NCBI GenBank assembly: GCA_017640785.1
Contig: JAEPPZ010000002.1
Location: 1-64,000, forward strand
Direction: 5' to 3'
Origin: Balneola sp.
GTDB taxonomy: Bacteria; Bacteroidota; Rhodothermia; Balneolales; Balneolaceae
DNA: 64,000 nt
The first letter of the stretch is position 1, and each line of letters starts with the position of its first letter. Shown in pieces: positions 1-64,000 of this stretch. The position numbers and the translations under genes were made by a program. Under the pieces are notes generated by a model. The model worked only from the letters and a program-made list of their open reading frames with translations, had not been told where the DNA came from and searched no databases.

Positions 1-62
1 GGCTTTGAATCATCTACAACAAGAATCAAAAAATCTAATGGATTCACTTCATTTTGAGCCAT
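1..62 (-). CDS. Response regulator, N-terminal fragment (cut by window edge)
   Basis: Read on the reverse strand from an ATG at 62, the 20 visible codons give MAQNEVNPLDFLILVVDDSK and run off the left edge. The hydrophobic strand followed by V-D-D is the start of a CheY-like receiver domain, where the paired Asp residues help bind Mg2+ near the phosphorylated Asp. Only the first strand is visible, so the output domain and any partner kinase are unknown. An in-frame stop lies a short distance upstream, which supports this start. No strong ribosome site is present, as is usual here. Confidence 0.65.
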   Translation of the reverse strand, partial: MAQNEVNPLDFLILVVDDSK

Positions 63-188
63 GAATTCTAATTTTTTTCTTGAAATTTTGTATTATTTTA
101 AAAAACGTAAAATAAATTGAAACTATTCAGCTTTTAGTACGTCTTACTTTTAGTTGATTACATCAATGTACATAGATTCACGTCTAAA

Positions 189-674
189 ATGCGATTTTTA
201 AAGTACTCATTTATATTTGTTTGCATTCTCTGTTTCAGTAGCGATCTTTTTGCTGGAAAAAGTGATCCTATAAATGAAAAGCCTGCTGTATTTGAAATAG
301 AAGATAAGTACAACGAAGTTAAACTCTGCCTTACCAAAACTTCTGTGTATATGTTAATGAAGAGTTCAGTTAAAAATAATATGAACCAGGAAATTGCTCA
401 TCGACATAGTGTTGAAGCAAGTCAATTTATCGACTCACAAGGTCATTTTCTTCTAGGTGATGTGATATTATTGAGTTCAGAAAAACTGGAGTATTCATTT
501 GATGATATTGAAAGTATTTCTTTTGAAAATGGAGAGCTACTTTTTACTTATAAAAATCTCCAATCATTCGTTTTTTCTGATATTCTTGGAAACGACGGGA
601 ATCCAGCTCTCCACAATTTTTATGTTGAAGATCTCGAAAAATTCTATCTCAAGTACAAAAGTTTAACATCCTAG
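189..674 (+). CDS. Secreted protein of unknown function, 161 aa
   Basis: I do not recognise this family. The first 22 residues form a signal peptide (basic start, hydrophobic FIFVCILCFSS, then A-G at about 22-23), so the mature protein of about 140 residues should be periplasmic or surface exposed. No lipobox cysteine follows a hydrophobic core. The mature part is acidic, with alternating strand-like segments and no obvious catalytic motif. It is followed after 71 bases by another small secreted protein on the same strand, and the two may share a transcript. Confidence 0.6.
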   Translation: MRFLKYSFIFVCILCFSSDLFAGKSDPINEKPAVFEIEDKYNEVKLCLTKTSVYMLMKSSVKNNMNQEIAHRHSVEASQFIDSQGHFLLGDVILLSSEKLEYSFDDIESISFENGELLFTYKNLQSFVFSDILGNDGNPALHNFYVEDLEKFYLKYKSLTS

Positions 675-745
675 ACTCTCTTTTTTGTAACGCTCATTAC
701 TCCTTGTTACTCTTTTAACAAAAAGGACAAAATCAAGGAGACAAA

Positions 746-1336
746 ATGGTTAAGTATATATTCCTCTGCTTAGTGATTGGATTATCTATAATGGCGTGGT
801 CTGAAATTCCAATTACAAGAGGTCCCGGGATATTAGCGAAAGAAGCACCAAAGATTTCGAAACTTATCTCATCTGACGAAATAAATTTTAACGGAAACAC
901 CTACACTACTCATAAAAAAGTAGATGCAAAAGTTCGGGTTATAGATAAGGAAAGGTATTTCTTTGATAGCATGTCGGAATTCTCTTCTTATGATGTACTG
1001 GTTGGCTGGGGGCAAGTCTCTGATCAAAAAAACTTAGACTATATCAACTTTAAACTTGGCAATAGAACATTTGAATATAAAAATTACAGACTCCCCTTAA
1101 ATTCTGATCTTATTAATAACCAGACTTTACTTTGGCACTTGATTCCTGCTACAGAAGAAATCAAAAGTAGCCTTTTTACCCTAAGAAAAGGTCATATAAT
1201 TGAGATATCCGGATATATAGTAGACGTCACTACAAAGGCAGGTTTACAATGGAAGTCTGCATCTTCGCCTTCTAAAACGGACGCCTTTGGTAATGATCAT
1301 AACATATTTTGGGTAACATCACTGACAAAAAAATAG
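746..1336 (+). CDS. Conserved secreted or membrane-anchored hypothetical protein, 196 aa
   Basis: It starts with a short hydrophobic segment (residues 4-17) that could be a signal peptide or anchor. The centre contains a run like 'YFFDSMSEFSSYDVLVGWGQVSD' in spirit: a basic-aromatic patch, then D-V-L-V-G-W-G and S-D. I recall the same pattern (FDREADLSPVDLALGWGPMSD) in an uncharacterised family common in proteobacteria, so this is probably a member, with no known biochemical role. A clear AAGGAG ribosome site at 735-740 sits six bases before the ATG and fixes the start. It is followed by a small membrane protein and a PagL-like enzyme on the same strand. Confidence 0.6.
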   Translation: MVKYIFLCLVIGLSIMAWSEIPITRGPGILAKEAPKISKLISSDEINFNGNTYTTHKKVDAKVRVIDKERYFFDSMSEFSSYDVLVGWGQVSDQKNLDYINFKLGNRTFEYKNYRLPLNSDLINNQTLLWHLIPATEEIKSSLFTLRKGHIIEISGYIVDVTTKAGLQWKSASSPSKTDAFGNDHNIFWVTSLTKK

Positions 1337-1373
1337 AAAATACTGTCACTTTTTTGAATTAACAGCTACCTTA

Positions 1374-1709
1374 TTGAAAAAAGAATTCATGAGTTGGCTT
1401 AAAGATTCTGTCTTGGATGTAATATTTATGGGAGTAATTATTTCTACTCTTTTCTTTCCAAGCAACACAGCTTTTATAATAATTTGGGTATATACATGTC
1501 TTTTACTAACAAGTAAAATACTTGCATTATTTATGCCCTTTCTACAAAAAAAAGCTGCTAAAACTAATACACCAAACTGGATCTATCATTTAATTTATGC
1601 TGTTTCGATTGGTTCATTGCTATATATCGAAAAGTGGTATTTAGCAGGTGCATGGATTTTAGTTTGGGTTCTTTCAATATTCCTACTTTCAAAACAGAAT
1701 AAATCTTGA
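1374..1709 (+). CDS. Small integral membrane protein, 111 aa
   Basis: It starts with TTG. Hydrophobic stretches near residues 12-30, 34-55, 70-85 and 88-105 suggest four membrane spans joined by short loops, with a lysine-rich loop (QKKAAKTNT) in the middle. I do not recognise a family. Its last codon overlaps the TTG start of the next gene by four bases (TTGA), the classic arrangement for translational coupling, so it probably works with or is made alongside the PagL-like outer-membrane enzyme that follows. Confidence 0.55.
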   Translation: MKKEFMSWLKDSVLDVIFMGVIISTLFFPSNTAFIIIWVYTCLLLTSKILALFMPFLQKKAAKTNTPNWIYHLIYAVSIGSLLYIEKWYLAGAWILVWVLSIFLLSKQNKS

Positions 1710-2311
1710 TCAGGTTTAGTAAAGCTACTCTATTTATTCTCTTTTTCTTGGTTTTCCTATCCGGAAATTTAAGTGCGCAAAAAAAACTAGCTGACTATCC
1801 CATACAATTCAGAGTTTGGTCTGGTTATTCTTTTAACTCTGTTTATTTTTTAGGAAAAACAACGAATGCGAAATCGGCAATTGTTGGAATTGGTTTTAAA
1901 ACTCCTATACGAAAATATGGCTCAGATGTGCTTTTGTATTATACCACAGATTTGATCCCTTACATATATTTTGACTACCCAAAAAGAGACGACAATGACC
2001 GACCTACTGAACGTCAAGGTCTGGGAATCTCTCCTATTGGATTTTTATTGGAAAAGAAGATCAACAGCTTTCTTTCGTATGAACTATCAGTTTCAGGCTC
2101 TTTTATTCTAATTGACGATGAGTTTCCTACAGATAACGGAAGAAAACTTAATTTCACTTTTGATCCTTCTTTTGCTCTTCAAGCAAATCTTTCAGAATCT
2201 GTAAATTTATCCGGTGGTTATAAATTTCATCATATTTCCAATGCACAGACAGGAAAAGAAAATCCCGGATTGGATTCAAATTTTTTATTTTTAAGTATCA
2301 CTATTAAGTAA
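1706..2311 (+). CDS. Acyloxyacyl hydrolase, lipid A 3-O-deacylase (PagL-like)
   Basis: PagL is an outer-membrane beta barrel that removes the 3-O-linked acyl chain from lipid A. A signal peptide covers residues 1-24 (cleavage after N-L-S-A). The C-terminal strand carries the family signature H-I-S-N-A followed by N-P-G-L-D. By alignment with the known PagL triad (His, Ser two residues on, Glu twelve residues after Ser), the catalytic residues are H176, S178 and D190, so Asp stands where Pseudomonas has Glu. Length (201 aa, about 177 mature) is normal for the family. It starts at TTG overlapping the stop of a small membrane protein by four bases. Endotoxin remodelling is the inferred role; no activity can be shown from sequence. 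Confidence 0.75.
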
Positions 2312-2319
2312 CTAACTCT

Positions 2320-2826
2320 ATGAAAGCAACTATTTCAACAACCAAAGGCGACATAAACCTTACATTGTTCCCTAACAAAACTCCAAAAACAGTAGCTAAC
2401 TTTGTCAACTTATCTAAGCGAGGCTACTACAATGACCTGTCATTTCACCGTGTAATTGACAACTTCATGATTCAAGGTGGATGTCCAAATGGTGACGGTA
2501 GAGGCGGTCCTGGATACACTTTCGAAGACGAATTTGATTCGGAATTAAAGCATGATACACCAGGTGTTCTTTCAATGGCAAATGCTGGTCCGGGCACAAA
2601 TGGTAGTCAATTTTTTATAACTCATATTGAAACAGCCTGGCTGGATGGAAAACACTCCGTATTCGGAAAAGTGGTTTCTGACTCAGATCAAGAGGTTGTT
2701 AATTCCATCACTCAAGGCGACAAGATAAAATCGATAAGCATTGAAGGTGATGTTGATGATTTACTTACCGGAGTTGATGAGGTGTCTATGTGGAATGAAG
2801 TATTGGATGAACGATTTCCAAACTAA
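2320..2826 (+). CDS. Cyclophilin-type peptidyl-prolyl isomerase, 168 aa
   Basis: The enzyme catalyses cis-trans isomerisation of peptide bonds before proline. The complete single cyclophilin domain is visible: catalytic F-H-R-V-I in the first third, F-M-I-Q-G-G binding residues, the [15 protein letters not shown] core and W-L-D-G-K-H-x-V-F-G. There is no signal peptide, so this is a cytoplasmic PpiB-like form. The start ATG lies eight bases after the PagL-like gene, which suggests co-transcription without an obvious functional link. The C-terminal extension after V-V-N-S-I carries extra acidic residues and may be lineage specific. Confidence 0.9.
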
Positions 2827-2872
2827 TCATCAAATTCTTCTTCTATAGATTTTTTTGATTAGAAACCTTTTT

Positions 2873-2918
2873 AACTCAACTTCGTAATTGAGTTCGAATT
2901 TATAACCGAACTCAATTA
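2873..2918 (+). promoter_or_regulatory. Leader with two mutually exclusive hairpins ending at the start codon
   Basis: Hairpin B pairs TAATTGAGTTCG (2885-2896) with CGAACTCAATTA (2907-2918), twelve perfect base pairs around a ten-base loop, and its last base is the A of the ATG of the following gene. Hairpin A pairs AACTCAA (2873-2879) with TTGAGTT (2888-2894), which is part of the left arm of B, so only one can form at a time. Formation of B would hide the start codon. This is the layout of a translational switch or RNA thermometer, but it could also be a repeated operator. Function is inferred from base pairing only. Confidence 0.5.
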
Positions 2919-4399
2919 TGAAGCATTTATTTACTCTGTCTTTTTTAGCCTCCCTCCTGCTAATCATTGGCTCAAATTCTGTATCAGCTCAAAACTATGG
3001 AAACAGATATGATGATCTTGAATATCGTAAATGGAGATTAACTCTTATCAACCCAATTGGTACAAATGGTATTGCAGCAGGCAAATACACAGCTAAGTAC
3101 TCTATAAATTTTTTAGGAGGATATCACGGTGCCTTAAATGGGTTTGAGATCGGGACTCTGTACAATTACAACAAAAAATATGCTTCCGGTTTTCAGATAG
3201 CCGGATTAGTTAATGCTACAGGTGGAGATCTTGAAGGAATTAATTTAGCAGGGCTTGCTAACTACTCAGTAGATGAAATGTCCGGAATTCAAATTGCAGG
3301 TTTAGCCAACATAAGTGGAAGCAATATAGAAGGACTACAAGCTTCCGGTTTGTTTAATTATGCCAAAAACGATCTGTCCGGATTACAGGGATCTGTTGGT
3401 TCTAATATTGCAGAAGGCTCAGTTGAAGGTGCTCAAATATCAGGTCTCTTCAATTTGGCTAAAAGTAATATGAGTGGGATTCAAGTAACCGGAGGGGGAA
3501 ATGTTGGTTTAGACAATATGGAGGGACTGATGATATCAGGAATATTCAATGCTGCAAAAGGAGACGCAAGTGGTTTATTCATCACCGGCGGTGGAAATAT
3601 TGCAACAGATGATATGGAAGGACTAATGATCTCTTCATTGTTCAACGTTTCATCAGAGTATTCAAGTGGTTTACTGATTACCGGAGGATTAAACTACTCC
3701 AGATATCAGGAAGGATTAATGATATCAGCAGGCGCAAACATAACTCAAGAGATGGAAGGAATGCAATTCGGAGGGCTTCTGAATTATGCCACTACCGCAA
3801 GAGGTGTTCAAATTGGAATTATAAATATTGCCAAAGAATTTGAAGGCGCTTCCTACGGTTTTTTTAGCTTGTATGGTAATGGACGTAAAAATTTCGATGT
3901 GCGTTATTCTGATGCAGGTTTTACTGATATCGGAATAACGACAGGTACACACAGAGTATATAATATGGCTATTTTTGGATATAACACTTCGTTCGATAGA
4001 AATGTATACCGGTTTGGAGTGGGTGTTGGTTTGGAAAAAAATATCAATGATTCATTCGGAAAAATTGAAAGTGATCACCTTTTTGTAAACCAGGAATTTA
4101 CAGTGCTTCACCACTTTGAAGAAAACTGGAGTAAAAATACAAACCTGATCTTTTCTTATAAATATATGGTTGGAAATCGATTTAATTCCGGGTTATCTCT
4201 ATACGGAGGACCTAGCTATAATATCCAGGTTACCAGAGTAAACCCAGCAAATGATTACACATGGTATAGTTTGTGGAGCCCCGAATGGAATGGTCGCCAG
4301 TATCGTATGTGGGTTGGATTTACTGTTGGAGTCAGGTTCTTTAAGCAAAAAAACCTTCCCCTTCTCAACGAATATGATTTTGACTATGGTTGGGACTGA
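2918..4399 (+). CDS. LA_2272-type surface repeat protein, 493 aa
   Basis: A signal peptide (residues 1-24, ending S-V-S-A-Q) is followed from about residue 70 to 320 by a run of roughly 21-residue degenerate repeats of the form G-L-M-I-S-G-I-F-N, then G-x-x-x-G-L-F-I-T-G-G-x-N. This alternation of small and hydrophobic residues matches the LA_2272 surface-repeat family, thought to form a beta structure at the outer surface. The C-terminal 170 residues contain alternating aromatic strands typical of an outer-membrane barrel and end in an acidic tyrosine/aspartate tail. The role is unknown; surface exposure and outer-membrane location are inferred. Its start codon lies inside a strong RNA hairpin, suggesting translational control. 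Confidence 0.7.
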   Translation: MKHLFTLSFLASLLLIIGSNSVSAQNYGNRYDDLEYRKWRLTLINPIGTNGIAAGKYTAKYSINFLGGYHGALNGFEIGTLYNYNKKYASGFQIAGLVNATGGDLEGINLAGLANYSVDEMSGIQIAGLANISGSNIEGLQASGLFNYAKNDLSGLQGSVGSNIAEGSVEGAQISGLFNLAKSNMSGIQVTGGGNVGLDNMEGLMISGIFNAAKGDASGLFITGGGNIATDDMEGLMISSLFNVSSEYSSGLLITGGLNYSRYQEGLMISAGANITQEMEGMQFGGLLNYATTARGVQIGIINIAKEFEGASYGFFSLYGNGRKNFDVRYSDAGFTDIGITTGTHRVYNMAIFGYNTSFDRNVYRFGVGVGLEKNINDSFGKIESDHLFVNQEFTVLHHFEENWSKNTNLIFSYKYMVGNRFNSGLSLYGGPSYNIQVTRVNPANDYTWYSLWSPEWNGRQYRMWVGFTVGVRFFKQKNLPLLNEYDFDYGWD

Positions 4400-4451
4400 T
4401 AAGATGTTATAAATCTGTGAAACAATTCATTTCGTATTATTGTTATGTTAG

Positions 4452-5030
4452 ATGAAACTTAAACAGTCAATAATTATGAAAACGTTAGCAATATTTGGTT
4501 CAATTGCTCTTGCAGCACTTTTTTTAATAACAGCACATTCTGACGAAGGTGTCTTAGAGCATAATCATACCGACAATATCATGGCTACTCAAACACAACC
4601 CGACCCGGATAAAAAATATCCCTATCAAAAAACTGAAGCCGAGTGGAAAGAAATTTTAACAGCTAAAGAATTTAAAATACTCCGTGGCAAAGGTACAGAA
4701 GCACCCTGGTTTAATGAATACAATGACAACAAAGAAGAAGGACTTTATGTATGTGCCGGGTGCGGACAGAAACTCTACAGTTCTGAACATAAATATAACA
4801 GCCGTTCTGGATGGCCAAGTTTTTGGAAGCCATTGGCTGATTCCTTGGTCGCTGAAGAAGTAGATAAAAGTTATTTCATGACCAGAACTGAAATTGTTTG
4901 CTCAAACTGTGGTGGACATTTAGGTCACGTTTTTGATGACGGTCCGGAGCCAACGGGATTGAGATACTGTATGAATTCAGCAGCTATGGACTTTATTCCG
5001 AAAAATGAATTAGCAAGTAAAGAGCAATAG
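4452..5030 (+). CDS. msrB: Peptide-methionine (R)-S-oxide reductase, exported
   Basis: MsrB reduces methionine-R-sulfoxide in oxidised proteins. Zinc-binding CxxC pairs are C101/C104 and C150/C153. The catalytic cysteine is C173 in the R-Y-C-M-N-S motif, and the S-G-W-P-S-F-W motif forms the substrate pocket. The first 30 residues form an uncleaved anchor or signal peptide, so it repairs envelope proteins. An internal ATG at 4476 (residue 9, MKTLAIFG) gives an equally good signal peptide and may be the true start. The gene stands alone on its strand and ends in a strong terminator. Confidence 0.9.
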   Translation: MKLKQSIIMKTLAIFGSIALAALFLITAHSDEGVLEHNHTDNIMATQTQPDPDKKYPYQKTEAEWKEILTAKEFKILRGKGTEAPWFNEYNDNKEEGLYVCAGCGQKLYSSEHKYNSRSGWPSFWKPLADSLVAEEVDKSYFMTRTEIVCSNCGGHLGHVFDDGPEPTGLRYCMNSAAMDFIPKNELASKEQ

Positions 5031-5059
5031 TTCTGAACTACATTTTTAATTATACTCAG

Positions 5060-5090
5060 GGCGGGTTTATTTTTAAGCTCGCCTTTTTTT
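5060..5090 (+). terminator. Intrinsic terminator after msrB
   Basis: A ten-base-pair stem (GGCGGGTTTA at 5060-5069 with TAAGCTCGCC at 5074-5083, two G-U pairs) closes a TTTT loop and is followed by seven T residues. It lies 30 bases after the msrB stop. Confidence 0.85.
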
Positions 5091-5109
5091 ATAACTAAAT
5101 TTCGAAATC

Positions 5110-5637
5110 ATGACAGAACCGGCAAAAACTTTACTAGAAGCCAGCTTCAACCCAAAGATTAAATCATATCTGTTATGGTATGGTGTGTTGATGTGTGTTG
5201 TTATGATATTCACGATTCCTTTTATCCCAATTTGGTTGATCTTCGCATCCTACTTTGTGAATAAATACTTTGAGAGACTTCATTGCGAACTTACAACCCG
5301 TTCACTAAAATTTAACAAGGGATATATTTTCAGAACCGAAAAAACAATCCCCCTAGACAAAATTCAGGATCTTACATTTAAAGAAGGTCCTCTTTTAAAA
5401 GCATTCGGTTTAAGTATTCTTCAAATTGAAACTGCCGGTAGTTCAGCTTCCGCGTCAGCAGACTTGTCTTTGATCGGAATAGTTAACGCGTCTGATTTCA
5501 GAGACAAAGTGCTCGACCAAAGAGATGTTGTAACAGAAAATACCTCATCTGCAACAAGTTCTGATAATTCTGAAAATGTACTCGAAGTTTTGAAAGACAT
5601 CAGAGCTTCTCTGGAAAGGATTGAAAAGTCTAAGTAA
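5110..5637 (+). CDS. PH-domain (YdbS/YdbT-like) membrane protein, 175 aa
   Basis: Two close hydrophobic spans (about residues 20-52, SYLLWYGVLM then FIPIWLIFAS) precede a bacterial PH domain of the bPH2 type. Diagnostic features are the 'ELTTRSLKF..GYIFR.EKTIPLDKIQDL' pattern around residues 60-90, where a short strand leads into the I-P-L-x-K-I-Q-D motif. The last 50 residues are polar and end in a short helix. Such proteins sit in the inner membrane with the PH domain facing the cytoplasm; their ligand is unknown. It is convergent with the repeat protein at 5646, only eight bases away. Confidence 0.75.
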   Translation: MTEPAKTLLEASFNPKIKSYLLWYGVLMCVVMIFTIPFIPIWLIFASYFVNKYFERLHCELTTRSLKFNKGYIFRTEKTIPLDKIQDLTFKEGPLLKAFGLSILQIETAGSSASASADLSLIGIVNASDFRDKVLDQRDVVTENTSSATSSDNSENVLEVLKDIRASLERIEKSK

Positions 5638-5645
5638 GTAGTAGA

Positions 5646-6500
5646 TCAACCGCCACTTTGATGTAACCTGATGATTTCAGAATAGTTCATATCGTCTAGA
5701 AGATCTCTTTGGTAAAGACCTTGCAAAAATCCTTCAGATACACCTGATGTATATAAACCGATTATCCCTGAATAATTTACCTCGTCCAGATAGTCTACAT
5801 CATCCAACGTAGATAAATAGCTTTCAGGTACTCCGGAAGTATATAAACCAATGATTCCGGAGTAATTCACCTCATCCAGGTAATCTATATTTTCTAAATG
5901 CTCAATATAATTGATCGGTACCCCGCTTGTGTATAAACCGATAACACCGGAATAATTAACTTCGTCCAAATAATCCAGATCTTCAAGACCGCTGATATAC
6001 TCACTGGTTATTCCATTACTATTTAAAGCAATTACACTGGAATAATTTAACTCCCCCAAATAATCAACATCATCCAGAGCTTCAAGATAATCTATGGAAA
6101 CTCCGCTGTTATACAAGGTTGTAATTTGAGACGTTGAAGGAGTACTTCCGAAATCCAATTGCCTTACCCGATCCAAATAGTCAAGTTGTGGGATGCTCAT
6201 AACATCTGAATTGGAATTTTGACCAAAAGACTGAGTCTCTTCACTCTCAAATAAATTAGTTATAGAAGTTCCAATACCATATGCAGCTTTCATCGGACTC
6301 CAATCAAAGCGCCACAAAACTGCAACTATAATGAAGATCCCGATAACCCAGGTGTTTCTTCTGGATAAGATATCTTCCGGATCTGAAGGTTTTCGCTTTT
6401 CTTTGGGAGCTTCTTCACTATAAAAATCAGAGAAATCTTTTTCTTCTTCACTAGAATCAAGATCGTTGGTAAGTCTGTTTTTATTTCTTTGTCTGCTCAT
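5646..6500 (-). CDS. Membrane protein with five tandem 30-residue 'YLDEVNYSGIIGLYTSGV' repeats
   Basis: The N-terminal 45 residues are highly charged, one membrane span follows at about 50-66 (WVIGIFIIVAVLW), then a spacer, and from residue 106 to the end come tandem units of exactly 30 residues: D-Y-L-D-E-V-N-Y-S-G-I-I-G-L-Y-T-S-G-V then x-x-x-Y-L-x-x-L-x-x-x. Units 3 to 5 are nearly identical in protein but differ in silent positions. The pattern (Leu/Ile heptad spacing with G-V-x-x-x-Y-I) resembles helical repeats seen beside BlaR1-type M56 peptidases and sigma-factor regulators, which suggests a protein-binding solenoid outside the membrane. That comparison is from memory and unproved. 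A stop lies directly before the convergent PH-domain gene. Confidence 0.75.
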   Translation of the reverse strand: MSRQRNKNRLTNDLDSSEEEKDFSDFYSEEAPKEKRKPSDPEDILSRRNTWVIGIFIIVAVLWRFDWSPMKAAYGIGTSITNLFESEETQSFGQNSNSDVMSIPQLDYLDRVRQLDFGSTPSTSQITTLYNSGVSIDYLEALDDVDYLGELNYSSVIALNSNGITSEYISGLEDLDYLDEVNYSGVIGLYTSGVPINYIEHLENIDYLDEVNYSGIIGLYTSGVPESYLSTLDDVDYLDEVNYSGIIGLYTSGVSEGFLQGLYQRDLLDDMNYSEIIRLHQSGG

Positions 6501-6542
6501 GTCTCTTAATCAAAAGCTGTTTCAGGAAAGTAATGAATCAAT

Positions 6543-7787
6543 TTATAAGTTTTTATTCTTTTCTTCTATCCACTTGCTCATATACTTATAACTTTGAAGC
6601 GTATTCTGAAGCATCATGGATCCAATAAAATTTCGCTTTCGATGATCCTGAAGGCTTTTGGTCACTGACTCGATCTTTACTCCAAAACTTTCTTCGTGCT
6701 CTGCTTTTTTAAACAACTGATTGAATATCCGAACTCCTGTTTTTTGCGCTTCAACCCATACTGACTTATCCGAATATAGCTGAATGGCTTTTGGGGCGAT
6801 GTCATCCGGAGTTTCAGCCAGCTCTCCACACCAACCTTGGTTTATTTTCATTCCTTCAGCCCCGATTTTTGTAGTAACTGATGGAGTTCCAAATTTCATA
6901 GCATCGACGAACTTTCCTTTTAAACCGGCTCCAAAGCGTAACGGTGCTAATAAAACCCGGGATTGTTTCAACACCTCTTCTGCACTTTTTGCTCTCCCCT
7001 TTATCAGGAATCCTTCCTGCTCATTATGAAGTTGCTCTACTTTCGAAGAAGTATATGCACCGTAGATATGCAATTCTGCTTCAGGTAATTCCTTTCTGAT
7101 GAGTTTCCAGATATCTTCTTTCAGAAATCGCACGGCGTCCCAATTCGGTTCATGCAAAAAATTACCGATCGATATAAAATTTTGCCTCTCTTCAAATTTC
7201 GGAATATCAAAAAGATGATCCGAATCTAGTTCTTCAAACATAAACGGGAGGTAATGCAAAATTTCTGCGTCAATGTTGAAAAAATCTGTTAGCAACTCGT
7301 ATTCAAATTTTGAAATGATCAACGAGATATCACAACGATAAATAGCTGCAATTTCTCTGCGAGCTTCATCCGAATATAGATCCTCAAGTTTGAATTCAGT
7401 GCCTTTTTTCAAAGCTTTGTGTCGGGCGTACCTCAGAGAATGCAAATCTTCAGTATCAAGTATTTTCAGTGCTTCGGGGCAATGTTCAGAAACCCGCCAA
7501 CCAAACTGTTCTTCCGTCATAAACCGGTCAAAAAGTACAATATCAGGTTTTAGATCCTGTATTAAACGATCAAAATCTGAATCATTTATTTTGATGTTTT
7601 CAGTTTCGATCCCAAGTGTTTTAATATCCGCAGAAAACTCCAGATTAGATGCAGAACAGGCGAATGTAATTTCACATCCGTTATCCTGAAAAAATTCTAT
7701 TAATTGCATCATCCGGGTTCCGGCGGCTGAAGACTCAGGCTCCGGCCAAACCGTTCCAAGAATTAGTAATCTTTGATTTGCGAACAT
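6543..7787 (-). CDS. Glycosyltransferase, GT-B fold, group 1 (GT4-like), 414 aa
   Basis: The protein should transfer a sugar from a nucleotide-sugar donor to an unknown acceptor. The N-terminal Rossmann half starts L-L-I-L-G-T-V-W-P-E-P with an S-S-A-A-G-T-R loop typical of GT4 proteins. The C-terminal donor-binding half contains I-S-I-G-N-F-L-H-E-P-N-W-D, L-H-I-Y-G-A-Y, a P-L-R-F-G-A-G-L-K-G-K segment and P-S-V-T-T-x-I-G-A-E-G, the region where the family binds the nucleotide diphosphate. There is no signal peptide, so it acts at the cytoplasmic face. It stands alone, divergent from a LytTR gene, with no other polysaccharide genes nearby, so the substrate cannot be guessed. Confidence 0.8.
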   Translation of the reverse strand: MFANQRLLILGTVWPEPESSAAGTRMMQLIEFFQDNGCEITFACSASNLEFSADIKTLGIETENIKINDSDFDRLIQDLKPDIVLFDRFMTEEQFGWRVSEHCPEALKILDTEDLHSLRYARHKALKKGTEFKLEDLYSDEARREIAAIYRCDISLIISKFEYELLTDFFNIDAEILHYLPFMFEELDSDHLFDIPKFEERQNFISIGNFLHEPNWDAVRFLKEDIWKLIRKELPEAELHIYGAYTSSKVEQLHNEQEGFLIKGRAKSAEEVLKQSRVLLAPLRFGAGLKGKFVDAMKFGTPSVTTKIGAEGMKINQGWCGELAETPDDIAPKAIQLYSDKSVWVEAQKTGVRIFNQLFKKAEHEESFGVKIESVTKSLQDHRKRNFIGSMMLQNTLQSYKYMSKWIEEKNKNL

Positions 7788-7835
7788 TTACACACTTATA
7801 TTTTTGAAAATCGTTAAAAGGTACGATTATCAGCT

Positions 7836-8690
7836 ATGAATTTTAGAAAGACTACACTTTATTTTTCAATATTCATTTTAGGTATCATTCTGTTTGATGC
7901 CCTTCAGCAACAATATTATCTATCCACTTATGATATTGTAGAAGATGGAGCAAACATCGCTTTTTCAACCCTTTTTATTAATCACCTTATTCGATGGATT
8001 GCATGGGGTGTTTGTGGGATTCCTTTGCTTGTTGTCTCCTGGAAGCAGTTTTCAAAGTCGAATCAACAAATTTCTTCATCTCATTGGATAGTCATATTAA
8101 CAGTTGGTGTCATTGGGTGGATCGTTTCGATCTTATTAATCAGCCTGATCGCTATACTTTCATATGATGAAGGCTTATCCATCACTGAACTATTATCAAC
8201 TGCTGAGTTTTTTGTTTACCAGAAAGGGATAACCTTTCTTTTTGCGTATTGTGTTCTTGTTTTAACTTTATACAGTAGTTCCAAAAATTTAGTTATTGAC
8301 GCTCAATGGATTGAGATCAAAGACTTAAAATCAAATACTGAGATCAGCAACGAAATCTCTCCTCATCCTCAAATAAGCATAAAAATAGGAAACAGACTCA
8401 AGTTGATCCCTCTGAATGAAGTAACTTGGATAGAAGCAGATGATTACTGTGTAAAAATACATACAGAGCGTAAAGCTTATTCAATGAGAAAAAGCATGAA
8501 ATCTCTGGAAGAACAGCTAGCGTCGTATCGCTTTATTCGGGTTCACAGAGGAGCATTGTTAAATCTTGGATATCTTGATCATGTTGACTTCGAATCTTCA
8601 CTTATAAAATTGCAAGATTCCTCTGAACTGCCTCTATCAAAATCGGGAGCTCAGGTACTTCGCAAAGCGTTGAAAGCAAGTTCCATTTAA
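7836..8690 (+). CDS. Membrane-anchored LytTR-domain transcription regulator, 284 aa
   Basis: Four hydrophobic spans fill residues 8-25, 48-70, 83-108 and 126-148. A linker follows and a LytTR DNA-binding domain covers about 176-280: I-S-I-K-I-G-N-R-L-K-L-I-P-L then E-V-T-W-I-E-A-D-D-Y-C-V, S-M-R-K-S-M-K-S-L-E, F-I-R-V-H-R-G-A-L-L-N and a final L-S-K-S-G-A-Q. There is no receiver domain, so it is not a two-component regulator; the membrane part probably senses the signal or binds a partner. Just past the stop codon lies a 21-bp-phased direct repeat of the type LytTR proteins bind, placed before the next gene, which is a good candidate target. Activation or repression cannot be told from sequence. 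Confidence 0.85.
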   Translation: MNFRKTTLYFSIFILGIILFDALQQQYYLSTYDIVEDGANIAFSTLFINHLIRWIAWGVCGIPLLVVSWKQFSKSNQQISSSHWIVILTVGVIGWIVSILLISLIAILSYDEGLSITELLSTAEFFVYQKGITFLFAYCVLVLTLYSSSKNLVIDAQWIEIKDLKSNTEISNEISPHPQISIKIGNRLKLIPLNEVTWIEADDYCVKIHTERKAYSMRKSMKSLEEQLASYRFIRVHRGALLNLGYLDHVDFESSLIKLQDSSELPLSKSGAQVLRKALKASSI

Positions 8691-8724
8691 TTAACTGCAA
8701 ATGCAGGCTGATTTACTGCATTTA
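8691..8724 (+). promoter_or_regulatory. Candidate LytTR operator: 9-bp direct repeats spaced 21 bp
   Basis: TTAACTGCA (8691-8699) and TTTACTGCA (8712-8720) match at 8 of 9 bases and start exactly 21 bp apart, two helical turns. LytTR regulators bind pairs of 9-bp direct repeats with this spacing. The first copy also lies in a palindrome CTGCAAATGCAG (8695-8706). It sits between the LytTR gene and the secreted-protein gene at 8769. Confidence 0.55.
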
Positions 8725-8768
8725 GTAGATTCGTATCAAATTTGATGGTTTATTTAAAATAAAAAACC

Positions 8769-9341
8769 ATGAAAATAATTTCATTCACTATCCTATTCTT
8801 CATTATTGCAGTACCGACATTTGCTCAATACAAATATGAGCCAAACAAAGAAAATCCATTCGGACAGTTAAATCCGGCTGCATTTCCACAAACCGGAGAC
8901 TTTGCTCCATTAATTGGTGTTAGTGAATGTATTTCTGAAAGCAGAGCTCCTGACGGCTCCTGGAATGATGAAGTTGATATGCTCTGGAAATGGAAATATA
9001 TAATGAATGGAATGGCTGTTCAGGATGAAACACTTAAAGCGGATGGCTTACATTCCGGCAGTATTCGCCAGTTTAATGCAGACAGCAGTAAATGGTATGT
9101 ACACTATTACTCCTCTGTGCCGGCCTCTCCCTCGTTAAGTACATGGGAAGGCACTAAGACTGATGAAAGTAAGATCGTGCTTTACAGGCGCCAAGCAGCC
9201 CCAAACGGAACTGATGGCTATTATCGTCTGACGTTCTATGAAATTACCGATGAAAGTTTTAAATGGATCGGTGAATGGGTGAATCTTGGTGAAACGTTTT
9301 CTTATCCAACCTGGAAGATCTCTTGTTCTAAAAAAGGCTGA
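8769..9341 (+). CDS. Secreted DUF1579-like protein, 190 aa
   Basis: The signal peptide is clear (residues 1-19, cleavage after P-T-F-A-Q). The mature part has an L-I-G-V-S-E-C start, then alternating beta strands: W-K-W-K-Y-I-M-N-G, G-S-I-R-Q-F-N, K-W-Y-V-H-Y-Y-S and a final F-K-W-I-G-E-W-V-N-L. This is the pattern of DUF1579 and similar beta-clamp lipocalin-like proteins, whose function is unknown. Two cysteines near the ends of the mature chain (in S-E-C-I-S and I-S-C-S) could form a disulphide bond in the periplasm. The upstream LytTR operator candidate suggests the membrane-anchored regulator controls this gene. Confidence 0.65.
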   Translation: MKIISFTILFFIIAVPTFAQYKYEPNKENPFGQLNPAAFPQTGDFAPLIGVSECISESRAPDGSWNDEVDMLWKWKYIMNGMAVQDETLKADGLHSGSIRQFNADSSKWYVHYYSSVPASPSLSTWEGTKTDESKIVLYRRQAAPNGTDGYYRLTFYEITDESFKWIGEWVNLGETFSYPTWKISCSKKG

Positions 9342-9408
9342 TTATGAAATTTGGCAAATGATTCTATCTTGAAATAGTATACTTCAATCAGATCAAAAAG
9401 GAGTCTGT

Positions 9409-9852
9409 ATGAAACATTCAGGATCCATTGTAATCAACAAACCTATTGAGTTGGTAGCCAGGCTTTTTGCTGATCCTGCTAACCTGAAAGAGTATCAGGA
9501 TGGTTTTCAAAGAAAAGAACTCATCAGCGGAGAATCCGGTAAAAATGGAGCCGTGTCCAAAATGTATTACGATGATGGAAAGAGAAAAATGGAACTTACT
9601 GAAACCATCACTTCTAATAATCTTCCTCACTCATTTGAGGCTTTCTATCATCACAAACACATGGATAATACCATGAAGTGTAACTTTACTGCATTGAATG
9701 AGACCAGCACCAGATATGATTACGAATTTGAATACACTCGCATTGACTGGGTGATGCCAAAACTGATGGCTGTTTTGTTTCCCGGAATGTATCGCAAACA
9801 CGGAGATAAATGGATGCAACAATTTAAAGACTTCGTTGAAAGAAATGACTAA
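9409..9852 (+). CDS. SRPBCC-family (START/polyketide-cyclase fold) protein, 147 aa
   Basis: The fold is a helix-grip that binds hydrophobic ligands in a deep pocket. Visible markers are the first strand G-S-I-V-I-N-K-P-I-E-L-V, the short helix with D-P-A-N-L-K-E-Y-Q-D-G-F, the W/Y-rich central strands and a C-terminal amphipathic helix ending K-D-F-V-E-R. Length is normal. An AAAGGAG ribosome site (9397-9403) five bases before the ATG supports this start. Its stop overlaps the ATG of the next gene by eight bases, so the two are translated together. Its ligand and reaction are unknown. Confidence 0.8.
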   Translation: MKHSGSIVINKPIELVARLFADPANLKEYQDGFQRKELISGESGKNGAVSKMYYDDGKRKMELTETITSNNLPHSFEAFYHHKHMDNTMKCNFTALNETSTRYDYEFEYTRIDWVMPKLMAVLFPGMYRKHGDKWMQQFKDFVERND

Positions 9853-10174
9853 ATGGGAAGAACGACTTAAACTTTACGATAAACTGGTCGCAAAATGCTC
9901 CCGTTTTGAACGTAAAGGTAAAACCATGCCCTACACCTCTGCCAATGGTTATATGTTTTCACAGATGAATAAATCCGGTGAAATTGGCATTCGCTTTTCC
10001 AAAGAAGTTCAGAAAAAATATCTGGAAGATTTTAATACAACACTCTATAGATCCTATGGTTCTGTAATGCAGGGTTATATTCTGATTCCGGATGAAATGC
10101 TGGAAGATTTGAATCCCGTTTCAAAACTACTCGATGAGAGCTATGATTATGTGATGGGTTTGGAGCCTAAATGA
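9845..10174 (+). CDS. TfoX/Sxy N-terminal-like small protein, 109 aa
   Basis: The preferred start is the ATG at 9845 (MTKWEERLKL), which overlaps the end of the SRPBCC gene by eight bases; a TTG at 9836 would add three residues. The sequence has the pattern W-E-E-R-L-x-L-Y-D-K-L-V, then G-K-T-M-P-Y-T-S-A-N-G-Y-M-F-S and G-Y-I-L-I-P-D-E-M-L, typical of small proteins related to the TfoX N-terminal domain. These often sit beside SRPBCC proteins, as here. Competence regulation is known for full-length TfoX but cannot be assumed for this short form, which lacks the C-terminal domain. Confidence 0.65.
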   Translation: MTKWEERLKLYDKLVAKCSRFERKGKTMPYTSANGYMFSQMNKSGEIGIRFSKEVQKKYLEDFNTTLYRSYGSVMQGYILIPDEMLEDLNPVSKLLDESYDYVMGLEPK

Positions 10175-10276
10175 TTGAACTGTTTTTTTGGGAAAACCAT
10201 AAAAACTTCCTTTAAATTTGATATTTATAGATTTGCAGACGAAGGTTAACCAAAGAATTATTTCTAGTGCCAGGTG

Positions 10277-10420
10277 ATGTTAGTTTTAGTGATTCAACTA
10301 ATTAAGCTTCTATCTATAGCTGTGATATCAGAACTCTCAATGTTATATTTAAAAGAGTATAAACACTCAGATTTACACAAAAATTTTCTCAAAAAAATCA
10401 AAGTTGAATGGCAAGATTAA
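10277..10420 (+). CDS. Possible small membrane peptide, 47 aa
   Basis: An open frame of 47 codons starts at an ATG with CAGG just before it. The peptide begins with a hydrophobic stretch (M-L-V-L-V-I-Q-L-I-K-L-L-S-I-A-V-I) and ends in a lysine-rich tail, like a single-pass membrane peptide. Its last codons overlap the start of the kinase gene at 10408 by 13 bases, so it could act as a leader or upstream ORF. It may also be chance. Confidence 0.25.
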   Translation: MLVLVIQLIKLLSIAVISELSMLYLKEYKHSDLHKNFLKKIKVEWQD

Positions 10421-10902
10421 TTCTAATTTGCGGACCTACTGGCGCAGGAAAAACAACATATTCACTCTCTCTTTCTAAAGAAATTGGTGCAGTTAAGTTT
10501 TCTATAGACCCATGGATGCAAACATTATTCTCGGATGATATGACATCACTAGACTACTCCTGGATGATTGAACGAGTAAATCGCTGCTATGAGCAAATTT
10601 GGGAAGTAAGTAAGCAAATTCTAGCACTTGATGGAAACGTGGTTTTAGATCTAGGTTTTACCACTAAAGAACAAAGAACTTTATTCTCTGAGCGAGCCAA
10701 AGAGTTAAATATAAATACCGAAATTCATTACCTGAATGTGCCAAAAGATGTCCGTGTAAAGCGTATTAAGAAACGTAATCTTGAAAAAGACCCCAATGTA
10801 TATGCCTTTGAAGTTACTGATACGATGATCAATTTTATGGAGCCAAGATTTGAAATTCCGGATCAGGAAGAACTTAAAAATGGGTACGAAGTAGATGCAT
10901 AA
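10408..10902 (+). CDS. AAA_33-type P-loop kinase, 164 aa
   Basis: The Walker A motif G-P-T-G-A-G-K-T-T lies at residues 8-16, immediately after the first strand L-I-L-I-C, as in small ATP-binding kinases of the AAA_33 and zeta-toxin-like group. A second strand with V-V-L-D-L-G-F is the likely Walker B/acceptor region, and an arginine-rich segment (V-K-R-I-K-K-R-N) resembles the LID that closes over ATP. Members of this group phosphorylate small molecules, RNA ends or nucleotide sugars; this substrate is unknown. There is no antitoxin gene beside it, so a toxin role is less likely. A DUF3817 membrane protein follows 47 bases downstream. Confidence 0.75.
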   Translation: MARLILICGPTGAGKTTYSLSLSKEIGAVKFSIDPWMQTLFSDDMTSLDYSWMIERVNRCYEQIWEVSKQILALDGNVVLDLGFTTKEQRTLFSERAKELNINTEIHYLNVPKDVRVKRIKKRNLEKDPNVYAFEVTDTMINFMEPRFEIPDQEELKNGYEVDA

Positions 10903-10949
10903 AGAGTCTTAATGCACTTATATTCTTCAATAAATTCATACTCAAAAAA

Positions 10950-11255
10950 ATGTACAATATGTCACTCTTAAAAGCCTTCCGTTACACCGCCATTCTAGAA
11001 GGTATAAGCTATTTGTTATTTGGGCTTACAATGCCATTAAAGTATATGTATGATATTTTAGAACCCAACTTTTATGTAGGTATGGCGCATGGTCTGTTAT
11101 TCATCTTGTATTGTATATTGGGACTAAGCTGCGCTATCCACTACAAATGGAAATTCGGCTTTAGTGTTATGGCTTTTTTGGCTTCGCTAATACCGTTTGG
11201 CACGTTTTACCTGGAAGCTAAGTATTTGAAGAAAGATGAATATGCAAACCACTGA
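10950..11255 (+). CDS. DUF3817 integral membrane protein, 101 aa
   Basis: The family signature is near-complete: F-R-Y-T-A-I-L-E-G-I-S-Y-L at the first membrane span, M-P-L-K-Y-M-Y at its end and V-G-M-A-H-G at the start of the second span. Three membrane spans are visible, with a lysine-rich cytoplasmic C-terminus (Y-L-K-K-D-E). Length is usual for the family. No function has been established. An ATG three codons on (10959) is an alternative start. It is the last gene before a 1.4-kb stretch without coding sequence. Confidence 0.8.
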   Translation: MYNMSLLKAFRYTAILEGISYLLFGLTMPLKYMYDILEPNFYVGMAHGLLFILYCILGLSCAIHYKWKFGFSVMAFLASLIPFGTFYLEAKYLKKDEYANH

Positions 11256-11557
11256 ATTAGCAAACTAGATGCACGAACTAGCTTTGCAGTTCTTTCTCCC
11301 GAAGTTTCGAAATCAGAATGACGTTGTTTAGTTATTCTTCTTAAAGCCCGAAACCAAATTCCTCAACCTAGCGCCAGCGTATCGCTGGTGCGGTTATGTA
11401 ACTGTCCAAGTAAAACCTTGAACTGGTTTCTGAATCTAAAAAACACTTAGTATTTGTATCTATTTGTGCAGATCCTTCGGCAGTAGCCTCAGGATTGTAG
11501 ATGTCAGGTAATTCGTTGACAGATTAATAGTGATTGTTCTATAAAAACTCGCCCTTA

Positions 11558-11704
11558 GTATTTAAGACGGAGAAGAGAGCATGATCCGGATGCGCCAGCG
11601 AAGCAGGAATAATCCTTTCTGGTGAGTAGTATTGTAACTTTCTCAGAATGAGCGAAGACCTTTAGGATTATTCAGCGTAGGATCAGTGAACCCGTCTTAA
11701 ATAC
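11558..11704. repeat. 147-bp element with 13-bp inverted ends
   Basis: GTATTTAAGACGG (11558-11570) is the exact reverse complement of CCGTCTTAAATAC (11692-11704). Further inside, GAATAATCCT and AGGATTATTC also pair, and GATCC with GGATC. As a whole it could fold as a long imperfect hairpin, like a miniature mobile element. Confidence 0.55.
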
Positions 11705-12197
11705 TTCGGCTTGATCTTTTGTCCCGTTCGAACGGGATATCAAGACAAAAGTAGGTACCCTTGTGCTAAGTTAAACTTGTATACAGGATTCAGTACTTTG
11801 GCTCTGTGTACTTTTGCACCGATACTGAGCTTCCTCAGCACAGGCTCCAGTACCAAAAACTCCCGACAAGAATTATTGGCGCGAACTCCATTACATCAAC
11901 TAATCATTACAAAAGGTCTTCGTTCATATGATACACATTCAAGAATCGCCCTGAGTGTAATGATTGTTCCTTCGGAGCCGTCGATTTCATTACGTTCTTT
12001 CTTGCCAAAAATTCTAAAGGCCGGTGTAGTTGGAAGCTTTTTCTGAAATAGTCAGAATTACAAACAAGTCAATTTTTGTAAGTGAATTACCTAACATCTA
12101 CAAGGATGACTTTGTTTTGTTATTCTACATAAAGCCGGAAACCAAAATCCTCCTTCGAAGGAGGTGTCCGCCGACTGGCGGACGGAGGATGTCGTTC

Positions 12198-12280
12198 GGT
12201 TTACCAACTCATAAACTTCACGACATCCCTCGGATCATCCAAAGAACCGTTTGGATGATCGTCTCCCTTCGAAGGGAGAT
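12198..12280. repeat. 83-bp dispersed repeat, copy 1
   Basis: Near-identical to the unit at 12545-12627 (differences limited to a few bases around the ACCAACTCAT segment). It contains the perfect 11-bp hairpin GATCATCCAAA / TTTGGATGATC and the 18-bp palindrome TCTCCCTTCGAAGGGAGA, followed here by a T-run. Confidence 0.75.
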
Positions 12281-12544
12281 TTTTTTAGCATAACCCAGCG
12301 ACCTCTGCAATGTCAAAGCAACCCAACCCATCGCCAGCGTCTCGCTGGTGCGGTAAAGCATAATAAACAAGCGTATTGCTTAAACTAGTTCAAAGCGTTA
12401 AGCTAAATCCAGATTCCGGGCATACGCCGCGGAATGACACAGTCTTATTCGAGGAGATTGCCGCATCGGGTATTTTCAAACCCTCACTATTTCCAACCCT
12501 CCTCGCAAATGGGGCGTCCTAAGTATGAATTTTGGATATCTTGA

Positions 12545-12627
12545 GGTTTACCATTTCATAAACTTTACGACATCCCTCGGATCATCCAAAGAACCGTTTG
12601 GATGATCGTCTCCCTTCGAAGGGAGAT
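12545..12627. repeat. 83-bp dispersed repeat, copy 2
   Basis: Second copy of the unit at 12198, with the same two internal palindromes in the same order and orientation. It lies 45 bases before the end of the IcmF gene and may help end its transcript on the reverse strand. Confidence 0.75.
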
Positions 12628-12672
12628 TCTTTATCAGCGAAATCAAAAACTAATCAGTGCAATCAGTGATCA

Positions 12673-15600
12673 TCACATGTTACGTCTATACTGCCCACCA
12701 ACTTCATACAAGGCATGAGATATCTGTCCCAGCGAGGCCACTTTAACCGTTTCCATCAACTCATCGAATAAATTGCCGTTGTTTCGGGCTACTTCCTTCA
12801 AGCGCTCAATAGCTTCAGCATTTCTGTCTTCATTTCGTTTCCAGAAGGCTTCTAAGTTGTCGATCTGTTGCTTCTTCTCTTCTTCTGTAGAACGGATAAG
12901 CTCGATCGGCTTTTGCTCTTCTTCTCCGGCTCCTTCTTTCAGGAAGGTATTTACACCAATGATCGGTAGTTCACCGGTATGTTTCTTGGTTTCGTAATAC
13001 AAACTTTCATCCTGGATCTTTCCGCGTTGGTACATGCTTTCCATTGCACCCAGAACTCCACCACGTTCCGTGATTCGATCAAACTCGGTAAGGATGGCTT
13101 CCTCAACAAGATCAGTCAGTTCAGAAATGAAATAAGAACCCTGATTGATGTTCTCATTTTTCGCCGTACCCATCTCTTTATTGATGATCATCTGAATAGC
13201 TAACGCACGACGTACAGACTCTTCAGTCGGTGTGGTAATTGCTTCGTCGTAAGCATTGGTGTGCAATGAATTACAATTGTCATAAATTGCTAATAATGCC
13301 TGCAATGTTGTACGGATATCGTTGAATTGAATCTCCTGTGCATGCAACGAACGACCACTGGTTTGAATATGATATTTCAACTTCTGAGAACGATCATTGG
13401 CTTCGTATTTCTTTCTCATTGCTACCGCCCAAATACGACGCGCTACACGTCCGATCACTGCATATTCAGGATCTAATCCATTACTGAAGAAGAACGACAG
13501 ATTATGAGCGAAATCATCGATACTCAATCCTCGGGCTAAGTAGTATTCTACATAAGTAAATCCGTTTGCCAGTGTAAGCGCAGCCTGAGTAACCGGATTA
13601 GCTCCCGCTTCCGCGATATGATAACCGGAAATAGAAACCGAGTAATAATTACGAACTTTATGCTCTGTAAAGTATTCCTGTATGTCTCCCATCATTTTAA
13701 GAGCAAATTCTGTAGAGAAAATACAGGTGTTCTGCGCTTGATCTTCTTTCAGGATATCAGCCTGAACAGTTCCACGAACCGACGAAAGTGTTTTTTCCTT
13801 GATCTGATTATAGGTTTCAGCGTCAATAACTTCGTCACCGGTCATTCCAAGTAAACCTAAACCGAACTCATCATTTCCTGCAGGAATTTCGTTTGAATAT
13901 TTTGGAACCGGCAATCCAAGCTTCTCATATTTCGCTTTAACATCCTTGATCGCTTGCTCCCATTTCCCTTCTGACTTCAGATATCTTTCTACTTCCTGAT
14001 CGATAGCCGTATTCATAAACATAGCTAAGATCATTGGTGCCGGACCGTTGATAGTCATTGATACAGAAGTAGTTGGCTTGGTTAGCTCAAAACCGGAATA
14101 AAGTTTCTTCATGTCATCCAGCGTACAAATACTCACACCGGAATTACCGATCTTTCCGTAAATATCAGGGCGGTAACCGGGATCTTCTCCGTATAGTGTT
14201 ACCGAATCAAATGCGGTGGATAGTCGTGCCGCTTCAAGTCCTTCACTTACATAGTGAAATCGCTTGTTGGTTCGCTCCGGAGTTCCTTCACCGGCAAACA
14301 TTCTGGTCGGGTCTTCTCCTTCGCGCTTGAATGGGAATACACCTGCGGTATATGGGAAATAACCCGGGAGATTTTCTTTTAAAGCAAACTTAAGCCTCTC
14401 TCCTTCGTGTTTGGTATCCGGCATTGCTACGCGAGGAATTTTCAATCCACTTAAAGATTCACGGTACAATTCATTTTTGATTACCCGATCACGGATCTTT
14501 ACATCAAACGTCTCTTGTTTGTATCGTTCATACAGATCATCCCAGCCATCTAAGATCTTTTTTGGAGCTACGTCCAGCTTAGAAATCCAGTGTTCTTTCA
14601 TCTTGGAAAGATCGTTTTCTAATACTTCTTTATTATCTGGCTTCCAATTACTTAACTGATGCAGTGTACCATTAACCTCAGATAATCTGGAGGCAATTTC
14701 AGATTGTTGTTCTGCCCAATCATGGTAATTTCTTATGGTCTCTGAAATCTCACTTAAATAACGAACTCTCTTTCCGGGAATGATCGCCTGAGTCTGAATA
14801 TCTTCTGCAGGCGAAGCGTCGGTGTAGAGCTTGGGCTCCCATTCAAAACTGTATCTTTCGTTGATCTTTTCAACAATAGCAGCAAAAAGGTTGTTAACCC
14901 CTTTATCATTGAACTGAGCAGCTATCGTTGGATAAACAGGCATATCTTCGGGTTTAGCATGCCATTCACCACGATTACGAATCATTTGCTTACGAATGTC
15001 TCTGTAAGCATCTAAAGAACCTTTCTTTTCAAATTTGTTTAACACCACAATTTCAGCAAGATCTAACATATTGATCTTCTCTAACTGTGTGGCTGCACCA
15101 TATTCGCTGGTCATTACATAGATCGGTATATCTGATATATCTACTATTTCAGTACCACTTTGGCCAATTCCACTGGTTTCTACGATGATCAGATCAAACC
15201 CGGCTTGTTTGTACAATTCAATCGCACCTGTAAGTGCTGCGCTTGTACTTCTGTTCGACGCTCTGGTCGCCAGACTTCGCATATACACGCGTTCTGTGTC
15301 GATACTGTTCATTCGTATGCGATCACCTAGCAACGCTCCTCCTGTCTTAATTTTGGAAGGGTCTACAGAAATAATTCCAATGGTGATGTCTTCAAACTCT
15401 GTCAGAAAGCGTAATACGATCTCGTCAGTTAATGAACTCTTTCCTGCACCACCCGTTCCTGTAATTCCTAATACCGGAATCGTTTTCTCGGATTTCGCTT
15501 TAAGTGGTTTTCCGTCTTTCTTTAACAGCTGTTTATCAGAGAAACTTAATAACTCTCCATTTCCGTTTTCCAGTGCAGTTATTGCTCTTGCAATTGCTTT

Positions 15601-16143
15601 TGGCTCCTTATCGAGTACTTTTTCAATATCTATCTCAGTTTTTGTAACGGGATCATAATCACATTCGTGGATCATATAATTGATCATTCCCTGTAATCCC
15701 ATTTCACTACCATCATCCACAGAAAAGATCCGGGACACTCCTGAATTATGAAGATCGTCGATTTCGTCCTGAACGATCACTCCGCCGCCGCCGCCAAATA
15801 CTTTGATATGCCCGGCACCTTGCTCTTCCAACAATTCGATCATGTATTTGAAATACTCAACATGTCCACCTTGATACGAACTAATGGCAATTCCCTGAAC
15901 ATCTTCCTGAATGGCGCAATTAACAATCTCATGAACAGAGCGATTGTGACCAAGATGAATAACTTCTACTCCACTGCTTTGCAAAATTCTACGCATGATA
16001 TTGATACTGGCATCATGACCATCAAATAAACTGGCAGCCGTTACAAAACGAACCTTATGTGTAGGCTTATGAGGCTCTGTTAAGCTAAATGGATACTTAT
16101 CTTTTTTAAGTTCTGTAGATTTTTTTTCTGTCTTGATCGACAT
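12673..16143 (-). CDS. icmF: Fused isobutyryl-CoA mutase (IcmF), adenosylcobalamin dependent
   Basis: IcmF interconverts isobutyryl-CoA and n-butyryl-CoA. The single 1156-residue chain joins the B12-binding domain (about 30-160, cobalt-ligand motif D41-G-H43), a G-protein chaperone (about 220-440, P-loop G-T-G-G-A-G-K-S around 229-236) and the substrate-binding mutase barrel (about 540-1156). Two residues that distinguish isobutyryl- from methylmalonyl-CoA mutases are visible: a Phe at 605 in G-V-F-P-F-K-R and Gln804 in A-Q-N-T-C-I-F, where methylmalonyl-CoA mutase has Tyr and Arg. His842 in S-G-Y-H is the conserved active-site His. The G4 motif reads N-K-F-E instead of N-K-x-D. The gene stands alone, flanked by repeats downstream and an addiction module upstream. 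Confidence 0.93.
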
Positions 16144-16283
16144 ACGTGTGCGTTAATTATGATTTCATGGAAGCGATTCCAAAATACCAAAAAAAAGCCC
16201 CTTATTAAATAAGAAGCTGTAAAATGATTATTGAAAAATCTATTGATAAGAAATGTAGAGCTGGGTTCACAGATTTCGTTAGA

Positions 16284-16583
16284 TTATACGCGTGATTCCC
16301 AAGCTTTTGGATTCCGATGTTGATGTAAAATGGCAAATACTGAAATCACATCTTTTTGTTCAACATAGTAAATAGAAAACGGAAATCGGTTAACTAAAAC
16401 TCTTCGAATGTTACTTTTGTAAACAACTTGGTGTTGCTTAGGAGCGCGAAGAAGAGATGTAATCTTTACATCTACACAACGAGCAAACTCTTTCCCCAAT
16501 CCTGAATTTTGGGCTTCATACCAGTCATATGCATCCTCAAGATCTTTTTCAGCTTTTGGGGTAAGAATTAGCGTTTTAAGCAC
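16284..16583 (-). CDS. RelE/ParE-family toxin
   Basis: The 99-residue protein has the compact ParE/RelE fold: an N-terminal strand (K-T-L-I-L-T-P-K-A-E-K-D-L-E), the amphipathic helix D-A-Y-D-W-Y-E-A, the segment Y-K-S-N-I-R-R-V-L-V-N-R-F-P-F-S-I-Y-Y and the closing strand V-I-S-V-F-A-I-L-H-Q-H-R-N-P. The H-x-x-R-N-P end is typical of the ParE side of the family. ParE proteins poison gyrase, RelE proteins cut mRNA on the ribosome; the sequence favours ParE. The antitoxin gene lies directly upstream, three bases away, so the pair is an intact toxin-antitoxin unit. Confidence 0.85.
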   Translation of the reverse strand: MLKTLILTPKAEKDLEDAYDWYEAQNSGLGKEFARCVDVKITSLLRAPKQHQVVYKSNIRRVLVNRFPFSIYYVEQKDVISVFAILHQHRNPKAWESRV

Positions 16584-16586
16584 GAT

Positions 16587-16799
16587 CTATAAATACTTAT
16601 CTCGGATTTCATCCCATGACTTTCCATTCGCTGTATCTTTATCAAGGCTTTGTAAACGCTCTTCCAAAATACTTTTATGATGCTCAGGTACATCAACTTG
16701 CTCAGGATCAGAAGCTATAGAATCCCACAAAGCCTCTACTAAAATGATTTTCTCGTTTTTGTTGAGTCGTGATAGTTCTTTGATCAGAGTGTCTTCCAT
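16587..16799 (-). CDS. Addiction-module antitoxin (TIGR02574 type), 70 aa
   Basis: The protein starts with a helix (L-I-K-E-L-S-R-L-N-K-N-E-K) followed by the family signature L-V-E-A-L-W-D-S-I, then V-P-E-H-H-K-S-I-L-E-E-R-L and a conserved end with S-W-D-E-I-R-D-K-Y. These are the marks of the short antitoxin family that precedes ParE-like toxins. It should neutralise the downstream toxin by direct binding and may repress the operon. It comes first in the operon, the usual order. The first 163 bases upstream hold no gene; the promoter should lie there. Confidence 0.85.
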   Translation of the reverse strand: MEDTLIKELSRLNKNEKIILVEALWDSIASDPEQVDVPEHHKSILEERLQSLDKDTANGKSWDEIRDKYL

Positions 16800-16962
16800 A
16801 ATGACTGAATTAAATTAGATACAATAATTTGAACAAAAAGAACTTCGAATGCAATCGCGGGATAAATTTTGACTGTGAGACACTAGCGAACCGTCGTTTA
16901 AATGGTGAGCTTGGGATTAAAATTAAATTTCCGAACCTTCCTGTCCGATTTAAAACACTCAG

Positions 16963-17253
16963 TTATGCCTGAGCAGCCTTAAGTGGAGCAATTTCTTTAC
17001 TTGGGCGATGTGAGGATAAATCATGCATAGCCTGTAGATTTAACCAAAATTCAGGAGAGGTATTTAAAGCCTTCGATAGTAGCCAAGCAGTGTCCGAAGA
17101 AATGCCTCTTTTCCCTCGTACAATTTCATTTATCCTTTGTTTGGGTATATCAAGATGGTCAGCTAATTTTTTCTGCGTTAATTCCATTGGTTCAAGATAC
17201 TCTTTCAGTAAAATCGTCCCGGGATGTGTGGTAATTCTGTTTTGTGGAATCAT
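16963..17253 (-). CDS. HigA-family antitoxin / XRE regulator, without partner toxin
   Basis: The start is placed at the ATG at 17253 (MIPQNRITTHPG), because the 19 residues that could precede it are rich in serine and isoleucine, unlike the family, and lie in a strong DNA palindrome. The 96-residue protein shows the HigA signature: H-P-G-x-I-L-x-E-x-L, the helix-turn-helix L-T-Q-K-K-L-A-D-H-L-D-I-P-K-Q-R-I-N-E, G-K-R-G-I-S and D-T-A-W-L-L-S-K-A-L with S-P-E-F-W-L-N-L-Q. HigA normally follows a higB toxin gene; none is present within the 300 bases upstream, so this is an orphan regulator or the remains of a toxin-antitoxin pair. Confidence 0.85.
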   Translation of the reverse strand: MIPQNRITTHPGTILLKEYLEPMELTQKKLADHLDIPKQRINEIVRGKRGISSDTAWLLSKALNTSPEFWLNLQAMHDLSSHRPSKEIAPLKAAQA

Positions 17254-17285
17254 GGTTTTTACTTTTTTAATGATAATCAACAATA

Positions 17286-17340
17286 GCGAAGAATGTGGAG
17301 CAGAGCTCACACATTACGTTCCGCAGCGGAACGTGTTCGC
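17286..17340. promoter_or_regulatory. Three-way-junction sequence in the higA leader
   Basis: An outer stem GCGAA/TTCGC (17286-17290 with 17336-17340) encloses two hairpins: AATGTGGAGC with GCTC[A]CACATT (17292-17315, ten pairs with one bulge) and the 19-bp palindrome ACGTTCCGCAGCGGAACGT (17316-17334). It lies directly upstream of the orphan higA gene and could be an operator, a mobile-cassette recombination site or a terminator for the gene upstream. Confidence 0.45.
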
Positions 17341-17353
17341 TTGATTCACTTTG

Positions 17354-18556
17354 TTATACATTTGTATTATTGTCAAGTATTGAAGGTAATTTGTTATTTA
17401 GAAAACTAATTGCGCTGTTATTTGGTAAAATTTTCTCAAGCAAGAAAGTATCCACAGCCCCTATTGTAACACCAAGTCCTGGAATAATGAAATCTGGTGC
17501 TGTAGAAAATATAAGCCGTAGTCCTTTTCCTATTTTAGTAGATATAAAGTTACCAACTTTTATTCTATATGAGGTAATCATCTCTTTAATCTCCTCATCA
17601 GATGCCTCATTGATATCACATAACCATTCTCTGAAATGAATTAATTCATCAGAGTTACGAATCTCAAGCAATTGGTTTAAATTAATTTCAGTTGCGGAAA
17701 TATTATTGAAATCTGGCAGATCTGTTAAATTTATAACTCGTCTAAAATTTTCTTGATCTGCTTTATTATTTACAGCGGACAATAGAAATTTAATTTTTTC
17801 ATCTACAATATTTAATTCATTGTCTTTGAAACCACTAAGTGAATTATAATTTTGCATTTCGAGAAAGCGTTGATTCATGCTATCAAACGAAAGAAGTGAT
17901 TGGAGAACAATAGAATGCTTTTCTTTTGCGGTTATATCAAGAAAGTGATGGATATTTGTATCAAAGAGATATTCGTTATTTTCACAAGATAATTTTTCGA
18001 TGGCAAATTCAATGTTTTCAGGTTCAACTGATACGTTTTTAACTTGAAAAATCTTGTTACTTAATGATTGTTTTACAGTTCTGGTATTATTGAGAATATC
18101 ATTATTAAATTGAATAAAATGGTTTACGTGAGCTTGATCTTCATAGTGATTGACCAATGGAACTAAAAACTTTTCTAATTTTTTGAATTCACCAGATGTT
18201 AAATCTGTGGTATTTTTAATTAGCTGTAGACTTCTATTTAAATGATGATTGTGATCAGATGTCACTATTTCAAATCTGCACTTTCCTATCAAATAAGCAT
18301 TCTCAAGCTTAAAAGAACCGATTTGTAAAATCTGATCGTGGAAAATTATTGATCGGTTTTGCAACAAATTTATAGTACTGTCAAAGCCAAAATTATTTAT
18401 CAGATATCCTATTTCATTTAATCTCTGGGATTTGACAATTACATTATCAAACAATAGTAGTTTTTCAATAAAATCTCCTAAATAGAATTTTTCGTATTCT
18501 AAAGCACTTTTAGGTTTTGTAAGTGGAAGAATAATTTTCTTTTGAAGATTTCCCAT
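17354..18556 (-). CDS. Uncharacterised protein, 400 aa
   Basis: I do not recognise this protein. The start is placed at an ATG at 18556 (MGNLQKKIIL); a TTG at 18583 would add nine residues. The first third has the pattern 'lysosome-like' only in hydrophobicity: K-L-L-L-F-D-N-V-I-V-K-S followed by E-I-G-Y-L-I-N-N-F-G-F-D, which I associate loosely with proteins from accessory and defence islands. The middle is helical and low in glycine. Near the C-terminus, I-F-S-T-A-P-D-F-I-I-P-G-L-G-V-T-I-G-A-V-D could be a membrane or hydrophobic helix. It is AT-richer than its housekeeping neighbours and lies between an orphan higA and two other unknown genes, so horizontal origin is likely. Confidence 0.55.
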   Translation of the reverse strand: MGNLQKKIILPLTKPKSALEYEKFYLGDFIEKLLLFDNVIVKSQRLNEIGYLINNFGFDSTINLLQNRSIIFHDQILQIGSFKLENAYLIGKCRFEIVTSDHNHHLNRSLQLIKNTTDLTSGEFKKLEKFLVPLVNHYEDQAHVNHFIQFNNDILNNTRTVKQSLSNKIFQVKNVSVEPENIEFAIEKLSCENNEYLFDTNIHHFLDITAKEKHSIVLQSLLSFDSMNQRFLEMQNYNSLSGFKDNELNIVDEKIKFLLSAVNNKADQENFRRVINLTDLPDFNNISATEINLNQLLEIRNSDELIHFREWLCDINEASDEEIKEMITSYRIKVGNFISTKIGKGLRLIFSTAPDFIIPGLGVTIGAVDTFLLEKILPNNSAISFLNNKLPSILDNNTNV

Positions 18557-18656
18557 CTTGTAATGGTTGAAAATGTATAACAAACCGGTTTAAACGGCCA
18601 GTCTTGTTTTATTTATTAAAGTTTCGAACCCTAAACGTGACTGCTTGAAATGCTTA

Positions 18657-19463
18657 TTAGTTGCCTGGTTTTTCTATTGACTCAAAAAAAGTAACGATTT
18701 CTGAAGTAGGAAAAATTTGTGATGGACTAGTACCTTGAAGAATAAATAGTGATTTTTCACCAAAGTATGCCCTAACACTAAAAGTAACTTCTATTTTTTT
18801 TCCAGTATTATCCTCTAGAGTTTTATATCCCCTTAAATTCCCAATTTTTCCCAATTCATTTTTTTCATATCCAAATTCCGGATATAGCAAACCATTATAC
18901 TTAGCATACTCCTGCAACATTTGGATTACATATTGTTTATCTATCATTTCTCTTGAAAATGAATCTGTATATAAAGCACTTTCAGATCGTACATAGCTTG
19001 CATCTTCAAGTAGAACAAGTTCAGCTATTTCTGAAGTAAGATCGTTTCCAAGAAAATAGCTCTCTTTAGTTTCAGGTTCTTCTTTAAATGACACTGAATA
19101 TTCGTTTCCTTCTCCCCAATAAATGAACCGTGCGTCTTGTGAATTTGTTGTATAAGATTCTGAGAACGGAGTTTGACTTGAATCATAAAGGAAATTGGTT
19201 AAACCGGATAATGAGAGAAGAATCCAAATAACTAAAAAAGTTGTTCGAAATGATTTACTGTTAAAATCTTTTTTAAAGAGTTTAGTTATACCTTTGAAAA
19301 TCAAAGCCACAATTAATGGTAAAAGAAAGAAGCCAGCGACTCTCCCCAAGTAAGAAGAAATCACTAAATAAGTTTCTCGATTACCGAATTCTTGTGGATA
19401 GAATAACCATGAAAAAAGAAGTGTTAGAACACTAATAATTAACCAAAATCCATTTTTTTTCAT
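18657..19463 (-). CDS. Membrane protein of unknown function, 268 aa
   Basis: Three membrane spans occupy residues 5-22, 42-62 and 74-94. The remaining 170 residues form a soluble domain on the far side, with strand-rich sequence (Y-S-V-S-F-K-E-E-P then K-I-E-V-T-F-S-V-R-A-Y-F-G) and no recognised catalytic motif. An AGGAG ribosome site seven bases before the ATG supports the start. The next small membrane gene lies 15 bases upstream on the same strand, so the two are probably one operon. Confidence 0.6.
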   Translation of the reverse strand: MKKNGFWLIISVLTLLFSWLFYPQEFGNRETYLVISSYLGRVAGFFLLPLIVALIFKGITKLFKKDFNSKSFRTTFLVIWILLSLSGLTNFLYDSSQTPFSESYTTNSQDARFIYWGEGNEYSVSFKEEPETKESYFLGNDLTSEIAELVLLEDASYVRSESALYTDSFSREMIDKQYVIQMLQEYAKYNGLLYPEFGYEKNELGKIGNLRGYKTLEDNTGKKIEVTFSVRAYFGEKSLFILQGTSPSQIFPTSEIVTFFESIEKPGN

Positions 19464-19478
19464 TTTATCTCCTGTTAA

Positions 19479-19775
19479 CTACTTAGCTTTAGATTCTAGA
19501 CTCCAATCGTACAATTTAAAGGCTATAAATAAGCCACCAAAGAACCAGATAACATCTAATAAGTGCCAACCTAAACCTGCCCATGAATTTTCTGATGTAA
19601 TAAGGAAGCTCGCCCAAAGTGGTGGCTCAGTTAATACTCTCCCGAGTCCATCATATACAATTCCTTTCTGTGTATCTACCGATCTCATGAAGTATGCCAT
19701 AAATGCTCCAATAGCTACACAAGATCCTAGTAAAAAAGAGAGGATTTTTGAGATAGATTTAATCATTTGATTCAT
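19479..19775 (-). CDS. Small membrane protein, 98 aa
   Basis: Two membrane spans are visible, at about residues 8-28 (ILSFLLGSCVAIGAFMAYF) and 66-88. The loop between contains an A-S-F-L-I-T-S-E-N-S segment and tryptophans (W-A-G-L-G-W-H-L-L-D-V-I-W-F-F-G-G-L-F). I do not recognise a family. It precedes the three-span membrane protein by 15 bases and the pair may form a small complex. Upstream, a 7-bp inverted repeat (ATACGAC / GTCGTAT, 19801-19833) marks the edge of this accessory patch. Confidence 0.55.
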   Translation of the reverse strand: MNQMIKSISKILSFLLGSCVAIGAFMAYFMRSVDTQKGIVYDGLGRVLTEPPLWASFLITSENSWAGLGWHLLDVIWFFGGLFIAFKLYDWSLESKAK

Positions 19776-19940
19776 TAGTTAAGCCCACTAACATATTAAT
19801 ATACGACATGGATTATCTTATAAGACGTCGTATAGCATTGAATCTCAAGATAGCAAAAGCATCAAATAAAACAAGTACTAAGAGCGACTGTAAAATGTTT
19901 AGTCTTACTTAGTTGGGATTATTTAGAAATGAGATAAAAA

Positions 19941-20498
19941 TCATTCTATTGTTGGTGGGGCAGAGATATTACCGGCCATCCAATCGTTTAGTACTCTTAT
20001 TTTCTCACGATATGGTTTTACTGCGGGCCAATTGTGCTTTGTAGAATCCACCATTTCCTGGCGTATTTCAAAGACCTTATACATTCCGTCCACGATCTCT
20101 TTTTTCTGCTCAGCGGTTAGATATTCATTCTTATTTACAGCGTCTACCTCTGATTGCAACTCTTTTTTTTCTTCGTCGATGAATTCCTGTTCATCTATAC
20201 CAGTTATGGTATCATAGATCGCGCTTTCAATATCCTTAAACTCCTGAACATCCCAACCATTCTTCACCAGATATTCATCTCTGGCTTTAAAATAGGCTTC
20301 TACCACACTGTCATACTTTTCTGCATTAGCCCGATATTCTCTCTCAAGCTTATGAGTTTCGATTCTGGTTTTCATCCAACTTTCAACTTCAGCGGTGCTA
20401 AGTGATCTAATTTCATGCTGTGCATTAACGTTCGTAGTCAGGACCATTAAAAATGCTACACATATTCCTGATTTGAAAAATTGTACACCGACCCTCAT
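19941..20498 (-). CDS. Secreted helical protein of unknown function, 185 aa
   Basis: A signal peptide of about 26 residues (cleavage after V-N-A-Q) is followed by a charged, helix-rich chain with long stretches of Glu, Lys and Tyr, such as the repeated E-Y-x-x-x-A-E-K-Y pattern. No family is recognised. Its ATG overlaps the TAA of the mscS gene by one base (TAATG), with an AAGGAG ribosome site inside mscS, so it is translated from the mscS transcript. A role linked to the periplasmic side of the channel or to envelope stress is possible but not shown. Confidence 0.65.
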   Translation of the reverse strand: MRVGVQFFKSGICVAFLMVLTTNVNAQHEIRSLSTAEVESWMKTRIETHKLEREYRANAEKYDSVVEAYFKARDEYLVKNGWDVQEFKDIESAIYDTITGIDEQEFIDEEKKELQSEVDAVNKNEYLTAEQKKEIVDGMYKVFEIRQEMVDSTKHNWPAVKPYREKIRVLNDWMAGNISAPPTIE

Positions 20499-21373
20499 TA
20501 TATCTCCTTGTTATTCTTGTTCTCTTTATAAACCAATGTCCTGTATGGGAACGGAATTTCAATTCCTTCTTTGTCGAACCGTTTTTTGATGCTTTCGTTA
20601 AGGTCTGTTCCCAATACGAATGCCTTGGGAGGATCTTCGGCCCATGCCCAGGCTCTTAGGTTCACAGAAGAATCTCCAAAAGAAATGACTCTGACCGGCA
20701 CTAAAGGTTCTCCCGCCTCTTTTTGTTCATCATTTCTGCCATCAATGAAATTCGGATGAGCTTCTACCTCTTCCTGCATGATCTTACGAGCCAGATCAAT
20801 ATCAGAATCGTAGCTGATGCCGAGATCGATCCATTTTATGATTTTATCATCACCGTAATTCGAATTAATGAGTACTTCGTTACTGATAACCGAATTAGGA
20901 ATAATAATACGCTTGTTTTCAAAATTACGAATAACGGTATGTCTTAGGTTGATATCCTCTACAACTCCATTTAAAGTAGTTTGCAGTGATAATCTGTCAC
21001 CGATTTTATACGGCTTAAAAATCACGATAAAAATACCACTTACAATATTCGCAAGCGCTTGTTGAGCCGCAAAACCAATGGCAATAGCCAATAAACCGGC
21101 ACTGGCAAACATCCCTTTTGCAACCACTCTGAATTCAGGAACTATGTAGATTGAAAAACCTATTCCAACCAAATAGATCAGAACGGTTACTCCTCTTTTC
21201 AGGAATTTAAGGTTGGTGAGGTCTGAAAGCCCCTCTTCTCGTTCCGATTTCTTAATTGCTCTTCTGAAAAGTCTCGCCGATACAGCTGCAGCCAGTATTG
21301 TTAAAAAGAGAATTATCCCTATGGATACAAGTATCAAATATTGTTCGGGTATCAAGTCTTCAATCGCGTCCAT
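20498..21373 (-). CDS. MscS-type small mechanosensitive channel, 291 aa
   Basis: MscS channels open under membrane tension and release solutes during osmotic down-shock. Three membrane spans lie near residues 14-38, 53-75 and 85-125. The third, pore-lining helix has the glycine/alanine pattern A-I-G-F-A-A-Q-Q-A-L-A-N-I-V-S-G and ends in F-K-P-Y-K-I-G-D, the classic MscS signature. The beta domain follows with V-E-D-I-N-L-R-H-T-V-I-R and I-I-P-N-S-V-I-S-N. The size matches the minimal E. coli form. It starts inside the TAA of the Ig-like lipoprotein gene (TAATG) and leads into a small secreted protein in the same way. Confidence 0.9.
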   Translation of the reverse strand: MDAIEDLIPEQYLILVSIGIILFLTILAAAVSARLFRRAIKKSEREEGLSDLTNLKFLKRGVTVLIYLVGIGFSIYIVPEFRVVAKGMFASAGLLAIAIGFAAQQALANIVSGIFIVIFKPYKIGDRLSLQTTLNGVVEDINLRHTVIRNFENKRIIIPNSVISNEVLINSNYGDDKIIKWIDLGISYDSDIDLARKIMQEEVEAHPNFIDGRNDEQKEAGEPLVPVRVISFGDSSVNLRAWAWAEDPPKAFVLGTDLNESIKKRFDKEGIEIPFPYRTLVYKENKNNKEI

Positions 21374-22986
21374 TATCTAAAATCTATTTTTACTTCTGAA
21401 GTAAATCCACGCTGGATGTTGATGTTTTGCTGAATATAGTAAGGTTCAGGCTTTATATAAGGGTCAACCGAACCATAATCCCAGATACCATTCCCATTCA
21501 GGTCTTGAAATAAAACCAATGTATATTTTATGGGAGGTATATCTTCTATTGAGATAAAATTCGAGAAAGTAGAATCAATAGAAAATGTATTCTTATCATC
21601 ATATAACTGAAGCCTGAATGCCTTTGTTGAATCTGGAGATGTTACATCGATTTCAATGCCCCCAAAATTAACCGGATCCCAGATATTAGGGGCAATGAGT
21701 TGACGTCTTCTGCTTTTGGGATTCCAAACAAGAAATTTATAATCTACACCTTCTAACCAATTTTGCTGTGGCGGAATAGTGAGTTTATTATCCTGAATAC
21801 TGATATTCGGCCAATTCTTAAAATCTACATCTCCTTCAATTACCACCGTTGAATCGACAACTTCCTGTTGCGAAATTGGACGAATGAATTCGACCATTAA
21901 ACTTTGATCAGGATAGAGGCCGTTTTCACCATTAAAAGTTAAAATATCCTGACTTACCGTGTCTTCCTGATCACTTCCTAAAAAGCTTTCTCCCAGGCCA
22001 ATTGCTTCATTTCCCGAAGGATCTGAAATTCCTGTAATATTCAGTCTGTAACTCGAATTGGCAATTAGCGGTTGCCTTGCATATGCAAAAGCGATAAAAG
22101 GGTCTTCTTCAGGAATATATAGAGGAAAAGCTGTTGTATACTCATTTCCTGATGAGTCTGTAATTGAAATGTTTGTTTGTGGCGTAAATCTAACTTCTTC
22201 ACCAAAACGCAATCTCATTCGCTGAGTAGAAAGCAAGCCTATAGCCTGAAGTTTTGGCTTTAAAGTGTCTACTTCAAACCAGTATGCAACATCCAGAGTG
22301 TCTGTTCCATTGTCAGATAAATTGATGAACTCTGTATTCAATGGACGCGCAGTTTCATTTTCAGGATCCCATATCTTATTCCTGTTTCTGTCTTCCAGAG
22401 CAAACGCCTTGTACCTTCCCTCACGTAAATATCCGAATCGGAACACTCCACCGGTATCAGGCTCCGAAGAATAATTGGCCGGCTTTGTTAGATCAAAAGG
22501 CTCCCTGTATAATAAAACCTTGACTCCAGTTTGAGCTTCTCCTGTCTCAGCGTTTCGTAATCTACCTAATATCTCACCTTTGTCGATCTCATCCCCTGTT
22601 GATACCGCTAGTTGAATTGGCGCTCCAATTTTATTACTTCGAGTATCAGTGGTATTTCCTCCAACCGTTATTATCACTGTTGTTGAATCGGGGAGATCGT
22701 TTTTAAACTCAACGGTAGCCGTTTTTCGTCTCCATTTAACTTCGTAATCAATACTCAGATCTGGCTCTATTATTAATTCTTTCTCGAAAGAAGATCTGTT
22801 AACAAACTCAGAAAACTCAAAACTGACTTCCCTTCCATCAAAGTTAACGGTTCCTGTTCTTGGGGAGGTTTCTTCTACCTTAGGACCAACTTTATCCGCC
22901 GGACCACCTGTTGGAGCAATGGGCGTAGCACAGGAAAAAAATAATGTTACAACAAGTAACACGTTTATGTGATGTATCAATCTCAA
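21373..22986 (-). CDS. Ig-like-domain lipoprotein (Big_5/SbsA-type), 537 aa
   Basis: The lipobox L-F-F-S-C at residues 15-19 predicts a lipoprotein anchored by Cys19. The mature N-terminus carries the pattern P-x-G-G-P-x-D-x-x-G-P that recurs in Bacteroidota surface proteins with an SbsA Ig-like domain, followed by E-F-S-E-F-V-N as the core of the Ig-like fold. Further beta domains fill the rest, with a calcium-loop-like D-R-N-R-N-K-I-W-D and D-L-N-G-N-G-I-W-D at about 200 and 500. These proteins are thought to bind other envelope proteins or polymers. It is the first gene of a three-gene TAATG-linked operon with mscS. Confidence 0.8.
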   Translation of the reverse strand: MRLIHHINVLLVVTLFFSCATPIAPTGGPADKVGPKVEETSPRTGTVNFDGREVSFEFSEFVNRSSFEKELIIEPDLSIDYEVKWRRKTATVEFKNDLPDSTTVIITVGGNTTDTRSNKIGAPIQLAVSTGDEIDKGEILGRLRNAETGEAQTGVKVLLYREPFDLTKPANYSSEPDTGGVFRFGYLREGRYKAFALEDRNRNKIWDPENETARPLNTEFINLSDNGTDTLDVAYWFEVDTLKPKLQAIGLLSTQRMRLRFGEEVRFTPQTNISITDSSGNEYTTAFPLYIPEEDPFIAFAYARQPLIANSSYRLNITGISDPSGNEAIGLGESFLGSDQEDTVSQDILTFNGENGLYPDQSLMVEFIRPISQQEVVDSTVVIEGDVDFKNWPNISIQDNKLTIPPQQNWLEGVDYKFLVWNPKSRRRQLIAPNIWDPVNFGGIEIDVTSPDSTKAFRLQLYDDKNTFSIDSTFSNFISIEDIPPIKYTLVLFQDLNGNGIWDYGSVDPYIKPEPYYIQQNINIQRGFTSEVKIDFR

Positions 22987-23059
22987 TGAATTATCGTACT
23001 ATGGTTTTGGGATTTATCTCGCTAATATAACAAGCGGTCAACAACTTATTTAATTTAGA

Positions 23060-24424
23060 TTGCAACAACTTCGGAATTACATACTGAACCTCATTGAGTT
23101 AAAAAAATTGAGTATTCCGTGCTTTTTAATGATCGGACTTGTTTTTACAGGATGCCATTCTTATTTGCTTGATGATGCTCAATTCGATCTAAGAGATAGT
23201 TTTACCGCAGCAGATTATCAATCCTCTGAAGAACTGCTAAAGAAATTTAAGAAAAAAGACATCTACCGCTCCAAAGATCAGGTTTTATATAATCTTGAAA
23301 GCGGCATGATCTACCACTTTTCAAACAAATATGACTCCAGCAGTTTTTATCTATCCAATGCAGAAAATGAAATCGATCAGAATTACACAAAAAGTGTGAG
23401 CCGTGGAGTCGGTGCTTTTTTAACCAATGACAATAAGCTGGTATATGACGGCGAACCTTACGAAGATGTATACCTGAATGCATTTAAAGCACTAAATTTT
23501 ATTCATCTTCAGGATTGGGATGCGGCATTGGTGGAAACTCGTCGGATGACGTACAAAATGACTCAACTTGATATAAAAATAAAAGGGCTGGCAAGTTCTT
23601 TCGCAAAATCCGATTCCACAGGTAAAACAGATTGGGAAACAGGTGATGTTAATATTCAGAATAGTGCTATGGGACATTATCTTTCAACTGTTCTTTATGC
23701 TAAAGCAGGTGATATTGATGACGCACGCATCGAAAGAGAGAAACTTGAAATCGCCTTAAAGGAACAAGCTAATTTAAGTTCAGGTAGAAATCTCGTCCAA
23801 AGCGATCTATCAAAATTGCAGAACCCAAATACATATAATGTACTGCTTGCGGGTTTTACCGGAAGAGCACCTTATAAAGTTCAGGAGGATGCCAGGGTAT
23901 TTATGGATGACTATGATGATGAAAAAGACAATGAATTCTACCTGAAGTTCTCATTCCCTGTCCTCAAAACATATCATTCTGAAGTAAATTATGTGCGCGC
24001 AGTAGTAAATGATTCTATAACCACCCCACTTGACCTTATTGAACAAATGGATAAAGTATCAGCAGAAGTATATAAAGCCAAGCAACCGATTATTTATTCC
24101 AGAGCTTTAGTACGTGCAAGTACAAAAGCAGTTGGCACTAAACTAATTTCGGGAGCCGTCAGAGAAAAGAATGAATTTCTAGGGGATTTGTTACAGATTT
24201 TAGGCTTTATTGCTCAGGAAACCACCGAAAAAGCAGATCTGAGAAGCTGGCAAACAATGCCCGGACAATCCTGGATGAGAACCATCAAACTTCCGGAAGG
24301 CATAAATACGGTACGCATCGAATATATTGGAAGAAATGGAAGAGTACGATACTTCGATGAATTTGAAGTAACCATTACTCCTAACACAGAGCTTGAATTA
24401 GTAGAATCTATCTACGCTAATTAA
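23060..24424 (+). CDS. COG3014-family lipoprotein, 454 aa
   Basis: The frame starts at TTG; the lipobox G-L-V-F-T-G-C around residues 26-32 follows a basic, hydrophobic leader (K-K-L-S-I-P-C-F-L-M-I). The mature part is helical with tetratricopeptide-like spacing: Y-Y-x-x-A-L-N-F-I-H and W-D-A-A-L-V-E-T-R-R. COG3014 proteins occur next to the penicillin-binding-protein activator LpoB in many Gram-negative bacteria, as here, where lpoB-like follows 30 bases later. The role is probably in envelope assembly or stress but has not been assigned. It diverges from the Ig-like lipoprotein operon at 22986. Confidence 0.75.
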   Translation: MQQLRNYILNLIELKKLSIPCFLMIGLVFTGCHSYLLDDAQFDLRDSFTAADYQSSEELLKKFKKKDIYRSKDQVLYNLESGMIYHFSNKYDSSSFYLSNAENEIDQNYTKSVSRGVGAFLTNDNKLVYDGEPYEDVYLNAFKALNFIHLQDWDAALVETRRMTYKMTQLDIKIKGLASSFAKSDSTGKTDWETGDVNIQNSAMGHYLSTVLYAKAGDIDDARIEREKLEIALKEQANLSSGRNLVQSDLSKLQNPNTYNVLLAGFTGRAPYKVQEDARVFMDDYDDEKDNEFYLKFSFPVLKTYHSEVNYVRAVVNDSITTPLDLIEQMDKVSAEVYKAKQPIIYSRALVRASTKAVGTKLISGAVREKNEFLGDLLQILGFIAQETTEKADLRSWQTMPGQSWMRTIKLPEGINTVRIEYIGRNGRVRYFDEFEVTITPNTELELVESIYAN

Positions 24425-24454
24425 GAACTTAACTTTAAAACAAAACCTACTACT

Positions 24455-25066
24455 ATGAAATATTCACTATTAACCGGATTGCTGCTAGCTTTTGTACTAG
24501 TTGGATGCCGGCCATCTCAAAAAATAACTCGTATAAACCCGAACACAACAACAGACCTTTCAGGCAAATGGAATGATACCGATGCACGTTTGGTAGCAGA
24601 AGAAATGATCACCGATGCTTTATCAAAACCTTGGCTGAATCAATTCAACAGAAACAATCAGAAACCGCCTGTGGTAATTGTAGGACGTGTTCGCAACGAA
24701 AGCATGGAGCATATCGAAACCGAAGTATTCACTAAAGAACTTGAGCGGTCATTTGTGAACTCCGGAGAAATCTCTGTGGTAGCTAGTTCAGAAGAACGTG
24801 CAGATATTCGGGATGAAAGATTAGATCAGCAAGCCAATGCGTCTTATGAAACAACTAAGAAATTAGGTCAGGAACTTGGTGCTGACTTCATGTTGATCGG
24901 AAACATAAACTCAATTGTTGATGAAGCCGTTGACAGCAGAACACTTGCAGTATTCTACACTGTAAATCTGGAATTTGTAAATATTCAAACCAATCAAAAA
25001 GTTTGGATCGGGAACAAAAAGATCAAAAAGTTCATAGAGCGTAGAAATTACAGAGGCATGCCATAA
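24455..25066 (+). CDS. LpoB-like penicillin-binding-protein activator lipoprotein, 203 aa
   Basis: The lipobox L-V-G-C places Cys21 as the lipid anchor. Mature residues show the LpoB family pattern: a D-T-D-A-R-L-V-A-E-E-M-I-T-D helix, then V-V-I-V-G-R-V-R-N-E, E-V-F-T-K-E-L-E-R-S-F-V, and G-A-D-F-M-L-I-G-N-I with a closing V-W-I-G-N-K-K-I-K-K-F. In Escherichia coli LpoB spans the periplasm to activate PBP1B. This protein is short and has no long proline-rich linker, so its reach may differ. It pairs with the COG3014 lipoprotein just upstream and ends at a terminator. Confidence 0.8.
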   Translation: MKYSLLTGLLLAFVLVGCRPSQKITRINPNTTTDLSGKWNDTDARLVAEEMITDALSKPWLNQFNRNNQKPPVVIVGRVRNESMEHIETEVFTKELERSFVNSGEISVVASSEERADIRDERLDQQANASYETTKKLGQELGADFMLIGNINSIVDEAVDSRTLAVFYTVNLEFVNIQTNQKVWIGNKKIKKFIERRNYRGMP

Positions 25067-25100
25067 ATTTTAAAACTCTTTTTTTTATAAGAATTAAATC

Positions 25101-25135
25101 AAAGGCTTTCAGTTTCTGGAAGTCTTTGTTTATTT
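25101..25135 (+). terminator. Intrinsic terminator after the LpoB-like gene
   Basis: Stem AAAGGCTTTC (25101-25110) pairs with GGAAGTCTTT (25118-25127) with two G-U pairs and a seven-base loop, followed by a T-rich run. It separates the lipoprotein operon from pncB. Confidence 0.75.
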
Positions 25136-25153
25136 TGGCATAATATTACAGAT

Positions 25154-26557
25154 ATGCTAAAAAACTACCCCGCCATTTATACCGACTATTATGAGCTTAC
25201 AATGGCTCAGGGATATTTTTTATCCGGTCGTAAATCAGATACTGCCTGCTTTGATTATTTTTTCCGAAAACTCCCCTTTAAAGGTGGATATGCTGTGTTT
25301 GCAGGACTAGGTGATCTGCTGGAAATACTAAAAGATTTTAAGTTTAGTGATACCGAAATAGATTATTTACGCTCACAGGGTTTTAAAAATGAATTTTTAG
25401 AATATCTGAAAAACTTTGAGTTAACCTGTGATATTCACGCAGCCAAAGAAGGGGAAATTGTATTTAATAATACACCTCTTGTCAGAGTAGAAGGAAATGT
25501 AATAGAAGCTCAAATTATTGAAACACTCCTGCTTAACATTCTGAATTTTGAATCTTTGATAGCTACAAAAGCATCGAGACTTCGTGAAGTAGCAGGTGAA
25601 AGAGTTGTTCTTGATTTTGGGCTCAGACGTTCTCAAGGGTTTGGAGGTATACAAGCCAGCAAAGCATCTGTCATTGGCGGACTAAATGGAAGCTCTAATG
25701 TTTATGCAGGATTGGTACATGGTTTGAACGTGAGTGGAACTATGGCTCATTCCTGGATTCAGTCTTTTCCGGATGAACTCACAGCTTTCCGGGCATATGC
25801 AGAACACTTTCCTGAAAACACGATACTTCTTGTTGATACTTATGATACTTTGAATCAAGGTATACCGAATGCTATTACCGTAGCAAAAGAACTCAAAGAG
25901 TCCGGATACTCATTAAAAGCAATCCGACTTGACAGTGGCGACCTGGCCTACCTATCCAAAAAAGCAAGAAAGCTACTTGATAAAGAAGGATTTAAAGATG
26001 TGAAGATCGCGGCTTCTAACCAGCTGGACGAGTATCTGATCAAAAGTTTACTCGATCAAAAAGCACCTATTGATATATTTGGTGTCGGCACAAAACTGGT
26101 AACAGCTTACGACGATCCTGCTTTGGATGGTGTATATAAATTAGCTTCTGTAAACAGCCTGCCTACTTTAAAAATATCTGAGAATGTAGAAAAAATAACC
26201 CTTCCCGGAATTAAAAAAGTAACCAGGTATTTCAACAAAGATGGTTCTTTCTATGCGGATGGTATTTCACTTAATCATGAAGATGAATTTTCAGTAATTG
26301 AGCATCCACATTTTCCTATTAAAAAAACCAAGGTTAATGACCTTGACTCTTCCCCCCTTATGGAACGAGTGATGCAAAATGGAAAACTAGAAATTGATAT
26401 TCCATCTGCTCAGGAAAGTGCTGAGTATTGTAAAGAACAGTTACTAAAATTAAATCCTGAGTACAAACGATTTGACAATCCTCATGTATATAAAGTGGGA
26501 ATCAGTCGTGAATTAAAATCACTCAGGGATCAATTAATCGAAACAAATTCGAATTGA
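25154..26557 (+). CDS. pncB: Nicotinate phosphoribosyltransferase
   Basis: The enzyme makes nicotinate mononucleotide from nicotinate and PRPP with help of ATP, the salvage entry to NAD. Visible family marks: Y-T-D-x-Y-E-L-T-M-A-Q-G near the N-terminus, D-F-G-L-R-R-S-Q-G, G-T-M-A-H-S-W-I (the His phosphorylated in the reaction), L-D-S-G-D-L-A and F-G-V-G-T-K-L-V-T. The length of 467 residues fits the bacterial type. It is first in a three-gene unit with single-base gaps to pncA and a FAD oxidoreductase. Confidence 0.95.
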   Translation: MLKNYPAIYTDYYELTMAQGYFLSGRKSDTACFDYFFRKLPFKGGYAVFAGLGDLLEILKDFKFSDTEIDYLRSQGFKNEFLEYLKNFELTCDIHAAKEGEIVFNNTPLVRVEGNVIEAQIIETLLLNILNFESLIATKASRLREVAGERVVLDFGLRRSQGFGGIQASKASVIGGLNGSSNVYAGLVHGLNVSGTMAHSWIQSFPDELTAFRAYAEHFPENTILLVDTYDTLNQGIPNAITVAKELKESGYSLKAIRLDSGDLAYLSKKARKLLDKEGFKDVKIAASNQLDEYLIKSLLDQKAPIDIFGVGTKLVTAYDDPALDGVYKLASVNSLPTLKISENVEKITLPGIKKVTRYFNKDGSFYADGISLNHEDEFSVIEHPHFPIKKTKVNDLDSSPLMERVMQNGKLEIDIPSAQESAEYCKEQLLKLNPEYKRFDNPHVYKVGISRELKSLRDQLIETNSN

Positions 26558-26558
26558 T

Positions 26559-27185
26559 ATGTATGCTCTATTGATCATAGATGTTCAAAATGATTTCTGT
26601 CCGGGCGGGAAACTCGCAGTCCCCGATGGTGATGATGTAATTGCACCTATTAACAAACTGTCTCCTTTTTTTGAAAATGTAATTCAAACCCAGGACTGGC
26701 ATCCCAATAACCATACAAGTTTTGCTTCAAATCATAAGAATAAAAATCCATACGATACTATAGATCTTGATTATGGAAAACAAGTTTTATGGCCTAATCA
26801 CTGCGTACAGGAAAGCCGGGGGGCTGAATTCCATCCCGATCTGGAAACCATTCATACAAATATCATTATCAGAAAAGGATTCCGTCCGGAAGTAGATTCC
26901 TATTCTGCTTTTTTTGAAAATGACAAAGCCACTAGCACCGGACTTAAAGGATATTTGGATTCATTGAATATAAGTACTGTTTTTATTTGTGGGTTGGCTA
27001 CTGATTTCTGTGTTAAATGGACCGCTTTGGATTCCATAAAATCCGGATATAACACCTATTTAATTTGCGATGCTGTTAAAGGAATAGATATTGATAATTC
27101 GGTACAAATTGCAATGAAAGAAATGTACGATGCAGGTGTAGAATTCATCTTGTCGGACTACTTAATTCCTCTTTTGGACAACTGA
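26559..27185 (+). CDS. pncA: Nicotinamidase
   Basis: The enzyme hydrolyses nicotinamide to nicotinate, feeding PncB. The cysteine-hydrolase triad is D8, K106 and C151 in L-I-I-D-V-Q-N-D-F, I-I-R-K-G and T-D-F-C-V-K. Metal ligands D46, H48 and H81 are visible in Q-D-W-H and W-P-N-H-C-V-Q. The 208-residue length is normal. The gene starts one base after the pncB stop, so the two salvage steps are co-expressed. Confidence 0.95.
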   Translation: MYALLIIDVQNDFCPGGKLAVPDGDDVIAPINKLSPFFENVIQTQDWHPNNHTSFASNHKNKNPYDTIDLDYGKQVLWPNHCVQESRGAEFHPDLETIHTNIIIRKGFRPEVDSYSAFFENDKATSTGLKGYLDSLNISTVFICGLATDFCVKWTALDSIKSGYNTYLICDAVKGIDIDNSVQIAMKEMYDAGVEFILSDYLIPLLDN

Positions 27186-27186
27186 T

Positions 27187-28278
27187 ATGAAATATGACTT
27201 CTGCGTCTTAGGAGCAGGTTTAGCAGGACTATCTGTTGCTAAAGAACTAAGTTCTATTCCTGATGTAAATGTGATCGTTATTGATCCTCACGGAATTGGA
27301 GGTGGAGCCTCCGGGTCACCGATTGGTCTGGCTAACCCTGCAACCGGACGATTTGCAACGAAATCGTGGAGAGCAGAAGAATCAATAGAGGCTATAAGAT
27401 CAAACCTGGTAGATGTTTCCCCATACAGTTCAGAGAAATTATTCTCTCGATCCGGTGTAATGCGACCTGCCATGGATTCCAAAATTGCCCGACGTATGCA
27501 GGAAAATCTTGAATCCAACGAATGGCCTGATGATTGGTGTGAATGGCTTTCAGAAGATGAAATTAAAACCCGTTTTCCTGATTTACACTCTGAGTATGGT
27601 GGAGTTTGGGTTTCAACAGGAATCACGGTCGCTATTCCAAAATACCTTCAGGCTTTATCCTGTTATTTGAAAGAAAATGGAGTAGAAATACTGGAAAAAA
27701 AGAAATTTGAACTTGATCGCTCATCCGGTAACTGGAATATTAAACTTAGTGATGGCACCCAATTTGAAGCCGGACATTTAATAACTACGGCTGGTATCAA
27801 AACCAAAGAATTCGATTTCTGGAAAGAACTTCTTCTCCATCCTGTAAAAGGTCAGGTTGCCATATTTGAGTGCGAAGATAGCTTTCCTTATAAAGCTGCT
27901 ATTTCTGCTTTAGGATATTTTGCATCACTAGATTCAAAGACCTTTGTTGCCGGCAGTACTTACGAACATAACTTTACTCATGAAGAAGTCGATCTGCAGG
28001 GAAAGGAATATATAGAGAAGAGAATGCTTAGAGTGATGCCTGAACTTAAAGGAAAGTATAGATTAATTGATCAATGGTCTGGGGTAAGAGCTTCTACCCC
28101 TGACAGAATGCCTATAATTGGTCGTCATCCTTCTATAGAAAATTGTTCGGTTTTTGCAGGATTGGGATCGAAAGGTTTACTCTACAGTAGTTTACTGGCT
28201 AAAGAAATATCCCCATTTCTGATAGATCACTCGACTCTCTCTTCCGAAATATCACTGGAAAGGTTTAACTCAAAATAG
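27187..28278 (+). CDS. FAD-dependent oxidoreductase of the DAO/MnmC2 group, 363 aa
   Basis: The N-terminal dinucleotide fold C-V-L-G-A-G-L-A-G-L-S-V-A-K-E-L binds FAD, followed by the loop G-G-G-A-S-G-S-P-I-G-L-A-N-P that resembles the oxidoreductase half of the tRNA modification enzyme MnmC. The C-terminal half has W-S-G-V-R-A-S-T-P-D-R-M-P-I-I-G and the second FAD contact A-G-L-G-S-K-G. Substrate is a secondary or tertiary amine by family, not proved. It begins one base after pncA, so it belongs to the NAD operon transcript; no functional link with NAD is known. No methyltransferase half is attached. Confidence 0.75.
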   Translation: MKYDFCVLGAGLAGLSVAKELSSIPDVNVIVIDPHGIGGGASGSPIGLANPATGRFATKSWRAEESIEAIRSNLVDVSPYSSEKLFSRSGVMRPAMDSKIARRMQENLESNEWPDDWCEWLSEDEIKTRFPDLHSEYGGVWVSTGITVAIPKYLQALSCYLKENGVEILEKKKFELDRSSGNWNIKLSDGTQFEAGHLITTAGIKTKEFDFWKELLLHPVKGQVAIFECEDSFPYKAAISALGYFASLDSKTFVAGSTYEHNFTHEEVDLQGKEYIEKRMLRVMPELKGKYRLIDQWSGVRASTPDRMPIIGRHPSIENCSVFAGLGSKGLLYSSLLAKEISPFLIDHSTLSSEISLERFNSK

Positions 28279-28288
28279 TTGAAATAAA

Positions 28289-28320
28289 AAAGGCTCAACT
28301 TTGAAAAAGATGAGCCTTTA
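28289..28320. terminator. Bidirectional terminator between convergent genes
   Basis: AAAGGCTCA (28289-28297) pairs with TGAGCCTTT (28311-28319), with A-runs on one side and T-rich sequence on the other, giving a terminator for both the NAD operon and the barrel protein gene. Confidence 0.8.
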
Positions 28321-28338
28321 AAAACATAACCAGTTCTT

Positions 28339-29850
28339 TTAGAATCTCAGAACCAGTCCACTAAAAGCAGCGGCAACAGAACCACCATTCTCGGTATCTT
28401 TACCAACTATTGAAGCGCCAAATGATAATTCCAAGAAGTTAAGATCTACACCTGCTCCTGCAGAGTATACTGTTGAAGAATAACCACCAACTCTTGTACC
28501 AAAACGTAAAGGAACCATACCCAACAGTCTGTATTCTAAACCAAGGTTCAAAGTACTTCTTTTAGAATTATTACCGCTTTCATTGAAACCAATACCGTAA
28601 TCTACAGATGTGGTAAGTTTACCCATAGTTAGAGAAGCTCCAAAGTTATACATAGCCGGTAACTCATACGTTACTCCTTCACTATCCTCAGCATCAAAAT
28701 CCCCGTAGACTTCATTTTTCAAACTATCTGCAAGATCGCTGTAAAAATCTCCGGGTTCGTCATCATTGCCTGCACCAGTGAAATCAAATCTTCCACTTGC
28801 AACAAATGAAGTTGGGTTTTGGTCGTAAGTTATTTTTCCGATATCAGTAACAGACATTGAAACACGTAATGTTTTAGTCTTACCGAAAAATCCATCTATA
28901 ATAGGTATACCGGAAATATCCATCTCCAATGTAGCTCCCATATCCAATCCAAATCCGGAAGCATTTACATTGGCATACTCACCGCTTAAGTAATCACCGG
29001 GAGTTACTGAGTTATCTTGTTCAAAAGCTGCTTCAAATTCTCTTAAATCAGCTGATACGTTACCTACAGTATTCAATCGATAATCAAAATTATGGATTAT
29101 TCTGTTAGCGTATTGGCTATTTGTAGCTCGTTGTATTTCAATAGTTGAATTGAAATCAAGATTAGAGTTCTGAATACCGATAATATATTTAGGTGCTACA
29201 CCGGCATAAAGCTTTACATTTTTTGCAAACAGAAGGTTTGGTAAACTTAATATTTGGCGAGCATAGCCTACAGATATTTCTGAAAAAGCCACTGCACCAA
29301 AATCAAAATTCACAGGTGTTACATCGTTTAACTCCTGTGGATCAAGTCCATACACTCCAACTTCAGCAAAACCTCTGTTCATAGTAAAGTTTTCTGTAAC
29401 TCTAACTCTTGTAGCCAAACTTACTGCTGATTTTTTACCTCGATTCGAGAAACCAAAAGGAACAATACTGAAAGTAGTTGATTGATTTCTTGTAAGGTCA
29501 GAGCTTGTTCCTCCAAAAAGGTCGGTAAGCATGTTTTCTGCTACTGCCCCTTCTAAAGTTAGACCTGTTGTAAAGTACTCATCATAAACATCCAAGTTTA
29601 TTAAGGTACCTCCTGCTCTGAATCCTACCCCACCAACAAGACCTAAACTTCTTTTAGGTCTTTTCTTAGTAGAATTGATCATTAAGTTGGCCGGATTTAC
29701 AAAATTTGCATGATATCCATCTAAATATGCTGTTCCTCCGCCTCCCATTCCTAAACTTCTGGAATCGTAATGTCTCGATTGGCTTAGTCCCTCAAAAGAG
29801 GCAGCCATAATAACTAATAAACTAACTGTTAAAACTTTTTTCATTTTCAT
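28339..29850 (-). CDS. PorV/FadL-like outer-membrane beta-barrel (DUF5723-like), 503 aa
   Basis: A signal peptide of about 23 residues ends G-L-S-Q. The mature N-terminus S-L-G-M-G-G-G-G-T-A-Y-L-D-G-Y-H-A-N-F-V-N-P-A-N-L is the hallmark of PorV, FadL and the Bacteroidota DUF5723 group, in which an N-terminal plug lies in the barrel. Further residues alternate as beta strands and the chain ends in an aromatic residue (V-L-R-F), the usual outer-membrane sorting signal. The function could be hydrophobic transport or secretion support. It follows the large lipoprotein gene upstream by six bases, so the two are probably a pair. Confidence 0.75.
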   Translation of the reverse strand: MKMKKVLTVSLLVIMAASFEGLSQSRHYDSRSLGMGGGGTAYLDGYHANFVNPANLMINSTKKRPKRSLGLVGGVGFRAGGTLINLDVYDEYFTTGLTLEGAVAENMLTDLFGGTSSDLTRNQSTTFSIVPFGFSNRGKKSAVSLATRVRVTENFTMNRGFAEVGVYGLDPQELNDVTPVNFDFGAVAFSEISVGYARQILSLPNLLFAKNVKLYAGVAPKYIIGIQNSNLDFNSTIEIQRATNSQYANRIIHNFDYRLNTVGNVSADLREFEAAFEQDNSVTPGDYLSGEYANVNASGFGLDMGATLEMDISGIPIIDGFFGKTKTLRVSMSVTDIGKITYDQNPTSFVASGRFDFTGAGNDDEPGDFYSDLADSLKNEVYGDFDAEDSEGVTYELPAMYNFGASLTMGKLTTSVDYGIGFNESGNNSKRSTLNLGLEYRLLGMVPLRFGTRVGGYSSTVYSAGAGVDLNFLELSFGASIVGKDTENGGSVAAAFSGLVLRF

Positions 29851-29856
29851 AGTCCC

Positions 29857-32109
29857 CTATTTGCCACCAAATTTGTTTTCAATTTTTATCCTAGCTCCTA
29901 AGCTAATTCTGAACGAATCGCTTGCTCTCAATCTCACAGCCTTATTTTCAGACGATCTGAGATTAATTGAAAACTCAACTATATCAGCTGTTTTTAGTAG
30001 TCTTAGCTGCTCCTCAGTTAAAGTTGCAACAAAGCTGTTGTTTTCCTGCCCTCCGGTCGCAAATCCGGTTACATCATCTACCGGGGAAGCAACCAACCTA
30101 TATTCGTTGCCCGGATTAGGTAACGTAAATAATTCGGTATTCGTAGAATCCTGAAAAGATAAAAAGACATTTAACCCTATAGGAAGGTTATTTGTATATA
30201 AAAAGAATATCTGCCCTTCGGTTATGTCAGTATCTTCTCCAAGATCCAAGCCTACATCAGTGGTGTCTGTATAATTAGCGGGATTTCCAAGCTCAGTTCT
30301 AAAAGCTAATGGAAGATCTACATTTAAACCTGGATCAAACTCCAAAGGTGTTGTAATGGTAGCTTCGTTTTCACTTTCATTAACTACAGCTCTTCCTACA
30401 AATCGAATATCACTTGGAAGATTGTTTAAGAACTCATCTACATTCGTAGTATTGATATTAAATGATATCTGACAAGTATTATTCTGGCAATCACTTACAT
30501 TATCGATAGAGAACTTAACCAGTTGTTCAGGTAAAAGTTGCTGCCCGTTGGCCACTAGACCTGTAATAGGGTCACCTGCAGTAACCTCATTAGGTCCCCC
30601 CGCATTTCCAGATAAGTAAACTGAATTTCCATCAGCATCCACACCAACTAAAGCAGCATAAATTGTGGTTTCAATCTTAATATTACTAGTGTAATTTATA
30701 TTGATAATAGGCTCTGTAAACTTAAAACCATCGATTTGGTCAGAAAACTCATCTAACCCATCAATGGTTGTTACTTCTGCTTCATTATCATTAAAAACAT
30801 CAAGAATTTCTGATCCGGTATCATTACTAACGTCGTTGTCACCAAGTAACACAGTTTGAGCTAGTACAATCCCAAAAGCAGATTCAATTGTTAAACCTGA
30901 AATATCAACACTAGCTGTAATCTCATCTGTTTCTGAAATTGTAACAGGGCCAGCGTTTGGTCCGCTCTGTGTGTTCTCCGTAGCTGCTACAATGTTGTAA
31001 CTAACTTCATTATTCTCTGCAAAAATTCTATAACCGGATAAGTCAATATTCATATCAGGTGCAGTAGAATTTGCGGCGATAAAAGGGTAACTCAAAACAA
31101 GGCTGTCTTCTACTCCAAAATCATCGTTCCTGATTCCTGGAAAAGAGATCACAAGTGTTTCTATCCCAATCCCCATATTATTAACAAGATTATTTACGGA
31201 AATAAGACCTGCATTCAATTCAACATAATGAGAAGGATCTGTAAATCTGAATTCTGCATCATCAAATGTAGATGTACTTGTTGTACTGAAATCTTGTGGT
31301 TTAAGGTTTGCTGTAACAGATGAAGCAAAAAGATTGTTACCACTTGCTGTATTAATGAGTAGGTCGCCATCGTCTGCAGGATAATTAAACGCATCCCAGG
31401 TTATAACTACATCAACCGTTATGTTATTTAGTTCATCCCCTTCCGAAAAAACTATACTTGCGGTCTCAGAAGCACCATCAATAAGGTTATTAAAAGTTGC
31501 AACTGTACCAACTTGTACCCCGGATGACAATAAAGTTATATCTAAGCTTTGTATATCAAATCCAAGTTCATTAGTAACTCCGATATCAAGTGAGCCATCT
31601 CTAATTGTTGCACTTGTAAAGAAATCAGAGCTTGCTCCAATATCAATATTAACAGGCATTGCAGAGTTATCTCCAGCGGGAACAAGTGTACCGGCGGGTG
31701 GAGTAGCACCACCTGTAATTTCCGCAAAGTTAGTGGAACCTAAGTCGCCCCCTCCGGATGAAAAGTCGCCAATCTCAATTTCACCAACTTCAGAATTGAA
31801 AGAAGCACTTGTCCCATCTATTTCCGGAACTGCATCATCCAAACTTCCGAAATCAAACTCTTCTTCTGTTGTTATTGAAATTAAACCGCTTGTGGGATCA
31901 ACCACAAATAAAGAATCTAGATCTTCACTTGTTGAATCTACTAAAGCCCCCGTACTATCCCCAAGAAATACATAGGTTTTATTATTTATTATAGGTATTT
32001 CTACCGTGTGTGCCGTTGTAAAGTCCGGTTTTTCGGGTACACTTAGATCACAAGAAGCAATAAAGCTTGCTATGATAATTGCAAACCCGAGCAATTTGAA
32101 TTTAGCCAT
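29857..32109 (-). CDS. Large beta-rich lipoprotein, 750 aa
   Basis: Residues 1-20 form a signal peptide with lipobox I-A-S-C (Cys20). The chain that follows is acidic, low in lysine and rich in Thr, Asn and Asp, with repeated short strands and turns, typical of secreted adhesive or scaffold proteins. I do not recognise domains. Its stop codon lies six bases before the start of the barrel gene (28339), which suggests an operon and joint outer-membrane placement. A 308-base gene-free stretch follows upstream, holding the promoter. Confidence 0.7.
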   Translation of the reverse strand: MAKFKLLGFAIIIASFIASCDLSVPEKPDFTTAHTVEIPIINNKTYVFLGDSTGALVDSTSEDLDSLFVVDPTSGLISITTEEEFDFGSLDDAVPEIDGTSASFNSEVGEIEIGDFSSGGGDLGSTNFAEITGGATPPAGTLVPAGDNSAMPVNIDIGASSDFFTSATIRDGSLDIGVTNELGFDIQSLDITLLSSGVQVGTVATFNNLIDGASETASIVFSEGDELNNITVDVVITWDAFNYPADDGDLLINTASGNNLFASSVTANLKPQDFSTTSTSTFDDAEFRFTDPSHYVELNAGLISVNNLVNNMGIGIETLVISFPGIRNDDFGVEDSLVLSYPFIAANSTAPDMNIDLSGYRIFAENNEVSYNIVAATENTQSGPNAGPVTISETDEITASVDISGLTIESAFGIVLAQTVLLGDNDVSNDTGSEILDVFNDNEAEVTTIDGLDEFSDQIDGFKFTEPIININYTSNIKIETTIYAALVGVDADGNSVYLSGNAGGPNEVTAGDPITGLVANGQQLLPEQLVKFSIDNVSDCQNNTCQISFNINTTNVDEFLNNLPSDIRFVGRAVVNESENEATITTPLEFDPGLNVDLPLAFRTELGNPANYTDTTDVGLDLGEDTDITEGQIFFLYTNNLPIGLNVFLSFQDSTNTELFTLPNPGNEYRLVASPVDDVTGFATGGQENNSFVATLTEEQLRLLKTADIVEFSINLRSSENKAVRLRASDSFRISLGARIKIENKFGGK

Positions 32110-32417
32110 CTATATATTTTAATTTAAATTAGAATCTAATTTGTGAATGAAACTACACCAAAAAAATTATACGTAGTTTTTTTTAGCAAAGACATTAAGA
32201 ATATGTAATAAAAAAAGGTACTGCCTTTTTCGGTAGTATCTAAGATTTATTTCGTAATACTCATTCTTAAAAAAATTGTACACCAACGATTAAATATAAT
32301 TTTCTTGGAATATCTTTTATATAATTGGCTTAATCAATGGGAACACCTTCCCATATCTATGGGTACTAGTACCTATTCTGAATTAAATAAGGTGGGATCT
32401 AATTAACTTGATAAGAG
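32110..32417. other. Intergenic region without a gene
   Basis: Holds the promoter of the large lipoprotein on the reverse strand and a possible weak hairpin (GGTACTGCC / GGTAGTATC, 32217-32239) near an A-run, which might end the tRNA transcript. No coding sequence is seen. Confidence 0.5.
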
Positions 32418-32505
32418 CGGAGAGGGAGGGATTCGAACCCTCGGTACCCTTGTGAGGCACACACGCTTTCCAGGCGAGCCCGTTCGACCGCTCCGGCACC
32501 TCTCC
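32418..32505 (-). tRNA. tRNA-Ser (GGA anticodon)
   Basis: On the reverse strand the 88-base sequence folds as a tRNA: acceptor GGAGAGG/CCTCTCC with discriminator G, T arm GAGGG-TTCGAAT-CCCTC, anticodon loop CTGGAAA with anticodon GGA (32469-32471) and a long variable arm as expected for serine. CCA is not encoded. The anticodon stem CTCGC/GCGTG contains a U-U mismatch at position 28-42. It follows the TonB-like gene by 61 bases and might share its transcript. Confidence 0.95.
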
Positions 32506-32566
32506 GTTTAATCTATCAATAAGATTGGGCGTCAATGATATAGCTATTCTTAACTTATATCAACCT

Positions 32567-33247
32567 TTAAAAACCAAAAGAAAAAACCTGAGTTGTGTAG
32601 GCCTTAACAGGCTTTCCGTTATCTATAGCAGGATTAAACCGCCATTTCTTTGCAGCCGTGAGTGAGGCGCCCATTATTCCATAACCAATTTGCTGAACAA
32701 TCTCGTAATCCCGTGCGTTTTTTTTATACTTTCGGATATTTGAAATAAATATCTCTTCTACAATTCCATTTTTGTCAACCAAAAATGTAACATACACTTC
32801 TGCGATTACTTCTGCATTTCGTGCTTCTTCCGGAGTAGCGGGCTCTATGATCTTTAACGGAGTAGGTGGTCTTTGAGGACTCGCTACCGGTTGATCCGAA
32901 TCTCCTGTTTGGCCAACCTCTCCTTCTCCTAATTCTTCCAGAGACAACATATCTTCAAAGTCCAACAATTCGATATCTTCTTCTATTACTTCATCTGTGG
33001 GAACAGGAACAGGAATCTGAGGTTTTGGAGGGCTGGCGGGAGTTGTCTCTTGTTTTGTTACAATAGACTGTTCTACAAAGATTTCCTGAGTAGGCTCAAT
33101 ATAAACTTTATCCATTTTTTCTGTTGTAATCTCAGGCCATAATTTAAAGATCAGAATCATAACAATAAGCGAGAACATCAAACATAGCATTAACCTATGC
33201 TGATATTCTGTTTCCTTATATATTTTATCCGGATCAAAAAAACTCAC
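32567..33247 (-). CDS. TonB-family energy transducer, 226 aa
   Basis: A GTG start overlaps the plsC stop by four bases (GTGA). After a short polar start, one membrane span lies at about residues 20-38, then a proline-rich linker (P-A-S-P-P-K-P-Q-I-P-V-P-V-P) to cross the periplasm, an acidic stretch, and a C-terminal TonB domain: V-Y-V-T-F-L-V-D-K-N-G-I-V-E-E and the closing K-K-W-R-F-N-P-A-I-D-N-G-K-P-V. The protein should couple proton-motive force to an outer-membrane receptor. ExbB/ExbD are not encoded nearby. Confidence 0.85.
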   Translation of the reverse strand: MSFFDPDKIYKETEYQHRLMLCLMFSLIVMILIFKLWPEITTEKMDKVYIEPTQEIFVEQSIVTKQETTPASPPKPQIPVPVPTDEVIEEDIELLDFEDMLSLEELGEGEVGQTGDSDQPVASPQRPPTPLKIIEPATPEEARNAEVIAEVYVTFLVDKNGIVEEIFISNIRKYKKNARDYEIVQQIGYGIMGASLTAAKKWRFNPAIDNGKPVKAYTTQVFSFGF

Positions 33248-33969
33248 TTAGACCTAATTCGTTTCAATTCCCGATCTATTAACTGATAAGTATGGTCTTT
33301 TAATATGTTAATATCTTCAAAATCAGAAGATTTTATTGGATCCAGAATAGAAATGGAAAAGTTCACATTAGGTTCGACGATCTTAGAGCCTGATTTCATG
33401 GCTAAATGTCCACCCTCTAAAACAATCGGTTGTAAATTAAATCCATATTCATGAGCCAATAGAAAAGCCCCATTCTTAAATCTTTTAATTTTTCCATCTA
33501 ATGTCCTGGTCCCTTCCGGAAATATCATTACCGGAATTTTATCTTTCAAAGGTTGAACCAGATTTTCTAATTTTTTTATAGCCGATTTACTATTTCTGTT
33601 GATAGTTAGATGCCCTGTTAGCCATACTAACCATCCCATTACAGGAATAAAAGCAAGGCTTCTTTTTGAAACCCATTTCATTTGCCATGGTAAATGATAC
33701 GCCAGTGCCATATCCAAAAAGCTCTGGTGGTTTGCAACGAATACAGTTGGCACTTCGGGATCAAACTTCTCTGTTCCCTCAATATCGATCTTCCATTTAG
33801 GACTGGCTTTCATCATAAGTTTTGCCATTATAGCAAGCACTCTGTTGGGTGCTTTTCTGTACGGGTCAAACGGAAATGTAAATACAAATACTATTGAGAT
33901 CAGTACAAAAAAGACAGCGAAAAGAAATGAAAAATAAAGCCAGAGAAAAACACTGAATAATGCCTTCAT
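33244..33969 (-). CDS. plsC: 1-acyl-sn-glycerol-3-phosphate acyltransferase
   Basis: The enzyme adds the second acyl chain in phospholipid synthesis to make phosphatidate. The family motif I is H81-Q-S-F-L-D86 (H-x4-D), and motif III is F-P-E-G-T-R at about 150-155, the glycerol-3-phosphate contact. One long hydrophobic helix (residues 5-35) anchors it in the inner membrane. The length of 241 residues is typical. It is the third gene of a reverse-strand run with accC and murQ, starting five bases after murQ. Confidence 0.9.
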   Translation of the reverse strand: MKALFSVFLWLYFSFLFAVFFVLISIVFVFTFPFDPYRKAPNRVLAIMAKLMMKASPKWKIDIEGTEKFDPEVPTVFVANHQSFLDMALAYHLPWQMKWVSKRSLAFIPVMGWLVWLTGHLTINRNSKSAIKKLENLVQPLKDKIPVMIFPEGTRTLDGKIKRFKNGAFLLAHEYGFNLQPIVLEGGHLAMKSGSKIVEPNVNFSISILDPIKSSDFEDINILKDHTYQLIDRELKRIRSK

Positions 33970-33973
33970 TTAA

Positions 33974-34894
33974 CTAGATATCCTTAATTGCTTTACGGAT
34001 AAAACCATTATGTTTGTTCAGAAGAGCTTCTGCGTGTTCCTTTTCGATATTTGCAACAGCCATTACTATAGCTGTTTTAACATGATTATCAGCTTTTTTC
34101 AAATATTCAGTTGCCTCTTCGTAGTTCAGGTCTGTGAATATCATAATGATCTTCTTTGCTCTTTCCACCAATTTTTTATTAGTAAGCTGAAGATCTACCA
34201 TTACGTTTTCGTACACTTTACCTTGCCTGATCATTGCACCGGTTGTAAGCATGTTCAGAACCATTTTCTGAGCAGTTCCACTTTTCATTCTTGTACTTCC
34301 CATAACAACTTCGGGACCTACAGGAACATCTATTATATAATCTGCATCTACGTCAATTTGTTCTTTTGGAACTGTAGAAACCATTATTGTTTTACACCCT
34401 CTCTTCTTTGCTTCATTCAAAGCGCCAACTACATAAGGTGTTCTGCCACTGGCGGCTAAGCCGCAAACAACATCGGGTGGAAAGATCTCATTGTCTCTGA
34501 TATCAGCGGCTCCGTTCTCCTCAAAATCTTCAGCGCCTTCCTTTGCCACATACATAGCGTCTTTTCCTCCGGCTATAAAGCCCTGTACAAGCTCCGGATC
34601 TGATCCAAAAGTAGGTGGACATTCTGAAGCATCAACTACACCTAACCTGCCACTGGTTCCTGCTCCAAAATAAAGCAATCTGCCTCCAAGATTAAAGCTT
34701 TCACTGATCGCTTCAACAGCTTTTGCAATAACATCAGAACGCAGAGAAACAAGTTTAGCTACTTTTTGATCTTCTTCATTAATTATGCGAACAATTTCTT
34801 CTGGTGAAGCAACATCTATTTTCATGCTGGCCTCATTTCTTTGTTCAGTTGCCAGCTTTGATATTTTATTGAATAGTGCTTGTTCTTCAGTCAT
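33974..34894 (-). CDS. murQ: N-acetylmuramic acid 6-phosphate etherase
   Basis: MurQ cleaves the lactyl ether of MurNAc-6-phosphate to yield GlcNAc-6-phosphate in cell-wall recycling. The SIS-domain fold shows G-R-L-L-Y-F-G-A-G-T-S-G-R-L-G-V-V-D-A-S-E-C-P-P and the pair G-S-T-R-M-K-S-G-T-A-Q-K, which are the enzyme's signature. The length of 306 residues matches. It lies between accC (nine bases upstream) and plsC, with no NagK-like or permease gene nearby; the phosphorylated substrate must come from elsewhere. Confidence 0.95.
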   Translation of the reverse strand: MTEEQALFNKISKLATEQRNEASMKIDVASPEEIVRIINEEDQKVAKLVSLRSDVIAKAVEAISESFNLGGRLLYFGAGTSGRLGVVDASECPPTFGSDPELVQGFIAGGKDAMYVAKEGAEDFEENGAADIRDNEIFPPDVVCGLAASGRTPYVVGALNEAKKRGCKTIMVSTVPKEQIDVDADYIIDVPVGPEVVMGSTRMKSGTAQKMVLNMLTTGAMIRQGKVYENVMVDLQLTNKKLVERAKKIIMIFTDLNYEEATEYLKKADNHVKTAIVMAVANIEKEHAEALLNKHNGFIRKAIKDI

Positions 34895-34903
34895 ATAATT
34901 TTG

Positions 34904-36388
34904 TTATCTCCTGTTTAGCCACCAATCGGAAGTACTGTTTCCGGCTGATAACATTTCCTTGGGGTCTTCTGTTTCAACTTGTTTTAATAATGTAGCAGCC
35001 AATGCTAGGATCTCTTCGTCCACCTTGCTTTCAAGCTCTTCAGGATTGAAGTGATCTTTAACAAAGTGAGTATCATATTTGGCTTCAACAAAATCTTTAT
35101 GTTTTAATGTAAATTCGCAAAAAGGGATCGTTGTTTTACAACCAACTATCTCATATTCATCCAGGGCTCTTAGCATTTTACTGATAGCAGCTTTTCTGTC
35201 TTTGCCATGTACAGTAAGCTTTGATATCATCGGATCATAATTGATGGTTACCTCCTGCCCTTCTTCCACACCGGCATCTACACGAATTCCATCTCCTGTT
35301 GGCACTCGATGTTTATGCAACATTCCGGTACTTGGTAAAAAATTATCTTCAGGATCTTCGGCATAAATTCTGCACTCGATAGAATGTCCGTTGATCTTCA
35401 GGTCTTCCTGAGTAAATGGAAGTTTTTTACCTTCAGCTACTAAGATCTGAGTTGCAACCAGATCAACTCCCGAGATCATTTCCGTAACCGGATGTTCTAC
35501 CTGTAGCCGGGTATTCATTTCCAGAAAATAAAAATCCAGATGTTTATCTACTAAGAACTCAATGGTTCCTGCCCCGATATAATCGCAGCCCTTAGTAGCT
35601 TTAATTGCAGCTTCTGCCATTTTTTCTCTTAACTCCGGAGTAAGTAATGCGCACGGAGCTTCTTCAATTACTTTTTGATGTCTTCGTTGTACAGAACACT
35701 CTCTGTCAAAAACATGAACTACATTTCCGTGCATATCAGCCACTACCTGGAATTCTACGTGCCTTGGCTCTTCCAGATATTTCTCGATGTAGATCCTGTC
35801 GTCACCAAACGCATTTTTTGCTTCCGACTTAGCTGCCTTAATACTGCTTTCGAATTCATCCTTTTTATGAACAATTCTCATTCCCTTACCACCACCACCT
35901 GCAGCCGCCTTTACCAATATTGGATATCCGATCTCATCTGCGATTGTTGATGCTTCTTCCAAATCTTTTAATTCAGACTTCAATCCCGGAGGCGTTGGAA
36001 TACCTAATTTTGTAACCAATTCACGAGCAGCCGTTTTATCCCCCATAACAGTGATAGCATGTGGTTTCGGGCCGATAAAGATAATGCCTTCTTTTTCACA
36101 TCGTTCAGAGAAAGCTGCATTTTCGCTCAAAAAACCATACCCGGGATGAACCGCATCAGCTCCAGTTTTTTTAACAGCATCAATGATCTTATCCATAACC
36201 AGATAACTCTCTGATGAGGCTGCTTCTCCTATAAATACAGATTCATCGGCGTGAAGCACATGTGGTGAAGCTGCGTCTGGACGTGAATATACAGCAACTG
36301 TTTTTATTCCTAGTTCTTTACAAGAATGAATTACTCGTAGTGCAATTTCACCACGGTTTGCAATAAGTACTTTCTTTATTTCTGGCAT
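34904..36388 (-). CDS. accC: Acyl-CoA carboxylase biotin carboxylase subunit
   Basis: The subunit carboxylates biotin on its carrier protein using ATP and bicarbonate. The N-terminal domain starts I-K-K-V-L-I-A-N-R-G-E-I-A-L-R-V. The ATP-grasp loop is K-A-A-A-G-G-G-G-K-G-M, the carboxylase signature is E-K-Y-L-E-E-P-R-H-V-E-F-Q and E-M-N-T-R-L-Q-V-E-H follows. The 494-residue length is longer than E. coli AccC (449) because of a C-terminal tail; the tail pattern resembles acyl-CoA carboxylases such as propionyl-CoA type. No biotin-carrier or carboxyltransferase gene is adjacent, so acetyl-CoA versus propionyl-CoA cannot be decided. The IcmF gene elsewhere in the window makes an acyl-CoA role plausible. 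Confidence 0.9.
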   Translation of the reverse strand: MPEIKKVLIANRGEIALRVIHSCKELGIKTVAVYSRPDAASPHVLHADESVFIGEAASSESYLVMDKIIDAVKKTGADAVHPGYGFLSENAAFSERCEKEGIIFIGPKPHAITVMGDKTAARELVTKLGIPTPPGLKSELKDLEEASTIADEIGYPILVKAAAGGGGKGMRIVHKKDEFESSIKAAKSEAKNAFGDDRIYIEKYLEEPRHVEFQVVADMHGNVVHVFDRECSVQRRHQKVIEEAPCALLTPELREKMAEAAIKATKGCDYIGAGTIEFLVDKHLDFYFLEMNTRLQVEHPVTEMISGVDLVATQILVAEGKKLPFTQEDLKINGHSIECRIYAEDPEDNFLPSTGMLHKHRVPTGDGIRVDAGVEEGQEVTINYDPMISKLTVHGKDRKAAISKMLRALDEYEIVGCKTTIPFCEFTLKHKDFVEAKYDTHFVKDHFNPEELESKVDEEILALAATLLKQVETEDPKEMLSAGNSTSDWWLNRR

Positions 36389-36449
36389 TTAAAAACGGTT
36401 TTTTATTTAAGGAATAATACCGCTTTACTAAGAGATTCTCCAAGTGGAT

Positions 36450-37424
36450 TTACACTGCTTTTTTTAAGTCGAGCAACACTTTGGGAAGAATGTATAGTTT
36501 CTCTGATTGATTCAGGCAGGCACGTTTATTAAAAACATCAAAATCGTTTTCTTCTATCTTTTCGAGAATTCGACTGTAATTTCTATGAGCAAGATAAACG
36601 GGAAGCCGACTATCTTTATCAAGCATCTCAATTCCTGAAAAAGCTCGATCATAATATTCCCGGGCTCGTGCAATCTGAAATTTCATAAGCTCAATAAATT
36701 TTTCGCTTTTCTTTTTAGCGAAAAGCTCCTCTTCTGTAACATCGAACTTTATAAGGTCTTCTTTGGGAAGATAAATTCGTCCGCGTTCTAGATCTTCTCC
36801 CACATCTCTGAGAATATTTGTGAGCTGCATAGCTATTCCAAGATCAGTAGCTTTTTCAATTGCCGCATCAGAATTATATCCAAAAACTTCGATAGTCATC
36901 AATCCCACTACAGAAGCTACTTTGTAAGAGTAGTCATAGATCTCCTGAAAATTGGCAAATCTTGTTATTTCAAGATCCTGACGAACTCCATCTATTAACA
37001 ACAGAGGTAATTCTTTAGAAACTTTATATCTCTTCAAAGAATCGGCGTATGCACTAAGAATCGGATCCTGAACGGTGTATCCACTATAGACCTTATCCAG
37101 ATCTTTTTTAAACTCATCCAGCTTTTCATCTATTTCTGAGAGCGTGAGTTTTTCTTCCTTGATAAGATCTTCAGCTTCATCAACAAGGTTATCCAGATAC
37201 CTGCACATTCCATAGATCGCGAAAATACCTCTTTGCTTATCATTAGGCAGAAATCGTGTAGCTAAATAAAAAGTCTTTGCGTGATAACGGGTTATAGCTC
37301 TGCAATGACTATAAGCTTGCTTCAGCTCTTCATCACATAAGTCTTCGATCACTGATCTATGGAACGAGGTCATTTCATAGATCGGCCTGAAAAGAGAGTA
37401 CGGTATTTGTAGAAGGTTCGTCAT
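36450..37424 (-). CDS. crtB: Phytoene/squalene synthase
   Basis: The enzyme condenses two prenyl diphosphates head to head as the first step to carotenoids. Two Asp-rich motifs bind the diphosphates through Mg2+: D78-N-L-V-D-E-A-E-D86 and D207-V-G-E-D211-L-E-R-G-R. The length of 324 residues is normal. No desaturase (crtI) is adjacent, so the pathway is split. A 12-bp palindrome CATTGTACAATG (37422-37433) covers the start codon and may be an operator or coincidence. The upstream 167 bases separate it from a divergent lacI-type gene. Confidence 0.88.
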   Translation of the reverse strand: MTNLLQIPYSLFRPIYEMTSFHRSVIEDLCDEELKQAYSHCRAITRYHAKTFYLATRFLPNDKQRGIFAIYGMCRYLDNLVDEAEDLIKEEKLTLSEIDEKLDEFKKDLDKVYSGYTVQDPILSAYADSLKRYKVSKELPLLLIDGVRQDLEITRFANFQEIYDYSYKVASVVGLMTIEVFGYNSDAAIEKATDLGIAMQLTNILRDVGEDLERGRIYLPKEDLIKFDVTEEELFAKKKSEKFIELMKFQIARAREYYDRAFSGIEMLDKDSRLPVYLAHRNYSRILEKIEENDFDVFNKRACLNQSEKLYILPKVLLDLKKAV

Positions 37425-37597
37425 TGTACAATGGCTATAATGCTAAATTCTACGATAAAAGTTCCTCTTCAGATTTAAAATTACCATAATAAATATCTTT
37501 CAAAAAGTTCACTATCTTCAAGCTCATTCAAAAGTGTGTTTTACAGCTTTGAAAATTAAAGATAAATGGGTGAGTTCATCTTACATCAGGAGTGTCT

Positions 37598-38614
37598 ATG
37601 AATAAAAAAGTGACAATTTATGAGGTAGCTAAAAAAGCCGGAGTTGCTATCTCTACCGTATCGAGAGTATTGAATGGTTCTCAAAATGTATCTGAGGACA
37701 CCAAAGTAAAAGTTAACGATGTAATTAAGGAACTGAATTTCCGTCCACAGGTAAATGCACGCAAACTGGCCAGCAAAGAACCGCAAATGCTTGCCATTGC
37801 CGTACCTTCTTTTACCACCCCGTTCTTCAATGAAGTACTGAAAGGTGTAAAAGATGAGATCAGTAAAATGGATCTGGATATCATCCTGTATAACACCGGA
37901 TCAAAGAATCCTGAAGAAGCTGTTCACAATTTCTTTGACAGAGGAACCGCTGATGCACTTATTCTTCTTTCCATCGATGTAACTGACAAAATTCATGAAG
38001 TTCTGCAAGCCACACAAACACCCGTTGTATTGGTAAACTCTGCACATGAAAGCTATAATTATTTTATGCTGAATGATTACAAAGGCGGATATATGTCGGG
38101 TGAACATTTGGTGAAAAATGGATTCCAGAACATTGGAATGATAAGTACTGTTACCAAAAACAAATCCTCTTCTGAACGAGAGCGAGGTTTTATTGACGCC
38201 TTAAAGAATTATAAAATGAATATTGATGAAAGCCTTTTCATTACAGGCGATTCTGAAAAGCATGGTGGCTTTACGGAAGAAGCAGGATTTGAAGCCATCA
38301 ATAAATATGCTGAAATGGGTAATTTTCCGGATGCTATTTTCTGCGCTAATGATACCCAGGCACTTGGAGCTATTCATGCCATCAACAAACTTGGGATGAG
38401 TGTTCCTGAAGACATCGCTTTGATGGGCTATGATAACATCAAATTTTCAAAGTATATGGACCTGACTACCGTGAATCAGAAAATGTATTCCACCGGAGTT
38501 CAGGCTACTTCCAGATTAGCAGAAATTATTCGAAATCCGGACCAGAATCTCATTCAAACAACTATAGATCCTGAACTTATAGAACGGGGATCAACTAAAA
38601 ATTCTAAAAAATAA
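37598..38614 (+). CDS. LacI-family transcription regulator, 338 aa
   Basis: The start is the ATG at 37598, because an AGGAG ribosome site (37588-37592) sits five bases before it; a GTG two codons earlier overlaps that site and is unlikely. The helix-turn-helix T-I-Y-E-V-A-K-K-A-G-V-A-I-S-T-V-S-R-V-L-N-G is complete, and the periplasmic-binding-like ligand domain continues with the L-A-I-A-V-P-S-F-T-T-P-F-F pattern, ending near residue 330. The effector is unknown. The purC gene follows one base after the stop, an unusual position for a lacI-type gene, so it may be co-transcribed. Confidence 0.9.
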   Translation: MNKKVTIYEVAKKAGVAISTVSRVLNGSQNVSEDTKVKVNDVIKELNFRPQVNARKLASKEPQMLAIAVPSFTTPFFNEVLKGVKDEISKMDLDIILYNTGSKNPEEAVHNFFDRGTADALILLSIDVTDKIHEVLQATQTPVVLVNSAHESYNYFMLNDYKGGYMSGEHLVKNGFQNIGMISTVTKNKSSSERERGFIDALKNYKMNIDESLFITGDSEKHGGFTEEAGFEAINKYAEMGNFPDAIFCANDTQALGAIHAINKLGMSVPEDIALMGYDNIKFSKYMDLTTVNQKMYSTGVQATSRLAEIIRNPDQNLIQTTIDPELIERGSTKNSKK

Positions 38615-38615
38615 A

Positions 38616-39578
38616 GTGAACGCAAACTTTACTACTCAGGAAGCACTCGATCATTGTATTACAGAAACAGCTGTTGAAGGATTACAATCCTACAAAGGAA
38701 AAGTCCGGGAGGTGTACGATCTTGGATCAGATAAACTTGGCATCGTTGTAACTGATCGCATCTCTGCTTTCGATTACATCATGAAACAAGCCATTCCTTT
38801 TAAGGGACAGATACTGAATCAAATGGCTGCTTTTTCTTTTGATAAAGTAAAAGACATTATTGCAACTCACATTATTGATGTTCCACATCCGAATGTAACG
38901 ATCGCCAAAAAATGTGATCCGGTTCCTATTGAAGTTGTGATCCGTGGTTATTTAACCGGACATGCATGGAGAACTTACAAGTCAGGCTTGAGAGAATTAT
39001 GCGGTGCTCCGCTTCCTGAAGGAATGAAAGAGCATGATAAGTTTCCGGAGCCTCTCCTCACCCCTGCTACCAAAGCTACAGAAGGTCATGATGAGGACAT
39101 TTCAGAAGCCGATATTCTGAAGCGCGGAATAGTTGATCAAAAACTTTGGAATCAGATCAGAGAAACTGCTTTTAAACTTTTTGAGCGGGGTACTGAAGTT
39201 GCTGCCAAACAAGGGTTGATCCTGGTAGATACTAAATACGAATTTGGATTGTACAACGGTGAACTCACATTGATCGATGAAGTTCATACCACCGATTCTT
39301 CCCGTTACTTTTATTCAGATGGTTATGAAGAACGTCAGGCTAAAGGCGAGCCCCAAAAACAACTTTCCAAAGAATTCCTGAGAGAATGGTTGATGGAGCA
39401 TAACTTTCAGGGTTTAGACGGACAAACACTCCCCGATCTCCCCGATTCCTTCCGATTAAAAGTATATGAGCGTTATGCGGAGTTATTCGGCTTGCTAACC
39501 GGAGAAGATTTTGAGCCCAAGCTGGAGAAAGACTTTGATGGGGTGTTGGGAAAGATTCTGAAAGGTTTAAATATTTGA
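38616..39578 (+). CDS. purC: Phosphoribosylaminoimidazole-succinocarboxamide synthase
   Basis: PurC joins CAIR and aspartate in purine synthesis. Visible family motifs are G-K-V-R-E-V-Y-D-L, T-D-R-I-S-A-F-D-Y-I-M, R-G-Y-L-T-G-H-A-W, T-P-A-T-K-A-T-E-G-H-D and the closing D-T-K-Y-E-F-G and D-E-V-H-T-T-D-S-S-R-Y. The start is GTG at 38616 one base after the lacI stop. The length of 320 residues is typical of the long bacterial type. No other pur genes are present in the window. Confidence 0.95.
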   Translation: MNANFTTQEALDHCITETAVEGLQSYKGKVREVYDLGSDKLGIVVTDRISAFDYIMKQAIPFKGQILNQMAAFSFDKVKDIIATHIIDVPHPNVTIAKKCDPVPIEVVIRGYLTGHAWRTYKSGLRELCGAPLPEGMKEHDKFPEPLLTPATKATEGHDEDISEADILKRGIVDQKLWNQIRETAFKLFERGTEVAAKQGLILVDTKYEFGLYNGELTLIDEVHTTDSSRYFYSDGYEERQAKGEPQKQLSKEFLREWLMEHNFQGLDGQTLPDLPDSFRLKVYERYAELFGLLTGEDFEPKLEKDFDGVLGKILKGLNI

Positions 39579-39709
39579 CAAATAACTGATTTTATTAATA
39601 TTATATTCTTAATTTTAATAATTAAATGAACATTACTAAAAATGAAAAAGGAGTAAATTAAATAGAGAATACTTTACAATGTTGGTATACCTCTTTTAAG
39701 ACCACGATT

Positions 39710-40663
39710 ATGAAAAATATAATATTGATACTCTGCTTTGCACTGATTTCTGTTGCTTGCTACAGCCAAGAAATTGAAAAGATTAAATTGGACGTAAAAG
39801 ACGAATGGAATTTATATCTCAATGACGAAGAATCAGATGAACTATTCTATTTGAGATTGGCACCCAAAAACAAGCCGATTGGCGCGCTTGTAATTTTACC
39901 TTCAGGTTATGAAAAAGTTGAAGACACTTTACTACAAATTGACCTTCATAAAAAAGCCGTTGAACAAGGATTAATTGTGATCGTACCATCAATAAATTGG
40001 GGAAATGATGACAGAATATATGAGTTTAAAATTCTTGATAAGATATTTGCACAAGTTATCCGGGAATTCAATGTACCAAAAGATAAATTCATCCTCGGAG
40101 GACTTTCAAATGGTGGAATGATTGCAATTAAATATGCCGAAAAATCTGTAGAAAACCCTGAACAAACACTTTTAAAACCACTCGGTATTTTTGGATTAGA
40201 CACCCCGTTAGACCTTGCACACCTCTATCAATATGCAGAAAGAGAAATTAAAAGAAATTTCTCTGAAGCCGGAATGAACGAAGCGAGATGGATGATAAAT
40301 AAGTATAACCAAATGTATGGAGGTTCACCTTCCGAATTTCCAGAAAAATATATTGAAGCGTCAATGTATTCGCATGGTGTCGAAAATGGAGGAAATGCTG
40401 TTTACTTAAAAGATATGCCTATTCGGATGTACACCGATTTAGACGTAAACTGGTTACTCAACGAAAGAAACAGAGACTTATACGATTGGAATGGCACCAA
40501 TATAGTTGCGATGATAAACGAACTAAAGCTAATGGGAAATAAAGATGCAAATGTCATTATTACAATGGGTAAAGGTGTCAGACTTGATGGTAGAAGGCAT
40601 CCACATTCCTGGTCTATTATGGACACCAAAGATTGTATGAATTGGATAAATAGTCTGCTATAA
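39710..40663 (+). CDS. Secreted alpha/beta-hydrolase-like protein, 317 aa
   Basis: A signal peptide (residues 1-19, cleavage near Y-S-Q) leads into a serine-esterase fold: L-V-I-L-P-S-G-Y in the first strand, the nucleophile elbow G-G-L-S-N-G-G in the middle (Ser of G-L-S-N-G) and H-P-H-S-W near the end as a likely catalytic His. The acid residue is not certain. The pattern resembles secreted esterases related to PHB depolymerase, but I cannot name the substrate. The gene is AT-richer than its neighbours and is followed by an inverted-repeat segment (about 40683-40815) similar to those found behind cassette-like genes. Confidence 0.6.
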   Translation: MKNIILILCFALISVACYSQEIEKIKLDVKDEWNLYLNDEESDELFYLRLAPKNKPIGALVILPSGYEKVEDTLLQIDLHKKAVEQGLIVIVPSINWGNDDRIYEFKILDKIFAQVIREFNVPKDKFILGGLSNGGMIAIKYAEKSVENPEQTLLKPLGIFGLDTPLDLAHLYQYAEREIKRNFSEAGMNEARWMINKYNQMYGGSPSEFPEKYIEASMYSHGVENGGNAVYLKDMPIRMYTDLDVNWLLNERNRDLYDWNGTNIVAMINELKLMGNKDANVIITMGKGVRLDGRRHPHSWSIMDTKDCMNWINSLL

Positions 40664-40832
40664 GAAAGAGGTGTAAAAGTGGCTATAACTAATGCGCAAG
40701 TCGGCATTCATCCCGCTCCGCTTGGGGTTTTTCGGTTGGCAGAGAAACATTTCGTTTCTTCACAACACCACGGATGAAACCGCCCTGCCTTTATTCAAAA
40801 CGTTCGTATTTAACTAACATCGTCAACTTAAT

Positions 40833-41951
40833 GTGAGAATATCCCCAACAGCGAAAAGGAACATTTCAAGGATCATCCCCTTTGCTATTATCTGGTTATT
40901 GATTGGATGGATTATTGATATAACGGTGTTCGATGCAACACGTAACCAAAACCTCAATCCAGATACTGATATTACCTTCACCATCCCGGTGCTGATTTTT
41001 GCTAGCCTGGCAAATGTCGTGGTTGGGCTTATTATAGGAACTCTGGAGGTGGTTTATTTAGAAAAGAGATTCTCGAACCGGACATTGAGTGCCAAGTTTT
41101 TTTACAAATTCATAATCTACCTTAGCTTATTTCTTACTGTTATAGTCATCTTATATCCTGTCGCATTTACGCTCGAAACAGGCACAAGTTTGCTAAAAGT
41201 TGATACTTGGCAACAATTGTACAGATTCCTGATAAGTATTTCTTTCCTTATCACCTTATTTCATTTGTCTGTAAAGCTTATGGTTAGTTTGATATATTCA
41301 GCTATAAGTGAAAACTTAGGACATCAGGTGCTGTTAAATTTTTTTTCCGGGAAATATCACCAACCCAAAATTGAAAAGCGGATTTTCATGTTCCTGGATA
41401 TGAAATCTTCCACTACCATAGCCGAAACTCTAGGACACATAAGATACTTCAAATTACTGGACACCTATTACAATATTATGTCAGACCCCATCATCAATTC
41501 ATTCGGTGAAGTATACCAGTACATAGGAGATGAAATCGTGATTTCATGGAAACCCGGTAAGGGAACTAACCAGGCAAACTGCATCAAATGCTTCTTTGAC
41601 ATACAAGATCATCTCAATGAACAAAAAGAAGTTTTATTTCATGAATTTGGCTTTGAAATTGGTTTCAAAGCAGGGATTCATTTTGGTGAAGTCACTATTG
41701 GAGAAATTGGAGCCTTAAAAAAGGAAATTGTATTTACCGGGGATGTCTTAAATACGACCGCTAGAATCCAAAGTCTTTGTAAGGAATTAGAATCTGACTT
41801 ACTGATCTCAGGTGCAATTAAAGAATTATTACCCCATACTAACTATCAATATTTCTCTAAAGGAGAGATAGAACTGAAAGGAAGAAATAAGAAAGAAGAA
41901 CTGTTTAGCGTAACTTTAGAAAAGAAGCCGACAATAGCTAACACTATGTAA
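40833..41951 (+). CDS. Membrane-bound class III adenylate/guanylate cyclase, 372 aa
   Basis: The start is GTG. Four membrane spans fill about residues 12-30, 50-72, 88-112 and 130-155, followed by a class III cyclase domain (about 180-360). Metal ligands are D189 in F-L-D-M-K and D233 in Y-I-G-D-E; the transition-state Asn/Arg pair is N307 and R311 in D-V-L-N-T-T-A-R-I. The product should be cAMP (or cGMP) made at the inner membrane. No receptor domain is attached besides the membrane part, which may sense something in the bilayer. It follows the attC-like segment and may itself belong to the accessory patch. Confidence 0.85.
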   Translation: MRISPTAKRNISRIIPFAIIWLLIGWIIDITVFDATRNQNLNPDTDITFTIPVLIFASLANVVVGLIIGTLEVVYLEKRFSNRTLSAKFFYKFIIYLSLFLTVIVILYPVAFTLETGTSLLKVDTWQQLYRFLISISFLITLFHLSVKLMVSLIYSAISENLGHQVLLNFFSGKYHQPKIEKRIFMFLDMKSSTTIAETLGHIRYFKLLDTYYNIMSDPIINSFGEVYQYIGDEIVISWKPGKGTNQANCIKCFFDIQDHLNEQKEVLFHEFGFEIGFKAGIHFGEVTIGEIGALKKEIVFTGDVLNTTARIQSLCKELESDLLISGAIKELLPHTNYQYFSKGEIELKGRNKKEELFSVTLEKKPTIANTM

Positions 41952-41998
41952 AGATGCATTAAAACGCATTTTACATTAACCGCTAGCTGCAAGCAAAA

Positions 41999-42418
41999 TC
42001 AACCTTCTTGTTTTTCAAAACGAGCGTACATGTTTTGAATGAAGCTTTCTTTGTTTGATTTGAATTTATTGACAAATGGTTTGGCTCCATCTTTCAAATG
42101 ATCATTCAAGTTATTGTCGCTCCATTGGGCAATTTCCAATATGATCGGCAACAGCTCTTTCCCCTTCTGTGTTAGACTATAAATATTGGTCTTTTTGTTT
42201 CCTTCAAGTTTACCTTTGTTAATAATGCCTAGTTCTTCAAGCATTGAAAGTCTGTTTGAAAGTATATTCGTAGCTATTTTTTCGTTGGAGTTGCTGAACT
42301 CACTATACGTTTTCTTTCCGGAGAACATCATATCTCTAATAATTAATAATGACCACTTATCCCCTATTAAGTCCAGTGCTGAACTAATCGGACAATTCGA
42401 CCTGAATTTTTGTTTCAT
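41999..42418 (-). CDS. HxlR-family transcription regulator, 139 aa
   Basis: The winged helix-turn-helix shows the HxlR pattern: C-P-I-S-S-A-L-D-L-I-G-D-K-W-S-L-L-I-I-R-D-M, then the recognition helix with I-S/T-N-I-L-S-N-R-L-S-M-L-E-E-L-G-I. The cysteine in the N-terminal N-C-P motif is the redox or electrophile sensor in several family members. It is divergent from the FAD monooxygenase, with two copies of a palindromic operator between (42434-42480), so it should control that enzyme and itself. Confidence 0.88.
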   Translation of the reverse strand: MKQKFRSNCPISSALDLIGDKWSLLIIRDMMFSGKKTYSEFSNSNEKIATNILSNRLSMLEELGIINKGKLEGNKKTNIYSLTQKGKELLPIILEIAQWSDNNLNDHLKDGAKPFVNKFKSNKESFIQNMYARFEKQEG

Positions 42419-42433
42419 TATTTTTTGATTTTC

Positions 42434-42480
42434 ACTTGCATTATGAAAGTTATTCTATATTTTACTTGCAAAACAAAAGT
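42434..42480. promoter_or_regulatory. Twin HxlR operators
   Basis: Two 17-bp units start exactly 30 bp apart: ACTTGCATTATGAAAGT (42434-42450) and ACTTGCAAAACAAAAGT (42464-42480), identical at 13 of 17 positions. Each is an imperfect dyad (ACTT with AAGT) of the kind HxlR regulators bind. They lie between the divergent hxlR and monooxygenase genes. Confidence 0.65.
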
Positions 42481-42510
42481 ATAAATAATCAGAGGAACTA
42501 CAAACCTAAT

Positions 42511-43680
42511 ATGAAAGATTCTGAAATAGCTGTTTTAGGAGCCGGTGTTGGTGGATTAACAACGGCAATAGCTCTTCATCAAAGAGGTTTTAAAAACATT
42601 CAAATTTATGAGCGTAGAAATGAAGCGACAACGATTGGAGCCGGTATCGTTATTTGGGCAAATGCGAGTAAGATTTTCACTAGGCTGAATCTAATAAATG
42701 AGATCGAGCAAGCTGGTGGTTCAATAAATGAAATGCAACGTTGGACAGAAAAAGGTGAGTTTATCGGCTCAATAAATATTAATGAAATTGACTCTTACAC
42801 GGGAGCAAAAAGCTTTGCTATAAGCCGTAAAGATCTCCAAGAAATTCTGCTTCAAAAGATTGATAAACTTAATATTCCCATATACTACAATCACAATGCA
42901 CAACAAATTTCCACACAAGAAAACTCGGCTTTCATAAACTTTGGTAATGAGATTTCAGTTAAATCCGACATCATAATTGGCGCAGATGGAAGAATGAATT
43001 CTGTTGCCCGAAAATATGTGAATGGTACCAATCAGCCGATCTATCAAAATTTTGTCAATTGGATTGGAATAGTAGAAAGTGAACATCCTGTTTTTCCGGA
43101 AAACAACGTTTTAGACTATTGGGGTTGCGGTGAACGCTTCGGAATCGTACCGATAAATAAATACAAAGGTTACTGGGCGGGAGGAAAATCCTTACCTCTA
43201 AATTCATCTTTCAAAAATAAGAACCCGAAAGATCTGCTATTTGAACTATTTGGTTCATGGTCTCCAAATATCAAAGAGGTTATCGCATTGACCAACGAAG
43301 AAAACATCAAATACATTGAGGTCTTTGACCACAACCCTATTCCCAAATGGTATAGAAACAATGTGTGTTTAATTGGTGATGCCGCTCATGCTGCTTTACC
43401 AACTTCGGGTCAAGGTGCTTGCCAAGCAATAGAAGATGCGTGGCATTTTGCTTCAATTTTAGAAAAAGCTGAAACTACCGAAGAGGCCTTTAGTCAGTTC
43501 CAAAAAATAAGATTTGATAAAACGACTGCAATCACAATGGCTGGTCGTAATTTTGCAAAATCAGTATTCAATGAAGACCCACAGTTTTGCGACGAGAGAA
43601 ATAAAAACGCAAAGAAAGCAGACTATAAAAGTGCCGGTAATAATATTGCGAAACTTTGGGGTACAGACTTACCCAAATAA
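42511..43680 (+). CDS. FAD-dependent monooxygenase, 389 aa
   Basis: The start is placed at the ATG at 42511 (MKDSEIAVLG) because the family begins with the dinucleotide fold A-V-L-G-A-G-V-G-G-L-T-T-A-I; the 25 residues upstream are unlike coding sequence and contain the operators. The second FAD motif L-I-G-D-A-A-H-A-A-L-P-T-S-G-Q-G-A is present near 300. This is the flavoprotein aromatic hydroxylase/zeaxanthin epoxidase-like group, often used to oxidise small aromatic or antibiotic molecules. HxlR regulators commonly control such detoxifying enzymes. Substrate is unknown. Confidence 0.85.
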   Translation: MKDSEIAVLGAGVGGLTTAIALHQRGFKNIQIYERRNEATTIGAGIVIWANASKIFTRLNLINEIEQAGGSINEMQRWTEKGEFIGSININEIDSYTGAKSFAISRKDLQEILLQKIDKLNIPIYYNHNAQQISTQENSAFINFGNEISVKSDIIIGADGRMNSVARKYVNGTNQPIYQNFVNWIGIVESEHPVFPENNVLDYWGCGERFGIVPINKYKGYWAGGKSLPLNSSFKNKNPKDLLFELFGSWSPNIKEVIALTNEENIKYIEVFDHNPIPKWYRNNVCLIGDAAHAALPTSGQGACQAIEDAWHFASILEKAETTEEAFSQFQKIRFDKTTAITMAGRNFAKSVFNEDPQFCDERNKNAKKADYKSAGNNIAKLWGTDLPK

Positions 43681-43768
43681 AACCGTCAGCTATCATCATT
43701 TTAGCTTCATAATTACTAGATTATTCCGGCATCAGGATTATAATTTATCTTTCATTACTATCTAATTT

Positions 43769-44740
43769 ATGAGCAAGAAGATCAATTGGGGAATTATAGG
43801 TTGTGGAAATGTAACGGAAGTTAAAAGCGGTCCGGCGTACCAAAAAGTTGATGGGTTTGAGCTAATCGCTGTAATGAGGCGTGATGAAGAAAAAGTGAAA
43901 GATTATGCTAAACGCCATAAGGTAAAAAAGCATTACACCGATGCTGATCTCTTGATCAATGATGATGACGTTGACGCTGTTTATATCGCCACTCCTCCCG
44001 ACTCTCATTTAGAATATGCTCTCAAAGTTGCAAAAGCCGGAAAACCGTGCTGTATTGAAAAACCTATGGCACCAAGCTATGAGGAATGTAAAGAGATTAC
44101 ACTGGCTTTCGAAATCGAAAAAATCCCTTTGTTTGTAGCTTATTATCGCCGGTCGTTGCCCCGTTTTCTTAAAATCAAAGAATGGCTTGATCAAAAGTAC
44201 ATCGGAGAGGTCAGGCATATAAACTGGAACTACTCCTGCCCTCCAAAGGATATCGATCTTCTTGGTACTTATAATTGGCGTACTGATGCCAAAATAGCCA
44301 AGGCCGGCTATTTCGACGATCTGGCTTGCCATGGACTAGATCTATTCAGTTTCTATTTCGGATCTGTTCAAACAGCTAAAGGAATAAGCACCAATCAACT
44401 CGGCTTATACACTGCTAAAGATGCGGTTACGTGTTCATGGATTTACGAAAATGGAATCACCGGCTCGGGAAGCTGGAATTTTGGAAGTTATCGTTATGAA
44501 GATGAAGTTGAGATCATCGGCAGTAAAGGAACGATCCGATTTTCTGTTTTTAAGAACGAGGATGTTGAACTGAATAGCGAAACCAAACAAGAGAAAGTCT
44601 TTATAGAACATCCCAAACACATTCAGTTTTATCATGTTGAGAATATGAAAAAAGCGTTGATGGACAGGAACTTTTTGCACCCTTCTTCCGAAAATTCAGC
44701 TACTCATACTGCCTGGGTGATGGATCAGATCTTGAAATAG
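43769..44740 (+). CDS. Gfo/Idh/MocA-family oxidoreductase, 323 aa
   Basis: The N-terminal NAD(P) fold W-G-I-I-G-C-G-N-V-T-E-V is complete, followed by I-A-T-P-P-D-S-H-L-E-Y-A-L and the E-K-P-M-A motif that holds the catalytic lysine. The C-terminal half is the beta-sheet dimer domain with F-D-D-L-A-C-H-G-L-D-L (His substrate contact). Members reduce or oxidise sugars and inositols; the substrate is not clear. It is a free-standing gene, 88 bases after the monooxygenase gene. Confidence 0.9.
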   Translation: MSKKINWGIIGCGNVTEVKSGPAYQKVDGFELIAVMRRDEEKVKDYAKRHKVKKHYTDADLLINDDDVDAVYIATPPDSHLEYALKVAKAGKPCCIEKPMAPSYEECKEITLAFEIEKIPLFVAYYRRSLPRFLKIKEWLDQKYIGEVRHINWNYSCPPKDIDLLGTYNWRTDAKIAKAGYFDDLACHGLDLFSFYFGSVQTAKGISTNQLGLYTAKDAVTCSWIYENGITGSGSWNFGSYRYEDEVEIIGSKGTIRFSVFKNEDVELNSETKQEKVFIEHPKHIQFYHVENMKKALMDRNFLHPSSENSATHTAWVMDQILK

Positions 44741-44886
44741 TAGATTCTTCTAAACTCCATACTACAATTCCTGTTAATTCAGATTTACTTTTCGGTTCTA
44801 ACTAGACAAGATCAGATCAAAGCCTTAAAATATTAGTAACAATTATTGGGTATTGGAGTATCCTTAGCGAAAATGCGAAACACAGT

Positions 44887-45462
44887 ATGAAAGATGTTGA
44901 AGAGTTTTGTCCTTCTGACAAAAAGGATTGGAGAGATTGGCTCGAATTGAATCACAATAAAAAAGATGCGGTTTGGCTTATCTTTTATAAGAAAAAGTCT
45001 CCGAACTATAATTTAAGCTGGAGTGAATCAGTAGATGAAGCTCTTTGTTTTGGCTGGATAGACAGCACCAAAAAAGCCATAGACAATGAAAAATACAGAC
45101 AGTATTTCTGTAAGCGAAAACCAAAAAGTAATTGGTCTAAGATCAATAAGGATAAAGTGAAAACTTTAATGGATCAGGGACTTATGAAAGAAGCGGGTTA
45201 CAAAACTATTGAAGTCGCAAAAGGAAACGGCTCCTGGACAATTTTAGATAAAGTTGAAGCACTTGTAATTCCTGATGATCTGCAATCAGCATTTAAAAAG
45301 TATAAAGGCTCAATGGAATACTTTAACAGCCTGAGTAAATCTGTTAAAAAACAACTCTTGTACTGGATAGTTTCTGCTAAAAGAGATGAGACAAGGCAAA
45401 AGAGAATTCAGCAGATCGTAGAAAACGCCGGTCAAAACAAGAAACCAAAACAATTCCGGTAA
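44887..45462 (+). CDS. YdeI/OmpD-associated-like protein, 191 aa
   Basis: The family signature runs D-W-R-D-W-L-E-L-N-H then W-L-I-F-Y-K-K, A-L-C-F-G-W-I-D-S and the lysine-rich R-K-P-K-S-N-W-S-K-I-N. The tail is basic. YdeI-type proteins are cytoplasmic, of unknown mechanism, and have been linked to resistance to cationic peptides and bacteriocins in some bacteria. It stands alone, 25 bases before a serine hydrolase gene on the same strand, so the two may be co-transcribed. Confidence 0.8.
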   Translation: MKDVEEFCPSDKKDWRDWLELNHNKKDAVWLIFYKKKSPNYNLSWSESVDEALCFGWIDSTKKAIDNEKYRQYFCKRKPKSNWSKINKDKVKTLMDQGLMKEAGYKTIEVAKGNGSWTILDKVEALVIPDDLQSAFKKYKGSMEYFNSLSKSVKKQLLYWIVSAKRDETRQKRIQQIVENAGQNKKPKQFR

Positions 45463-45487
45463 GAATAAGTTTAAGTCCTGAAATCGC

Positions 45488-46516
45488 ATGAAAAAGAAAC
45501 CCAAAAAACTTGTACTCAGAATAGTATTGCTGGTTGGAACTATAGTTTCCTTATTCTTTGTGCCCTGGCTTTTAGTGTGGGCGTGGATATTGCCTCTGCC
45601 CGACTCGGTTCAGGATCAAGCAAATGAAGCGATCGAACATGGCTTTGATGGAATAATAATTTATATAGATGAAGGAGATGAACCTCCCGCTTTTTATGCA
45701 GCGGGCTTTCACAATAAGGAAAATAAAATACCCGCCAATCCTAAAGCTTTATTCAAGATCGCCAGTATCAGCAAGCTCTACACTGCCGTTGCTGTTACTA
45801 AATTGGTTAATGACGGTCGTTTGGAACTCGATGAAACTCTTACTGATTACCTACCCGAACTTGATGGAAGGATCGAAAATGCAAGTACAATCACTTTGAG
45901 AATGATGGTAAAGCATCGAAGCGGTATTCCCAATTTTACAGATGCCCCGAATTTTTGGGCTGCTCCAACACAAACCTACGAAGAAAGTCTTGCACTGATT
46001 CTGGACAAACAGGCTAACTTTGAACCTGATGAAGACTATGAGTATTGCAATACTAATTATCTGTTAATCAATAAGATCATGGAAAATATTCTGGGTTATG
46101 AGACCTTTCAGTTCATTCAGGAAGAAGTTCTGACTCCGCTGAATCTTAACAATACTTTCGCATCACTAGATGAAGTAAATATTGACAGCGTGATGAGCGG
46201 TTATCACGTTGGACATCCTTTTGATTTAAAAGAAGACGAGCATGGTATGCTGGCCACCGCTGAAGATGTCGGGATCTTTCTGCGTGCATTGAATAATGGG
46301 ACATTATTTGAAGAAGGAGAACAGGAAATCTACTCTTCAATTTATCAATATGATCACAAAGGATGGGTTCCCGGTTATCAGAGTATTGCCGAATACGACG
46401 AAGATATTGATGCAGTGGTTATTCAGTTTACAAGCACAACCGATCCCAAGTTATACAACTGGAATTTAGCGGATATTGTTTATGGTCGAATTATTAAAAT
46501 ATTGGGTAAAAATTAG
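45488..46516 (+). CDS. Serine hydrolase of the beta-lactamase class C family, 342 aa
   Basis: A single N-terminal membrane span (about 8-32) anchors the protein, followed by a periplasmic penicillin-binding fold. The catalytic S93-I-S-K96 lies in K-I-A-S-I-S-K and the YxN motif is Y186-C-N188. The final K-T-G-like box is not obvious; H-K-G-W-V-P-G may take that place. Members are D-amino-acid or ester hydrolases and not usually resistance enzymes. It follows the YdeI-like gene by 25 bases. Confidence 0.8.
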   Translation: MKKKPKKLVLRIVLLVGTIVSLFFVPWLLVWAWILPLPDSVQDQANEAIEHGFDGIIIYIDEGDEPPAFYAAGFHNKENKIPANPKALFKIASISKLYTAVAVTKLVNDGRLELDETLTDYLPELDGRIENASTITLRMMVKHRSGIPNFTDAPNFWAAPTQTYEESLALILDKQANFEPDEDYEYCNTNYLLINKIMENILGYETFQFIQEEVLTPLNLNNTFASLDEVNIDSVMSGYHVGHPFDLKEDEHGMLATAEDVGIFLRALNNGTLFEEGEQEIYSSIYQYDHKGWVPGYQSIAEYDEDIDAVVIQFTSTTDPKLYNWNLADIVYGRIIKILGKN

Positions 46517-46657
46517 AAACTTAGGATTTATAAAGTAAACAGCTTGCTGCTCGAGAATCCAGACTTTCATTAAATCAGTTGCCTTTTTTAACGATTACTT
46601 TCCGAATGTGATTAGAAATGATCAGATCAATTCCGTAAAATATTAAACATTATTTAT

Positions 46658-46704
46658 TGGGAGCAGGAGCTCCTTTATTGCCATCCCAAGCAAGAACTTG
46701 GAAT
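46658..46704. repeat. 47-bp direct repeat, left copy
   Basis: This 47-base unit contains GGAGCAGGAGCTCC and TCCCAAGCAAGAACTTGG, both palindromic. A second copy with a few changes lies at 47167-47213, in the same orientation, on the other side of the gene at 46727. Confidence 0.75.
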
Positions 46705-46726
46705 CGAAAAACTAGAATTAAGAAAT

Positions 46727-47149
46727 GTGATTGAAATAGAATTCAGTAAACCAGTCAAAAATAAATGTGAATGTTGTGGGCATGAATCTACTACATTAAC
46801 TCGATTTGTTTACAGTAACGGAAATGCCCATTCCGTTTATTACATTAAATTCACAGAGAATCATGATGATAAATTTGCCTTTGGGGTTATTAGTTTAGGT
46901 GATTGGGGAATCAATGAAATTCCTGAACATAGATTTGCATTCCCATTTGAAATAAGAATGGATGACGATAACTTTCAAATAGGAATGGTAAATAAAGAAA
47001 ACTCCCCTTGGTCAAATGTTGAATTGCTTGGGAGATTCTTAGATCGTGAAGAATCACTTGAACATGAATGGATCGATGAAGTCTTTCACATTACTGATCA
47101 TATTTTAACAGAGGATAAGATAGTGTTAGACTACTTTCAGAATCCATAG
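46727..47149 (+). CDS. Small protein with a CxxC zinc-knuckle start, 140 aa
   Basis: The start is GTG. The protein begins with a strand (I-E-I-E-F-S-K-P-V) and then C-E-C-C-G-H, a likely zinc knuckle with a paired Cys nearby. A beta-rich core follows (R-F-V-Y-S-N-G-N-A-H-S-V-Y-Y-I-K-F) and an aromatic end (W-S-N-V-E-L-L-G-R-F-L-D-R-E-E-S). The pattern reminds me of small proteins near toxin-immunity genes, but I would not assign a function. It is bracketed exactly by the 47-bp direct repeats, as a movable cassette would be, and has no neighbour in an operon. Confidence 0.55.
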   Translation: MIEIEFSKPVKNKCECCGHESTTLTRFVYSNGNAHSVYYIKFTENHDDKFAFGVISLGDWGINEIPEHRFAFPFEIRMDDDNFQIGMVNKENSPWSNVELLGRFLDREESLEHEWIDEVFHITDHILTEDKIVLDYFQNP

Positions 47150-47166
47150 AGTAATCAAAAAAGTAC

Positions 47167-47213
47167 TGGGAGCAGGAGCTCCCTTCTTATAATCCCAAGC
47201 AAGAACTTGGGAT
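47167..47213. repeat. 47-bp direct repeat, right copy
   Basis: Second copy of the unit at 46658-46704, with both palindromes slightly better paired here (GGGAGCAGGAGCTCCC and TCCCAAGCAAGAACTTGGGA). It follows the small protein gene. Confidence 0.75.
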
Positions 47214-47283
47214 GGAGAAAGGAACCCGAAAACCACACTTTTGTAATTTGAAATTTGGGTTTTGTCCTTTGTTTCTAGAAACT

Positions 47284-48996
47284 CTAGCCTACTCTAAACT
47301 TCAATTCCTCGATTGTTGAAAGTATCTCATTTCTGTCCATCTCGCGATAGCGCTCTGGTAATAGTTCTTTTGAAGTACATTCAATCACTGCATTCAGAGT
47401 CTGTAACTCCACCTCTTCCGGGTAGGTTGGTGGGATGAAATCAGCTAGTGCCGCATCCAGAATTTCAGGTGTGACTTTCTTCCTGCCTTCAGCAGCTGCA
47501 CGGAATTTTGCTCGTGTTAAAGCCGCTTCCATATCGGCTCCCGAGAATGTTTTTAAACCTTGCTGAACAACTGCAGGAATATAATCCTCAGTAAGCTTCA
47601 AGCTAGTCTTCTTAGCCATTGCTTCATAAAGCTCGATCCGCTCTTCTTTGGTGTGAGGTGGAAACAATGCTAAATGCTCTTCCGCCCTACCCTGTCGCTT
47701 TAAATCAATTGGCATCAGATCCGGTCGAGCCGTCATTAGGAACCAAACGATTTTACCTCTATTGGTGGTATCACTCATAAAAGTAGCGATCTGTGAGAAT
47801 ACACGGCTGGAAACTCCGCTGTCTCCTCCTGCATTTCGATCTCCGAGATAAGCATCCGCTTCATCGATCATCACTGCTACCGGCGACATCGCTTTCAACA
47901 ACGACAAGATCTTTTCGAGATTTCCTTCCGTTACACCCTGCCATTGGCTTCTGAAATTCTTCAGTTTTACCATCGGAATTCCAACTTCACTCGCAAAACA
48001 AGTCACTAAAAACGTTTTTCCCGTTCCTACCGGACCACAAACCAGATAACCCATCGGCATTACATCTTGTCGGCCCGCTTTAAGGGCTTTAACCGCCTGA
48101 CGAAGGTGTTGCTTCACATGAGTGTGTCCGGCAACGTTATCGAGCGAATACGGCGTTTCCACAAATTCTAACAATCCATATGCTTCCGCTTCGATCAGAT
48201 CTTTTTTGTTTTCCGATAATCCATCAAAAGTGATCTTTTCCTGATTCTCACGAGCATTCGAAAGCACACTTCGGATATTCACATAATTCAATCCGGCCGT
48301 TTGCTGAGCTATGATTGCAGGAGAAACCTCTGAAAGCTTTTTGAAATCGTCGTTTTTGGTTTCGAATTTCACAAACTCCAACCGATCTTCTTCTCCCGGG
48401 ATATTGATCTTGATCTCTGTAGTGTATGGATTCTGAACAATAGTTTTATTCAGATCAGCAAGATTTTCGGTGATCATCACACAAGTAAAATCCGACGCCA
48501 AAAACATAGGATCGTGTGCCCAACGGGATAAATACACCTGAGAAGTTCTGTCCTCATTTCCTGTTGAACCCGCATCACTCATTGGTATGATGGTTTCAGC
48601 ATAATCGATAATGAGTGCAATGCTTTTCTTTTGATCTAAACGAAGTCGAAAGTACTGTTCCAGTAAAGACATCACACGGACAGGATCCTTAGGCATCTTT
48701 TTGGCATAATCAGTTCCAACAATGCTGTCTCGGCCTGCTATAGCCTGATTAAAATCCTGTTGAGATTCTTTGTCTCTGAAGTAAATTCCGGAAGCTCTGT
48801 CGTAGAACACAACAAAATCACGGGCTCCAAAAAATTCGTCTGACAGAAACGACTTCAAACGATTGAATTCTGTTCCTTCATCGGTTTTGAGTGCAACCAT
48901 ATCGTGCACGTTTCCGTGAATCAAAAAAGTATTTATGGTTCTGCTAAGGTATTTTCTCGCAAATTCCTGCGACCACTTCGGATAATGATCAAACAT
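47284..48996 (-). CDS. AAA-family ATPase, 570 aa
   Basis: The C-terminal half holds one intact AAA domain: Walker A G-P-V-G-T-G-K-T at residues 321-328, Walker B V-A-V-M-I-D-E-A-D around 373-382 and an arginine finger region with D-L-K-R-Q-G-R-A-E-E. The N-terminal half (about 10-260) looks like a degenerate, non-catalytic ATPase domain, since strands and a V-M-I-T-E-N sensor-like segment are present but no P-loop. The single intact domain suggests a remodelling machine acting on a partner protein. Substrate is unknown. The CNNM gene starts five bases upstream, so the two may share a transcript. Confidence 0.8.
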   Translation of the reverse strand: MFDHYPKWSQEFARKYLSRTINTFLIHGNVHDMVALKTDEGTEFNRLKSFLSDEFFGARDFVVFYDRASGIYFRDKESQQDFNQAIAGRDSIVGTDYAKKMPKDPVRVMSLLEQYFRLRLDQKKSIALIIDYAETIIPMSDAGSTGNEDRTSQVYLSRWAHDPMFLASDFTCVMITENLADLNKTIVQNPYTTEIKINIPGEEDRLEFVKFETKNDDFKKLSEVSPAIIAQQTAGLNYVNIRSVLSNARENQEKITFDGLSENKKDLIEAEAYGLLEFVETPYSLDNVAGHTHVKQHLRQAVKALKAGRQDVMPMGYLVCGPVGTGKTFLVTCFASEVGIPMVKLKNFRSQWQGVTEGNLEKILSLLKAMSPVAVMIDEADAYLGDRNAGGDSGVSSRVFSQIATFMSDTTNRGKIVWFLMTARPDLMPIDLKRQGRAEEHLALFPPHTKEERIELYEAMAKKTSLKLTEDYIPAVVQQGLKTFSGADMEAALTRAKFRAAAEGRKKVTPEILDAALADFIPPTYPEEVELQTLNAVIECTSKELLPERYREMDRNEILSTIEELKFRVG

Positions 48997-49001
48997 ATGC
49001 C

Positions 49002-50276
49002 CTACTCAATAATAGTTAGTCTTATTGTCTCAATTCGGCTTTGAGTTGCCTTACTAATAATGAATTTATTGCCTTCAATCAGCACTTCTTCATTCACTTT
49101 TGGAATGCGCCCCAAATGATTGATAACATAACCCGCTACGGTATCATACTGAGAAGGTTCCAAAGGTATTTTAATTTCTTCGAAGGCATTCATTAACTCG
49201 TCAATTTCAACATTTCCGCTTACCACAAAGTTGTTTGGCGCGATTCGTTTCATTACCTCACTATCGGTATCGTATTCATCCTGAATATCACCGACTACTT
49301 CTTCGAGGAGATCTTCGATTGTGATCATTCCTGCCGTTCCGCCATACTCGTCCAGAACAATTGCGACAGATAAATTAGACTGACGAAATTCCTGCATCAG
49401 GTCTTTCGACTTTTTACTGGAAGGAACCAGTTTTATAGGACGAATGATCTCATGCAACGACTTTGGGTTTTTGAAAAAATCGTGAGCAAATACAACACCA
49501 ATCACATCGTCAATACTGTCCCGGTACACCGGTAATTTTGAATGACCCGATTCGATCATAGTATTCAGCACATCTTCAATTGGCGTAGATTTATCCACAG
49601 CTTCGATATCGATTCGGGGAATCATGGATTCTTTCACACGCATATTTGAAAGTTCGAGGACGTTATGCAAGATCTCAGAATCATCTTCATCAATATCTTC
49701 ACTTCCTCCGCTTTCCCTGAGTTCCTTTACGATCAGCTCCACATCTTGTCGTCGATAAAATTGTTCGGTTTTCTCTGCATCAGGAACCAACCATTTGATA
49801 AGAATATTTGAAGAGCCGTTTGCCAGAGCAATCAAAGGTCTTAAGATCCAATAAAATAACCTCAATGGAAGTGCTATCACATTAACCATGATATCTGCTT
49901 GTGCTCTGAAAATCGCTTTAGGGAGTATCTCGCCAAAAAGCATAATAATGAGTGAAGCTATAAATGTTTGTATTGCCAAAATCTGAAATGATGACGGCTC
50001 AACACCAAACCACAATTCAGTGTAATGCATAATGGGTTCTACAAGAAACAGAGCCATTAAAGTAGCATAAACAACATTTACGATGTTATTTCCAACTAGA
50101 GTAGTTGTGAGAAAAGTGTCCGGATTTTTAGTAAAGAATCCGATAGAACTGGAGATGAGATTATTTTTTCGGGAAGCTACTTCAAGTTTGAGTTTGTTTG
50201 CAGTTACAAATGCAATTTCGGATCCCGAAAAAAATCCACTCAGTAAAATAGTTCCGGTAATGAGAAGCCATTCCAT
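49002..50276 (-). CDS. CNNM/CBS/CorC-domain membrane protein (hemolysin-type), 424 aa
   Basis: The order is the DUF21/CNNM membrane core (about residues 1-190, with G-S-E-I-A-F near the start), two CBS domains (from about 205, S-M-I-P-R-I-D-I-E) and the C-terminal CorC_HlyC domain. The related mammalian CNNM and bacterial CorC proteins concern Mg2+ or Co2+ export. A second, more distant member is at 59583. It stands directly before the AAA ATPase gene on the reverse strand. Confidence 0.85.
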
Positions 50277-50359
50277 AGTTTACCTGGCTCCTTTTTCTAC
50301 TTCTTTACAATATGTGAAACTCGATGGAGGTTCGTCTTTCATTAACGAAATGTTAGTTC

Positions 50360-51139
50360 TTATTTACCGGTAAAAGTTGGTTTCCGTTTTTCCAGAAACG
50401 CACTTGTACCTTCTTTAAAATCATCAGTGTTATACAATTCTCCAAATAAATTTGCTTCAGAATTATACCCTGACTCATTACCTGATTCTTTAATTGCCAA
50501 GATAGCATTTTTTAAAGCAAGTGGTCCTTGTTTAAGCATGCTTTTGACCATTTCTTTGGCTGACTCTAAAGCTGATTCTTCTGCTATCTGATTCACCAAT
50601 CCAATTTCTTTGGCTTCTTGGGCTTTTACAAATCTGCCTGTCAACGTCAATTCAAGAGCTTTAGCTTCTCCCACTAATTTAGGTAAACGTTGAGTCCCTC
50701 CATATCCCGGAATTAAACCAAGGCTAACTTCAGGCAAGCCCAACAGTGCATTTTCAGAAGCAATACGAATATGACAAGCCATCGCGAGTTCACACCCTCC
50801 TCCCAAAGCATAGCCATTAACGGCTGCAACCACAGGAATGGTCAGGTCTTCAAGTTTCTGAAAAACCCTTTGCCCACGAAGTGATTTCTTTTTTGCCTCA
50901 GAATCTCCCAGAGTGTTTAACTCTTTGATATCAGCTCCGGCTACAAAAGCTTTATCCCCAGCACCGGTTACTATAAGCGCCTTAATTTCTTTGCTCTCTC
51001 TGATATGATCAAGCGCTGAATCAAGCTCTTCAAAAACCTGATTATTTAACGCATTCATTTTGTCGGGACGGTTTACTGTAAGTACACACACTCCTGATTC
51101 ATCTACATCCAGAAGTAGTGTTTCAAATGATAAGCTCAT
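50360..51139 (-). CDS. Enoyl-CoA hydratase/isomerase family protein, 259 aa
   Basis: The crotonase fold is complete. Oxyanion-hole segments are A-G-A-D-I-K-E-L and G-G-G-C-E-L-A-M-A-C, and the catalytic glutamates lie in C-E-L-A and P-E-V-S-L-G-L-I-P-G-Y-G-G-T. The enzyme hydrates trans-2-enoyl-CoA in fatty-acid or branched-chain catabolism, or acts as a related isomerase. The length of 259 is typical. It is downstream of the PspA operon by three bases and could ride on that transcript by chance. Confidence 0.9.
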   Translation of the reverse strand: MSLSFETLLLDVDESGVCVLTVNRPDKMNALNNQVFEELDSALDHIRESKEIKALIVTGAGDKAFVAGADIKELNTLGDSEAKKKSLRGQRVFQKLEDLTIPVVAAVNGYALGGGCELAMACHIRIASENALLGLPEVSLGLIPGYGGTQRLPKLVGEAKALELTLTGRFVKAQEAKEIGLVNQIAEESALESAKEMVKSMLKQGPLALKNAILAIKESGNESGYNSEANLFGELYNTDDFKEGTSAFLEKRKPTFTGK

Positions 51140-51142
51140 GAA

Positions 51143-52030
51143 TTATTCTTTAACTTGTTTCTTTGTACTTGACACGTTTGATACATCATCAGAAAGTTCA
51201 TCTAAAATAGAATCAAAGTCCAGTTCAGTTTCCCATTCTGTGGTGTACTCAGGTAAGATATCCTGATCTAAGTCGTCAATCAATTGCGAAGTTTCATCCA
51301 CTTCGGTTAACAAGTTATCTAATTGGAAGCCAATTTCTTCCGGATTACTCATGGTCATAGATTGCTCGTAGATATATCTGACAGCGTCTTCTATGGTTTC
51401 CAAATGAGTTTCACACACTAAATATTTCTCTTTTGCGATCTTAAATTTCTGAAGCCTTTTTTGCATGATCGCCACACGTCGTGCTTTTGTACGCTTCAGT
51501 TTTTCTGATTCGATCGTCTTAATTTCTTCAATCTGTCGAATTACTTCTTCTTTAAGATTTGTTTCCAAAGAAGTATTTAAATACACTTCATAGCGCTTTA
51601 TAAGATCCAGAAGTGTCAGATAATTCCCCAACAGTTCTTCAATTTTCTTACCAATATTATCCAGCAATCCCTGTGAGCTGTACGGAAGTTTTTCGAAGTT
51701 TTCCTGCACCATTTTAGCAAGATGTTTAAGTACTAAAAAGCGTTTCTGGCTTGCTGAATCCAGCGATTGAAACAGATCTTTTTCATTACTGGAAGCGTGG
51801 CGCTCTTTGATCTTTTTAAGCTCCGTCTTTTTTCTGAAACGAGGCAGCTTAGGAACTATACCCAAGTACATCAGCTCCAAACCAAACACTGTGGTTAGCA
51901 TCACGCTTGAAGCATCTCCAAAATCGCTGATGAAAAAAGCGGTAAGTGTAGCGATCAATAATCCTCCCAGGTTAATAGGATTCATAAATGCTTCGCGAGT
52001 ATAATTGATGTTTAGTTCGTCTGCTGACAT
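51143..52030 (-). CDS. Membrane protein with long coiled-coil, third gene of the PspA-type operon, 295 aa
   Basis: Two close membrane spans occupy about residues 18-36 and 40-58 (I-N-L-G-G-L-L-I-A-T-L-T-A and V-F-G-L-E-L-M-Y-L-G-I). A long helical region with regular Leu/Glu/Lys spacing fills residues 70-260 and probably forms a coiled coil in the cytoplasm. I do not recognise a family. It starts inside the stop of the previous gene (TAATG overlap), so it is made with the two PspA-like proteins upstream. The likely role is membrane anchoring of the PspA complex, by inference from position only. Confidence 0.65.
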   Translation of the reverse strand: MSADELNINYTREAFMNPINLGGLLIATLTAFFISDFGDASSVMLTTVFGLELMYLGIVPKLPRFRKKTELKKIKERHASSNEKDLFQSLDSASQKRFLVLKHLAKMVQENFEKLPYSSQGLLDNIGKKIEELLGNYLTLLDLIKRYEVYLNTSLETNLKEEVIRQIEEIKTIESEKLKRTKARRVAIMQKRLQKFKIAKEKYLVCETHLETIEDAVRYIYEQSMTMSNPEEIGFQLDNLLTEVDETSQLIDDLDQDILPEYTTEWETELDFDSILDELSDDVSNVSSTKKQVKE

Positions 52031-52506
52031 TACTCTATTTCTGTATCGTTGCCTGGTGATGAATCGGTTTCTTTATTCTTTTCCTGATCCTTTTTTGTAC
52101 CGATCGTTTTTTCCGTTTTTATTTCGTCTGCGGTTTTTTCGATCTCGGAATAAAGCATCCCCATTTCAGCCTTAACTTGTTGTAAAGTTTGTTTGGCCTT
52201 TTGCTTTTTCAACTCAGCTTCGTGCTGTTCATTCTTTATTTCTGTTTCAAGTTCGGAATCTTCATCCATGCTATCCATAGCAACGTCTAGCCTGGCTTCC
52301 GCATGAGTAACTTTATCGCGAACTTTTCCCAGAAACTCATCAACTGATTCCAATAAACTATCCGGATTCATGTTGTTGACAGCCTGAGCGATCTTTCCTT
52401 TTTGCTCAGCCCTTTTACCGCGCTCTTTTATTTCTTTGATGCGACGGTAATGTTCCTTGTATTCCTGCTTCAGGCGTTCTCGTTCTTCTTCACTTTTGTT
52501 ACTCAT
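52030..52506 (-). CDS. PspA paralogue without N-terminal helices, 158 aa
   Basis: Residues 60-130 match the C-terminal helices of the upstream PspA: T-H-A-E-A-R-L-D-V-A-M-D-S-M-D corresponds to N-E-A-R-M-E-I-A-L-D-G-I-D and the following K-Q-T-L-Q-Q-V-K-A-E-M-G to Q-S-L-V-E-Q-F-K-L-E-M-G. The N-terminal 55 residues are charged and lack the membrane-binding amphipathic helix of PspA. It could act as a capping or regulatory subunit of PspA rods. A GGAG ribosome site lies before the ATG, 11 bases from the previous stop. Confidence 0.65.
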   Translation of the reverse strand: MSNKSEEERERLKQEYKEHYRRIKEIKERGKRAEQKGKIAQAVNNMNPDSLLESVDEFLGKVRDKVTHAEARLDVAMDSMDEDSELETEIKNEQHEAELKKQKAKQTLQQVKAEMGMLYSEIEKTADEIKTEKTIGTKKDQEKNKETDSSPGNDTEIE

Positions 52507-52517
52507 AAGAGTCTCCG

Positions 52518-53261
52518 TTAGTTTTTCTCTTTATTCCCAACAGATTTCTTTGGAGATTCTTCTGCAACAGGTTCTTCATCTATGTTGATTGAACCGGAAG
52601 ATTCACCCATTTCAAGCTTGAATTGCTCTACCAATGATTGAGCACGGATCTTTTCAGCATTCGCTTCAATTTCCATGGTCTCAGTATCGATACCATCTAA
52701 CGCAATCTCCATTCGAGCTTCGTTCTTAGCCGTTTTTTCGTTTAATCGGTTGATCATCTCATCATGAGTCTGATCCATACCACCAACTTCAAACTGCTCT
52801 AATGTATCAGCAATTTTAGACTGCCATTCAGCTCTTTCGCTGGCACGTAAAGCTTCTTTAGCTTCCTGAATCTTGCGGTCTTTTTCACGCATGAAAACTT
52901 TCTTCACTTTCAGTGCTTTGTCGTACGCTTTTTCCGCAAAAACTAACTGGTCTTTTGTGTGTGCAAAATTCTCTTTAGCCTTTTCTAGTTGAAGTGCATA
53001 TCCCTCAGCAATGTCATCACGATTTGCCTGAATTGCAGATTTGATCTTAGAAGTTAGTTCACCGATCAACTTTTCATTTCGGTTAGACTCCTTCTGAAGC
53101 ATGATCAAGTTTGCTTTAACCGTCGCAATGTTTTCATTCATTTGCGGAATTTGATCGTTCAGATCACGAATGTTTTGCTCTAAAATTAATTTTGGATCTT
53201 CCATGGAGCTTATTACCCCACCAAACATTGATTTTAATGCACGTATGAATCTTTTAAACAT
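52518..53261 (-). CDS. pspA: PspA/IM30-family protein, 247 aa
   Basis: PspA/IM30 proteins coat and repair damaged membranes as helical rods. The N-terminal amphipathic helix and the P-K-L-I-L-E-Q-N-I-R-D-L-N-D region are present, followed by the long coiled-coil hairpin and the C-terminal helices that a truncated paralogue shares. Length is usual. An AAGGA ribosome site lies nine bases before the ATG. It leads a reverse-strand operon with the paralogue and a two-span coiled-coil membrane protein. No PspF/PspBC genes are nearby, so control must differ from E. coli. Confidence 0.88.
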   Translation of the reverse strand: MFKRFIRALKSMFGGVISSMEDPKLILEQNIRDLNDQIPQMNENIATVKANLIMLQKESNRNEKLIGELTSKIKSAIQANRDDIAEGYALQLEKAKENFAHTKDQLVFAEKAYDKALKVKKVFMREKDRKIQEAKEALRASERAEWQSKIADTLEQFEVGGMDQTHDEMINRLNEKTAKNEARMEIALDGIDTETMEIEANAEKIRAQSLVEQFKLEMGESSGSINIDEEPVAEESPKKSVGNKEKN

Positions 53262-53333
53262 GATTTTTTCCTTTTTTTAATGCCCTATGTTCATTAGATA
53301 CAAATTAACTGATTATTAGTGTAATTCAACATT

Positions 53334-54677
53334 TTAAAGCCGGAAATCCCGAACCCCGTTTTTGTCAACTACTTTTGTAACCAGAAACTCCTTTTCAGGT
53401 TTTGTATCTGAGATCGTTACTGCTCCATACAACTGTGCGGTCACAGGCTCGATCGTGGTTGGCTTGTTCGTATATGCCACTAAAATTGTTTCACCTTTTG
53501 TGATTTTATCTCCTACTTTCTTTTTTAACACAATTCCGGCCTTAGGATCCACGTCATCTTCTTTGATTTTTCTCCCGGCTCCCAGTTCAACAGAAGCAGT
53601 TCCTATCTCGAAAGCATCCATCTCAGAGATATATCCATCTTCAGATGATTTCAATTCAAATTCGTAATCAGCAGTCGGATATTTACCGGGATTGGTGATG
53701 TATGTAATATCTCCACCCTGCTCTTCCACAATATCCAGCCACTTTTGAAAAGCTTCGCCGTTTTCAACTTGTTGTTTACTAATTTCTATTCCTTTTTCAA
53801 CTGAATCTGCTTTTCCTCCTAAATAGATCATAGTTCCGGAAAGCAGGTGTGAGATCTCCATTATATCTTCGGGTCCTTCACCTTTCAGAGCATCTATGGA
53901 TTCCTCCACTTCAAACCAATTCCCGATCTTGTATCCCAAAGGCTGTTTCATATTGGTAAGATACGCGATGGTCTCTTTTTCAAATTGCTCTCCAATACCA
54001 ACCAAAGCCTGAGCGAGTTTAGCAGCATCTTCTTCTGTCTTCATAAATGCACCGGAACCGTATTTCACATCCAGCACCAAGGCATCAATTCCTTCGGCAA
54101 GTTTCTTACTCATAATACTGCCGGCAATTAACGGAATGGATTCTACCGTTGCAGTCACATCACGTAGTGCATAAAGTCTTTTATCAGCAGGTGCAATTTC
54201 TTCAGTTTGCCCAACAAGCACCAGATTCTGTTTTTCCAGGATCTCCTTATAACGTGCAAGATCCACATCCACATAAAAACCTGGAATAGATTCTAATTTA
54301 TCCAAAGTGCCACCGGTATGTCCAAGTCCTCGACCTGATATCATAGGAACCGGAACTCCGGCACTTGCTACAATTGGTGCGAGTATAAGAGATAGTTTAT
54401 CACCCACTCCACCGGTAGAATGTTTATCTACTTTCTTTCCTGATACATGTGAAAGATCCACAACTATACCTGAATGAAGCATGGATTCTGTTAATGCAGC
54501 AGATTCTTCGTCATTCAATCCATTGAGGAAAGCTGCCATCAGAAATGAACTGATCTGATAATCAGGAATTTCATCAGCAGTGTAAGAGTCAATTAAAAAA
54601 CGGATCTCATCCTTAGAAAGAACTTTTCCGTCTCGTTTTTTGCGAATTAGGGAAACAATATTGTACTTTGAATTCAT
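53334..54677 (-). CDS. deoA: Thymidine/pyrimidine-nucleoside phosphorylase
   Basis: The enzyme splits thymidine (or uridine) with phosphate to the base and deoxyribose-1-phosphate. The family signature is complete: I-S-G-R-G-L-G-H-T-G-G-T-L-D-K-L-E, with K-H-S-T-G-G-V-G-D-K-L-S before it and D-V-K-Y-G-S-G-A-F-M-K after. The length of 447 is normal. Whether it accepts uridine cannot be judged. It is 72 bases downstream of the PspA-type operon's leader and diverges from the lipoprotein gene at 54715 by only 37 bases. Confidence 0.9.
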   Translation of the reverse strand: MNSKYNIVSLIRKKRDGKVLSKDEIRFLIDSYTADEIPDYQISSFLMAAFLNGLNDEESAALTESMLHSGIVVDLSHVSGKKVDKHSTGGVGDKLSLILAPIVASAGVPVPMISGRGLGHTGGTLDKLESIPGFYVDVDLARYKEILEKQNLVLVGQTEEIAPADKRLYALRDVTATVESIPLIAGSIMSKKLAEGIDALVLDVKYGSGAFMKTEEDAAKLAQALVGIGEQFEKETIAYLTNMKQPLGYKIGNWFEVEESIDALKGEGPEDIMEISHLLSGTMIYLGGKADSVEKGIEISKQQVENGEAFQKWLDIVEEQGGDITYITNPGKYPTADYEFELKSSEDGYISEMDAFEIGTASVELGAGRKIKEDDVDPKAGIVLKKKVGDKITKGETILVAYTNKPTTIEPVTAQLYGAVTISDTKPEKEFLVTKVVDKNGVRDFRL

Positions 54678-54714
54678 AGCCCAAGTATAGCCAAAAAACT
54701 AATATTTCTTCTAC

Positions 54715-55536
54715 ATGAAGAGAGATTTTTCATACTTCAATTCCGGAAAAGCTTATCTGCTCTTATTTTTTGGGTTATTATTTTCAACAGGATGTAGCTT
54801 TAAAACAATAGTTCATCCCTATCCTCAGGAATTTGAAGAAAGCATAAACAGTTATAAAGACGATATAACGCTCCATAAAGATGGTAAAATTAAATATTTA
54901 CCAAACAGAGATGATTCTGAAGTTTTTGAAGATCTGAATTATAAAGAAGGAGCTTTATATCTTGATACAGGACGTTTTTACCGTTTAAAAAAAGAAGATC
55001 AGTTTTCAGCCCCCTTTTCCGGCTCCGGCTTCATTGTGACTTCCGAAGCATATTTTGATGACCAATTAAGAGAAGATGTCTTCAAGGTGATTCTTCGCAA
55101 AAAAGAAAGTTCTGAGCACAAATATATAATTACAGGCACTTCTCAAAACGCAACTATAGCAAGATCAGATTCAATTAATTATCAAATTATTGCTAAGGAT
55201 TTTTGGCCTCCTTCTGTGAAGAAAGTAAAAGCAGAGGATAGCAATGAATGGCATCACTATCCTTTGGGTGGAAGCTGGGATTATATTGACCAGTCAAATG
55301 AAAGATTTTTGATCGTTCAGGGAAGTCCTGTTAAAAAAAGAATGGGAGCGGAAACTAATTACGGACAGTCTTTTACGTTATTTTCTAATACTGAACTTTC
55401 CGATGAATTTAGATCTGAATTTATAATTGTATTTTTAGGCTATTGGCATCTTACCAACATTCAATATTATTATGAGGAGTGCGATTTCGAAGATCTATCT
55501 TCTGATGCCTGCCCGGGATCTGTAATCATTAAATAA
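54715..55536 (+). CDS. Lipoprotein of unknown function, 273 aa
   Basis: A lipobox L-F-S-T-G-C near residues 22-27 predicts Cys27 as the lipid anchor. The mature chain is acidic and strand-rich, with tyrosines (Y-L-D-T-G-R-F-Y-R-L-K) and two cysteines near the end (Y-Y-E-E-C-D-F and D-A-C-P-G). I recognise no family. PdxB starts 23 bases after its stop, so the genes may share a transcript from the short divergent promoter region at 54678-54714. Confidence 0.65.
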   Translation: MKRDFSYFNSGKAYLLLFFGLLFSTGCSFKTIVHPYPQEFEESINSYKDDITLHKDGKIKYLPNRDDSEVFEDLNYKEGALYLDTGRFYRLKKEDQFSAPFSGSGFIVTSEAYFDDQLREDVFKVILRKKESSEHKYIITGTSQNATIARSDSINYQIIAKDFWPPSVKKVKAEDSNEWHHYPLGGSWDYIDQSNERFLIVQGSPVKKRMGAETNYGQSFTLFSNTELSDEFRSEFIIVFLGYWHLTNIQYYYEECDFEDLSSDACPGSVIIK

Positions 55537-55559
55537 CCTTTTCACTCAACAGAGTTAAT

Positions 55560-56681
55560 TTGCTGAAAATTATTGCTGATAAAAACATTTATAAATTAGA
55601 TCATTTTTTGAATGACAATGTGAAACTAACCACATTCGATCCAAATGATCAGTTACCGGGCTTAGAAACATTCGATGCCCTCTTTGTCAGAACGGTGACA
55701 AAACTCAATTCTAAAACCTTAGAAGCAATACCCAACTCATTAAAGCTCATTGGAACCGGTTCATCCGGAAGCGATCATATTGAGAAAGAGTATTTCAAGT
55801 CAAGAGGTGTACAGGTTATTGATGCTAAAGGCTCAAATGCTGATGCGGTTAGTGAATACGTAATCACATCACTTTTGCTGTGGTCTATAAAAAGAGATAT
55901 TGAGCTATCAGAAATGACAGTTGGAATAATTGGAGCAGGAGCAACAGGAAGTGCAGTCGCTGATCAACTATCACAGTTTGAAATTCCTTTTCTGAGTTAT
56001 GATCCACCAAGAGCACAAAGAGACAAAAATTTTAGCTCGGCTTCTCTTAAAGATATTCTTGAGTGTGATATTCTTACTTTTCATGTTCCACTGGAGAAAA
56101 AAGGGGCTCATTCCACATTTCACTGGTTGGATAAATCTAAACTCTCTGCCAATTCTTTTGAACTGATCATTAATGCCTCCCGAGGTGGAGTTGTTGATGA
56201 ACTAGCTCTTCTTAATGCCGTCCATGAAAATACAGTTGGGGATATAATTATAGATGTTTGGGAAGGTGAACCGGACTTTAATACAGCAGTCGCTGAAGCA
56301 GCATTTATTGCAACTCCTCATATAGCCGGCTATTCAGAACAAGCAAAATTAAATGCATCAAAAATGCTAGTTGATCAGTTTTCTGATTTTTTTGATTTAG
56401 AAGTTGCCGATTCCTCAAAGCTTTACCGGTCAAAGAAAATAGATCTGGCTGATTTAAATTACACACCTTATGAGTTACTTCTCAGATTACATCCTCTGAG
56501 AGAATATGATGCTGATCTTAGAGATCTGAATTTACGCCCTGACAAATCAATTCTGTTCCAGAAACTCAGAACAGATCGTCCTTACAGATATGAATACCCC
56601 TATATCAGTCTGAACAAAACTTTACTGAATGAATTTAATGTGTTTAAAAAGCTGGGTGTTAAACCTCTGACTAATACTTAA
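55560..56681 (+). CDS. pdxB: 4-phosphoerythronate dehydrogenase
   Basis: The enzyme oxidises 4-phosphoerythronate to 2-oxo-3-hydroxy-4-phosphobutanoate in vitamin B6 synthesis. The start is TTG at 55560. The NAD fold shows V-G-I-I-G-A-G-A-T-G-S-A-V-A, the family substrate motif N-A-S-R-G-G-V-V-D-E is near residue 205, and D-V-W-E-G-E-P and T-P-H-I-A-G-Y-S carry the catalytic Glu/His. The C-terminal domain unique to PdxB (about 285-373) is present, which separates it from SerA. It overlaps the convergent ParB-like gene by 11 bases. Confidence 0.9.
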   Translation: MLKIIADKNIYKLDHFLNDNVKLTTFDPNDQLPGLETFDALFVRTVTKLNSKTLEAIPNSLKLIGTGSSGSDHIEKEYFKSRGVQVIDAKGSNADAVSEYVITSLLLWSIKRDIELSEMTVGIIGAGATGSAVADQLSQFEIPFLSYDPPRAQRDKNFSSASLKDILECDILTFHVPLEKKGAHSTFHWLDKSKLSANSFELIINASRGGVVDELALLNAVHENTVGDIIIDVWEGEPDFNTAVAEAAFIATPHIAGYSEQAKLNASKMLVDQFSDFFDLEVADSSKLYRSKKIDLADLNYTPYELLLRLHPLREYDADLRDLNLRPDKSILFQKLRTDRPYRYEYPYISLNKTLLNEFNVFKKLGVKPLTNT

Positions 56682-57048
56682 GTTCTTTCAAGGATTTGTT
56701 TTTATGATCCGGCTCAGGGTCTTCCAGAAATTGAACTACTTTGATAGTTTCTTTCCCTTTCATTATAGCCTTCAGAATACGATGCATGCCGTCCATCACA
56801 CTCCCATCTGAAGAAAGAATAACAGGATATTTAAAACTTGTTTTTTCTGCATATTCAATGTGTTTTGCTATCTCACGAACTGAAGGCACATCATCTTTAC
56901 CCTGAAACCAAAAATTTTTGTCGATATCGTCAATCGACTCAATCATCACTTCTTTTGGTAAATAATGTTCTGAAATTTTTACGAGTCTATCAATGTCCCA
57001 TGCCAGAGTATCGCCATTAACTTCTCGTATATGATATTGTTTTCTCAT
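56671..57048 (-). CDS. ParB-N-like small protein, 125 aa
   Basis: The C-terminal half has the core of a ParB/Srx-type fold: Y-P-V-I-L-S-S-D-G-S-V-M-D-G-M-H-R-I-L-K-A, where the G-M-H-R segment corresponds to the G-E-R-R box of ParB. There is no DNA-binding helix-turn-helix, so it is not a partition protein; similar short proteins bind or hydrolyse nucleotides. Its C-terminus overlaps the convergent pdxB gene by 11 bases. The M48 protease gene ends one base upstream. Confidence 0.65.
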   Translation of the reverse strand: MRKQYHIREVNGDTLAWDIDRLVKISEHYLPKEVMIESIDDIDKNFWFQGKDDVPSVREIAKHIEYAEKTSFKYPVILSSDGSVMDGMHRILKAIMKGKETIKVVQFLEDPEPDHKNKSLKELKY

Positions 57049-58539
57049 TTATTGCTTTGGTATTTTTATCCAACTGCCAGCAGTGATATTCTGGTCCAAT
57101 TGAACTTGATTAATAATTGCTATGTCTAACGGTTCAATATTCATTGGCAGATTTGAAGGCAGGAAACTGGAAAAGGAACCTGATCTTGTAGTTTTTACCA
57201 GTTCCAGTCTTACAGGTTTTATGTTCAGAATAGACGAGTCGGTAAGTCGGTCAAAACCATTAGGAACTGCAGCAAACTGTTGTTCATATTCACCGAACTG
57301 CTGAGATATAGTATAACTCAGAAACCTGTAAATATTTCCATTATAACTCAGAGCGGTTATATCAATCGTCAATGAAGTTCCGTCTTCCTGTTGGAGGTTA
57401 GCTTCGGCTTCATAACCATTCAAACCGTTCGGGTTGGTTGAGCTTTGCTCAGTAGTGTTTACTCCTTCCTGATTCAAAAACGCCTTAACAGAAGCTTCCG
57501 GAGTTGAATTCTCATTGTCAATGGAAAATTGCACAATAGCATCCTGATTTTCATTCACCAAAATAACTGCTGAAGCCTGATTGATGACGCTGAAACCAGC
57601 AGGTACCGGGAATTGAAATTTTAGATCCGGATGGTAAAATATTCCATTCCGTTCAAACCCTTCTCTTGGGTTTTGTCCATACATGATATTGTCGATCATG
57701 TTTAAATATTCTTCATTATCTACAATAGTTTGTTCATATCCTTTTTGAGCCCATTCAGCAGCTAGTTCAGGAATATTTTTTTCTCTTTCACCGGGATCAG
57801 GATGTGAAGACAAATGCGAAGGGATGCTCTGACCTGATTTCTCGGAAATTCTTTTCAGGGAAGTAAAAAACTCTCCCCCTTCTGCTGCTTTGTATCCTTT
57901 CATTGCAGAATACTCAACCCCTAGCTGATCAGATTCTCTTTCGTCATCTCTGCTGTAGCTTAGAAATAACAATTGTGCAGTCTGACTACTTAACTGAAGA
58001 ATATTCCCTCCATCTAATCCGATTGACTCTCCCAATACTGCACCACCAATTATAGCTAATTGCCCAAATTGCTGTTCTGCAGCACGTTGAGAAGCATGTC
58101 TTGCAGCTACGTGTCCGATTTCATGTCCCAATACAACCATTAACTGAGCCTCGTTATCTAAATGAGCCAGCAAGCCTCTTGTCACATAAACGTATCCTCC
58201 CGGAAGTGCAAAAGCATTTACAACCGGACTCCCAAGTACTCTAAAAGTAAACTCCGTGTTTTTATATTCGTTTGGAGTATCTTCTCTGCTGAAATGACTT
58301 ACTTCAAGAAGCTCATTTCCCAATTTAGTCACATAATTCGCAAGTTCTTCATCATCATATAATCCATATTGCGCAATTATTTCTGCATCTGCTTCTTTAC
58401 CGAGTTGTAATTCCTGTTCCCATGAATAACCATAAGCTCTTTTATTCCCCGAAACAGGACTGGTTTGAATAGATACGCAGCTAGGAAGCACCAAAGCTGT
58501 AATTACAACAAGTATTGTTGTTTTAATAAATGAATTCAT
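57049..58539 (-). CDS. M48-family metalloprotease lipoprotein with C-terminal LysM-like domain, 496 aa
   Basis: The lipobox V-L-P-S-C gives Cys21 as anchor. The zinc motif H139-E-I-G-H143 is followed by A-A-R-H, and a second part D-D-E-R-E-S-D-Q-L-G holds the third zinc ligand. The fold is the M48C/BepA-like type, a periplasmic quality-control protease of outer-membrane assembly. The last 50 residues (I-A-I-I-N-Q-V-Q-L-D-Q-N-I-T-A-G-S-W-I-K) resemble a LysM peptidoglycan-binding end. Length and order fit. Confidence 0.85.
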   Translation of the reverse strand: MNSFIKTTILVVITALVLPSCVSIQTSPVSGNKRAYGYSWEQELQLGKEADAEIIAQYGLYDDEELANYVTKLGNELLEVSHFSREDTPNEYKNTEFTFRVLGSPVVNAFALPGGYVYVTRGLLAHLDNEAQLMVVLGHEIGHVAARHASQRAAEQQFGQLAIIGGAVLGESIGLDGGNILQLSSQTAQLLFLSYSRDDERESDQLGVEYSAMKGYKAAEGGEFFTSLKRISEKSGQSIPSHLSSHPDPGEREKNIPELAAEWAQKGYEQTIVDNEEYLNMIDNIMYGQNPREGFERNGIFYHPDLKFQFPVPAGFSVINQASAVILVNENQDAIVQFSIDNENSTPEASVKAFLNQEGVNTTEQSSTNPNGLNGYEAEANLQQEDGTSLTIDITALSYNGNIYRFLSYTISQQFGEYEQQFAAVPNGFDRLTDSSILNIKPVRLELVKTTRSGSFSSFLPSNLPMNIEPLDIAIINQVQLDQNITAGSWIKIPKQ

Positions 58540-58557
58540 AATACCTTTTTGTTAACC

Positions 58558-59577
58558 TTAACCTATCACATTTACTTCCGGAGTGAGGTCTATTTTAAAT
58601 TCAGTACTTATAGAAAGGCAAATTTCCGTTGCTAAGTTCCAAATTTCTTTTCCTGTCGCATTTCCATGGTTTACGAGTACCAGAGCCTGCTTAACATGAA
58701 CACCGGCATCTCCAATCCTTTTACCTTTCCATCCTGCTTTTTCTATCAACCAGCCTGCCGGAACTTTAACCTGTCTTTCAGTAACAGGATAGCTTGGCAG
58801 ATCCGGATATTCAGACTTTAACTGATTGAAGTGCTGAACAGAGATCACCGGATTCTTGAAAAAACTACCTGTATTACCAATTTGCTTAGGATCAGGAAGT
58901 TTACTCTGACGAATTTCTATCACGCAATCACTTATATCCTTGATATCAGGTTCGGATATCCCCTTTTCCGACAACTTCTCCGATAAAGCTTTGTATGAAG
59001 TATTCACGTTGTGATCTTTGGATAAGCGTAAAGTCACAGATGTAATAACGGCTTTTCCTTTAAGCTCTTTTTTAAAGATGCTTTCTCTATAACCAAACTT
59101 ACACTCATCCTTGGTGAAAGTTTTTAATTCACCGGAATCGATCATAAATGCTTCAAGACTTAAAAACACATTTTCTAATTCTACTCCGTAAGCCCCGATA
59201 TTTTGAATAGGTGCTGCACCTACTGATCCCGGGATGAGTGACAGATTTTCGATACCACCCAAGCCATTTTCTACACAAAATAAAACGAGTTCGTGCCAGT
59301 TCTCACCTGAAGCAATTTTCAAATCCGTTTCTGATAGAAAATCTCTTCCTTTGAGTGCATTATAAATTACCAGACCATCAAAATCCTTTTTAAAAAGAAT
59401 GTTGCTCCCTCCTCCCAAAACCAAGATCTCCAGATTCTTGTCTTTAGCAAACTTAATAGCTTCCTGAAGTTCTGGAACAGAAGCTACTTCTACGAAAAAT
59501 GCAGCTTTTGAAGAAACTCCCATCGTGTTAAAGGAAGACAGGTCAAAATCTTTGTGAATAGAAAGCTTAGTAGACAT
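58558..59577 (-). CDS. murB: UDP-N-acetylenolpyruvoylglucosamine reductase
   Basis: MurB reduces the enolpyruvyl group with NADPH and FAD to make UDP-MurNAc. FAD contacts are in L-G-G-G-S-N-I-L and S-L-I-P-G-S-V-G-A-A-P-I-Q-N-I-G-A-Y-G-V-E; the catalytic serine is in N-T-G-S-F-F-K-N-P. The length of 339 and the loop pattern fit the E. coli type I enzyme. It starts five bases after the CNNM/GldE-like gene, suggesting a shared transcript. Confidence 0.95.
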   Translation of the reverse strand: MSTKLSIHKDFDLSSFNTMGVSSKAAFFVEVASVPELQEAIKFAKDKNLEILVLGGGSNILFKKDFDGLVIYNALKGRDFLSETDLKIASGENWHELVLFCVENGLGGIENLSLIPGSVGAAPIQNIGAYGVELENVFLSLEAFMIDSGELKTFTKDECKFGYRESIFKKELKGKAVITSVTLRLSKDHNVNTSYKALSEKLSEKGISEPDIKDISDCVIEIRQSKLPDPKQIGNTGSFFKNPVISVQHFNQLKSEYPDLPSYPVTERQVKVPAGWLIEKAGWKGKRIGDAGVHVKQALVLVNHGNATGKEIWNLATEICLSISTEFKIDLTPEVNVIG

Positions 59578-59582
59578 TGAGG

Positions 59583-60968
59583 CTAATCTTCTTTTTCAGA
59601 GGTTTCTTTTTGTCCCTCTACGAGCTTTACACGAACTTTTTTAATTCTGTTATTCTGAACGGAGTGGACGGTACATTCCAATCCTTTGTAGATCACTCTT
59701 TCTCCTACCGTTGGCAAGCTTTCCGTCAGATGATAGATCAACCCGCCTAAAGTTTCGAAATCATCATTTTCAGTGCTCAATTCTAAATCTACGACGTCTT
59801 CCATATCATCAAGATCGATCTGTGCGTCAAAAATATAGATACCGTTTTTGAATTGTGTATATAACTGTTGGTCATCTGATGATTCATCGGTGATATCACC
59901 TACTAATTCCTCCAGAATATCGTCCATGGTAACTATTCCTTCCGTACCACCATATTCGTCGACCACAACTGCAATGTGAGTTTTCTCCTGCTGAAAATCT
60001 CTCAAAAGATCGTCCAATTTTTTTGTGGCAGGTATAAACAGCGCGTTTCTGGAAATAGTCTTCCAGTTAAATGAGGGCTCCTCTCTCTGATCATTCAGGT
60101 ATGGCAAAATGTCTTTTGCATAAATTACACCCAGAATGTTATCCAGATCATTTTCATAGAGAGGCATTCTTGAGAGCGCTTTATCCTGAATAATACTTAA
60201 TATATCGGACAAGGAATCCTGAGTTGAGACTGCAATTATATTAACCCTTGAGGTCATGATCTCCCGAACGGTTATATTTCCAAATTCTATTACATTCTCA
60301 ATAATTTCTCTTTCATCTTCTTTAATTGAACCGTCCTGTTCGCTCACTTCTGCCATGGTTCTGATATCATCAGTAGTCATCTTGTTAGATGGCTTTGGAA
60401 GATATTTTTCCATAAAAATAGTGCTGTCAGCAATCAATTTTGAAAACGGTTTAAGCAAAACAAAAAGCACATAAATAAAAGTACTCCATCTTCTGGAAAC
60501 CGTTAGAGGATCATTTATGGCAATGATCTTTGGGGTTATCTCGCTGATGATCAAAATCATAAATGTTAACACAACAACTTCAGCAGTAAATACAACTACT
60601 TCCGACAACCCAAAGTGAGCCACAAAAGAGCCTGTAATTACAGCAGCCATTACTGAAGCCACTATGTTTGCGAAAGTATTCCCGATCAAAATAGTAGCTA
60701 ACAATCGTCGTGGTTTATCCAACATTGTTAATATTCGGGAATCAGCTGCGTGAGGGATTTCTGCGCCGGTTAAACTCTCAAGACGTGATGAAAGAGAAAA
60801 AAAAGCAACTTCAGATCCTGAGAAAATTGCTGATACTGCAAGCCCGAATATCATTACCACAAACTGTATGGAAATCACAACATAATCTATTTCTGCTGAA
60901 ATGCCTGACACAGAAATATCTAACAATAGGGCTATAATTAAATTATGAAATTCTAAGAGGGTGCTCAA
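59583..60968 (-). CDS. CNNM/CBS/CorC-domain membrane protein, GldE-like, 461 aa
   Basis: The domain order is the same as at 49002: membrane CNNM core to about residue 200, CBS pair (M-T-S-R-V-N-I-I-A-V-S), then the CorC_HlyC end with acidic D-D-E-S-S-D-D-Q. The longer N-terminus with an extra hydrophobic leader (L-I-I-A-L-L-L-D-I-S-V) and overall length match the GldE type found in Bacteroidota beside gliding genes, but no gliding gene is nearby. A role in metal homeostasis is equally possible. Confidence 0.8.
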   Translation of the reverse strand: MSTLLEFHNLIIALLLDISVSGISAEIDYVVISIQFVVMIFGLAVSAIFSGSEVAFFSLSSRLESLTGAEIPHAADSRILTMLDKPRRLLATILIGNTFANIVASVMAAVITGSFVAHFGLSEVVVFTAEVVVLTFMILIISEITPKIIAINDPLTVSRRWSTFIYVLFVLLKPFSKLIADSTIFMEKYLPKPSNKMTTDDIRTMAEVSEQDGSIKEDEREIIENVIEFGNITVREIMTSRVNIIAVSTQDSLSDILSIIQDKALSRMPLYENDLDNILGVIYAKDILPYLNDQREEPSFNWKTISRNALFIPATKKLDDLLRDFQQEKTHIAVVVDEYGGTEGIVTMDDILEELVGDITDESSDDQQLYTQFKNGIYIFDAQIDLDDMEDVVDLELSTENDDFETLGGLIYHLTESLPTVGERVIYKGLECTVHSVQNNRIKKVRVKLVEGQKETSEKED

Positions 60969-61021
60969 TTATATAATATTTTGATTGGGGGGAATTTAAC
61001 TAGGTGAACGCTTCCTAACAA

Positions 61022-61061
61022 AAATAAAAAAAGGCGGTGAAAGTATGACTTCGCACCGCCT
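61022..61061 (-). terminator. Intrinsic terminator after ssb
   Basis: On the reverse strand AGGCGGTG (61054-61061 complement) pairs with CACCGCCT (61032-61039 complement) around a 14-base loop, followed by a run of T. It ends the ssb transcript 19 bases after its stop. Confidence 0.85.
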
Positions 61062-61079
61062 GAAATGTTTCAATTTTAT

Positions 61080-61541
61080 CTAAAATGGAAGATCATCATC
61101 CATATTATCAAAATCTTTTCCAAGCTCAACATTGCTGGACATCTGTTGATTTTGATTGCCGGCATTTTGATTTCCACCTTGATTACCGCCCTGGTTTCCA
61201 CCACCACTGCCCTTGCTGTCAAGCATGGTCATTTGAAGAGCTTTAATTTCAGTGGTATATCTTTTTTGACCTTGATTGTCTTCCCAAGATCTGGTTTGAA
61301 TCGGACCTTCAATATAAACCAAAGAACCTTTGGTTAAATACTGCTGGCAAATTTCAGCCAGTCTTCCCCATGCAACCACACGATGCCATTCAGTTTTTTC
61401 CTGTTGCTCGCCGTTGCTGTCTTTATAACGCTCGCTTGTAGCTATGCTTAATGTAGCCACAGCTGTGTTTGATTGCGTGTATCTTACTTCAGGATCTTGC
61501 CCGAGTCTTCCGATTAATTGTGCTTTATTTAGTGAACTCAT
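61080..61541 (-). CDS. ssb: Single-stranded DNA-binding protein
   Basis: SSB coats single-stranded DNA and recruits replication and repair proteins. The OB fold runs [14 protein letters not shown] through [11 protein letters not shown]; a Gly/Asn/Gln linker follows and the C-terminal D-D-D-L-P-F tip recruits partners. The length of 153 is normal. Upstream sequence to the DUF3857 gene holds only that gene's terminator. Confidence 0.95.
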
Positions 61542-61611
61542 TACGTATTGGATTAAGTTATTTTGTTTGTAAAGTAAGACAAGCTCAGAAGAATTCCTTA
61601 CAAAAAAAGTT

Positions 61612-61639
61612 TAAAAAAAATTTCAAGTATTAATACTTG
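61612..61639 (-). terminator. Terminator after the DUF3857 gene
   Basis: CAAGTATTAATACTTG (61624-61639) is a perfect 16-bp palindrome followed on the reverse strand by AAA and eight T residues. Confidence 0.75.
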
Positions 61640-61649
61640 GGTATGCATT

Positions 61650-63584
61650 TTATTCCAATACAAGTACCATTTGTTGATTATCTAATCGTGAAACTTCGTT
61701 CATAAAGTCTATAAAATCCGAATACTGTTCAGGTTTTAATTTTCTTGACTTAATACTGAATGACCTTGTAAAAAGAACTTTGTTTGAGTCTAATTTTTCG
61801 AATGAGCCATTATAAGAAGCAAAGCTGTTCTCAATATTTTCTGACCTCGGAATTCCTTCAAGTACAAAGCCTTCAGGTAAATTAAAAACTGTGCTGTCTT
61901 TTTCCTGAAAAGCAACAGGCAACCAAACATCAAACTTTCGGTCATCTTCATTAGAAAAACTAACGTTCCAATTGCTTAATACATTAACAGGCACAAACAA
62001 ACGCTTCGAAGAAGTTGAAGCATAGCTCTCTTTTTTAAACGAAAAATCAAAATTGTAGTTAGGATCATCGTCTATAAGATCTTCAAAATTGATACCTATA
62101 ATATCAGAATTGGGAATATCATAACTTGTAGATAACCATTCTACTCTTTCTTTTTCTGATTTGGGTAAGATTTCATGTAAAACCTGATCGCGAACAACCC
62201 CTTCACTTTTAATATTAACATTTATACTCGCTTCGCCATTTTTTGATAACAATACATGCGAGACGATTTCCTGATTATTTAGAGAATAAGGTCTTTTCGG
62301 CGTTTCAATTAGTTCTCCTCCTGTTGGAGTAACTAAAAGAGCTTGTTTATTTTCATTCCCATTACCAATACTGCCAAAAGGCATGTATGCGCTTGTACAC
62401 TCCAGCCAAATATGTTCTCCATCAGAAAGTGTAACTCTTAGAATAACGTGATTAAACTGACTACTTGGAAAATCTGCTATTAATTCTGGCTCATCAGCAC
62501 CATTTCTGATGAGTACCGGATGAGATTCTATCCCTGCATACTCAAGTACGGCCTGCATAAAATTAGTTAAAGCTTTGCAATCTCCGTATTCGTTGTTAAA
62601 AACATAATCTGCAGAAAAGGGTTTCCATCCTCCTATGCCTAGTTGAATACTAACATACCTCGTTTTTTGCTGCAGATATTTGTAAAGAGCTTTTACCTTC
62701 TGTTTTTCGTTTTCCACCCCTTCAAGAATTTCATCTACCTCTCTTTTTGCAGCGTCACTCAGTTCTCTCTCATTTTTACCCAATAGATAATACCATTGTC
62801 CAAATTCTTCCCATGAACTGGTTGATCCATAAGTATTCTCTATTTCAAAAATCACGGGAGCGACTAACACTTTTGGTAGCACCTCAGGCGCAGGCGGACT
62901 CAAAAGCTCATGCGTCATTGGCTCATCATTACTAAAGCTCCATGTGTATATCTTACCAATTGTGGAATCAGAAATGGTAGGCTTATCATTAAAACCATCA
63001 GCATGATATTTTAAACTTCCGTTGGTTCTGTCTATGATCTTCAATTCTGATTGCTCAACGATTTGGTCGTACCACAACGGATACCAAGTCGGTAAATTCA
63101 ACAACCCGTTGTACTTGATCTGATAATCAGTAACTATTGTATATGGAAAGTCGTTATGAAAAAGCTCTAAAAGTTTTACTCTACTATCAGAAAAGAAAGT
63201 ATAACCATCAGCCGAACTGAAGTCATAGGCATCATCCGAAGTAAACGACCTTACAAGATTACCATCTTTATCAATTATATTAGCATTTATGAAGTCAATG
63301 CTTCTGAATTTATCATAGTGTAGGTAGACATTGGCAAGATGCTTATCCTCTTTATCCAGAATTGTTATAGCTTCTTTAACCCTTAGAACAGCGCTATTTT
63401 GGTTTATATATTCCAGTACTGTTTCATGATTTCTGACAACTGAATTTACATCTTTATCCCACTCAGACATCTCATAAGAATATGAAAGTGTTTCAGCTTC
63501 ATAAATTTCTTTAGTACCGCCACAATTCAATACAAACAGCAATATCAGAATTGTGCTTAGGCAGACATTAATTTTATTCTTCAT
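61650..63584 (-). CDS. DUF3857 and transglutaminase-domain lipoprotein, 644 aa
   Basis: The lipobox V-L-N-C gives Cys21. The N-terminal half is the DUF3857 beta domain, the middle (about 260-370) carries a transglutaminase-like core with Y-G-D-C-K-A-L-T (catalytic Cys in G-D-C-K), and the C-terminal part is strand-rich. Bacteroidota have several of these; they are thought to act on envelope proteins, but no reaction is known. It overlaps the next gene, also of this family, by 11 bases, so the two are translated together. Confidence 0.8.
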   Translation of the reverse strand: MKNKINVCLSTILILLFVLNCGGTKEIYEAETLSYSYEMSEWDKDVNSVVRNHETVLEYINQNSAVLRVKEAITILDKEDKHLANVYLHYDKFRSIDFINANIIDKDGNLVRSFTSDDAYDFSSADGYTFFSDSRVKLLELFHNDFPYTIVTDYQIKYNGLLNLPTWYPLWYDQIVEQSELKIIDRTNGSLKYHADGFNDKPTISDSTIGKIYTWSFSNDEPMTHELLSPPAPEVLPKVLVAPVIFEIENTYGSTSSWEEFGQWYYLLGKNERELSDAAKREVDEILEGVENEKQKVKALYKYLQQKTRYVSIQLGIGGWKPFSADYVFNNEYGDCKALTNFMQAVLEYAGIESHPVLIRNGADEPELIADFPSSQFNHVILRVTLSDGEHIWLECTSAYMPFGSIGNGNENKQALLVTPTGGELIETPKRPYSLNNQEIVSHVLLSKNGEASINVNIKSEGVVRDQVLHEILPKSEKERVEWLSTSYDIPNSDIIGINFEDLIDDDPNYNFDFSFKKESYASTSSKRLFVPVNVLSNWNVSFSNEDDRKFDVWLPVAFQEKDSTVFNLPEGFVLEGIPRSENIENSFASYNGSFEKLDSNKVLFTRSFSIKSRKLKPEQYSDFIDFMNEVSRLDNQQMVLVLE

Positions 63585-64000
63585 TTTTCTTTAAAACTAT
63601 TTGCTCAGATTGGTTTTCAATTAGTGTTTTAAAAAAGTCTTTTAAGAACAAGTAGTCCTCAGGATTATAATTGTGCTTATTAATACTAAATTTATACTGC
63701 ATCATAATAGTATTTCCCGCTGCCTGGAAAAGCTTTCTGTAATTTGCACTTTCATCAGGTGTTCGAAAAATTTTCGATGTTGGAATTTCATCCACACTCC
63801 AGCCCTCAGGTATTGTGAATCTCAAAGTCACTGTTTCATCAAATGTATAATCAAAATCGATAGGAAATACACGTTCCTCTTCTTTAAATGGATTATCTAC
63901 TAAACGCTCCACAATCATGGGATTTAAATATATTACGTTTCCTGATGTATTTGCTGAAACCTCAAAATGTGCACTGTATCTAAGATCTTCATGCAGTTCA
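63574..64000 (-). CDS. DUF3857/DUF3858-family protein, C-terminal part (cut by window edge)
   Basis: The frame is open through 64000 and continues past the edge; the ATG at 63918 is internal and not the start. The visible residues include N-V-I-Y-L-N-P-M-I-V-E-R and P-I-D-F-D-Y-T-F-D-E-T-V-T-L-R-F and end in K-D-F-F-K-T-L-I-E, the usual C-terminal end of the DUF3857 family seen also in the downstream neighbour. The pair seems a tandem duplication. Start and N-terminal domains lie outside the window. Confidence 0.75.
   Translation of the reverse strand, partial: ELHEDLRYSAHFEVSANTSGNVIYLNPMIVERLVDNPFKEEERVFPIDFDYTFDETVTLRFTIPEGWSVDEIPTSKIFRTPDESANYRKLFQAAGNTIMMQYKFSINKHNYNPEDYLFLKDFFKTLIENQSEQIVLKKNEE

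Follow-up and report, generated by a model that had tools for sequence, protein, structure and literature searches.

Membrane-bound transcription factors are widespread, and operator and target are known for few of them. A locus in Balneola sp. (contig JAEPPZ010000002.1) raises the question of whether all three parts of such a system can be read from genomes: are two short direct repeats, lying between the gene of a membrane-anchored LytTR protein and the gene of a secreted protein, the site through which the first controls the second? An earlier note, made from the letters of the DNA, had proposed that they are, and that regulator, operator and target form a self-contained unit without a two-component system. 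We followed this proposal in the window (the whole 64,000-nucleotide stretch analyzed, from GenBank assembly GCA_017640785.1), in the genome to which it belongs, and at related loci across the Bacteroidota.

The two repeats lie where they had been placed. Half-site 1, TTAACTGCA, occupies positions 8691-8699 of the plus strand and begins on the first base after the LytTR stop codon, and half-site 2, TTTACTGCA, follows at 8712-8720 on the same strand. Both fit TTWACTGCA exactly, and their starts are 21 bp apart with a 12-bp spacer; the interval as first delimited ends at 8724, 4 bases beyond the second repeat. From the end of half-site 2 to the target ATG there are 48 bp, and the gap between the LytTR and target genes is 78 bp. 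On the reverse strand the site has the core GCAGTTAA, which we take to resemble canonical LytTR sites (AgrA) and which, read in this direction, points away from the target. LytTR sites, as described in the part of PMC4847170 used here, are paired repeats of 9-11 nt with spacers of 11-13 nt and without a common consensus. The 9-nt repeats and 12-nt spacer of this locus fall within those limits and also agree with the LytTR sites of PMC11347149, and because LytTR sites share no strict consensus, the binder cannot be named from sequence alone.

The degenerate pair has a sole zero-mismatch match in the window. The exact pair is likewise unique in the genome of 3,394,651 bases, which holds no second exact site and whose runner-up has 2 mismatches and lies inside an ORF. 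Judged on this single sequence, the pair is not beyond chance, because similar 9-mers 21 bp apart are common: in 31 frames of the window, 9-mers at spacing 21 agree in 8 or more of their 9 positions, and the counts for other spacings run from 6 to 37. Its significance comes from its conservation at related loci. Another 21 bp upstream of half-site 1 (8670-8678, plus strand), TTGAAAGCA may be a weak third half-site; it falls inside the LytTR coding region, where it codes for LKA. It is similar in several orthologs, and protein conservation alone may account for this third copy; CoxC and RcoM are described as having three repeats each (PMC11347149 for CoxC, in the sections consulted).

The gene upstream of the repeats (7836-8690, plus strand) encodes a protein of 284 aa, characterized by its ORF, Pfam, AlphaFold, Foldseek and orthologs as a putative membrane-anchored LytTR transcription regulator. 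Its LytTR DNA-binding domain (PF04397, residues 187-279; 8394-8672, plus strand) scores 71.2 or 73.8 bits, depending on the scan, against a cut-off of 22.6 (Pfam E 9e-20), and FIRVHRG at residues 233-239 is a form of the FhRhHRS motif, with F233, R235, H237 and R238 invariant among 19 orthologs. A domain above the curated cut-off together with a motif of this type places the protein in the LytTR family, and Foldseek matches the domain to AgrA (3bs1, TM 0.85 by target), ComE (4cbv) and 3d6w. The AlphaFold model (pLDDT 85) has helices at residues 3-32, 43-74 and 81-109 and at the start of 116-171, the fourth being long and running into the C-terminal LytTR domain. With predicted membrane helices and LytTR as the only domain found by Pfam, the protein has the composition of a transmembrane one-component regulator. 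The four predicted helices agree with the membrane anchor claimed earlier, and the stop codon at 8690 directly precedes repeat 1.

Foldseek with the four-helix sensor part alone returned no informative match. Across the eight Balneolaceae sequences the N-terminal residues D21, Q24, Q25, H50, R53, W54, W57, F125, Q129 and K130 are conserved, several of them phylum-wide as well, as would be expected of a conserved sensor. The neighboring ORFs scanned contain neither a sensor kinase nor a receiver domain, in line with the proposed independence from a two-component system. The genome has five LytTR reading frames; the membrane LytTR is the longest, and the other four are of response-regulator length.

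A divergent glycosyltransferase gene lies upstream of the LytTR ORF, and the target is followed by genes for an SRPBCC protein, a TfoX_N-like protein (weak, E 0.005), an AAA protein and a DUF3817 protein. The SRPBCC and TfoX_N-like proteins (9409-10171) also follow the target in G001 and G004, and a TfoX_N-like gene does so in G039 and G040 (G numbers denote genomes). A minus-strand ORF at 5646-6500 carries tandem internal repeats of the YLDEVNYSGIIGLYTSGV type; it is conserved near the glycosyltransferase gene in relatives, and its length varies among them.

The putative target gene (8769-9341, plus strand) encodes a secreted protein of 190 aa, described here from its ORF, conserved columns, AlphaFold and fold comparison. 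Its N terminus is a signal-like helix, MKIISFTILFFIIAVPTFA, and AlphaFold models a ten-stranded beta-barrel (pLDDT 92); cysteines C54 and C186 are invariant, and His112 is conserved in the target alignment. The model aligns with the OlmO spirocyclase at Z 18.6 (rmsd 2.9 over 147 residues, 11% identity) and with nitrobindin at Z about 14 (rmsd 3.5-4), and its identity to the OlmO/nitrobindin structures is 6-15%. We thus predict a barrel of the type found in the OlmO/OssO spirocyclases and nitrobindin, a match of fold that implies no function. The gene had earlier been called secreted and DUF1579-like. The signal-like N terminus fits the first term; the second was rejected for want of profile support: Pfam, DUF1579 included, gave nothing up to E 5 for the window protein and its relatives, and NCBIfam nothing up to E 1 for the target. 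In Aquimarina and Flagellimonas, the target loci are without LytTR and the target carries an additional domain at its C terminus. Such fusions of the target ORF occur in many Flavobacteriaceae (loci L081, L082, L086, L094, L103, L124, and L131), nearly all without an adjacent LytTR, although L124 has one; in L082, the one scanned, the fused domain matches DUF4440/SnoaL-like.

To assess conservation, we used 92 genomes of the Balneolaceae, among them G001, which belongs to the same genus as the window genome. An ortholog of the LytTR gene is present in 8 of the 92 (43-100% identity) and the target, by strong matches, in 15; all eight LytTR orthologs lie directly upstream of a target ortholog. 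Between the two genes, these loci carry TTNMCTGCA-like pairs spaced exactly 21 bp apart, such as TTTACTGCA/TTAACTGCA in G039, TTCACTGCA/TTCCCTGCA in G035 and CTTACTGCA/TTTACTGCA in G003, and G033 has one clean copy and one decayed copy, TTCCCTGAT. No such pair was found at the seven family target loci that lack LytTR. In G002, G004 and G006, the closest relatives without LytTR, the regulator gene and the repeats are missing together, and the target is directly divergent from the same glycosyltransferase gene as in the window.

Scanning contigs of the phylum with the target alignment recovered 80 loci, 17 of them with a LytTR gene directly upstream. Eleven of the 17 lie outside the Balneolaceae, in Hanstruepera, Jejuia and Dokdonia (Flavobacteriaceae), Roseivirga, Ekhidna, the Saprospiraceae and others. 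Combined with the loci from the family genomes, the set comprises 19 loci with LytTR (8 from Balneolaceae and 11 from other Bacteroidota) and 67 without. The consensus TTNMCTGCA-N12-TTNMCTGCA recurs in the 19 loci with LytTR while the surrounding DNA is scrambled: 17 have two clear copies (for example, GCAACTGCG/CTTACTGCA in L126), and two, G033 and L148, have one clear and one degenerate copy. L124, from a Bacteroidia metagenome-assembled genome, carries four TTNACTGCA-like half-sites forming two 21-bp pairs (L124:3818-3930) in a LytTR-target gap of 183 bp.

The earlier note had named absence of the repeats at orthologous loci as what would speak against it, and had asked for the spacing to be compared upstream of homologous genes. 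The repeats are present at 19 of 19 loci with LytTR, in the same 21-bp register, and none of the 67 target loci without an adjacent LytTR carries the pair; their co-occurrence with the LytTR gene is obligatory. Scored as the best 21-bp pair within 220 bp upstream of the target (maximum 18), all loci with LytTR reach 16-18 and all those without reach 10-14, with no overlap; TTNMCTGCA can be derived from the Balneolaceae copies alone, and the other gaps had already been inspected before scoring. Fisher's test of repeats against LytTR presence gives a p of about 2e-19, ignoring relatedness. This simple value is inflated by related sequences, and we therefore counted changes on the target tree. 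The best tree has about 14 changes in LytTR presence, of which at least 4 fall on well supported branches; the repeats change with LytTR in 4 of 4 independent pairs, a number that cannot reach significance by a sign test.

The spacing also emerges without reference to the motif. Taking the 75 nt that follow the stop codon of LytTR, we compared the best 9-mer self-match at each spacing from 12 to 35 with that in shuffles, and 21 bp alone stands out (z +10.5, the others within about 2.5); in the same test, other family LytTR genes, most of them encoding response regulators, reach +2.1. Across 100 bp, column information peaks on both 9-mers, with C, T, G, C and A mostly at 1.7-2.0 bits, and this CTGCA part is nearly invariant across the 19 loci. 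A weaker A/T pair follows repeat 1, and most other columns are low in information, so that within the gap hardly anything besides the repeats is conserved. The repeats persist where the proteins share 26-30% identity, a distance at which neutral DNA is randomized.

Searching motif first, with the exact TTNACTGCA-N12-TTNACTGCA sequence in 394 genomes of the phylum, gave eight matches, three of them at LytTR-target loci. The other five fall within unrelated ORFs or at their edges and were judged to be chance because neither LytTR nor target is nearby. A phylum search with the full LytTR alignment returned mostly response regulators among the best few candidates per genome.

Since the repeats are kept at the same spacing together with both genes, and are missing where the regulator is missing, they are very probably the switch by which the LytTR protein controls its neighbor. 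We hold with high confidence, from the comparison of loci, that they are the operator of the upstream membrane LytTR in a one-component cassette of regulator, operator and secreted target. In this mechanism, the four membrane helices would sense an envelope or extracellular signal, so that sensing presumably takes place at the membrane. Two LytTR domains would then occupy the two TTNACTGCA half-sites, which lie on one helix face two turns apart, and the bound regulator would act on the promoter of the downstream barrel gene. Binding of the repeats by the membrane LytTR and its regulation of the secreted gene are thus the steps that we infer.

The sign of this control leans slightly toward activation, because the operator, 48 bp ahead of the ATG, lies upstream of the stretch that must hold the promoter, and because most LytTR regulators activate from upstream sites. 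In the sections consulted, most LytTR regulators, LRS among them, are described as activators with sites upstream of -35 (PMC6193735, PMC11347149), and CoxC as a repressor whose site overlaps -35 (PMC11347149). No recognizable promoter was found at a fixed place after the repeats, and a sigma-70 scan stayed at chance level. At 53-59 bp downstream of the start of repeat 1 there is a weak TAnnTTTG-like signal (p 0.004 when compared with simple shuffles); given its position, the operator would lie at the -33 region or just upstream of it, which mildly favors activation.

Could the conserved element act as RNA instead, as a hairpin or terminator that closes the LytTR transcript or as a structure in the leader of the target mRNA? 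The window copy does overlap a perfect 8-bp inverted repeat with a 9-nt loop (AAATGCAG/CTGCATTT, 8699-8723), one arm of which is broken in G001 (AAACACAG) and which is absent from the other orthologs. RNAalifold yields a 4-pair stem of nearly invariant bases at -0.83 kcal/mol with no compensatory pair, and no terminator-like site is listed at the hairpin. What is conserved is a direct repeat in a fixed register with a variable spacer, not a hairpin, and conserved RNA structure is absent. We regard the inverted repeat as incidental because it is not conserved in orthologs, and rejected a hairpin or terminator at these positions, given the lack of both conservation and covariation; a role as RNA is barely credible. 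There is also next to no chance that the LytTR gene and the repeats are a small mobile insertion whose scars or ends the repeats represent. That account would suit the patchy presence of LytTR on the target tree, with its roughly 14 changes, and the loci of G002, G004 and G006, where the target stands beside the glycosyltransferase gene and LytTR is missing. Against it, the gene has both copies on one side, so that they cannot be two insertion ends, and they persist at a divergence that randomizes neutral DNA.

Two further accounts accept a binding site and question its partner or its client. The repeats could merely adjoin the membrane LytTR gene and bind another protein, for example, one of the four LytTRs of response-regulator length, and other LytTR proteins do occur in this genome and in many relatives. 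The repeats are gone exactly when the membrane LytTR is absent, however, with other LytTRs remaining (as in G002, G004, G006, G023 and G029), which makes another binder very unlikely. Alternatively, the operator could serve mainly the LytTR gene itself, by feedback at its 3' end or control of read-through, the downstream gene being incidental: the repeats touch the LytTR stop codon, and the 78-bp gap makes read-through transcription possible. Yet LytTR and target follow one another in the same orientation across phylum-wide divergence, and no matching repeat precedes the LytTR start. No TTNACTGCA pair was found upstream of the LytTR gene, so there is no sign there, for that sequence, of autoregulation like that of LRS, and we consider this account equally improbable. 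An operator through which the membrane LytTR controls the secreted gene remains the reading that we prefer.

Checking this cassette brought up a second set of loci, which thus does not derive from a census. Other membrane-type LytTR genes in the family have a 21-bp direct repeat of different sequence right after the stop codon. In G029, TACTCATCTT is repeated exactly, and related TNACTC-type copies occur in G022, G026, G015, G034, G091 and G014; at second-clade loci, G001 has a diverged CTTAGAGTAT/CTTAGCTTAT pair and G023 no such pair. A TNACTCANCTT-type repeat of the second clade is seen at L178:2205-2330 and after the LytTR stop codon in L012, L024, L177, L179, L219, L220 and L221. The spacing spectrum of nine second-clade loci has z +7.1 at 21 and a lesser +3.8 at 26. 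Most of these loci continue with a gene for a secreted Dioxygenase_C-like protein, the match coming from scans of G029 and G001. Wherever the region beyond was inspected, a YceI-like gene comes after it, and G091 has a different next gene.

The cassette looks like a recurring module because this related clade has its own 21-bp repeat before a different secreted protein. It is possible, though we propose it only tentatively, that such a module recurs in Bacteroidota: a membrane LytTR gene would have its operator immediately behind its stop codon and through it drive the secreted gene that comes next, the repeats being clade-specific in sequence and unchanged in their 21-bp register, and the layout may hold the operator near the membrane. 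If so, co-transcriptional insertion of the regulator and secretion of the target would keep the operator next to the membrane, and the layout might be an answer to the problem of bringing a membrane-bound transcription factor to its DNA. LytTR specificity could be read from the natural variation in the sister clade, whose repeat differs in sequence and has the same spacing. Comparative genomics here brings a regulator, a precisely defined candidate operator and a single putative target together in one cassette of about 1.5 kb. It is present in cultured marine Bacteroidota such as Roseivirga echinicomitans and Hanstruepera flava, and sensing, binding and output are therefore directly testable.

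Several known systems share parts of this arrangement. The response regulators AgrA and ComE have the LytTR fold and the repeat spacing in common with the regulator described here; unlike it, they are soluble, phosphorylated by kinases and without a membrane domain. ToxR-like one-component transmembrane regulators are likewise membrane-tethered and kinase-free (PMC10269533), and the parts consulted of that survey of transmembrane regulators do not describe a LytTR-operator-target cassette; nor did we find it in the portions consulted of open-licence papers on LytTR in Flavobacteria and Bacteroidetes.

The LRS (HdrRM/BrsRM) also combine a LytTR protein without phosphosignaling, 9-bp repeats with a 12-bp spacer, and membrane involvement (PMC6193735, as far as consulted). 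There, a soluble LytTR is paired with a separate membrane inhibitor and autoregulatory repeats precede the system's own operon, whereas here the LytTR protein itself is predicted to be membrane-bound, the next gene encodes the secreted barrel protein rather than an inhibitor, and the repeats are placed between the regulator gene and its neighbor. LRS-like operons of Bacteroides resemble the present locus in having a Bacteroidota LytTR with several transmembrane segments and nearby direct repeats. Their repeats, as given in Table 3 of PMC6193735, are 11 bp long with an 11-bp spacer, precede an operon that encodes an NfeD/DUF2154 protein, and have the sequence TCCGGTATTCA and relatives, unlike TTNACTGCA here.

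CoxC of Afipia carboxidovorans is a membrane-bound MHYT-LytTR one-component regulator with an N-terminal membrane part and a C-terminal LytTR domain, as here, and it binds direct repeats, TTNNNGCN, at intervals of 18-21 bp at its target promoter, loosely like TTNACTGCA (PMC11347149, in the sections consulted). The two differ in that CoxC has MHYT with seven transmembrane segments, three repeats and the cox genes as targets, compared with four predicted helices without an MHYT Pfam match, two repeats forming a candidate operator, and a single secreted protein as the putative target. Membrane-bound regulation by a single-component LytTR protein is thus already known from CoxC (PMC11347149), and what the comparison of loci supports as new is a one-component membrane LytTR with a private operator placed between the regulator and its single putative secreted target.
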